From IMG/VR virus record IMGVR_UViG_3300042879_002628, positions 1 to 30,335 of that record: DNA of 30,335 bases, one strand, 5' to 3'. Origin of the DNA: a virus. The position numbers and the translations under genes are program-made. The notes under the pieces are model-generated. The model made no database searches and was not told the origin of the DNA. It worked only from the letters and a program-made list of their open reading frames with translations. Of this stretch, positions 1 to 30,335 are shown piece by piece (positions within the stretch are counted from its first letter, which is position 1; every line of letters starts with the position of its first letter).

Positions 1-938
1 ATGTAAGCCTCGGAAATGCCACCAGTGATACCATTACCTCCGCAGCAGACATAACCGTTAACAGCCTTACGGTTGGAAGAGGGGGTGGTGGAGTTTCCAC
101 CAATACAGCCGTTGGTGTTAATGCGCTTGCCTCAAATTCAACTGGGTCTATAAGTACGGCAATAGGAAACAACGCACTTAATGCAAACACCACGGGTAGT
201 TCAAATGTTGCCGTGGGTGACGGTGCTTTGAATGCAAACACAACAGGAAGTTTTAACACCGCATTTGGTAGACGCGCACTTCTTGTAAACAACGGCAGTA
301 GCAACACCGCAGCAGGAAATGGCGCACTGTCCGCTCTATCAGCGGGTTCCTTCAACACTGCAATCGGAAGACTAACTGGAACCGATGTTGTAACAGCAAC
401 TGGTGGAATCTACATCGGGTACTCTAATATCGGAACCGATTTATCAACCAATGAAATCGTGATAGGCACACAGGCAGTCGGATTCGGTTCCAACACTGCC
501 GTGATTGGAGCAGCCACGCAGACCGCTGCGTACATATACGGTCTTGTGAACGCTATGGGCGGTGTTTCTGCCGCTGGTGCAACATTTTCAAACATCAATA
601 TCCGTGGCACGGGAAGAATTCAAGCAGGAACTTCAGAAACGCTGTATCTTGGTGCTGCCGGAGGCACAGAGATAGAGGTAAACAATGACGAAAGTGCCAT
701 TCGTCTGTGGGCAAACGGCACACAAGCAATTGAATGTTTTGATACCTCAACAAGCGTATACACCGATTTCTTTGCGTCAAGCACTTCTTCGTTCTCTGGC
801 ATGATGACAGTGTATGCGGGAATAAGCGCGGCAGGAGGAGTCACATTTGCAAATAATGTGCAAGCAGCAAAAATTGAGGCAGATTCTGTGTATTCGTCAA
901 CAACCAACTTGGCACTATTTAACATGGGTATCGTATGA
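1..938 (+). CDS. Repeat-rich tail fibre / trimeric-adhesin-like protein (5' end outside window)
   Basis: The reading frame is open from base 3 with no start in view, so this is the last 311 codons of a longer gene. Roughly the first 120 visible residues are degenerate 16-17-residue repeats of the type AL-x-x-NTTGS-x-NTA-x-G. In phage fibres and YadA-like adhesins such repeats build a trimeric beta-solenoid stalk. Two copies are also close at the DNA level (about 177-227 and 228-278). The rest is a beta-rich, Ala/Gly/Ser/Thr-rich region with no catalytic motif. The protein ends without a visible peptidase S74 chaperone. It leads a same-strand run of adhesion genes. I infer host binding at the tail tip; the exact fibre type is not determined. 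Confidence 0.75.
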   Translation, partial: VSLGNATSDTITSAADITVNSLTVGRGGGGVSTNTAVGVNALASNSTGSISTAIGNNALNANTTGSSNVAVGDGALNANTTGSFNTAFGRRALLVNNGSSNTAAGNGALSALSAGSFNTAIGRLTGTDVVTATGGIYIGYSNIGTDLSTNEIVIGTQAVGFGSNTAVIGAATQTAAYIYGLVNAMGGVSAAGATFSNINIRGTGRIQAGTSETLYLGAAGGTEIEVNNDESAIRLWANGTQAIECFDTSTSVYTDFFASSTSSFSGMMTVYAGISAAGGVTFANNVQAAKIEADSVYSSTTNLALFNMGIV

Positions 939-958
939 AAAGAGAGGATACATAAGGT

Positions 959-1372
959 ATGGCAACATCAGCACAATTTACAGCAGCACCAACACTTGAA
1001 GTTTCACAGGTTAGCACCATCAACACTGCGCGTGACGGCACGGGAACAACCGTTGAAATATGTTCTGGTCCATCAACCACGGCAGGAAACGGTGTAGGCA
1101 AGCGCATACTTCGTGTGACGGTGTGTGCCACGGGAAACACCACCGCAGGAGTAATCCGGTTTTTTTATTCGCCGGACAGCGGAACCAATAAGAGGCTGAT
1201 TGACGAATTGCTTGTGCCAGCAATCACACCAAGCACCACCGTTTCTGCATTTCGTGCAGAAGTGGCAGAACTGGTTGGACTCGTTCTTCCGGGCGGTGGA
1301 GTCCATAAACTGTATGCCTCAACCGAAAAGGGAGAAACTTTCAATATTCTCGTTGAATCTGGAACACTATGA
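959..1372 (+). CDS. Small phage structural protein, probably fibre-associated
   Basis: The 137-residue product begins MATSAQFTAAP. Its composition is rich in Thr, Val and Gly, with alternating hydrophobic residues as in beta-sandwich virion proteins. I see no signal peptide, membrane segment or catalytic motif. An AGAGAGGA purine tract lies upstream of the ATG. The gene sits 20 bases after the fibre gene and its stop overlaps the next start as ATGA, so the three genes are probably translated together. I infer a small tail or fibre component from context. I do not recognise the family. Confidence 0.6.
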   Translation: MATSAQFTAAPTLEVSQVSTINTARDGTGTTVEICSGPSTTAGNGVGKRILRVTVCATGNTTAGVIRFFYSPDSGTNKRLIDELLVPAITPSTTVSAFRAEVAELVGLVLPGGGVHKLYASTEKGETFNILVESGTL

Positions 1373-2424
1373 ACAACGGATTTTATGGATTTCCGTCCCC
1401 AACGGACTCTAACATAATCAACGCTCGTGAGTTTGATACGAGCGGAACATACTCCATACCACAAAACGCAAAACGGTTGTTTATTTTTGCAGTGGGAGGT
1501 GGCGGTGGTGGTGCTGGTGGAACACGGCGGGATGCAGCCAGTGGTTCACCGGGAGGAAATGGTGGAGCAGCAGGAACATATGTTCTCACCGAACTACCCG
1601 TGAGTGCTTTCAAGGGGATAAGCACACTGCAAATAGTGATCGGCGCAGGAGGCAACGGCGGGATAGCAGGAACCACCAACGGTGCATCTCCTGCCGCTGC
1701 CACATCGGGTGGAGCAACGCAGATATGGATTCCCGGTCAAGCCTCTTATTTCATAAGTGCGGGTGGAAACCTGTTTGGCAACGGTGGTGTGGGAACAGGT
1801 GTATCTTCCAATCCCAATTCAGGATCAAGCACGGGAGTGAGCCTGTTGTTTGGTCAGCCAGTTAAACCAATGGATGTTTCACTTACAGGTACTCCAACTT
1901 TGATAGATGTTACTTCGTTGAACAAGGTTGGAGGTGGAGTCGGTGCAGGTGCAAGAGGAGGAAGCACCGGAGGGAACATTTTTGTTTTCAGCCCATATGA
2001 GTGTGGTGGTGCTGGTGGTGGCAGTCTAAACAGTGCCACGGTAGCAAACGGCGGAGGTTCTGTAGCCATCTACCAACCAAACTCAGTAAATACGGTGCAT
2101 GGAGGTGCGGCATTTTCTACTTCTTTCATGCTGTTTGGCAACTACGCGCCCGGAACCACGATATATCAAGGGGTGTGTGGAAACGGACAAGCGGACGCAC
2201 CAAACTCGTATCAGATGATTGCCCCCAACCTCATGTTTAGTTCTGGATTCGGTGGAGCAGGCGGTGGGGCGGGAGCGACAGGTGCAGGAAGACGCGCAAC
2301 AAACGGAGGAAACGGATACCGTGGCGGTGGTGGAGGAGGGGGCGGTGGTAGTTGCCCCGGAGTGACCGCTGGCAACGGTGGGGCTGGTGGGAACGGTTAT
2401 GTTAAAATCGTGGCAATAGGGTAA
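1369..2424 (+). CDS. Glycine-rich adhesin-like tail protein
   Basis: The 351-residue protein opens with a short unique segment (about residues 1-40) containing a motif like FDTSGTYSIP. Dense glycine runs follow, including a GGGGGGAGG block near residue 44 and a very Gly-rich C-terminal third (about 285-345), separated by short beta-type segments. This pattern matches phage glycine-rich tail-fibre domains, where a hydrophobic beta strand leads into Gly-rich loops. Some T4-like tip adhesins use polyglycine helices to present receptor-binding loops. The start overlaps the previous stop (ATGA). Its place among fibre genes supports receptor recognition at the fibre tip. Receptor specificity cannot be read from the sequence. 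Confidence 0.65.
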   Translation: MNNGFYGFPSPTDSNIINAREFDTSGTYSIPQNAKRLFIFAVGGGGGGAGGTRRDAASGSPGGNGGAAGTYVLTELPVSAFKGISTLQIVIGAGGNGGIAGTTNGASPAAATSGGATQIWIPGQASYFISAGGNLFGNGGVGTGVSSNPNSGSSTGVSLLFGQPVKPMDVSLTGTPTLIDVTSLNKVGGGVGAGARGGSTGGNIFVFSPYECGGAGGGSLNSATVANGGGSVAIYQPNSVNTVHGGAAFSTSFMLFGNYAPGTTIYQGVCGNGQADAPNSYQMIAPNLMFSSGFGGAGGGAGATGAGRRATNGGNGYRGGGGGGGGGSCPGVTAGNGGAGGNGYVKIVAIG

Positions 2425-2428
2425 TCCA

Positions 2429-2629
2429 ATGAAATATGCCATAGTAAAAACCGAAACCAATGTAGTGGAAAACATCATCATTTGGGATGGTTCTACCCCT
2501 ATACTGGACTGGTCGGTGTGGACTCCTGTGCTGTTAAACACCGGAGAAGAGTGTAACATGGGATACTCATACGATCCTCAGAACAGCCCAAGGTTTTTTG
2601 CTTCTGACTTCAATGACCTGATACTTTGA
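2429..2629 (+). CDS. Small tail-associated hypothetical protein (66 aa)
   Basis: The protein begins MKYAIVKTETNVVENIIIWDG. This opening is typical of short proteins found beside tail-fibre genes, sometimes annotated as fibre assembly or tail-associated proteins. It contains a WDG and two Trp-rich stretches (around residues 19-32) and ends NDLIL. No membrane or signal sequence is seen. It starts four bases after the adhesin stop and is followed 17 bases later by the first glycosyltransferase-like gene, which suggests co-transcription. The function is inferred from position only. Confidence 0.6.
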   Translation: MKYAIVKTETNVVENIIIWDGSTPILDWSVWTPVLLNTGEECNMGYSYDPQNSPRFFASDFNDLIL

Positions 2630-2646
2630 ATTGAAAGCCATTCATT

Positions 2647-3453
2647 ATGAAATTCTATATGTCGTATTGGTCGGGCGGTTACTACAAATCTATTGACGAG
2701 TATCTTGTTGACATTCACCGTCTTTCGGTTCATCTTATCAAAAAACATTACGGAGAGTGTCATCTGCTGACGGACAGTCGCAGCAAGCCATACTTTGAAG
2801 ATGTAGGATTCACATCAATCCAAACAGAACTTGATGTTCTTGACGGAACGGTTTCGACCAACTGGGCACTGGGAAAACTTCACGCATATAAAATTCTGTG
2901 TGAACGGGGAGTCCCTTTCTGTCATGTGGACTACGATGTGTTTCTGTGGAAACCACTTCCCACAGAATTGCTGCAAGAGCAAGTGTTCTGCCAGTCCGTT
3001 GAACGCAAGGTGTACGATTTGTACGCATTCAAAATGTTTGAAGACAATCATGTAAACAGGCACATGGTCAAAGACACAGAACGCAGACACTACCAATCTT
3101 CATACAATGTGGGGATATTCGGGGGCAACAATCTAGACTTCATAAAGCGGTATGCAGAAGCAGGAATATGCTTCACTATGGACACAGAAAACCAACCGTG
3201 CTATGAACTGATGAACAAGTATCAGCCCCAATCCGTTGCCTGTATTTCTGAACAATATTATCTGTATGTGTGTTCAGAGGAGTGGGGAGTCCCCGTGAAG
3301 TGCCTGTTGAACTGCGAACAAGAAATTTACAGAGAAAAAGAGTCTTGTTCGGTTGGGTACACTCACCTCATATGTCACAAGAACCATCCACAAGTCAAAG
3401 ACGCAATATACCTAAAACTATACGAAAACTCGCTGAAGGAGATTGTTAAATGA
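2647..3453 (+). CDS. Glycosyltransferase-like protein, copy 1
   Basis: The 268-residue product has a GT-A-like layout. A hydrophobic N-terminal strand (MKFYMSYWSGG) is followed by a HLLTDS strand near residue 40 and NWALGKLHAYK near 75. The acidic motif HVDYDVF (about residue 97) looks like the DxD metal/nucleotide-sugar site. YNVGIFGG (near 155) and SEQYYLY (near 200) follow. The downstream gene is a clear paralogue with all these motifs. Beside fibre genes, likely roles are glycosylating virion fibres or altering host surface glycan. The donor sugar and acceptor are unknown. It may belong to an uncharacterised DUF family with a glycosyltransferase fold. Confidence 0.6.
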   Translation: MKFYMSYWSGGYYKSIDEYLVDIHRLSVHLIKKHYGECHLLTDSRSKPYFEDVGFTSIQTELDVLDGTVSTNWALGKLHAYKILCERGVPFCHVDYDVFLWKPLPTELLQEQVFCQSVERKVYDLYAFKMFEDNHVNRHMVKDTERRHYQSSYNVGIFGGNNLDFIKRYAEAGICFTMDTENQPCYELMNKYQPQSVACISEQYYLYVCSEEWGVPVKCLLNCEQEIYREKESCSVGYTHLICHKNHPQVKDAIYLKLYENSLKEIVK

Positions 3454-4271
3454 AATTCTACATGTCATACTGGTCTAACGGTTACTTGCAAAAGCCCAAC
3501 GAATTCGTGATCAATTGCCACAAACTAGCATTTCACTACTTGAAAATGAACTACGGTGAAGTCCATCTTGTCACCGACTCGGTAGGCAAGGATTCTCTCA
3601 AAGACATTCCTTACACTACTGTATCCACGGAACTTGATTCTCTTGCACCCAACCTGAATTGGGCATTGGGAAAACTGTACACCTACAAGAAGGCAGCACA
3701 ACTTGGCGATTCGTTTCTGCATGTTGATTTTGATGTGTTTGCAAAGCAGCCGTTTCCTGAGCAGAAACTCACGGCAAGTGTGCTTACTCAATCAATGGAA
3801 ATGATTCTTCCGCCGAAAAGATGGTACGATCTTGACACATTCTACTCGCAGTGCCCAAACAAGAGGCTTTGCGTCAGGGAAGATGACCGCGACACATCGT
3901 ACAATACGGGAATATTCGGCGGAACAGATTTGCAGTTCATTCAAACCTATGCACAAGAAGCAATGGATTTGTCAACCGACCCACAGAACCAAGCAGGGTT
4001 TGCCGCGATGAATCAAGCAGGAGAGTGCTATTTCTTGCCAACCATTTTCTGCGAACAATATTATTTACATCAGTGTGCAAAGCACTATAATGTGCAAATA
4101 TCCTGTCTCATAAACGGTGGGGATTACGATCCAATTTGGTTCAAAGCGGATTGTCGTGCCAAAGAATACGCACACCTAAACGACATCCGCGAACGCCACC
4201 CAAAAAATCACCCAAGCATCGTGAACTTGGTGAATGTGAAACTGCGGCAAGCAGGAATTACACCCTCGTAA
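3450..4271 (+). CDS. Glycosyltransferase-like protein, copy 2 (tandem paralogue)
   Basis: The 273-residue protein shares with its upstream neighbour the N-terminus MKFYMSYW, NWALGKLYTYK, the acidic motif HVDFDVF, YNTGIFGG, CEQYYLH and a C-terminal Lys/His-rich NHPSIVNLVN. The two genes overlap as ATGA. They are clearly diverged throughout, so the duplication is not recent. The second acidic motif keeps both aspartates, so both copies may be active. The pair may act on two acceptors or sequentially on one glycan. No membrane anchor or signal peptide is visible, which places it in the cytoplasm. Confidence 0.6.
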   Translation: MKFYMSYWSNGYLQKPNEFVINCHKLAFHYLKMNYGEVHLVTDSVGKDSLKDIPYTTVSTELDSLAPNLNWALGKLYTYKKAAQLGDSFLHVDFDVFAKQPFPEQKLTASVLTQSMEMILPPKRWYDLDTFYSQCPNKRLCVREDDRDTSYNTGIFGGTDLQFIQTYAQEAMDLSTDPQNQAGFAAMNQAGECYFLPTIFCEQYYLHQCAKHYNVQISCLINGGDYDPIWFKADCRAKEYAHLNDIRERHPKNHPSIVNLVNVKLRQAGITPS

Positions 4272-4319
4272 TCACGCGCATTCAAATACAAAACACAATA
4301 CTTTAGACCCGGTTTGACA

Positions 4320-4350
4320 GGTCTACACGATATCATCATCTCTACATACT
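4320..4350 (+). promoter_or_regulatory. Candidate regulatory repeats upstream of the RNR gene
   Basis: The 104-base gap before the reductase holds GGTCTACACGAT (4320-4331) and CTCTACATACT (4340-4350). They match the paired repeats in front of the membrane-protein gene at 27911. A TTGACA hexamer at 4314-4319 precedes them, but no good -10 lies 16-18 bases further on. There is no CTAAATA element here. I read this as a possible early or middle promoter or operator. Confidence 0.35.
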
Positions 4351-4375
4351 CTACCTAAACCAAGGAGTACAAAAC

Positions 4376-6295
4376 ATGAAGCGACTTCCCACACTCTACC
4401 AAGAGTTTATTCACCTTTCGCGCTACTCACGCTGGCTTGAAGACAACAAGCGGCGTGAGTCTTGGGAAGAAACCGTGAATCGGTATTTCAATTTCTTCGA
4501 TGAGCATTTCGCAGAAAAGGGAATCAAGATAAATAAAACAGTACGAGAGGAATTGCGTGATGCAGTCCTGAACCTTGAAGTCATGCCGTCCATGCGGTCA
4601 CTGATGACCGCAGGCGAAGCACTGAAGCGGGATAACACCGCAGGCTACAACTGCTCCTACATTGCTGTAAACAAGGTTCGCGCATTCGATGAGATTCTTT
4701 ACATTCTCATGTGCGGAACGGGAGTGGGCTTCAGCGTGGAGAGGCAGTATGTGGAGAAACTTCCTACAATTGCTGAAGAGTTTACCAACAGCGATACGCT
4801 CATCGTTGTCAAGGACTCCAAAGAAGGATGGGCAAAATCCTTCCGAGAACTGGTATCCCTACTTATTGGAGGTCAAATCCCCCGATGGGACTTGTCTCAC
4901 ATTCGTCCTGCTGGTTCGCGCCTCAAGACTTTCGGTGGACGCGCAAGTGGACCACAGCCACTGGAAGACCTCTTCCGATTTACCGTCAGTACTTTTAAGA
5001 AGGCTGCGGGACGAAAACTCACTTCCATTGAATGCCACGACATTATCTGTAAGGTTGCAGAGATTGTCGTTGTCGGGGGTGTCCGTAGATCGGCTCTTAT
5101 CTCGCTTTCCAACCTCACGGATGAACGGATGCGTGATGCTAAGGTGGGTCAATGGTGGTTGGACAACCCACAACGGGCGTTAGCAAACAATTCCGTTGCG
5201 TACAAGGAGAAGCCCGAGATCGGCACATTCATGGAGGAGTGGCTGTCTCTGTACAAGAGCAAGAGCGGTGAGCGTGGCGTGTTCAATCGCCAAGCCGCAC
5301 AGAAAACCGTTTCAAAACTAGGAGAACGCCGTGATGCGACTTATGAATTCGGCACGAATCCTTGCTCGGAAATTATTCTTCGTGACAAGGAATTTTGTAA
5401 CCTTTCTGAAGTCATTGTCCGTCCCGATGATACTGCTGACACTCTCAAGCGAAAGGTTCGTCTAGCAGCCATTCTCGGCACTTGGCAAGCCTCGCTTACC
5501 CACTTCCCGTACCTCAGCAGTGATTGGCGCAAGAACTGCGAGGAGGAAGCACTGCTTGGAGTTTCGCTCACGGGAATCCTTGACAACAAGATGATGCGTA
5601 CACAGGGCACTGAACTTGATTCTCTCCTGTCTTGCCTCCGTGAGACAGCGGTGGACGCAAACAAGGAGTGGGCAAAGCGCATGGGCATCAACCCTGCGGC
5701 AGCAATCACTTGTGTAAAGCCAAGCGGCACGGTGTCGCAGTTGACGGATTCCGCAAGCGGCATTCACGCACGGCACAGCGAATACTACATCCGCACCGTC
5801 CGCGCTGACCGCAAAGACCCCCTGTGCCAGTTTATGATCGAACAGGGATTCCCTGCGGAGCCGTGTGTCATGCGCCCCGACCACACGATGGTGTTTTCGT
5901 TCCCCATGAAGGCAGTGGGTTCCGTTACCCGCAACGACATGACTGCAATTGAACACTTGGAGTTGTGGCTTACCTATCAGCGGCACTGGTGTGAACACAA
6001 GCCAAGCATCACTGTTACCGTGCGGGAAGGTGAGTGGATGGAGGTGGGTGCGTGGGTGTACGCGCACTTTGACGAGATCAGCGGCATTTCTTTCCTGCCC
6101 CACTCCGATCACACCTATCAGCAAGCCCCGTATCAGGACTGCACCGCAGAGCAATACGAGGCTGCACTGAAGACCATCCCACAGAATGTGGACTGGTCAG
6201 GACTCATCAAGTTTGAAAAGGAAGACTCCACCAAGGGCACACAGACATACGCTTGCAGCGGAGACAAGTGTGAGGTGGTTGATCTGACTACATAA
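4376..6295 (+). CDS. nrdJ: Adenosylcobalamin-dependent (class II) ribonucleotide reductase
   Basis: The enzyme reduces ribonucleotides to deoxyribonucleotides using a cobalamin-derived radical, supplying dNTPs for phage replication. The 639-residue length fits the monomeric class II group, slightly short of Lactobacillus-type RTPR. Visible catalytic features are the YNCS cysteine (Cys93), the NPCSE loop (Asn328, Cys330, Glu332) and the second disulfide cysteine Cys341. A C-terminal CSGDKC pair (Cys627/Cys632) serves for re-reduction. A clear AAGGAG ribosome site precedes the ATG. No NrdB or activase gene is nearby, consistent with class II. The gene stands alone between the adhesion genes and a strong terminator, so it is probably its own transcription unit. 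Activity would depend on host B12. Confidence 0.93.
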   Translation: MKRLPTLYQEFIHLSRYSRWLEDNKRRESWEETVNRYFNFFDEHFAEKGIKINKTVREELRDAVLNLEVMPSMRSLMTAGEALKRDNTAGYNCSYIAVNKVRAFDEILYILMCGTGVGFSVERQYVEKLPTIAEEFTNSDTLIVVKDSKEGWAKSFRELVSLLIGGQIPRWDLSHIRPAGSRLKTFGGRASGPQPLEDLFRFTVSTFKKAAGRKLTSIECHDIICKVAEIVVVGGVRRSALISLSNLTDERMRDAKVGQWWLDNPQRALANNSVAYKEKPEIGTFMEEWLSLYKSKSGERGVFNRQAAQKTVSKLGERRDATYEFGTNPCSEIILRDKEFCNLSEVIVRPDDTADTLKRKVRLAAILGTWQASLTHFPYLSSDWRKNCEEEALLGVSLTGILDNKMMRTQGTELDSLLSCLRETAVDANKEWAKRMGINPAAAITCVKPSGTVSQLTDSASGIHARHSEYYIRTVRADRKDPLCQFMIEQGFPAEPCVMRPDHTMVFSFPMKAVGSVTRNDMTAIEHLELWLTYQRHWCEHKPSITVTVREGEWMEVGAWVYAHFDEISGISFLPHSDHTYQQAPYQDCTAEQYEAALKTIPQNVDWSGLIKFEKEDSTKGTQTYACSGDKCEVVDLTT

Positions 6296-6329
6296 AAAGA
6301 CGGGATTGTAATTGTCACCGTCAAAAGAG

Positions 6330-6358
6330 CAGCCCCCGTCAGGGGGTTGTTTCTTTTC
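6330..6358 (+). terminator. Rho-independent terminator after the RNR gene
   Basis: An 8-bp stem (6330-6337 with 6342-6349, including five consecutive C-G pairs and one G-T pair) closes a GTCA loop. It is followed by a T-rich tract to 6358. It lies 35 bases after the reductase stop codon and should end that transcript before the protease gene. Confidence 0.88.
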
Positions 6359-6391
6359 ATAAATCTGTGAATTTTTGGTCCCGGAACCCCG

Positions 6392-6398
6392 CTAAATA
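6392..6398 (+). promoter_or_regulatory. T4-late-type promoter element CTAAATA
   Basis: CTAAATA lies only five bases (TTGGT) before the protease ATG at 6404. T4-type late transcription starts about six bases after the element, so the mRNA would begin at or next to the start codon. The same element precedes other units in this window. Confidence 0.6.
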
Positions 6399-6403
6399 TT
6401 GGT

Positions 6404-7177
6404 ATGAAGAGAGGTAGTCCCCATTCTCTTCTGCTGGCTCTTGCACTCGTCTTGCTGCAAGCCTGTGCGTGGGACATCACTGCCGTTGCGCCGAAGAGCG
6501 CACCCTCGCCTAAGTGCGAGGAAAACAAACCAGTAGCAGAAGCCCCTCAAGAAGAGCCGTTTTTCTTGAGGGGTTTCTCGCTATTGGAGGAAACCCAAAT
6601 GCCTGCCGTGGGTTTCATCTCCGACCGCAATGACCGCATGATCGGCAGCGCAACCCTCATCCACCCAAGGGTGGCACTTACTGCCGCTCACTGTGTGGAA
6701 AATCGCACCATAGTGTCTTTTACCGCAGGAGGGGTGGAACATCCTGTCCGGTTCGTAATATCGCACCCCAAATGCCTGTTGGCAGACATGTGGGTGTTTG
6801 ATGTGGCACTGGTCTTCTTGGAAGACTGTTCGGACATAGAACCCATGAAACCCGTTTCCGACTCGTACACATACACTCGCATGGATCCTCTTACTGCCGT
6901 TGGGTACGGAGGTGGCACAAAAAAGCGCAGCGACAACGGTGTGTTCCGCTACTATGGAACACTTGTGGAAGAGCCGTGGGTGTTCAAAATGCTCGTCACG
7001 GACGGCACGGTGTGGTTTGGTGACTCCGGTGGCCCAATGATAAATCCCGAGGGTGAAATTGTTGGGGTGATTTCGTCCCTCGGGATTTATGATGGTTGCC
7101 TTTTTGAGAATTCCGTTGTTCGCATGGACTTGGTGATCGGGTGGATACACCAAACCGTGGAGGAAATATGCGACTAA
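6404..7177 (+). CDS. Trypsin-like (S1) serine protease with lipoprotein signal
   Basis: The 257-residue protein begins with a lysine/arginine n-region, a hydrophobic core (LLLALALVLL) and a lipobox LQAC (Cys21), predicting a lipid-anchored envelope protein. After a Pro/Glu/Ala-rich linker (about 22-55) comes an S1 protease domain. It has TAAHC (His96), a FDVAL aspartate (Asp133) and GDSGGP (Ser208), so the full triad is present. Family members cleave peptide bonds outside the cytoplasm. No Shine-Dalgarno sequence is visible: the ATG follows the CTAAATA element by five bases. The overlapping 7168 gene lies at its 3' end. The target is unknown; envelope remodelling, superinfection exclusion or lysis are options. 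Confidence 0.88.
   Translation: MKRGSPHSLLLALALVLLQACAWDITAVAPKSAPSPKCEENKPVAEAPQEEPFFLRGFSLLEETQMPAVGFISDRNDRMIGSATLIHPRVALTAAHCVENRTIVSFTAGGVEHPVRFVISHPKCLLADMWVFDVALVFLEDCSDIEPMKPVSDSYTYTRMDPLTAVGYGGGTKKRSDNGVFRYYGTLVEEPWVFKMLVTDGTVWFGDSGGPMINPEGEIVGVISSLGIYDGCLFENSVVRMDLVIGWIHQTVEEICD
6543..6573 (+). other. Terminator-like perfect hairpin inside the protease gene
   Basis: CCCCTCAAGAA (6543-6553) and TTCTTGAGGGG (6563-6573) form a perfect 11-bp stem with a 9-base loop. TTTCT follows directly. It encodes the linker between the lipobox and the protease domain. The shape is that of a Rho-independent terminator, yet the reading frame continues through it. Confidence 0.6.
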
Positions 7178-7254
7178 ACCGACTTCAAAAAGTCTTGGTC
7201 TGTGCGTGTTCTTTCCTTGTGGGAATTCTTTTGGCTAGAGCGTTCGGGTTTTGA
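7168..7254 (+). CDS. 28-residue hydrophobic membrane peptide
   Basis: A very short frame starts at an ATG preceded by a near-ideal ribosome site (GGAGGAAAT) within the end of the protease gene, overlapping it by ten bases. The product has a basic N-terminus (MRLNRLQK) followed by one hydrophobic stretch (VLVCACSFLVGILLARAFGF), enough for one membrane pass. Its stop is immediately followed by the stop of the convergent gene at 7255, so the interval is fully used. The strong ribosome site and the fit between neighbours support a real gene. It might modulate the protease or the membrane; no family is recognised. Confidence 0.55.
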   Translation: MRLNRLQKVLVCACSFLVGILLARAFGF

Positions 7255-7428
7255 TTACCCTACTTCGCCAGCAACTTCAGATGAATCAACCTTCTTCTGA
7301 AGTTCAGCCTTTTGCTTCAGGGCAATCTGAAGTTGCGCTTCAGCCAAGATCAGGGCTGAAGTAAGTTCGTGAACCTTCTTCTCAAGCAGCGGTAGCAGAA
7401 CAGTTTCATTGTAATTTTCGGTACTCAT
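7255..7428 (-). CDS. Small coiled-coil protein (57 aa)
   Basis: I chose the ATG at 7428 (MSTENYNETV) because an ideal AAAGGAGG lies eight bases upstream; a longer frame would begin before that site. The product is one long amphipathic helix with leucine heptads (LLPLLEKKVHELTSALILAEAQ) and a Lys/Glu-rich second half, so it probably dimerises as a coiled coil. It has its own CTAAATA element 20 bases upstream and is therefore probably a late monocistronic unit. It is convergent with the membrane peptide and divergent from the resolvase. The function is unknown. Confidence 0.7.
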   Translation of the reverse strand: MSTENYNETVLLPLLEKKVHELTSALILAEAQLQIALKQKAELQKKVDSSEVAGEVG

Positions 7429-7448
7429 TTTGAGTCCTCCTTTCCCTC

Positions 7449-7455
7449 TATTTAG
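7449..7455 (-). promoter_or_regulatory. Late-type promoter CTAAATA for the coiled-coil gene
   Basis: TATTTAG on the plus strand reads CTAAATA on the minus strand, 20 bases before the ATG at 7428. An AAAGGAGG site lies between, giving a short conventional leader. Confidence 0.65.
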
Positions 7456-7477
7456 CACACTTTCCATACATACTTGT

Positions 7478-8047
7478 ATGGTTATAGCAGGGATTGACTA
7501 TTCTCTTTGTGGGCCTGCAATCTGCTTGTTCCGCGAAAACGCAACGGGAAAATTCTCGTACAGTGGTTGTTCATTTTATTTTTTGACAGACAACAAGCGA
7601 CAATCAGAAATTAGAACCCTGAATATTTTTGGTGAGCGGTTAAGCGATTGGGACAACGACCAAGAGCGGTATGAAACACTTGCGGATTGGGCAGTGGACA
7701 TTGTGATGGGGTGTTCTCATGTGGCACTGGAAGGCTATGCCTACGGCGCACAAGGCAAGGTTTTCCACATTGCGGAGAACACGGGCATTCTTAAATACAA
7801 ACTGTATCAGTTGAGCATACCCGTAACCGTGATACCGCCCACCGAAGTAAAAAAATATGCCACGGGCAAAGGCAACTCCGACAAGAACGGGATGTACGCA
7901 GCGTGGCTGAACGATACGGGTGTGGATTTGAAAGCACTCCTGACACCGAAGCGTCAGGAGTGCGTGAGTCCTGTGTCAGACATCGTGGACTCGTATTTCA
8001 TCTGCAAGAAGATGTACGAAAACCTGAAGGGCAGCGATCAGGACTGA
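7478..8047 (+). CDS. RuvC-like Holliday-junction resolvase
   Basis: The 189-residue protein shows the RuvC/RNase H-fold layout. GIDYS comes first with Asp7 on strand 1. ALEGYAYG supplies the second acidic residue (Glu85). PPTEVKKYATGKG (about 120-132) and a final SDIVDSY supply aspartates at 168 and 171. RuvC-like enzymes cut four-way DNA junctions, and in phages they resolve recombination or replication intermediates before packaging. I chose the ATG at 7478 because it places GIDYS at the N-terminus; the longer upstream frame adds unrelated residues. No Shine-Dalgarno site is seen, so it may be leaderless or weakly translated. Its 3' end overlaps the convergent lipoprotein gene by ten bases. 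Confidence 0.85.
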   Translation: MVIAGIDYSLCGPAICLFRENATGKFSYSGCSFYFLTDNKRQSEIRTLNIFGERLSDWDNDQERYETLADWAVDIVMGCSHVALEGYAYGAQGKVFHIAENTGILKYKLYQLSIPVTVIPPTEVKKYATGKGNSDKNGMYAAWLNDTGVDLKALLTPKRQECVSPVSDIVDSYFICKKMYENLKGSDQD

Positions 8048-8358
8048 TCGGTTTGCCGTGGCTCCTCCGGTTCGGCAGGAGCAAGCCCGTTCTGCTTTCG
8101 TTTGTCGATGTCCTCGTTCTCCAGAGCGTTGATGGACGGGCGAACCCATTCCTTCCATGCCCACGCAAACACGAGAATCACTATGGGGAAGTACCAAAGA
8201 ATCCATCCCCAATTTACCGTGCTGCCATCTCCCGTGGAAATCTGATGGTTCAGCCGTTTCATCAACACGCTTTCACCAGTGGTATCAGGAACAATTTGCG
8301 GTGAGGTGTTGCAAGCAGCCAAGATCAGCGTAGCCAATAGTGCGTATGCAAGTTTCAT
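8038..8358 (-). CDS. Lipoprotein with a C-terminal membrane segment (possible spanin-like lysis protein)
   Basis: The 106-residue product starts with a signal sequence ending in a lipobox LAAC (Cys16). It then has a short Ser/Thr/Asn-rich stretch, one strong membrane segment (WGWILWYFPIVILVFAWAW, about 50-68) and a charged Glu/Pro-rich tail. A lipid anchor plus a transmembrane helix is the plan of unimolecular spanins, which bridge the envelope membranes in lysis. The intervening region is only about 35 residues, short for a bridge, so this is tentative. An AAGGAGTC site precedes the ATG. It follows the holin-like gene by nine bases, probably in one late transcript. Confidence 0.6.
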   Translation of the reverse strand: MKLAYALLATLILAACNTSPQIVPDTTGESVLMKRLNHQISTGDGSTVNWGWILWYFPIVILVFAWAWKEWVRPSINALENEDIDKRKQNGLAPAEPEEPRQTDQS

Positions 8359-8367
8359 GTTGACTCC

Positions 8368-8805
8368 TTATGACTTGTTGGATGCCGCAGCAGAACCAAA
8401 GTAGAATCCCACGATGCTCAACAAGATTTGTCGATTCTCGGATGTGAACAGGTATCCGTTTATCTCAACAAAGAATTTCTTGGTGCTTTGCGGGATCAGT
8501 CCGAACAAGCCCTCCGGTGTCGTGGCATCCACTTCAACGAATGTGGGCAAGCCGAAGAACGGCAGGATGAATGGTGCAAGGAATGTACCAAACAGTATGG
8601 ACAGCACGATGACCTGACGCACACCGCGACCCACATCAATGGGTACGCGCTTTACTGCTTTGTCTTGGTTTTCGGTGGTCTGTTTGTTCGCAGCAATCAG
8701 TCGTTCGAATATTTCTTTTTGATCCTGCGACTTCTGTGCCATGTAGCGGAACAGGAATCCTGTAGCACCACCGCCAATCAACGAGATCAATTCAGGGGTA
8801 AACAT
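8368..8805 (-). CDS. Holin-like three-helix membrane protein
   Basis: The 145-residue protein begins MFTPELISLIGGGATGF. It has a weak N-terminal hydrophobic segment (about 5-22), a charged region, a strong helix (VIVLSILFGTFLAPFILPFF, about 65-84) and a C-terminal helix (ILLSIVGFYFGSAA). This layout and the conserved GFYFG end resemble the holin family with three TMs known from gene-transfer agents and many phages. Holins open the inner membrane at lysis. I took the ATG at 8805, with AGGAAG upstream, rather than the TTG three bases earlier. It leads a two-gene unit behind a CTAAATA element. No endolysin is visible nearby. Confidence 0.7.
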   Translation of the reverse strand: MFTPELISLIGGGATGFLFRYMAQKSQDQKEIFERLIAANKQTTENQDKAVKRVPIDVGRGVRQVIVLSILFGTFLAPFILPFFGLPTFVEVDATTPEGLFGLIPQSTKKFFVEINGYLFTSENRQILLSIVGFYFGSAAASNKS

Positions 8806-8846
8806 CAACGCACTTCCTTTCTAGAGGTGTTCATCTACACCTTTAT

Positions 8847-8853
8847 TATTTAG
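8847..8853 (-). promoter_or_regulatory. Late-type promoter CTAAATA for the holin/lipoprotein unit
   Basis: CTAAATA (minus strand) lies 41 bases before the ATG at 8805. Its TAA is also the stop codon of the upstream gene. A 6-bp hairpin (AGGTGT/ACACCT, 8825-8842) lies in the leader just after the expected start site. Confidence 0.65.
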
Positions 8854-9041
8854 GTACGAGGAAGCCTACGCCGTCTGATATTTGATTTGGTTAGTTTGTT
8901 TTTTGCTGGCACGGGTGGAATGTCTGATCCAAGTCCCGCTATTTTTTGATTGCCCACCACATTGGTCGGGGCAGATGTGGGCAGTCCTGTGCCGCCGCCT
9001 TCTTGCTCCACGAATGTGCTGAAACGCTTCAGTTTGCCCAT
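8850..9041 (-). CDS. Small tagged protein with basic C-terminus (63 aa)
   Basis: The product starts MGKLKRFSTFVEQEGGG, a variant of the F-x-x-F-x-E tag seen on other late proteins here. A Gly/Pro/Asn-rich middle follows (GLPTSAPTNVVGNQKIAGLG) and it ends in a basic RRRRLPRT. Short proteins with this plan, a tag then GxIAGLG then a basic tail, occur in T4-like marine phages, where the role is unknown. AAGGAGG lies in a hairpin just before the ATG. Its stop codon TAA is embedded in the CTAAATA promoter of the next unit. A small internal virion protein is plausible. Confidence 0.6.
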   Translation of the reverse strand: MGKLKRFSTFVEQEGGGTGLPTSAPTNVVGNQKIAGLGSDIPPVPAKNKLTKSNIRRRRLPRT

Positions 9042-9043
9042 AA

Positions 9044-9059
9044 AGCCTCCTTAAAGGCT
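9044..9059 (-). promoter_or_regulatory. Ribosome-site hairpin before the 63-aa gene
   Basis: AGCCT (9044-9048) and AGGCT (9055-9059) can pair around the six-base loop CCTTAA (plus strand). On the minus strand the AAGGAGG ribosome site lies partly in the loop and partly in the stem, three bases from the start codon. The stem is short, so the effect may be modest. Confidence 0.35.
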
Positions 9060-9434
9060 CCGCAGAGCCTCAGCCAGCCGTCCGTCCAATGGAATGCTGT
9101 CCATGTTCCGTTCGTCCAATACCATTCCTTCTCCTATGTAGTTCAAATAGAGAAGCGCGGTTTTCAGAGGCGGGTGGAGGGTTTCATCTAGTTTGAAAAA
9201 TAGAAGACGGGACGCTACTCGGGGAGTAAACACATTCCCAAGCACCATCAGGTGGTTGAGCAGTAGTATGGGGCGTATCTTGCCTGTTCGATTGTATTTT
9301 TTCAGAAGCCGCTTCACATATTTGATGCGGTTCATGTCTTCCTGAAACTCAACAATGCTTTCGCACTCGGGGTTTGTGTATTGCCCCATAGCGTACAGCA
9401 TGAAATTATCGCGGTTGAGTTTTTTGAAGTCCAT
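9051..9434 (-). CDS. Conserved phage protein of unknown function (127 aa)
   Basis: The protein begins MDFKKLNRDNFMLYAMGQY and continues NPECESIVEFQEDMNRIKYVKR, then LLLNHLMVLGNVF and LLFFKLDE. I recognise this as a helical family common in T4-like marine phages, with the sequence NPxC, EFxED and LNHxxVLxNVF, but with no assigned function. No signal or membrane segment is present. Its start follows the 57-residue gene by 15 bases. No strong Shine-Dalgarno is visible, so translation may be coupled to upstream genes. Its stop lies in the ribosome-site hairpin of the next gene. Confidence 0.7.
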   Translation of the reverse strand: MDFKKLNRDNFMLYAMGQYTNPECESIVEFQEDMNRIKYVKRLLKKYNRTGKIRPILLLNHLMVLGNVFTPRVASRLLFFKLDETLHPPLKTALLYLNYIGEGMVLDERNMDSIPLDGRLAEALRSL

Positions 9435-9449
9435 GACGAAAACCAGAAT

Positions 9450-9623
9450 TCACTTGGGGCGTTGAGTGTTCTTCTTTTTAAACTTGTTTTGCTTTTCCTT
9501 GGGAGGCAAGTCTGTGTCCTTTATCTGTGTTCCGGGAATAGGATCTTGGAGATGAGTGCCCTGACCAATGAAAATGTCTTCATTGGTTTTCTTGTAGAAA
9601 AGATAGTCGGCAAATCCCTTCAC
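9450..9623 (-). CDS. Small tagged protein with GTG start (57 aa)
   Basis: A short frame begins with GTG at 9623, three bases after the TAG of the upstream gene, and ends 15 bases before the next start, exactly filling the gap. The product starts MKGFADYLFYKK, close to the F-x-x-Y-L tag. It continues IFIGQGTHLQDPIPGT and ends in a Lys/Gln/Asn-rich tail (KEKQNKFKKKNTQRPK). It has no strong ribosome site, consistent with coupling to the upstream stop. The tag and basic tail suggest a small internal head protein like its neighbours. Confidence 0.6.
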   Translation of the reverse strand: MKGFADYLFYKKTNEDIFIGQGTHLQDPIPGTQIKDTDLPPKEKQNKFKKKNTQRPK

Positions 9624-9626
9624 GAC

Positions 9627-11183
9627 CTACTTCGTTGGCTTTTTCGGAGTGTAAGCAGGAATGAGTTTGCTTGACACCTTCTTGCCGTCCTTGATCTTGT
9701 TTACCGAAATCATCTTCTTTGGCTTGCTGCGAACAGCGTCACGGCTGCTGCCAAAGAGTTTGTCCAAGCGAGGAGTCCACTGTTTCATCTTGGCTTCGCT
9801 CACAGCCTCTTCCTGCACGGGCTTCTTCTTGGCACGGAGCAGGGCAAAGTCCTGTGCGTCCAGTTTCTTGTTCTTGTTTACATCAAGCCGCTTCTGACCG
9901 CCAACAAGTGCTTCCTGTACACCCATAGCCTGCTTGATGCCCTTCACGGCATTGGCTTGCTGCTTGCCAGTGAGTTGCTTGCCGCGCTTGTGTCCGCTCA
10001 ACATGGACGACAGTTGTGAACCACGCTTGGCAACATATGCGTCCTTTGTTGCCTTGCTCAATTCGTCAATCTGCTCCGCTTCTTCCTTGACAGACTTCTT
10101 GGCTTTGGAAACGCGGTACAGGGTATCGCCTTCGCCGTGCTGAACGCTTACCTTCTTGCCGCTTGCACGAATGGCATTCAAGTCGGCTTTGGTCTTCTTG
10201 AGAGACTTCCACTCTTCCTTCACGATCTTGTGATGGGGAACGGTGATGCTGCTGTACTCGCCAACATCAACCACATAGCCGCCACCGTGCTGCGCTGCCT
10301 TGCCGCTGCCACCGCTGTCGTGGCGCACGATCTTGCCCCGCACCATCTTGCCCTTGTGGGGAACCTTGACGGTATCTCCGGGCTTGTGCATTTCTTCAAT
10401 CTGCTCCACGCCTTCTTTCACCTCATGGCGACTGCCACGCTTGACCAGTTTGCCACCGCGACCGTAGGTGCGGGGCGAGTTCTGCTCCTTTTCGTCCTGC
10501 TTCAGCAGGCGGGTGATTGCCTTGTCGTGCTTGCCCTCAACTTTTCCTGCTCGTCTAGCCTGCTTGGGTGTGCCCGTCATGCGCCGCTGATAGGCGCGTT
10601 GAGCCACATCATCGTGCTTGGCAATCTTCTTCTTCATTTCCGTTTCACGGGCATCGGTTTGGTAGTCTTCGGTGACCGCATTGCCGTCCTCTTCCACGCC
10701 CTCGGGAACCACTTCAACACGGGGAGCGAGTTTTGCGGTTATCACATACAGTGAATCAGGATTCAGTTCCACATCAACATGAAGGTTTAGTTCGGTGTAG
10801 CCACCTGTTGGATTAGCCTTTCCGTCAAACCGGATGCCTCCGGTAAACGCATCATAACCATCAACACGACCAAACTGCCGTACAACAAAATCGTAGGAAC
10901 CAACCCCCTGCGGGATCATCCCCGGTCGCCAATCAAAGTCCAGTTGAACCACATTCAGACGCACCTTCATCTTCAGCAGGGCTTCGTTGGGATCAAGGTA
11001 TGTACCACGGGAAATGGTAGACAGCATGGAATTGATCCCTGCAAGCGCACCAGCAGACTGAAGGTGATGCAGACCAGGTCCGTCTTTGTGTGCTGAACGG
11101 TATCCGTAGCCAGTAAGAACTTCGGAGTACTCGCTCTCGTTCAGGGTGTTGCGGAATGCTTTGAATGTCTTGTTGTCTTTCAT
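9627..11183 (-). CDS. Processed-looking internal virion protein with SH3-like and EF-hand-like modules
   Basis: I took the ATG at 11183 (MKDNKTFKAFRNTLNE), which has a GGGAAG site. The 518-residue protein has a beta-rich first part (about 1-190), then long Lys/Arg/Glu-rich stretches. A compact module follows from GDTVKVPHKGKMVRGKIVRHD to VDVGEYSSITVPHHKI, resembling an SH3-like barrel. Then come EEAEQIDELSKATKDAYV and an EF-hand-like loop DVNKNKKLDAQDF. Repeated (L/I)-x-E sites (LNE, IEE, IDE) match the T4 gp21 protease consensus, so it may be cut into pieces in the prohead. A beta-rich head joined to charged linkers suggests a virion role. The function of each module is unknown. Confidence 0.6.
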   Translation of the reverse strand: MKDNKTFKAFRNTLNESEYSEVLTGYGYRSAHKDGPGLHHLQSAGALAGINSMLSTISRGTYLDPNEALLKMKVRLNVVQLDFDWRPGMIPQGVGSYDFVVRQFGRVDGYDAFTGGIRFDGKANPTGGYTELNLHVDVELNPDSLYVITAKLAPRVEVVPEGVEEDGNAVTEDYQTDARETEMKKKIAKHDDVAQRAYQRRMTGTPKQARRAGKVEGKHDKAITRLLKQDEKEQNSPRTYGRGGKLVKRGSRHEVKEGVEQIEEMHKPGDTVKVPHKGKMVRGKIVRHDSGGSGKAAQHGGGYVVDVGEYSSITVPHHKIVKEEWKSLKKTKADLNAIRASGKKVSVQHGEGDTLYRVSKAKKSVKEEAEQIDELSKATKDAYVAKRGSQLSSMLSGHKRGKQLTGKQQANAVKGIKQAMGVQEALVGGQKRLDVNKNKKLDAQDFALLRAKKKPVQEEAVSEAKMKQWTPRLDKLFGSSRDAVRSKPKKMISVNKIKDGKKVSSKLIPAYTPKKPTK

Positions 11184-11202
11184 GTGTCTTCCCTTTTCAG
11201 AT

Positions 11203-12225
11203 TTACTCGCTGACCGAACCTGATCTTTCGTTTGATACATCACTGGCGCGGCGTGTTCCGGTTCCTGCCTTCTTGCGCCGATCCGCTGCCCAATACATCT
11301 TTCCGCTCTTGGTGTCCTGTCGTGCCATCGGGTGGGTAGAACCACGGGCAGGGGGAACAGGCTTCTTGATTTCGGCAGCGTGTGCAGCGTAATCAGCCTT
11401 GGCTTTCTTTAGTTTGGCTTGAGCCGGAGAGCCTTCCCATGCCTCGTCAACATTCTTGCTGAAATCAAAGAACGACTTGCCTTCGCTGACGCTCTTCCAT
11501 CCACCGCCCTTGGAGTTGTACCACTTCACTGCCCAACCATTTGCGTAGGCAGACGGATATACCTTGAACTTGCTACGGGCAAGGCTCTTTGCCTTTGACC
11601 ACAGTTCCGGCTTCGTGGGCTTGTTGGCTTCAAGAATTTCCTGAGCATCTTCGTGAAGACCGACCAGTGCAATGAGTTCCGCGTCAATTCCCTCACCATC
11701 GAATGACTCTTCCACGGTTTCCTTGCCCATCGTGTATTTGAATGCGTTGAACAGAGCAGGACTGCCTGTGATCTTTTTTACCATAGAGTCAAGCATGTCT
11801 ATCATCATTTCGCGGTACACCTTGCCCATGCTCATGCTTTTCATGTTGCTCTTGGACTTGAGTGCCTTTCGAGCAGCGGTGATCTGTGACTTGTCCACGA
11901 TGCCGCTGCGGAGCAGAACATTCGTCCGGTCTGTTTCAACGGCTTCACCAAGTCCTGCTACCATCTGATGCTGTGCCACATTCTGTGTTTTCTTTTCGGA
12001 TGCTTCTCGCCCAAGAGTGGAACGAAGCGCGGTGTAAATGACCCGGTTGTTCACAATCTTGTCCATGATGTCCACAAGGATTTCCTGCATGAGTGTTCGA
12101 TACGCAGGACTCTTGGCATAGCGTTCCGGGTCTTGGAACATGGTCACGGCACGGCGCACATTGGTGGGAGACACCAAACCCATGCGTAGAAGAGTTTGCA
12201 GTTTGGACTTGATAGCAGTATCCAT
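11203..12225 (-). CDS. Virion-associated protein with an internal duplication (340 aa)
   Basis: Residues about 11-74 and 103-170 are two copies of one helical domain: each begins LLR-x-G-[LI]-V, has a central M-Q/I-[ED]-x-L helix pair and ends T-[LM]-G-[RK]-E. A separate C-terminal module has KPELWSKAKSLA, then YPSAYANGWAVKWYNSKGG, a motif I recognise from other phage proteins of unknown role. The tail is basic and low in complexity. AAAGGAA precedes the ATG, partly paired in a small hairpin. It follows a CTAAATA element and leads a unit running down to the 63-aa gene. A virion or core role is likely from context. Confidence 0.6.
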   Translation of the reverse strand: MDTAIKSKLQTLLRMGLVSPTNVRRAVTMFQDPERYAKSPAYRTLMQEILVDIMDKIVNNRVIYTALRSTLGREASEKKTQNVAQHQMVAGLGEAVETDRTNVLLRSGIVDKSQITAARKALKSKSNMKSMSMGKVYREMMIDMLDSMVKKITGSPALFNAFKYTMGKETVEESFDGEGIDAELIALVGLHEDAQEILEANKPTKPELWSKAKSLARSKFKVYPSAYANGWAVKWYNSKGGGWKSVSEGKSFFDFSKNVDEAWEGSPAQAKLKKAKADYAAHAAEIKKPVPPARGSTHPMARQDTKSGKMYWAADRRKKAGTGTRRASDVSNERSGSVSE

Positions 12226-12243
12226 GCAGCGATTCCTTTGAAA

Positions 12244-12268
12244 AGGGTCTTTATTGTATTTAGACCCT
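12244..12268 (-). other. Hairpin overlapping a late promoter (terminator-like)
   Basis: AGGGTCT (12244-12250) and AGACCCT (12262-12268) form a perfect 7-bp stem; on the minus strand TTT follows the 3' arm. It could stop read-through from the upstream gene. The CTAAATA element lies in the arm and loop, so promoter and terminator share the same bases. Confidence 0.5.
12257..12263 (-). promoter_or_regulatory. Late-type promoter CTAAATA for the 11203-12225 unit
   Basis: CTAAATA on the minus strand lies 31 bases before the ATG at 12225. Transcripts starting here would keep only the 3' arm of the surrounding hairpin. Confidence 0.65.
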
Positions 12269-12281
12269 GAAATATTGTCAG

Positions 12282-13565
12282 TCAGATCATGCGGACAGGC
12301 CCAAACACCGTCCTGCCGTTGTTGATTTTGTAAATTGCGGTCTTGCCGTTTCGGAGAGTTACATAGATTTCTTCGCCGTAACGAATGGCAGAAACCGCGT
12401 CATTGCCAAATATTTGATATGGCTGCGAACATCTACCAATGTAGAAATACACCTTTCCGCCTTTTACTCCTACCCATGTGTCCTCTGCCGATCCGCGAGG
12501 ATTCCGTGGGCATGATGCGTTTTCGTCCAGAGACTTGTGTGACACCTTGATGGGCGTATTTCCCTTGCCCTTGCGAGGTGTCTTGCCTTCTGCGCGGCGT
12601 TTCTGCCGCACTGCTGCCTTGCGCTCCTTGGGTGTCATCTCCCCAACGGTTTCCGGTGTCTTGCCAACCCGATGCAGCGGACGGCATTTTGGATATGGGC
12701 CCTTTGCGTTTGCACTCTTGCGACCGCAGGGAGGATACTCCCCTGTCTTGGGGTCTTTCTTGCCGCCGATGTTCACCCACTTCTGAGCAAACCAATCACG
12801 CAAATCCTCGTCAATCTTGCACGGCGGTGTGGGGAACTGCGTGTTGTGTTTGGAAAATCCGCCTGTTTGACCCGGTGTGGGCGGTCGCCGCTTGTGCTTG
12901 TCGCTTTCAAGCAGATGCTCTGCCGCAGTGTGGTACAATTCACTCAGGTCTATTTCTTCTTTCATGCTGCCACGCATACCACGCTTGATTTCATCAAACA
13001 ATCGCTTGATGTCGTCCTTGCCAGCGTTTTCAGGCATACCACTGGCGAATGTCTTGGTGTCGCCGTTGGCAACGGCTTCGCGCATCTTGCTTGCGCTCAT
13101 GCCCTTTACTCCGGTTGCTTTTGCGTCCCGCTTTCCTGCCATGACAAAATCGTATCGCTTCAGATTCAGTCTTTTGTCTGGATCGGAGTGCTTCATCAGT
13201 TTGCCAATCACGCGGTCATCGTAGTCGCTGCTGCGGTCTTCTCCCCCGACAAACACAACATGGTCGTAGCCTTTGTCTGCAAGATAATACAACAAATCAA
13301 ACGGTGTCCGAATGTCCTCCGAATTCAAAAAGTTGACCCCCGGAAACAGGCGTTTAAGCCAGAAGTACTTACGAGATGGTGACAACGGATTCTTCTTCGG
13401 GTCTTGGCTGCGACTGAATCCAATCGCGTGTTCAGCACCCATCCGCTTTGCCGTTTCCACCACCTTGTTGAACAAGAGTTGGTGTCCTGAAGTTGGTGGC
13501 TGAAAACGACCGAAAGCGACCACAATGGTTTTGCTTCGTCGTGTATCTTTTAAAGACTTAGCCAC
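12282..13565 (-). CDS. NMNAT/cytidylyltransferase-like protein fused to a Cys-rich basic domain
   Basis: Residues about 13-200 form a HIGH-type nucleotidyltransferase: GRFQPPTSGH (19-28) matches the GxFxPxHxGH motif with Thr replacing the first His, FVGGEDR is near 105, and SASKMR (157-162) is the ISxTxxR motif. Relatives join nucleotides to NMN, pantetheine phosphate or alcohol phosphates; NMNAT-like is my best guess. The C-terminal half has LRDWFAQKWVNIGG, PPCGRK, YPKCRP and MTPKERKAAVRQKRR, a zinc-binding-looking module shared by phage proteins of unknown function. A further beta-rich segment follows (about 365-427). The start is GTG, supported by a near-perfect GGAGGTGAT upstream. It follows the ligase-like gene, probably in one transcript. 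Confidence 0.72.
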   Translation of the reverse strand: MAKSLKDTRRSKTIVVAFGRFQPPTSGHQLLFNKVVETAKRMGAEHAIGFSRSQDPKKNPLSPSRKYFWLKRLFPGVNFLNSEDIRTPFDLLYYLADKGYDHVVFVGGEDRSSDYDDRVIGKLMKHSDPDKRLNLKRYDFVMAGKRDAKATGVKGMSASKMREAVANGDTKTFASGMPENAGKDDIKRLFDEIKRGMRGSMKEEIDLSELYHTAAEHLLESDKHKRRPPTPGQTGGFSKHNTQFPTPPCKIDEDLRDWFAQKWVNIGGKKDPKTGEYPPCGRKSANAKGPYPKCRPLHRVGKTPETVGEMTPKERKAAVRQKRRAEGKTPRKGKGNTPIKVSHKSLDENASCPRNPRGSAEDTWVGVKGGKVYFYIGRCSQPYQIFGNDAVSAIRYGEEIYVTLRNGKTAIYKINNGRTVFGPVRMI

Positions 13566-13607
13566 TTTGGATCACCTCCCGCAATGCACTTCAAGTACAC
13601 CAACTCT

Positions 13608-14825
13608 TTACTGTTTCCACGATTTGGAAATCGTGAAATTAGCCTTTGAGAATTCGATGCGATCAACCAATTTGACTGCATCGTTGCTCAGACGGTCGAT
13701 TGCAACGAATCCTTCGGGAACCGTTGCCACATACTTGTCACCCTTTTGCACGAAAGTACCGAACTCCGTGGTCAGGTTCGACAGTTTTGACAGCACATGC
13801 TTCTTTAGCAGGGCTACCCGATTATGTAGTGCGAACAACCGATTGATTTGGTTACGGTTGTTCCGAATGTAATCCAGTGTAGGGGTAGGACTCTTTGTAG
13901 GAACCTTTGACTTAAGTTTCTTGCGCTTCTCCTGCACTTTGGCAGACACGAAGGCAAGCAGTTCGTTGGTGTCTCCTAGTTCCCGCCCCGCACGGATTAT
14001 GCTGTTGAAATACATCTTGATCTCGGCAACGAGAGCCGTGTTTTTTGCCACGGCATTCATCACGGACTTCAGTTCAATACCCTCACGGATCAGACTGTCG
14101 ATCTGTGAACTGATCTGTGCAATGTCCTTTGCCGTGAACAATCCATCACCCCGAGAAAAACGGTATGTGGCATTGTCGTACCACACGCTTCTGCTTTTCG
14201 CCAGACCCGCTAGGCTAGGATTGAACTGGACAACCTTCAGGTCAGCAATGGATTTTCCGCCGTATTCCGTGTGAAACACGATTCCGATTTTTGCAGACGA
14301 TATTCGTTTTCCCAAATCAGAATTGGGATCAACTGCGTATTTTATTGTGTTGGGTTGGAATGTGATGTATCGCTTGCCGTCAATGGTTTCGCGCTTGATA
14401 GACTCGCTGTCAAACAGCAAGTCGCCTTGTAGCACTGTTCCGATCCGCAGAGTCTTGAAATGCTTCAACGCCAGTTTCAGTTTTGCGTTCAAGCCTTCGG
14501 ATGGATGATTTCGATCAATGTCTGCCTCAGTATAGTTCACTTTGGGAGTGACATTGAACACGCTTTTAGTGCCGACAAAAAATTTGCCTGTGACGGGATC
14601 AGTTCCCATGATGAGTGCAGGCGCACCATCCCATTTCACGGAAATATCGTATGGAACCGTGTCGTTGCCTTGCAACGACTGCACTACTCCCCGTAAAGAA
14701 TTCATGGACTTGGAGAAGCCTGCAAAACCGTGATTGAATATTTCATCCTCAAGATGTTCTAAATGAACATTCTTGCCACCTGTTTTTGCAAGTGATTCCG
14801 CCAGAAAGGGAATGAATGAATTCAT
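13608..14825 (-). CDS. Ligase-like nucleotidyltransferase with N-terminal tag
   Basis: The 405-residue protein starts MNSFIPFLAESL, another F-x-x-[YHF]-L-x-E tag. KWDGAP (residues 64-69) is the KxDG motif I of covalent nucleotidyltransferases (DNA/RNA ligases and capping enzymes), where lysine takes the AMP. VLQGDLLF (131-138) fits motif III and GIVFHTEY (181-188) a motif IIIa/IV position. It lacks a recognisable OB-fold domain; the second half is helical and basic. Phage relatives are annotated as uncharacterised. An in-frame GTG at 14834 lies five bases after the CTAAATA element and could be a leaderless start adding MKP; no ribosome site supports either. It may seal nicks or modify an RNA or protein. 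Confidence 0.65.
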   Translation of the reverse strand: MNSFIPFLAESLAKTGGKNVHLEHLEDEIFNHGFAGFSKSMNSLRGVVQSLQGNDTVPYDISVKWDGAPALIMGTDPVTGKFFVGTKSVFNVTPKVNYTEADIDRNHPSEGLNAKLKLALKHFKTLRIGTVLQGDLLFDSESIKRETIDGKRYITFQPNTIKYAVDPNSDLGKRISSAKIGIVFHTEYGGKSIADLKVVQFNPSLAGLAKSRSVWYDNATYRFSRGDGLFTAKDIAQISSQIDSLIREGIELKSVMNAVAKNTALVAEIKMYFNSIIRAGRELGDTNELLAFVSAKVQEKRKKLKSKVPTKSPTPTLDYIRNNRNQINRLFALHNRVALLKKHVLSKLSNLTTEFGTFVQKGDKYVATVPEGFVAIDRLSNDAVKLVDRIEFSKANFTISKSWKQ

Positions 14826-14826
14826 G

Positions 14827-14858
14827 GGTTTCACGCCATTATTTAGGCGACAGAAACC
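14827..14858 (-). other. Strong hairpin spanning the exonuclease stop and the next promoter
   Basis: GGTTTC (14827-14832) pairs with GAAACC (14853-14858), and CGCC (14834-14837) pairs with GGCG (14846-14849). Together they give a ten-pair interrupted stem around ATTATTTA. It covers the stop codon of the exonuclease, the CTAAATA element and the candidate GTG start of the next gene. Confidence 0.45.
14840..14846 (-). promoter_or_regulatory. Late-type promoter CTAAATA for the ligase-like/NMNAT-like unit
   Basis: CTAAATA on the minus strand, with its TAA serving as the exonuclease stop codon. A GTG lies five bases downstream and the ATG 14 bases downstream, leaving almost no untranslated leader. 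Confidence 0.6.
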
Positions 14859-15508
14859 TGTTCAGACTTCCATAAAGCAATTGCTTCTGCGAGTGATTCT
14901 ACCCAATCTCGTGTCTTGGCTTGGAACACCTGACACTCCGCAGTGCTGCTGACTCCCATGATGATGGTGATGTTGTCCACGCGCTGTCCCGTCAAGTCCT
15001 GCCACATGAGTGCGTATGCCGCACTCTGCGTAAAATAATCACAGATCGCGTCTTCACTCTTTGGATTATTTGAAGTCTTGAAGTCTATCACGGACAGTTC
15101 GCCGTTGTACTCGCCAATGCAGTCCGTGCGTCCCGCCAGTCCCACTCGCTTTGACCACAAGGGCACTTCGATGGCACGAATGTTGTCGATGCAGTCCACA
15201 TACGGCTGCATGGTTTGAAAAATATCTAGTTCTTCTGTGCCACGCGCTTCGTGCAGCGTGGTTTCAACACGATTACGCAAGTAGTCTTCAATGATGGCGT
15301 GTACTTTCGTGCCGCGAGACAGTATGCGCTTGGATTCTTCGGGATTGTCGCGCCGCCACTTTGCGAAAAAGTTTCGCTTTGCCCATCCCGTCACCGTAGT
15401 AACGGACGGAAACACACCTTCGGGTGTAGAGTAGCGTCTACCACTCGGTGTTTCGGTGGACTGTATCTCGCCAGTGATAGTCACGAACGCATGACGAAAA
15501 GTCTTCAT
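14843..15508 (-). CDS. PD-(D/E)XK exonuclease, RecB/MGME1-like
   Basis: The 221-residue protein has the RecB-family exonuclease order. The N-terminus carries PSVTTVTGW (about 34-42). RGTKVHAIIEDYL follows with the motif histidine His70. AIEVPLW and GLAGRTD lead to the metal ligand Asp129, then VIDFKTS (Asp142 and Lys144) and YFTQSAAY with the QxxxY motif (Gln161, Tyr165). This family degrades single-stranded DNA ends and is widespread in T4-like marine phages, where it resembles mitochondrial MGME1. It starts three bases after the small 57-residue gene, behind the same CTAAATA element. It probably acts in recombination or genome processing late in infection. Confidence 0.85.
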   Translation of the reverse strand: MKTFRHAFVTITGEIQSTETPSGRRYSTPEGVFPSVTTVTGWAKRNFFAKWRRDNPEESKRILSRGTKVHAIIEDYLRNRVETTLHEARGTEELDIFQTMQPYVDCIDNIRAIEVPLWSKRVGLAGRTDCIGEYNGELSVIDFKTSNNPKSEDAICDYFTQSAAYALMWQDLTGQRVDNITIIMGVSSTAECQVFQAKTRDWVESLAEAIALWKSEQVSVA

Positions 15509-15511
15509 GGA

Positions 15512-15685
15512 TCACTCTTGGTCTTCGGGTGTCTCGTCCACCACTTCTATTTCTTTTGGTTCGCTCTTTTTGGGAGTTTCGGGAAGCGGGGTCTGATTCC
15601 GCTGAAGCCAGTTCCTTGCGGCAGCGTATTCTGGCTTGTTCTGCTGCATTTTCATCCACAGTAGCATGTCTTTCATTCCTGCCAT
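15512..15685 (-). CDS. Small acidic-tailed protein (57 aa)
   Basis: I chose the ATG at 15685 (MAGMKDMLLWMKMQQNK) because GGAGAAC lies just upstream and the CTAAATA element is 16 bases away; longer frames would begin at or before the promoter. The first 30 residues form a Met/Trp-rich amphipathic helix. The rest is Pro-rich and very acidic (PKEIEVVDETPEDQE). The exonuclease starts three bases after its stop. It could be a partner or regulator of the exonuclease, which is inference from adjacency. No family is recognised. Confidence 0.6.
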   Translation of the reverse strand: MAGMKDMLLWMKMQQNKPEYAAARNWLQRNQTPLPETPKKSEPKEIEVVDETPEDQE

Positions 15686-15701
15686 AGTTGTTCTCCTGTT
15701 A

Positions 15702-15708
15702 TATTTAG
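15702..15708 (-). promoter_or_regulatory. Late-type promoter CTAAATA for the exonuclease unit
   Basis: CTAAATA on the minus strand is followed by TAACAGGAGAAC and the ATG at 15685, so the mRNA leader should be only about ten bases and contain the ribosome site. Confidence 0.65.
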
Positions 15709-15740
15709 ACTTGAAATTCCGAGTTTTGAGAACCGTTCCA

Positions 15741-16565
15741 TTACTTTTGCTCATTCAAGTATTTCAGTGATTCTTCGTATGTTTCAAGAAATCCTTCAGA
15801 CACGCTTGTGTATTCCGCTGCTCCTGACACAAAAGACTCCATGATTGATTTTGTGAATGGGTTTCCTGTGCCAAACAACACAACGGCAGGAAGCAAAATC
15901 TGTTCAATTGTTTCACGAAGATACGATGTCTTGTGGAACGATACACATCCGCCTTGCTGCATGTTCTGCACCCGACTTATCACTTCGTTGAATGCCTCGG
16001 AGTATTTTCCTGTGTGCGACAGGTGTTGTTCTGCTGTGTCTAGCATGAATCTGTTCGTGGCAACACACGCTTTCTGCACTCCGTAATCGCATTCTTCTTT
16101 CACGGACAGAAATTCCAGTGGCTTCAAGTGCTTGCGGAGTTGACCGAATATTGCGTATCGGTCAAAGAAACGCAGTTCATCACCGGAGGAGCGCACGAAA
16201 GAGTAGTCGCTCATGGACTCTGCCAATGACCACACCCGGTCAAATGGCTTGGAAGGCGTAAAGGGACGGGTGTACAGAGTTTCAAGTTTCTTGGTGGAAT
16301 GCCTGTACACGGAATTGCCGATCCACGGGCAATACCGCAGTTGTGCGCTCTCGGTTTTCAGGAACACTACCGGAGATGAGTATCGCTGAACCAAGTTTTC
16401 GGTTACCGACAGCAAGACATCGTGATCACTACCTGTTTCGCACTCCACCCTCATGCTCAACGGAGTTTGGGTTGCATCCGAAAGACTGAAAATCAGCGAA
16501 GACTTTTTGCCTTCGTTCAGGACGGTGATCTTGCCGCCCCTTTCTGTTTTTTCACATTTTATCAT
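15741..16565 (-). CDS. Hypothetical protein (274 aa)
   Basis: I do not recognise this protein. It begins MIKCEKTERGGKITV and has a beta-rich first third. The middle contains WSLAESMSDYSFV and FFDRYAIFGQLRKHL, and the C-terminal third is helical and rich in Ser and Glu, with one hydrophobic patch (ILLPAVVLFG, near 229). Six scattered cysteines are present without a clear metal motif. The ribosome site reads GGAGACTACACC before the ATG, the same style as the genes starting at 27911 and 28384. It begins 15 bases after the basic core-like gene and probably shares its transcript. Confidence 0.6.
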   Translation of the reverse strand: MIKCEKTERGGKITVLNEGKKSSLIFSLSDATQTPLSMRVECETGSDHDVLLSVTENLVQRYSSPVVFLKTESAQLRYCPWIGNSVYRHSTKKLETLYTRPFTPSKPFDRVWSLAESMSDYSFVRSSGDELRFFDRYAIFGQLRKHLKPLEFLSVKEECDYGVQKACVATNRFMLDTAEQHLSHTGKYSEAFNEVISRVQNMQQGGCVSFHKTSYLRETIEQILLPAVVLFGTGNPFTKSIMESFVSGAAEYTSVSEGFLETYEESLKYLNEQK

Positions 16566-16580
16566 GGTGTAGTCTCCGGT

Positions 16581-17129
16581 TTATCGTTTTTTGCGTGGTC
16601 GTAGCCCCAAGGACATTCGTTTGCGGAGCGACAGTTTTCGCCGCCTCTTGGCAACATTCCGTTTGGAACGCGCCTTTCGTGCAGCCCGTTTCGACCGCAG
16701 TTTCAGTTTACGCAACTGCCCTCCCGGACGGCGAACGCATGTCCGAGGGCCTTTCTTCATCATTCCGGGGCCGCACTTGAATATGATCTTGCGCTTACCC
16801 TTGCGAACCACAATCTTGCGCCGTGCGGTGGCTTCATTGAGCATCTGCGTTTCAACTTCCACAGACTCCTCAATCTCGTCACCCTCTTCCTCTTCCATGC
16901 TGATTTCGATGTCTGCTTCTTCAACAGGATCAACAATGGAAATAATGCCGTCTTCGCCCTCTTCCCATTCTATGCCTTCTTCTTCCAAGTAATTAACGAT
17001 TTCGTCACGATCAAAACCGGGCATGTCAAGCACGATCTTGGTTTCCGTGAGTTCTGCCTCCAACTCCTCTGATATGAGGCGTTGCAGGGAAGAAAAAGCG
17101 TGATCTCGTAGTTCCTTGAACGGCTTCAT
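16581..17129 (-). CDS. Core-like protein: acidic N-half, protamine-like basic C-half
   Basis: The ATG at 17129 is supported by its ATGA overlap with the upstream gene. The 182-residue protein starts with an amphipathic tag-like helix (MKPFKELRDHAFSSLQRLISEE). An extremely acidic segment follows (about 30-95, with EEEEGDEIEE). The last 83 residues are dominated by Lys/Arg (ending KLSLRKRMSLGLRPRKKR). At the junction lies MLNEATARRK, where LNE|A fits the T4 prohead protease consensus. Cleavage would free a strongly cationic peptide able to bind DNA. Related basic proteins occur in T4-like phages without a known function. An internal head or DNA-condensing role is inferred. Confidence 0.65.
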   Translation of the reverse strand: MKPFKELRDHAFSSLQRLISEELEAELTETKIVLDMPGFDRDEIVNYLEEEGIEWEEGEDGIISIVDPVEEADIEISMEEEEGDEIEESVEVETQMLNEATARRKIVVRKGKRKIIFKCGPGMMKKGPRTCVRRPGGQLRKLKLRSKRAARKARSKRNVAKRRRKLSLRKRMSLGLRPRKKR

Positions 17130-19255
17130 TTCATTTTCTTCCACGCTGCCTTGCCTTCTTCTGAACGCTTGTTGATGGCAGCGTCTTTTGCTGCCATTAC
17201 ACGCTTTCTACGCTCTGCATCAATCTTTGCCAATTCGTCTTTTGACAGTTTGCGAATCTCGTTGATTGAAATCTTGCCCACATCCGAGAAGTCTGCACTT
17301 TCCCATATCATGTCGTTGCCACGATCAAGCATGATGCGGCGCGTCTTTTTGTTGAGTATTTGCAGACCTGTTCCCGCTGCGTACAGTTCCACTGGAGTCG
17401 TACCAACCATGTACACCACATCACCCATTTTCATAACCTTCTTGACCTTGATGGTTGATGCCTTGCCACCCTTCGTGCCGTAAATCTCAAATGTGGTTCC
17501 CACTGGCTTGATGTCTGCCGTGTCGATCAAGTCTTGTGCGGTGGCAATGTTCGCGCTCACTGCTGCTTGGGTCTTTTTCCACCCAAAAGAAATCTTCTCT
17601 TGATCCTTCTTGCTCTTCAACAAGTTTCCTGCCGCATCGGTCTTGCGCGGCTTTGATGGGGTCAACGCACCCGCGTAGTACTGCGGATCATCTGTGTCAA
17701 CGACCATCCCCGAGCGGAATGTGCCGATGGTGGGTGTGCGGTCGAACTTTTTCTTTGCTGCTTCATCAAGACGAGACTGCACCGATTCGTGGATGTTCTG
17801 CACGGCACGACCAATCCTGCATCTCTTGAATGCACCAATGAACGACTCTTTCTGTGTTTTTGGTTTGTCTTGCACGGTTGCTCCTGAGCGGCTTTGGCTC
17901 ATCAATCCAATGTCTTTTTGAAACTTGTTCGAGAACTGAATTATCTCGTCCACGGGCACTGGCTTGCCGCCCTTCGTGATGGTGCGGGTCTTCATCTTGG
18001 CATTCGTGCCGTTGCCGTTGGCAATGTCCACCGCGCACTGCGCTGCCCAACGATGGTGTCCGTCAATCACATACCCATCGGACACATAGATGGGTTCAAG
18101 CAGACGCGAGGCTTGCTTGCCGTAGTTGTCAGGGTCTTGCTGCGCGGCAACGAGTGTGGCATACATTGCTGCCACCTTGGAACCTAGCAGTTCTCCTTGA
18201 ATGGGCTTGAGAGCAGTCGCATCCACTTCCTCTTCCTGTATCTCGTATCCCGCTTGCTCAAGTGCCTCGCGGTACTGTTTCTCCATGTTGATCTCAAGTT
18301 TCAGATCTTCGGGCGTAACCTGATCAGGTGAGGTGTAGCCCTTGCCTGCCATCAGAGTCTTGAATGCAGCAGAGTCTGTCTTGCTTGGGTCAACCTGTGA
18401 CGAGAACTGCGGCATCTCCTTGCGGACAATTCCCTTCGTGGTCTTGATTCCGCTCTTGTCGTAGCAGAATCCAACCTGAGAGAATACCTTGGCGCACAAC
18501 TCAAAGTCAATTACTTTCTGTCCACGCAGTGCAGCCAGTGCAGCGTGGTTCATCTCGTCCGCGAATGCCCGTTCCGTGGCAGCGTCACCGAACACTGAGT
18601 CACGATCTTGCTGCGGACCGGCAAATGCTTTTGTCTTTACTGCGTTTGCCACCACATTAGCCTTGCGGATATCCACCTTGGGCTTTTGCGTGGGGTCTTC
18701 GGTGAACCCCGTGTCAAACTGCGTTTTCGGATCTTCTGCCGCTATCTCGGGGTGTTCCTCTTCGGGTTGCGGTTCTTGAGGTTTTGCTTTTTCTGCACCC
18801 GCTTTGCCACCTTGCGGTTGTGCTTGATGCTGCGTATCAGCGGGAACCGCTTTCGCTTGGGGGGCGGGTTTTCCTGTTCCGGTGGCTGCGGGTTTTGCTG
18901 CATCTGGCTGTACGGCTCCTTTTGCAACGGGCTTCTGATCTGCTGCCTTGTCCTTGGCGTATCCGTCTTGATCTAACGGAACCTCGCGTGAACTGTCCAC
19001 TTCACCGTGATCCACGCTTCCACCGCGACCCTGACCTTTGGAGTATGCCTTGGCGCGTTGTTCGTCACCGAAATAGTCCGTGACTCCTGCGGGATTCTTT
19101 GCACCAAAATGACCGCTTGCGGTCTTCCATACTTCACCCTTCTTGCGCTCTGTCTTGGGCTTTGCTGCCTGCTGTGGCTGTGCAACAGGCGCGGGAGCCG
19201 CTGCTGCCTGAACCTCAAATATGATGGTGCGTAGGCTTTTGTATAGGTCGCTCAT
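17126..19255 (-). CDS. Large virion-operon protein with a ParB-like domain (709 aa)
   Basis: The protein starts MSDLYKSLRTIIFEV. It then has a low-complexity region rich in Ala, Pro, Gln and Lys (about 18-175). A helical part (about 195-380) leads to GYVIDGHHRWAA (394-405), the signature of ParB/Srx-type domains, which hydrolyse CTP or cut DNA in relatives. The C-terminal third is beta-rich and ends in a highly charged helix (AKIDAERRKRVMAAKDAAIN). ATGA overlaps join it to the genes on both sides. Its place between a coiled-coil protein and a basic core-like protein suggests a virion or packaging role. Catalysis is unproven. Confidence 0.65.
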   Translation of the reverse strand: MSDLYKSLRTIIFEVQAAAAPAPVAQPQQAAKPKTERKKGEVWKTASGHFGAKNPAGVTDYFGDEQRAKAYSKGQGRGGSVDHGEVDSSREVPLDQDGYAKDKAADQKPVAKGAVQPDAAKPAATGTGKPAPQAKAVPADTQHQAQPQGGKAGAEKAKPQEPQPEEEHPEIAAEDPKTQFDTGFTEDPTQKPKVDIRKANVVANAVKTKAFAGPQQDRDSVFGDAATERAFADEMNHAALAALRGQKVIDFELCAKVFSQVGFCYDKSGIKTTKGIVRKEMPQFSSQVDPSKTDSAAFKTLMAGKGYTSPDQVTPEDLKLEINMEKQYREALEQAGYEIQEEEVDATALKPIQGELLGSKVAAMYATLVAAQQDPDNYGKQASRLLEPIYVSDGYVIDGHHRWAAQCAVDIANGNGTNAKMKTRTITKGGKPVPVDEIIQFSNKFQKDIGLMSQSRSGATVQDKPKTQKESFIGAFKRCRIGRAVQNIHESVQSRLDEAAKKKFDRTPTIGTFRSGMVVDTDDPQYYAGALTPSKPRKTDAAGNLLKSKKDQEKISFGWKKTQAAVSANIATAQDLIDTADIKPVGTTFEIYGTKGGKASTIKVKKVMKMGDVVYMVGTTPVELYAAGTGLQILNKKTRRIMLDRGNDMIWESADFSDVGKISINEIRKLSKDELAKIDAERRKRVMAAKDAAINKRSEEGKAAWKKMK

Positions 19256-19737
19256 ACTCCGAAACTCCGTGTTAGTGCTGTGATCTTGTCGATCTGTGCC
19301 TGTAGTTTTTCACTCCTGTTGGGCCAGTGAATGTATTCCTTTTGCGGATTCTTCATAAGATTAGTTAGGAGAGGAAGAATGAGGCGTTCAACCTCGTTCA
19401 TTTTTACCTTGCACTCGTCACGCATGGCATTCGTGCGCTCTTCCACCTCGTCAAGCACGGTGGACAGGCTTTGCCCTTGGCTTTGCAAGGCTTCATTCAT
19501 CTCATGCAGTTCCAAGTTCAGCACCTTGTCGATCTTTTCCTCTACCCGAGCCAAGTGAGTGGAAGATGCTGGCTTGATTGCTGCTATCTTGCCTTCAAGA
19601 TCAAGCAATTTGGCTGTTATGGCAGCGACTGCATCGGGTGACACCGATGGCAACGGAGGCTGGACGGGAGCAGTGGTAGTGTGGAGTTCTTCCTCATCTA
19701 CTGCCGTGAACCCGAAATCGAAGTCTGTGTCTGACAT
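19252..19737 (-). CDS. Coiled-coil protein beginning MSDTDFDFGFTAVDEEEL
   Basis: The ATG at 19737 shares a base with the stop of the SGNH gene (TGATG), so translation is coupled; 161 residues result. The acidic, aromatic N-terminus is one I recognise in T4-like marine phage proteins of unknown role. A Pro-rich hinge follows. The middle is a long heptad coiled coil (about 45-120). The end contains EYIHWPNRSEKLQAQIDKI, a motif with WPNR. It probably oligomerises. Its position among head-related genes suggests a scaffold or core component. Confidence 0.65.
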   Translation of the reverse strand: MSDTDFDFGFTAVDEEELHTTTAPVQPPLPSVSPDAVAAITAKLLDLEGKIAAIKPASSTHLARVEEKIDKVLNLELHEMNEALQSQGQSLSTVLDEVEERTNAMRDECKVKMNEVERLILPLLTNLMKNPQKEYIHWPNRSEKLQAQIDKITALTRSFGV

Positions 19738-21692
19738 CAGATTGGTGGGGTGTAACGCAGGCAACGCTTGATTAGAAGTTCACCGAGATATGAATACCCT
19801 CCGGTAATTCCCGATCCGTCCAAGTGTGCCGGGAATTCACCCTCAAGAGCAATGCCATCCGAGTTTGCGTCTGCTCTTTGATAAAAATTTCTAAACCCAT
19901 TGAAGGAGTTTCCGTTCGTAAGCCCACCATAGGTGGTTCCAAACAAACCTGTTCCCAACTGCATGATATTTACGAAAGTAACATTTCTGTAAGGAGATAG
20001 AACAGAATAGTCTGGAGTAGTTTCAGCGTAGTCCTTGCCCAAAGGTCGCAACGAATCCATATTTCCGTCATCAGAATTCGTGGGATGGGTAACGGAAACC
20101 ATGAACGCCAGATCATTTTCTGGATACCCAAGAGAATCCCAAGCATTTCTGTATTGTGTTATCAAAGTCTTTATATGTGTTTGGAAACCTGCCGCAGCAG
20201 CAACCTCGTTTGTTCCCGCAACATTTCCCACATCATTGATACCGCTGTTTAGCCACACAACCACATTTCCGCTTCCGCCTGCCTCAATCTGACGCTCACG
20301 GAGTTCCTGAAGAACTGTTTTCATTCCGCTGTTGTTTTCGTATCCGGCTGTTCCGGGCTTTGAGAACTTTACTGCTTCTTTTGCTATGCCCTCTGTGGTG
20401 TATCCACTCAGGCATATCATGGGTTGCACTGCCCAACCTTTTTTGTTGCAGTGCAGAGACTCAACATACACAGCAACAGGTCCTCTTGTGTGGTAGTTGG
20501 GTACACCTATTTGTCCGAAGCCGCTCTGATTGTTTGTCCAATTGAATCCAACCGTAATTCCGACACGATTTGGGTCTGCCGGCCATGTAAGTTTACTGAC
20601 CTTTTTTCCGGTTACGCCGTTTAGTCCTGCCCATGCACTGTATGTGGTTCCACGGTTGCTTGTTGCTGATGTGGGAGGATAGAAAGTGGCTCCGTATCCC
20701 TGAGATGTCAACAGACCACCCCAAGTGTATGCCGCCATTGGATTTGATGCCGCTGGGCCAGAGTATCCTGTTGATATTCCCCCGATCCAAAGAAGAAGAC
20801 ACGCAGCCGATGCTCCGTTTCCGGGCAAATTCGAATGCACTACACGATGGGTGAGTGCATTTCGTGTATCCAAACCTGTACCGCGAACATCCAGATCGTT
20901 TGGATCGAAATACTCTACCGTGGGATATTCGTTAAAAAAGTATGTTCCGCCCGGTCGTGGCAAGTACGCACACGCAGACAGATAAATGCTAGTTCCCGAG
21001 CCGCGATCATATGCAAATCCAACATCCATGCCTGTGAAATCCATGAATGAAGCAACATCCGCTGGAGCATCACGCAAGTCTCCGTATGTGTTTCCTGCAC
21101 CGCCGCCGCCGTCTATATTAACACGCGGAGCCAAATTGCCGTTTCTCCACCAAGACATGGTGGGCTGAGGAGTTCCCGCATTGGGCAAACACACACCTGA
21201 TGGATATAGAGGTGTGGCATACATTCCCGAGCAACAGCCGCGAATCAAACCACGGGCAAGACCAAGTGCCCATCCTGCCGCTCCGGGTGAATTGGTGTTG
21301 GAGTCTCCTGTCACTATGAAGTCAACACTGTCTGTTCCTGCCTTTAGTTTGGCAAGCATTACAAGTGCAGCAGGAGAACCGTAAATACCAACAGGCATTT
21401 GTGAAGGAACATAAGTGTTTGCAACCAACTGATCTTGCGTGGCAGCAGTTGCACCGTTCGCAGTGTCAATCACCGTGAAACTAAGCGCACTGGCGTTTTC
21501 TCTACCAAGCGAATCAAGTGCAACTTTTTTTCCCGCAATCCGGTTGATCAGTACGCTTGCGGGAATTCCTGCGCTGGCACCAGCACCAACGGTGACACCC
21601 GTGAAAACGCCGTTGCCAAACTTCTGTGCCATGCGAGTGGCAACACGAGACAACCGATCCTGCAACGAGCGTTTATCGTTAGGTAGTGCCAT
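19737..21692 (-). CDS. SGNH/GDSL-type hydrolase, probably virion-associated
   Basis: The 651-residue protein has a 110-residue leader rich in Ala and Gly, then FIVTGDSNTNSPG, the block I GDS(N) motif with nucleophile Ser131. WLNSGINDVGN carries the block III N-D pair (Asn486, Asp487). The C-terminus FPAHLDGSGITGGYSYLGE supplies a candidate catalytic histidine (His623). Family enzymes remove acyl groups from glycans or lipids. Between blocks I and III lies an unusually long beta-rich insertion of about 350 residues, perhaps a carbohydrate-binding part. The gene follows the 21706 structural gene by 13 bases. A deacetylase acting on host surface glycan is the likeliest role. Confidence 0.72.
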   Translation of the reverse strand: MALPNDKRSLQDRLSRVATRMAQKFGNGVFTGVTVGAGASAGIPASVLINRIAGKKVALDSLGRENASALSFTVIDTANGATAATQDQLVANTYVPSQMPVGIYGSPAALVMLAKLKAGTDSVDFIVTGDSNTNSPGAAGWALGLARGLIRGCCSGMYATPLYPSGVCLPNAGTPQPTMSWWRNGNLAPRVNIDGGGGAGNTYGDLRDAPADVASFMDFTGMDVGFAYDRGSGTSIYLSACAYLPRPGGTYFFNEYPTVEYFDPNDLDVRGTGLDTRNALTHRVVHSNLPGNGASAACLLLWIGGISTGYSGPAASNPMAAYTWGGLLTSQGYGATFYPPTSATSNRGTTYSAWAGLNGVTGKKVSKLTWPADPNRVGITVGFNWTNNQSGFGQIGVPNYHTRGPVAVYVESLHCNKKGWAVQPMICLSGYTTEGIAKEAVKFSKPGTAGYENNSGMKTVLQELRERQIEAGGSGNVVVWLNSGINDVGNVAGTNEVAAAAGFQTHIKTLITQYRNAWDSLGYPENDLAFMVSVTHPTNSDDGNMDSLRPLGKDYAETTPDYSVLSPYRNVTFVNIMQLGTGLFGTTYGGLTNGNSFNGFRNFYQRADANSDGIALEGEFPAHLDGSGITGGYSYLGELLIKRCLRYTPPI

Positions 21693-21705
21693 GCTCTAAC
21701 CCTTT

Positions 21706-22221
21706 TTAGTTGACGGAGAAAGTGATTCCTGCGCTTGTTCCTGTGGGTGATCCGCTGAAGTACACCGTTGCGGTGAATCCACGGTTCACGAAGTTATTTT
21801 CACCGAAACCAAGAGTCGTGCCTGCCACCGCTCCTGTGGCAGAGTTCGTCACGGTGACATCGCTGCCGTCACGGACAAACTTCTTGAGGTAGATGCCCAC
21901 GGTTTGCCCTGTACCAAATGGGGCAACAGTGATGCCGTTGGGACGAGTCAAGCCAGCAGGGTTCTGAAGCACTGCGGTAAGTGTGCCGAACACCGAAGCG
22001 TCACGGTTGGCAGTAATACCCGCGCTGCCGAATGGGGGGAATCCGCCTCCGGTTGTGAGTCCGGTGATGCCGAAACCCAGATCACGGGCTTTGTTTTCAA
22101 TGAGTTGTGCGCCAGTGATGCCAGCCAGTCGGCTAGAACCAAAGCGAATAAAGCATTCGCTCAGAATATTTCCAAGTTTTTGTGCCTTTGCGAGTTCCGG
22201 GGAGCCTGCGGTAAATGCCAT
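21706..22221 (-). CDS. Structural protein behind the strongest-looking late promoter
   Basis: The ATG at 22221 (MAFTAGSPELAKAQK) has AAAGGA upstream; the longer frame begins inside the leader. The 171-residue product has a helical start (SPELAKAQKLGNILSECFIRFG) followed by Gly/Thr-rich beta segments and ends in a strand pair (TATVYFSGSPTGTSAGITFSVN). It has no catalytic motif. It is preceded by AATAAATA, the element closest to the T4 TATAAATA consensus in this window. This suggests high expression and therefore an abundant virion part such as a decoration or tube-like protein. Sequence alone does not separate these. Confidence 0.6.
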   Translation of the reverse strand: MAFTAGSPELAKAQKLGNILSECFIRFGSSRLAGITGAQLIENKARDLGFGITGLTTGGGFPPFGSAGITANRDASVFGTLTAVLQNPAGLTRPNGITVAPFGTGQTVGIYLKKFVRDGSDVTVTNSATGAVAGTTLGFGENNFVNRGFTATVYFSGSPTGTSAGITFSVN

Positions 22222-22239
22222 TTTGGGGTGTCCTTTCAA

Positions 22240-22259
22240 AAAGGGTTGGTTGTCCCTTT
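22240..22259 (-). other. Leader hairpin with a terminator-like 3' arm
   Basis: AAAGGG (22240-22245) and CCCTTT (22254-22259) form a 6-bp stem with an 8-base loop. On the minus strand TT continues the arm. The same arm can instead pair with the AAAGG ribosome site of the 22221 gene. Confidence 0.4.
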
Positions 22260-22266
22260 ATTTATT
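22259..22266 (-). promoter_or_regulatory. Late-type promoter AATAAATA for the structural/SGNH unit
   Basis: Minus-strand AATAAATA, seven of eight bases identical to the T4 late consensus TATAAATA, lies 37 bases before the ATG at 22221. Confidence 0.7.
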
Positions 22267-22290
22267 CGTTTCTGTACTGCCACTAATTTT

Positions 22291-22812
22291 TCAATCGTTG
22301 CGCTTCAGCACAAACACATCCATTTTGTTGCCCTTCTCTTGGGAGTACGCCAGTGAGTAACCCAAGCGTGGGGCATATTTGGAAATCATGGATTTATACA
22401 ATCGAACTCGGGAGCCAGATCTGTACGACCAATCTGATACCCTCAACTCGTATTTAGCCGCGCTGAATGTAAGTATTTTCGGCTCGTAGTTGTTTGTGAA
22501 TCGCTTTATTGCGTCCAAAACCGATGCGAAAACCCGGCTTGCCTGTCCTTCGCCAGTGAGTGCGGTGGAGCCGCCGCGAGTAAAATCAATTTCCCACTCG
22601 TTGCCTTGCGGATTCATGTACGAAAAATTAACGGTGAGGGTGTCGTTTCGTTCAGGGCAGTCTCCCGGCTTTACTGCTTTGCTTGGGCAATCTGATATTT
22701 GGTACACATACGAAACTCCTGAGCCACTGCTTGGTATTGTCTTTACGAGTTTAAATGGTCGCTCGAAAAGTTCTGCGAGATACGAGCGGAAATCAATTGG
22801 ATCGTGATTCAT
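22291..22812 (-). CDS. Tagged paralogue family member A (173 aa)
   Basis: The ATG at 22812 overlaps the previous stop (ATGA). After MNHDP the tag IDFRSYLAELFERPF appears. The body shares with neighbouring genes a segment of the form W-x-[IL]-x-FTRGGS, then a RVFASVLDAIKRF helix, TFSA, a Ser/Arg-rich strand, LYKSMISKYAPRLGY and a C-terminal hydrophobic strand. The fold is unknown. The tag resembles the T4 capsid-targeting sequence, with LAE as a possible protease site, so the protein may be packaged in the head. An in-frame CTAAATA (22451-22457) lies in the gene and may be incidental. Confidence 0.65.
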   Translation of the reverse strand: MNHDPIDFRSYLAELFERPFKLVKTIPSSGSGVSYVYQISDCPSKAVKPGDCPERNDTLTVNFSYMNPQGNEWEIDFTRGGSTALTGEGQASRVFASVLDAIKRFTNNYEPKILTFSAAKYELRVSDWSYRSGSRVRLYKSMISKYAPRLGYSLAYSQEKGNKMDVFVLKRND

Positions 22813-23633
22813 TTGTTTTTCCGCCACTTGTTGTTGTCCTTGGAGCGATTCGTGGCACGGGACACCAGCCGCAGATTAGACGGGCGGCTGTCAAGCGCGT
22901 TGCCGTTCTTGTGGTCAATTTCCTTGCCGTCATTGGAGCGACCCTCTCGCCCCATGCGCCGCAGCACACGCTTTCGTGCGGTCTTCTTCTTCATGGCTTT
23001 GCGCTGCTTGGGCGTGGGGTTGTCGCCGCCGTACATCTTGGCGTATTCTGCCGCGTAGTCACGGGCTTCAGGAACCATGCCGCGCAGCGGGTTGAGTGGG
23101 TCTTTCCACCTCATGCCTTTGGGTGGCTTTGCAGCGGCTTCCACTTTTTCCCACGGCAGGGCAGCAAGTTTAGCCGTGGTCACGGTGCGTTGGTCTTCAG
23201 GACGAGCGGAACGATTGGTCACGAATTTGTCAGTGATTTCGTACCCGTATTTCTTGCCGAATCGCCGCATGAGCGCAGAGTACACCGTGTCACGCTTGGC
23301 TTCGCTGCGCTTGGATATCATGTCAAACGATGCGGGATAGGTGTCAAACTCGGTCTTGTGCCACTTCAGGAACAGTTCAACGGCTTTCACAACGGTGGCA
23401 AGCACACGAAACGGCTTTCCTGAATGGGTAAGATCGTGTGAACCGTCAATGGTGAAATTGATTTCCCATCCGCCACCCACATTGGTGATGTCGATCATCA
23501 GGTCGCGTCCCTGCTCGTCTTGTGCGTGGTAGGTGATCTCCATCGTGGTTGGGCCGTAACCCAACCGCTTGTACTCGCGCACAGGGAACGGCTGCTCAAA
23601 CAGTTCGGTGAGATATGAGCGGAATCCGTTCAT
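22809..23633 (-). CDS. Tagged paralogue family member B fused to an HNH nuclease
   Basis: The ATG at 23633 overlaps the previous stop. The 274-residue protein has three parts. First is the tag MNGFRSYLTELFEQPF. Second is the shared paralogue domain (WEINFTIDGS, then VLATVVKAVELF, KRDTVYSALMRRFGKKYGY, about 60-140). Third is a basic linker (RKAMKKKTARKRVLRRMGRE) leading to an HNH motif at 236-265: EIDHKNGN, then LDSRPSNLR and TNRSKDN. This matches HNH enzymes of the homing and phage type. A DNA-cutting domain joined to a capsid-targeting-like tag suggests a nuclease delivered with, or acting on, packaged DNA. A selfish homing gene that captured the tag is the alternative. Confidence 0.72.
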   Translation of the reverse strand: MNGFRSYLTELFEQPFPVREYKRLGYGPTTMEITYHAQDEQGRDLMIDITNVGGGWEINFTIDGSHDLTHSGKPFRVLATVVKAVELFLKWHKTEFDTYPASFDMISKRSEAKRDTVYSALMRRFGKKYGYEITDKFVTNRSARPEDQRTVTTAKLAALPWEKVEAAAKPPKGMRWKDPLNPLRGMVPEARDYAAEYAKMYGGDNPTPKQRKAMKKKTARKRVLRRMGREGRSNDGKEIDHKNGNALDSRPSNLRLVSRATNRSKDNNKWRKNK

Positions 23634-24094
23634 GCTCCACCTCGTCTGAGTTTCCACATTGCTTCAAAATCACCTGATTCTTTATGATCCAGTGCGTATC
23701 CGTATTTGGACGCAAATCGTTTCACCAGTGCTGCATACGCCCGTTCGCGTGAAGTGTTTTTACCCTCTTTCAATGCACTGAATGTAATGAACTCGGGCTT
23801 GTGCTTCTTCAGGAATTTTCCTGCTGCGTCAAGCACGGACGCAAACACGCCACCCGCATTGCCTTGTCCGCTTACAGCGAAACTGCCGCCACGGGTAAAC
23901 AGCAATGCCCATGAATTGGTGTTCTGCTGTTCAAATATGATCATCAAGTATTTGGTGTAGTCTTCAGGGCTTCGCGGATCGGCGTAAATGTAGTTAACAA
24001 ACAACAAACCATTTGAGCGGCGATCCTCCATAGTTTCCATGTGCAACCACGGCTGCTCAAACATTTCTGCGAGATGGGAGCGGAAGTCTTTCAT
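23630..24094 (-). CDS. Tagged paralogue family member C (154 aa)
   Basis: The protein starts MKDFRSHLAEMFEQPW and overlaps both neighbours by ATGA. It contains WALLFTRGGSFAVSGQG, VFASVLDAAGKFLKKHKPEF, TFSAL and RAYAALVKRFASKYGYAL, the shared family domain in its shortest form. No catalytic residues stand out. The domain is small, alpha/beta and conserved across four adjacent genes, while the region between the tag and domain differs in each. I infer an internal-head or injected effector family. No signal or membrane segment is present. Confidence 0.65.
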   Translation of the reverse strand: MKDFRSHLAEMFEQPWLHMETMEDRRSNGLLFVNYIYADPRSPEDYTKYLMIIFEQQNTNSWALLFTRGGSFAVSGQGNAGGVFASVLDAAGKFLKKHKPEFITFSALKEGKNTSRERAYAALVKRFASKYGYALDHKESGDFEAMWKLRRGGA

Positions 24095-24780
24095 GCCTGC
24101 CCCTTGAACGGATCGTCACGCTTTCGGAACCAAACGATTGCGGGTGCTGCCATGTCGCCACGCGCCATTCCAAGATCGTACACCGTGCCACGGGTCACGG
24201 CTGCTGCCTTACGAGCAAGAGCCTTGTAGATGCGACCACGCGCAGGATTGGCTTCCTTCTTCGTGCCGATCACTATGCCGCGTGGACGATGTTTCCTCAC
24301 GAATCGCTTTGCGGCTTCCACCACTGTGCCGATCACCGCAGCCGCTTCGCCTGCACCAAGCCAGTTCAGGTCTTCGTCCGTGCCGCCAATGTCAACCGAA
24401 CGCCAGTAGTAGCGGCTGATCTTTTTGTTGGCAGCGGAACCAACAGGTCGCGGACGAATCAGGCGATCCAATTCAACAAGCCTGCGCTCAAAGCCCAGTT
24501 CGTAGATGTCGTTTGGGTCCGCAATCGTGTAGTGGAGCATGAACTCGTTGTAGCCTTGAATCAACCATATCTCGGTGAAATTCACCACATACCTGTACAC
24601 ATTGGGAACAGTGCCGTTGAAGTTCTCCTCCACCCACTTGTCCAATGCCTCGCCGCCGTGCGGCACAGGCAGGAGGCGACCGCCCTTCTCATGCACAAGA
24701 AAACTGAATTCATTCGCGTACTCGTCCAATTCAAAAGTGCGGTCGAACAGTTCGGTGAGATAGGAGCGGAAGTCGATCAT
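24091..24780 (-). CDS. Tagged paralogue family member D (229 aa, divergent)
   Basis: The protein starts MIDFRSYLTELFDRTFEL and overlaps both neighbours by ATGA. The central part (about 30-140) is unique, with Trp/Tyr-rich strands. The family domain is recognisable only in its second half: VIGTVVEAAKRFVRKHRPRG, then RGRIYKALARKAA. The FTRGG strand is replaced. The first 38 bases of the gene are 87% identical to those of member B, although the bodies are hard to align, so the tag is better conserved than the rest. A packaged or injected protein is inferred. Confidence 0.6.
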   Translation of the reverse strand: MIDFRSYLTELFDRTFELDEYANEFSFLVHEKGGRLLPVPHGGEALDKWVEENFNGTVPNVYRYVVNFTEIWLIQGYNEFMLHYTIADPNDIYELGFERRLVELDRLIRPRPVGSAANKKISRYYWRSVDIGGTDEDLNWLGAGEAAAVIGTVVEAAKRFVRKHRPRGIVIGTKKEANPARGRIYKALARKAAAVTRGTVYDLGMARGDMAAPAIVWFRKRDDPFKGQA

Positions 24781-25514
24781 ACGGATTTACGCTTCACCTT
24801 TCCGTGGAGTTGCCTGTCGTATCGGTTTGAGCGGTAGTCCAGTGCTTTTTCGGATGTCATGTTGATCCCACCCCGAGCAAAGTAGTATCCACCTTCCACA
24901 TAACGATTTCCGCCTGTTCGTGCGGACAACTGTAGGTCTTTCAGTTCAACGGTGTCACCCGCGCGAATGGGCGGCAATCCTTCCTTGCGATCTGCCCTGC
25001 CGATGTAGCCCATGAGCATCCACCCTTCATCGGTCTGAATGCGGACACGCCACCGCCACACGCTCATCTTTGCGTCATACGCTTTTTGACCGGGAGAGTC
25101 CACATACGGACTGCTTCCTTCACGCTCTCCAATGCTGTATCGTGTCCGCATATACTTTTTGTCTTTTACAGGAACTTCAAACACAGGATACAACTGGACA
25201 ATCTTGCCGCCGATGCTGAACGGTTGCCTGAAGTATTTGGGCTGCGGCTGCGGTGTGTCTCCGTGTTCCGTGCCCTCACGCACTGCGCGACCGAAAGCAG
25301 CACCCGCATCAAACGGCTTGGAGAGATCAAGGGTCTGCACACGGAACGAATGCCATCCGTCCTGCGCTGCAAGACGCTTCACGCGCTCCAAGTCCGCTTC
25401 GCTTTTGGCTTGCGTGTACAGAATCCGTTCGTGGATGCGGTCACGCTTGCCGCGAGGCAGTCCCCACAGCACCCATTCACGCTTTTCGTGCAGATGGTTC
25501 AAAAACGATTTCAC
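24777..25514 (-). CDS. Tagged protein MKSFLNHLHE (245 aa), GTG start
   Basis: The start is a GTG at 25514 that overlaps the previous stop (GTGA). The tag is MKSFLNHLHEKREW, with LHE as a possible cleavage site. The first part resembles a small ferredoxin-like domain (WVLWGLPRGKRDRIHERILYT, then a VKRLAAQDGWHSFRV helix-strand). A beta-rich second half (FSIGGKIVQLYPVFEV to VELKDLQL) may be a small barrel. The C-terminus is basic. It lacks the paralogue domain of genes A-D but shares the tag and the operon, so it probably goes to the same place. The function is unknown. Confidence 0.62.
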   Translation of the reverse strand: MKSFLNHLHEKREWVLWGLPRGKRDRIHERILYTQAKSEADLERVKRLAAQDGWHSFRVQTLDLSKPFDAGAAFGRAVREGTEHGDTPQPQPKYFRQPFSIGGKIVQLYPVFEVPVKDKKYMRTRYSIGEREGSSPYVDSPGQKAYDAKMSVWRWRVRIQTDEGWMLMGYIGRADRKEGLPPIRAGDTVELKDLQLSARTGGNRYVEGGYYFARGGINMTSEKALDYRSNRYDRQLHGKVKRKSV

Positions 25515-26062
25515 AGTTCAATGGCTCCTTCGGCATCGCGGTCAATGACGGTGTAGCCCTTGAACATTCGTGCAAGCGTGGACGCAACGCGACCCTTGCC
25601 CCGTTGCAGTGCGCGTTGGGTCAACAGGCTCTGCGTGGAGCCTGAAATTATCGTGATGATCTTACGGATGCGGTCAATCCGTCCCTGATACTTGGTCATC
25701 TCGCCCCATTGCAGCGATGTTTCCTTGTTGTACTCTGGTATGTCCGCGTGGATAATGTCCGCAGCGGTCTGACCTTTCGGAAACTCGTACACCACCACAT
25801 TTCCCTTCTTGTCCACCCACCACAGCAGGGGCAACAGGTCACGCGAAACATCGGTTGCACTCATGCCCCAGTGTTGCAGCAGCCACGGCACGGGGTTGTC
25901 GTGCCCGATGTCCGTGTAGTTGATCCATGTGACACCGTTGTGGGTGAATTCCTTTTTCAGCCGTTCAACGGTTTTGGCATCACGCTTCAGTTTGGTGGAG
26001 CGTTTCACCAACGGCTTGCGTTCAACCACTGCTTCCCGGAGATGTTGGGCAAATGTTTTCAT
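25511..26062 (-). CDS. Tagged protein MKTFAQHLREA (183 aa)
   Basis: The ATG at 26062 gives MKTFAQHLREAVVERK, the tag closest to the T4 internal-protein start MKTYQEFIAEA. The rest has a central stretch (THNGVTWINYTDIGHDNPVPWLLQHWG), a WWVDKKGNVVVYEF strand and a basic helical C-terminal third. No ribosome site is visible: CTAAATA ends six bases before the ATG, so the mRNA may be leaderless. It is first in an ATGA-linked run of six tagged genes. A head-packaged protein is inferred; I recognise no enzyme motif. Confidence 0.62.
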   Translation of the reverse strand: MKTFAQHLREAVVERKPLVKRSTKLKRDAKTVERLKKEFTHNGVTWINYTDIGHDNPVPWLLQHWGMSATDVSRDLLPLLWWVDKKGNVVVYEFPKGQTAADIIHADIPEYNKETSLQWGEMTKYQGRIDRIRKIITIISGSTQSLLTQRALQRGKGRVASTLARMFKGYTVIDRDAEGAIEL

Positions 26063-26068
26063 TTCCAA

Positions 26069-26075
26069 TATTTAG
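26069..26075 (-). promoter_or_regulatory. Late-type promoter CTAAATA for the tagged-gene array
   Basis: Minus-strand CTAAATA is followed by TTGGAA and then the ATG at 26062. The expected start of transcription falls at the start codon. The sequence CTAAATATTGG is shared with the promoter at 6392. Confidence 0.65.
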
Positions 26076-26080
26076 CCCAC

Positions 26081-27001
26081 TCAACTCCACGGGTCACCGG
26101 AGAACTTGATGGTGGACGCAAGTTTCTCGCTTTCGAACTTGGCACGCATCTTCAGGATTTTCGTGCCCCCTGCGCTCACGCCAATGCTTTCGTTGCCCAC
26201 CTTTTGCAGCGTGATGGGCTTGGACATGATGGCACCCAGTTTCTCGTTCTTCAGCGGATCGTCCACCTTGGCAGTGATGCGACCGGGCTTGTCGCCCATG
26301 CCCGTGACCTTTACATACGGCGGGTACAGGTCGTTGGAAGCGTCCAGCCAGTTCGTCAGGATGTAGTCCCGGAGTGCCCCCTGCGTCATGGTGTCCAGTT
26401 TCCGGTACATGATGTCACGCACCCGTGCCAGCACATCCGATCCCATCTCCTGTGTCTGTGCCTGTACGCGGGGAGACTTGCGGATGGCTTCCTTGCGGGC
26501 CTTGGAGTTCTCAGGCAGTTTGAACTTGCGGACTGCGGTGTTCACTGCTTCCGTCAGCACCTGACCCAACTGGATGTCCAGTGCGGCTTCCACCGTGCCG
26601 ATGCCCGGATTCTTGAAGCCAATGTCCCCGCTGCCCGAGGTGCTTTTCGCGGACAGACCCAAGAAGCCGTCCGCAGGGCCAGATGTGAACTGTATAAGGA
26701 TGTCCGTGGGGTTCTTGCGGGAGTCCACTTCCCGACCCACCGCACGGGACAGCACACCCGGTCGTGCCGTCCACCACACCCGGCGCACCTTGCCGGAGTA
26801 CTTGTGGGTTTTCGACCACGCAATGAATTCCTCCACCATGCGGGTTGCACGCTCAATCTGTAGGGCAGTGCGACCCGCACCAATGGTCTTGGACTTGCGT
26901 AGGAACTGTGCCTTGGCATCAGCGTCCCACCACTTGCCGCCAGCCAGCAAGTACCCCACATAGATTTCGTTTACATCCGCTAGATCGGTGTTTGCAGGCA
27001 T
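26081..27001 (-). CDS. Putative PD-(D/E)XK-fold DNA-associated protein (306 aa)
   Basis: The protein begins MPANTDLADVNEIYVGYLLAGG. Residues 98-120 read PTDILIQF then GFLGLSAKS, the D-x(n)-[S/E]-x-K pattern of restriction-endonuclease-like folds (Asp100, Ser117, Lys119), with Ser in place of the usual acidic residue. A helical middle follows and the C-terminal part is beta-rich (KVTGMGDKPGRITAKV to LKMRAKFE). AGGAGGT lies before the ATG. It follows the 27023 gene in one transcript and precedes the tagged array. The nuclease role is an inference from one motif. Relatives in T4-like phages are uncharacterised. Confidence 0.55.
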   Translation of the reverse strand: MPANTDLADVNEIYVGYLLAGGKWWDADAKAQFLRKSKTIGAGRTALQIERATRMVEEFIAWSKTHKYSGKVRRVWWTARPGVLSRAVGREVDSRKNPTDILIQFTSGPADGFLGLSAKSTSGSGDIGFKNPGIGTVEAALDIQLGQVLTEAVNTAVRKFKLPENSKARKEAIRKSPRVQAQTQEMGSDVLARVRDIMYRKLDTMTQGALRDYILTNWLDASNDLYPPYVKVTGMGDKPGRITAKVDDPLKNEKLGAIMSKPITLQKVGNESIGVSAGGTKILKMRAKFESEKLASTIKFSGDPWS

Positions 27002-27022
27002 GGCATTACCTCCTGCCCCGGA

Positions 27023-27649
27023 TCACCACCGCATGTCGTGCTGCGACAGCATCCGCTTGATTGCCCTGCGCTTGTTGATGACACCCCGTGCCCCTGCGTG
27101 GGGATCAGCGGGAACAGGCTTCTTTGGAGCCACGGGCTTTTTTGCAACCGCTTCACCCACCAGATCAGCAACGGTCTTGTGGAGCCGCTTGTGGGCCCGT
27201 TCTCCCCGTTTGCCGGGGTACTCCTTCAGGTCAGCGGCATTCGCGGCCTTCACCTTCTGGAGTGCGCTCTTTTCGCACGGGGTCAAGGCTTCCTTCACAG
27301 AGGCTTTCTTGAACGGGTTCACCGGGGGCGTGGGCTTGGGGGATTTGTTGTACGCATCCACCGCTGCTCCCATCTTCGCCAGAGCCTTGCCGTATTTTGT
27401 TTTGCCCAACCCCTTGCGCCCTTCGTCCAGCACACTGCCTGCCCCCCGCGCACGGAGGAGTCCACGGATGTCCGCCAGTTCACGACCGGAACCGGGCTTG
27501 CCCGTGTACCGCTTCAGCAGTTCGCGCAGTTTCGTGATGCTTAATTTCTCCAGTTGCTCTCGGGTGTGGGATTCGTCCACCACGCCACGGATGGCAGCGG
27601 TGAGATCAGGAAACAGGTCAGCGGAAAACGGGTTGTGGATTCGTGGCAT
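27023..27649 (-). CDS. Basic helical protein of unknown function (208 aa)
   Basis: The product starts MPRIHNPFSADLFPDL and carries a Leu-rich helical segment (REQLEKLSITKLRELLKRYTG) that resembles a SAP- or SANT-like helical pair used to bind DNA. The remainder is Lys/Ala/Pro-rich, with a short linker of KPTPPVNPFKK and a basic end (KRRAIKRMLSQHDMRW). It has no membrane or signal sequence. An AGGAG ribosome site and a CTAAATA element 21 bases upstream define it as the first gene of a late unit with the endonuclease-like gene. A DNA-binding virion or packaging role is possible. Confidence 0.55.
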   Translation of the reverse strand: MPRIHNPFSADLFPDLTAAIRGVVDESHTREQLEKLSITKLRELLKRYTGKPGSGRELADIRGLLRARGAGSVLDEGRKGLGKTKYGKALAKMGAAVDAYNKSPKPTPPVNPFKKASVKEALTPCEKSALQKVKAANAADLKEYPGKRGERAHKRLHKTVADLVGEAVAKKPVAPKKPVPADPHAGARGVINKRRAIKRMLSQHDMRW

Positions 27650-27670
27650 GGGGTGGACTCCTGTGTACAG

Positions 27671-27677
27671 TATTTAG
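27671..27677 (-). promoter_or_regulatory. Late-type promoter CTAAATA for the 27023-26081 unit
   Basis: Minus-strand CTAAATA lies 21 bases before the ATG at 27649 with AGGAG between them. It is the rightmost such element in the window. Confidence 0.65.
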
Positions 27678-27683
27678 GCGTGA

Positions 27684-27911
27684 TCAGGGAGCCACAAGCA
27701 CCGGAGCGTTTTCCCCACGGGGAGCCGCACCGCGCCGACCGTCCACCTTTTTCTCCGCAGGAGGAGTGCGTGAGTGGATCACCGGACGGGACAGTGCCCC
27801 CCATGCCAACAGCAGGGACGCAACCAGACCACCAATCACCAGCCATTGTGCAACGGGGTGCGAGAGGGGAGTCTTTAGCACAAGAGTGGGGGGAGTTTTG
27901 GCTTTGGGCAT
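27684..27911 (-). CDS. Small single-pass membrane protein (75 aa)
   Basis: I took the ATG at 27911 (MPKAKTPPTLVLKTPL) because AAAGGAG lies nine bases upstream. The product has a short basic/Pro-rich N-terminus, one membrane helix (WLVIGGLVASLLLAWGAL, about 23-40) and a Pro/Arg-rich C-terminal tail. There is no lipobox. It has paired GGTCTACA repeats instead of CTAAATA upstream, so its timing probably differs from that of the late genes. The role is unknown; small phage membrane proteins often act in exclusion or lysis timing. Confidence 0.6.
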   Translation of the reverse strand: MPKAKTPPTLVLKTPLSHPVAQWLVIGGLVASLLLAWGALSRPVIHSRTPPAEKKVDGRRGAAPRGENAPVLVAP

Positions 27912-27939
27912 GTTGGTAGTCTCCTTTGAGGGATTAAAA

Positions 27940-27968
27940 AGTGTGTAGACCTGTGCAGTATGTAGACC
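27940..27968 (-). promoter_or_regulatory. Tandem 12-base repeats upstream of the membrane-protein gene
   Basis: On the minus strand GGTCTACATACT (27968-27957) and GGTCTACACACT (27951-27940) repeat with a 17-base period and one mismatch. They end 28 bases before the ATG at 27911. Parts of both (ACAGGTCTACAC and TCTACATACT) are identical to sequence before the RNR gene. A promoter or repressor site is likely. Confidence 0.45.
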
Positions 27969-28099
27969 GTGGGCAGAACCGCGTTTCTGCGCTGCCAACC
28001 GGGTTGTGGATTATTATTTGAGAAAAACACCCCATTTCCCCCCACTTTTCCCCACCAAAAAAAGCGTTGAAAAAATGGGGGTGAGCGTGTGCTGCCGTT
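27969..28099. other. Gene-free gap with G-tracts and a short hairpin
   Basis: This stretch has no convincing reading frame. It contains GCAGA/TCTGC (27973-27990), which can form a short hairpin. On the minus strand there are G-runs of four, six and four separated by A-rich spacers (about 28030-28062). Three long G-runs are one short of a standard quadruplex. T-runs on the minus strand may help end the zinc-ribbon transcript. Confidence 0.3.
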
Positions 28100-28384
28100 T
28101 TACTGTGCGCCGTATTTTCTACCACGCAGCGATGCAGCGCGTTCCAAGTTCTCCCGAGCAGCCTTCGGTACGCCGCGACCAATTTTCTTTGTGAGTTCTC
28201 GAAAGTCTGCGCCCGGCCCGAGAGTGGCATCCGCCCCCATCACCGGAACACTAATGCCACGCACCACCCCACGCTTGCCGCACTGCGGACACGGCTCACC
28301 GCAGGGCAGATCGCGGTCGTCTATTCTTTTAATGGTTTCAAATGCGTGAGAGCATTTGCGGCACTGGTACTCGTAGGTGGGCAT
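28100..28384 (-). CDS. FmdB-type zinc-ribbon protein (94 aa)
   Basis: The ATG at 28384 gives MPTYEYQCRKCSHAFE, the classic FmdB-family start. Cys8 and Cys11 form the first zinc knuckle and CPQCG (Cys32, Cys35) the second. The C-terminal half is charged and helical (DFRELTKKIGRG to ENLERAASLRGRKYGAQ). The family is assumed to bind nucleic acid or act as a small regulator; its exact function is not established. The ribosome site sits in a perfect 7-bp hairpin just before the ATG, suggesting controlled translation. It lies directly after the HExxH gene, probably in one transcript. Confidence 0.8.
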   Translation of the reverse strand: MPTYEYQCRKCSHAFETIKRIDDRDLPCGEPCPQCGKRGVVRGISVPVMGADATLGPGADFRELTKKIGRGVPKAARENLERAASLRGRKYGAQ

Positions 28385-28402
28385 AGTGTAGTCTCCTACA
28401 CT
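28385..28402 (-). promoter_or_regulatory. Ribosome-site hairpin abutting the zinc-ribbon start codon
   Basis: AGTGTAG and CTACACT form a perfect 7-bp stem around a four-base loop (18 bases in all). On the minus strand the loop is GAGA and the AGGAG ribosome site spans stem and loop. The hairpin ends exactly at the base before the ATG. This is the geometry of a translational operator. The last stem base is also part of the upstream stop codon. Confidence 0.6.
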
Positions 28403-28827
28403 TATGTAGCGCACTCCCGCGAGAGTTTCCGCATGTACTTGCGATGCTCCTTCAGCAGTACACGGCGTGGAATGGGAAGTTTAAATTCGCGGCACAGGGC
28501 TAGTGCTTCCGCTTCCGTCTGTACTTCCAGTGTCAGGTAGTCTTTTTCTTTCCAAATGGGATCGTCACGCATCCACTGTAGGAAATGGGCGTATTCGTGG
28601 GCCAGGGTGTACAGCCAGTCAGAGACACGGCGACCACCCACTGCTACACGGAGTTCACCGTAGTGACCCCGTGAGTGCCACGGCTCAATGAAATAGCCTT
28701 GGCAGCGTTCACCGTCTGCGTTTACTTCGTAGCCGGGGGAAAGGGTAAAGCGCACATTGCATTTCTTGCACTGTGAGCGGACAGTCTTTAGGAAGTGTTG
28801 GACTCGGGGATTCTTTAGGTAAGCCAT
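28402..28827 (-). CDS. Putative HExxH zinc metallopeptidase (141 aa)
   Basis: The protein contains LAHEYAHFLQW (residues 75-85), an HExxH zinc site (His77, Glu78, His81), with a downstream glutamate-rich helix (VQTEAEALALC) that could give the third ligand (Glu105 or Glu107). An N-terminal CKKC (20-23) may form a second small metal site. The size resembles short SprT/IrrE-like peptidases found in phages. GAGGAG precedes the ATG. It is the first gene of the minus-strand block, transcribed away from the structured gap. Possible roles are processing of host or phage proteins; the substrate is unknown. Confidence 0.72.
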   Translation of the reverse strand: MAYLKNPRVQHFLKTVRSQCKKCNVRFTLSPGYEVNADGERCQGYFIEPWHSRGHYGELRVAVGGRRVSDWLYTLAHEYAHFLQWMRDDPIWKEKDYLTLEVQTEAEALALCREFKLPIPRRVLLKEHRKYMRKLSRECAT

Positions 28828-28862
28828 TGGAACTCCTCGGGTTAGACTCTATTAGTTAGTAC

Positions 28863-28868
28863 AGTATA
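28863..28868 (-). promoter_or_regulatory. Candidate -10 element (TATACT) for the HExxH gene
   Basis: Minus-strand TATACT lies 35 bases before the ATG at 28827. No good -35 hexamer is seen at 16-18 bases. It may need an activator or may be incidental. A second TATACT lies on the plus strand at 28901-28906. Confidence 0.3.
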
Positions 28869-28929
28869 CGAGAAGAAAGTGTAAAGAAAAGCGGAGGGGC
28901 TATACTTCACTTCCCGCTCTCAAAAATTG

Positions 28930-29013
28930 GCGCGGTGGGGCCGGGGAAACCGCGCTGCCCGGAGGGTACAGGGGTGTTATCGGACTTTGGAAAGCCGTAA
29001 GTCCTTTAATACC
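28930..29013. ncRNA. Structured gene-free element, candidate non-coding RNA
   Basis: The 261-base gap between the divergent genes holds two strong hairpins. The first is GCGCGGT/ACCGCGC (28930-28936 with 28949-28955, 7 bp). The second is compound: GGTGTTA/TAATACC (28973-28979 with 29007-29013, one G-T pair), then a 2x2 internal loop, then GGACTT/AAGTCC (28982-28987 with 28999-29004). No reading frame explains them. A plus-strand TATACT at 28901-28906 could start a transcript of about 100 bases. A structured leader or replication-related site is also possible. No tRNA fold was found. Confidence 0.4.
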
Positions 29014-29053
29014 AAGGGTTTACGAAAATCTATATTTGAATGCCCGGTTTGGC

Positions 29054-29082
29054 TTGCAAATAAGCCTATTTTCCAGTACAAT
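29054..29082 (+). promoter_or_regulatory. Sigma70-like promoter for the CobT-like gene
   Basis: TTGCAA (29054-29059) and TACAAT (29077-29082) are separated by exactly 17 bases, each one mismatch from consensus or close to it. Transcription should begin about seven bases later, at the ATG at 29089, which has no ribosome site. This suggests early, host-polymerase-driven, leaderless expression. Confidence 0.7.
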
Positions 29083-29088
29083 TTGGGC

Positions 29089-30335
29089 ATGTCGATTCTC
29101 TCGCCTACCGCTCCCGTGTCCGCTCCTCAGCCCCTCGTGGCCGTCAAGTCCATGCTGGCGCGTCTGCTTGCCACCGAGAATATTTCGGTGGAACACGCCG
29201 ATGTGCAGACCGCTGCGTTTGATCTGCGTACCCGTACCCTCATCCTGCCCCGTTGGAAGGACATGAGCAACGCGCTGTACGACATGCTCGTTGGCCACGA
29301 GGTGAGCCACGCCCTGTTCACGCCGCAGGACGGGTGGAAGACTGACGCGACTGCCCTGGCCACGAAGCACGGTGTGCCCGAGGGCATTGCTCGTCAGTAC
29401 CTGAACATCGCGGAGGATGCCCGTATCGAACGGCTCATCAAGGACAAGTTCCCCGGCCTCCGTGCAGACTTCCACAAGGGCTACGGCGAACTCCACGCGA
29501 AGAATTTCTTTGGCGTGACGGAAGCGCAGATGCCGAGCCTGTCGCTGGCTGACCGCGTGAACCTCCACTCCAAGTTGGGTCTGCATGTGGACGCGGTTGT
29601 GCCGTTCACTGCGGACGAAGCCGCCATCCGCGATTTCGTGATGGGCGCGAAGACTTGGGCTGACACCGTGACGGGTGCTGACCGTATGCTTGCGGCTGAC
29701 GCTGCCCAGTGGCAGAAGCAGGAGGAAGAGCCGCAGGAAGTGGAAGACGGTGAGCCGCAGGGCAGCACCGAGGGTGAGCCGCAGGACGGCGGCACGGACG
29801 CTGACGGTACGGACGGACAGCCGCAGTCCAAGCAGGACGAAGACGGGAAGACCAACCCCGGCAGCGGGGACGAGTCCGGTCAGCAGGAGAGCCAGTCGCA
29901 GGACAGCACTGACGCGCAGGACGCGCAGGACACGCAGTCGAAGTCCTCGCCCGAGCAGGAAGGCCCCGGCAGTGGCGGCACGAAGGGCAAGACCAACAGC
30001 CCGTCCGTGCCCACTGGCCCGGTGACCGCGAACGCTCTTGAGAACGCTCTGAAGACTCTGAACGAGACTTCTTCCAAGTGCCCGGACATTGTTCGTGCAA
30101 AGATGATCGCGCCCTCCACCGATGTGATCGTGCCGTTTGCCACCGTGCTGAAGGACTGCGAGTCCGTTCTTGGCAAGCAGCGCATTAGCATTCTGCCGTT
30201 CCGCAACACGGACTTCACCCGCGCCAGCGGTTCGATGGCTACCGCGTTCGACCGCCGCAAGGCTGCGGATGTGTGGCGGCGCACCACTGTTGCGAAGAGC
30301 GGTTCCATCGACCCCCTCCGCATGAACCAGTACAA
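29089..30335 (+). CDS. CobT-like metallopeptidase, 3' end outside window
   Basis: The frame is open to the end of the window (415 codons visible). The N-terminal domain carries VGHEVSHALFTPQDGW with an HExxH zinc site (His70, Glu71, His74). NIAEDARIERLIKDKFPG follows (about 107-124), whose glutamates could be the third ligand. Residues about 205-305 are a disordered acidic, Gln/Pro/Gly/Ser-rich linker. A folded region resumes near 315. This plan matches phage CobT-like proteins, which end in a VWA domain and work beside a CobS-like AAA+ ATPase; both would lie beyond the window. They are probably a phage protein-remodelling system rather than B12 synthesis. The sequence here is more GC-rich than the left half. 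Confidence 0.75.
   Translation, partial: MSILSPTAPVSAPQPLVAVKSMLARLLATENISVEHADVQTAAFDLRTRTLILPRWKDMSNALYDMLVGHEVSHALFTPQDGWKTDATALATKHGVPEGIARQYLNIAEDARIERLIKDKFPGLRADFHKGYGELHAKNFFGVTEAQMPSLSLADRVNLHSKLGLHVDAVVPFTADEAAIRDFVMGAKTWADTVTGADRMLAADAAQWQKQEEEPQEVEDGEPQGSTEGEPQDGGTDADGTDGQPQSKQDEDGKTNPGSGDESGQQESQSQDSTDAQDAQDTQSKSSPEQEGPGSGGTKGKTNSPSVPTGPVTANALENALKTLNETSSKCPDIVRAKMIAPSTDVIVPFATVLKDCESVLGKQRISILPFRNTDFTRASGSMATAFDRRKAADVWRRTTVAKSGSIDPLRMNQY

Follow-up and report, generated by a model that had tools for sequence, protein, structure and literature searches.

In an uncultured lineage of T4-like phages, the DNA upstream of a cobT-like gene is probably the control region of an early promoter, and it appears to carry a factor-read operator that is shared by the promoters of cobT, cobS, and a gene for a DUF5710 protein. 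The window analyzed here is a 30,335-base phage fragment from IMG/VR that belongs to this lineage. Its cobT-like gene is cut by the contig end, and the cobS and third-gene sites, which lie beyond that end, are taken from relatives. The features of the window that are relevant to this proposal are as follows.

28402 to 28827, − strand: divergent gene for a zincin-like protein with an HExxH motif (weakly SprT/IrrE-like; from the open reading frame list, with Peptidase_M78 at E = 0.072 as the only match)
28930 to 28955, + strand: 7-bp GC hairpin (28930 to 28936 pairs with 28949 to 28955; 12-nt loop); not conserved, and set in GC-rich sequence that varies among relatives
28973 to 29013, + strand: compound hairpin of 13 pairs around a 2x2 internal loop, a structure that relatives do not keep
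28977 to 28985, + strand: conserved box TTATCGGAC (consensus TTATYGGAC), putative regulator site; invariant in alignment A2 and recurring before the cobS and DUF5710 promoters
28996 to 29024, + strand: interrupted palindrome CGTAA-N2-CCTT-N7-AAGG-N2-TTACG, putative dimer operator; arms invariant or nearly so, with a second copy at cobS
29054 to 29059, + strand: predicted early promoter −35 hexamer TTGCAA; TTGC invariant in A2
29077 to 29082, + strand: predicted −10 hexamer TACAAT after a 17-nt spacer; within the invariant TTTTCCAGTACAAT
29089 to 30335, + strand: cobT-like gene (vWA protein, usually annotated as 'peptidase'; phrog_459, E = 1.8e-84; CobS synteny in cyanophages; naming follows PMC8651126)

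Gene context of the element

The two genes that flank the element are divergent, as originally predicted, and the HExxH gene is a conserved neighbor in relatives. The intervening DNA had also been described as lacking any reading frame, which is correct only in part. The cobT frame is open upstream as far as a TTG at 28927, but relatives share an invariant −10 hexamer and ATG, and the start is therefore placed at 29089. The cobT-like protein exhibits 45 to 47% identity, over 43 to 44% of its length, to a cyanophage protein encoded beside or near CobS, and the cyanophage 'peptidase' has been reported to be a mis-annotated CobT (PMC8651126). The gene that follows cobT in relatives is CobS-like (phrog_249, E = 2.5e-105; AAA_5). 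Both are cobalt-chelatase-like genes of the vitamin B12 type.

Two other regions of the window deserve mention. A ribonucleotide reductase encoded at 4376 to 6292 (+ strand) is closest to the adenosylcobalamin-dependent RTPR type (306 bits to TIGR02505, which is below the cutoff of 340; E = 3e-48 to PDB 1l1l). A B12-dependent ribonucleotide reductase in a phage that also carries cobT, with cobS in relatives, hints at a possible connection to B12. Separately, many neighboring proteins encoded between 16581 and 26068 (− strand) share FxxxLxE-type N-termini (MKDFRSHLAEMFE, MIDFRSYLTELFD, and MKTFAQHLREAV; example starts at 17144, 22827, 23657, 24094, 24780, 25514, and 26068), which may resemble the sequences that target the internal head proteins of T4 to the capsid.

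Conservation of the box, the palindrome, and the promoter

Searches with both flanking proteins and with DNA patterns yielded more than 20 related contigs that carry the element, all metagenomic, and the 11 closest, distinct sequences constitute alignment A2. Among the columns that never vary are those of TTATCGGAC, CCGTAA, the greater part of both palindrome arms, TTGC, TTTTCCAGTACAAT, and the ATG. The conserved feature overlaps the second hairpin and extends beyond the interval 28930 to 29013 to which the original prediction was confined. The palindrome pattern occurs at one place in the window, with zero occurrences expected in shuffles. To the left of the box, the GC-rich stretch differs among relatives in both sequence and length, and the whole upstream part, 152 nt long in the window, ranges from 156 to 266 nt in the relatives. 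Three of these (L019, L016, and L020) carry long imperfect hairpins in this variable stretch that are absent from the window (e.g., TTAAGCCATTA..TAATGGCTTAA in L019).

Promoter calls here rest on consensus and conservation. The window's cobT ATG lies 6 nt after the −10 hexamer, and across cobT, cobS, and the third gene this distance is only 6 to 9 nt, with no evident Shine-Dalgarno sequence. The mRNAs of all three genes are therefore probably leaderless or nearly so. A candidate late promoter at the ATATTTGAAT stretch (approximately 29032 to 29041) was rejected; T4-like late-type 8-mers (CTAAATAG and CTAAATAA) are instead enriched in the intergenic DNA of two near-complete relatives, G002 and G009.

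Double-stranded site versus RNA structure

Both hairpins that were first described are present in the window, and neither is followed by a T-tract, again as described. The claim that the region is highly structured holds less well. Its predicted RNA fold (28930 to 29013) has a free energy of −35.9 kcal/mol, which corresponds to a z-score of −2.07 and was matched in stability by 11 of 200 shuffles, and the DNA fold of 28930 to 29024 gives a z-score of −1.36. This is a modest excess for a stretch chosen by eye. Moreover, relatives do not keep the hairpins: the 7-bp GC hairpin sits in sequence that defied alignment across them, and the cells of the 13-pair hairpin are paired at 65.7% in the 11 relatives versus 65.4% in shuffles. 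Both hairpins thus fail the comparison with related phages that the original prediction had itself proposed.

Among the possibilities originally raised was a phage small RNA, to which a structured leader can be added; in either case the hairpins would act as RNA. The somewhat greater stability relative to shuffles is consistent with this idea, as is the recovery of the palindrome by RNAalifold as a consensus hairpin. However, covariation was evaluated for three alternative structures among the relatives, and none rose above shuffles: the 13-pair hairpin has one both-sided change, a number reached by 167 of 500 shuffles, and the other two structures have none. An Rfam search returned no family, the best sub-threshold match being to a microRNA model (E = 0.065). 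No predicted promoter reads into the element, and because the predicted + strand promoter lies downstream of it, the element should be outside the cobT transcript. We therefore regard an RNA function as very improbable.

The palindrome itself behaves differently from an RNA stem. It is 94% paired in A2: 8 of its 11 pairs are constant, compensatory changes are absent, and 5 of the 11 sequences lack one inner pair. In copies where the palindrome precedes the box, complete fixation is confined to GTAA and TTA, with AAGG close to it, and the inner left arm outside GTAA drifts, which also argues against RNA pairing. Fixed arms without covariation are the pattern expected of a protein-bound double-stranded site. 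Of the options first offered, a protein-binding site is thus the one favored by the data, given that the box and palindrome are conserved as DNA and that the box recurs at promoters.

Intrinsic termination between the divergent genes, which GC-rich hairpins in intergenic DNA might suggest, can be given almost no weight. The original prediction considered simple terminators unlikely, and we agree: no GC hairpin is joined to a T-tract, no gene converges on the site, and a terminator scan gives only a weak stem at 29051 to 29066 that overlaps the −35 hexamer and occurs at shuffle frequency.

Recurrence of the box at three promoters

A second copy of the module is located approximately 2.45 kb downstream, between cobT and cobS, in relatives with enough sequence. 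Here the order is palindrome, 9 bases, and then box (TTA-N9-TTATYGGAC). This palindrome-first arrangement is represented by 15 distinct sequences, comprising the cobS copies and the cobT copies of the more distant relatives (group 2), and all have the fixed 9-bp gap. The reversed order at cobT in the window's own group (group 1) counts against a shared operator. A third box, which lacks the palindrome, precedes another gene and in several genomes sits directly behind a terminator-like hairpin. This third gene can be named with confidence only in genomes where its product was scanned: in G009 it encodes a DUF5710 protein (PF18974, E = 4.5e-11), and in G002 the downstream protein starts differently (MKNLFNN).

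Three near-complete relatives, G001 (147 kb), G002 (150 kb), and G009 (113 kb), reveal how selectively the box is used. Exactly three predicted promoters have a box within 90 bp upstream in G001 and G002, out of 20 and 13 candidates, respectively. For G009, the promoter listing gives a box at 2 of 11, and the cobS copy (TTATTGGACACT, with box TTATTGGAC), which was read separately, brings the number to three. Other predicted early-type promoters in these genomes have no box, and several carry a CAAATA motif. Because the box is found at three promoters and is absent from other early-type ones, it is most likely an operator for a transcription factor rather than a small RNA or a terminator. With regard to the CAAATA motif, several strong TTGACA-16/17-TANAAT promoters among those of the three genomes have CAAATA(A/T)..GAAA located 20 to 30 bp before the −35, and they apparently constitute a second promoter class.

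The distance between the box and the −35 is 26 to 27 bp at most cobS and third-gene promoters. With the −10 ending at −7, a box 26 bp before the −35 lies at about −61, a location that suggests an activator-type site. At cobT, the distance is 36 to 37 bp in group 2, 50 bp in G009, and 66 to 77 bp in group 1, where the palindrome lies in between. This inconstancy also speaks against the proposal, as does a pair of boxes away from promoters in G001 (near 144.42 kb). There (144412 to 144434), and likewise in L036 (approximately 567 to 590, − strand), two TTATCGGAC boxes are separated by 14 bp and lie close to the end of a gene and to a terminator-like hairpin, away from any promoter.

The box and the palindrome might instead be two sites for two proteins, for example a box for a host activator next to an operator for a phage repressor. 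Box without palindrome at the third promoter and the swapped order of the two elements between groups both fit this arrangement, and yet the fixed 9-bp gap in every palindrome-first copy favors joint use, and the two also occur together in an unrelated phage, L030 (see below). We consider two separate sites possible but doubtful, and this reading overlaps with that of a shared operator.

Another option raised originally is a replication origin or priming site at which an initiator would bind the palindrome and boxes. In the window the element does sit between divergent genes. The strongest point in favor comes from L030, where the module lies close to short GTAAC repeats and approximately 0.85 kb upstream of genes for a replication initiation protein and a DnaB helicase. 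However, each genome has the module twice and the box three times, always before a promoter, and cumulative GC skew extremes fall away from the element in G001 and G009 and only roughly near it in G002 (99.1 kb versus 102.8 to 105.3 kb). The presence of the same box at three separate promoters makes an origin improbable.

Occurrence beyond the lineage

Among 2.9 million viral contigs in IMG/VR, the box combined with a promoter was found in 28 stretches, compared with 6 for the reversed box. Five of the 28 belong to the window's family, and the remainder form about 15 clusters by hand count. The excess outside the family is modest (about 15 unrelated clusters versus 6), which is a further point against a shared operator. 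A single unrelated phage, whose sequence is present identically in the contigs L028 and L030, carries a box-palindrome module, TTATCGGACACTGGCCCCGTAACTCCTTGTGTTACAAGGAGTTA, that is close to the TTATCGGAC..GCTGTCCCCGTAA of the window's group. By our hand estimate (chance estimates for the box at promoters were likewise made by hand), this module is unlikely to have arisen by chance, which suggests exchange or a shared host factor. L030 also has short repeated GTAAC, GTTAGC, and GTAATC runs at 9050 to 9240, upstream of the replication initiation and helicase genes, and these are possibly iterons.

Cultured cyanophages and HTVC008M, which have the same cobT-cobS pair, yielded no promoter-linked box with zero or one mismatch, save a single match in HTVC008M that looks like coding sequence. 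When as many as two mismatches are permitted, the box-promoter pattern in these phages is at the level of the reversed control, with the exception of S-B43 (15 versus 5 matches, all with two mismatches). A scan of bacterial and archaeal genomes uncovered no host copy of the element; it recovered a single contig from the phage lineage itself, which had been assigned to a Betaproteobacteria metagenome-assembled genome by binning. Two other matches in that scan were rejected as apparent chance hits in which the rest of the element is absent. A DNA similarity search in phages and plasmids gave no match, and a literature search for the 9-mer box found no relevant paper among the results listed.

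Comparison with known phage promoters

Early promoters of T4 are sigma70-type and have an A-rich UP element for the alpha subunit of RNA polymerase upstream (PMC1524935). The promoters described here are similar in combining sigma70-type −35 and −10 hexamers with conserved sequence upstream of −40. They differ in that the conserved sequence is a specific 9-bp box plus palindrome, present at only three promoters per genome, and in that the −35 is TTGNNN rather than GTTTAC (PMC1524935). The MotA boxes of T4 middle promoters are likewise short, factor-read boxes at phage promoters. However, the MotA box (TGCTTTA) replaces the −35 at about −30 (PMC1524935), whereas all tabulated copies here have a TTGNNN −35 with a 16- to 17-nt spacer, and the box is at about −61 or further upstream.

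Cyanophages have been searched for NtcA and Pho boxes (PMC3037559), which resemble the present case as possible host-regulator sites at phage promoters. The sequences are distinct: NtcA sites are GTA-N8-TAC and Pho boxes are CTTA-N7-CTTA, compared with GTAA-N19-TTA plus TTATYGGAC here. Finally, cobT ('peptidase') adjoins cobS as it does in cyanophages (PMC8651126), but in the window's lineage a separate predicted promoter and operator copy precede each of the two genes, and the cyanophages checked yielded no such element.

Proposed function and implications

We propose that a host or phage transcription factor reads TTATYGGAC and the neighboring palindrome as double-stranded DNA, perhaps together or perhaps separately, and that this factor would act on sigma70 RNA polymerase at the TTGCAA-17-TACAAT promoter. 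With the box also present before cobS and the DUF5710 gene, three genes would fall under one control. From the observed conservation, recurrence, and spacing we infer protein binding, an action on transcription, and the direction of that action. A more specific version, in which a cobalamin- or metal-linked operator common to unrelated aquatic phages is read by a host regulator, seems unlikely. In that version, the three genes would be switched on together in a phage with a B12-dependent ribonucleotide reductase, and the phage's B12 supply would be tied to the state of the host.

If the proposal is correct, what had been an unexplained structured gap becomes a regulatory module that is concrete and testable, and operator sequences can give rise to hairpins in gaps of this kind as by-products. 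The uncultured lineage of T4-like phages would also have a small putative regulon that comprises cobT, cobS, and the third gene. In marine T4-like phages of cyanobacteria, cobS belongs to the core genes and has a proposed role in B12 supply; knowledge of the signal that controls it would offer a direct handle on that role.
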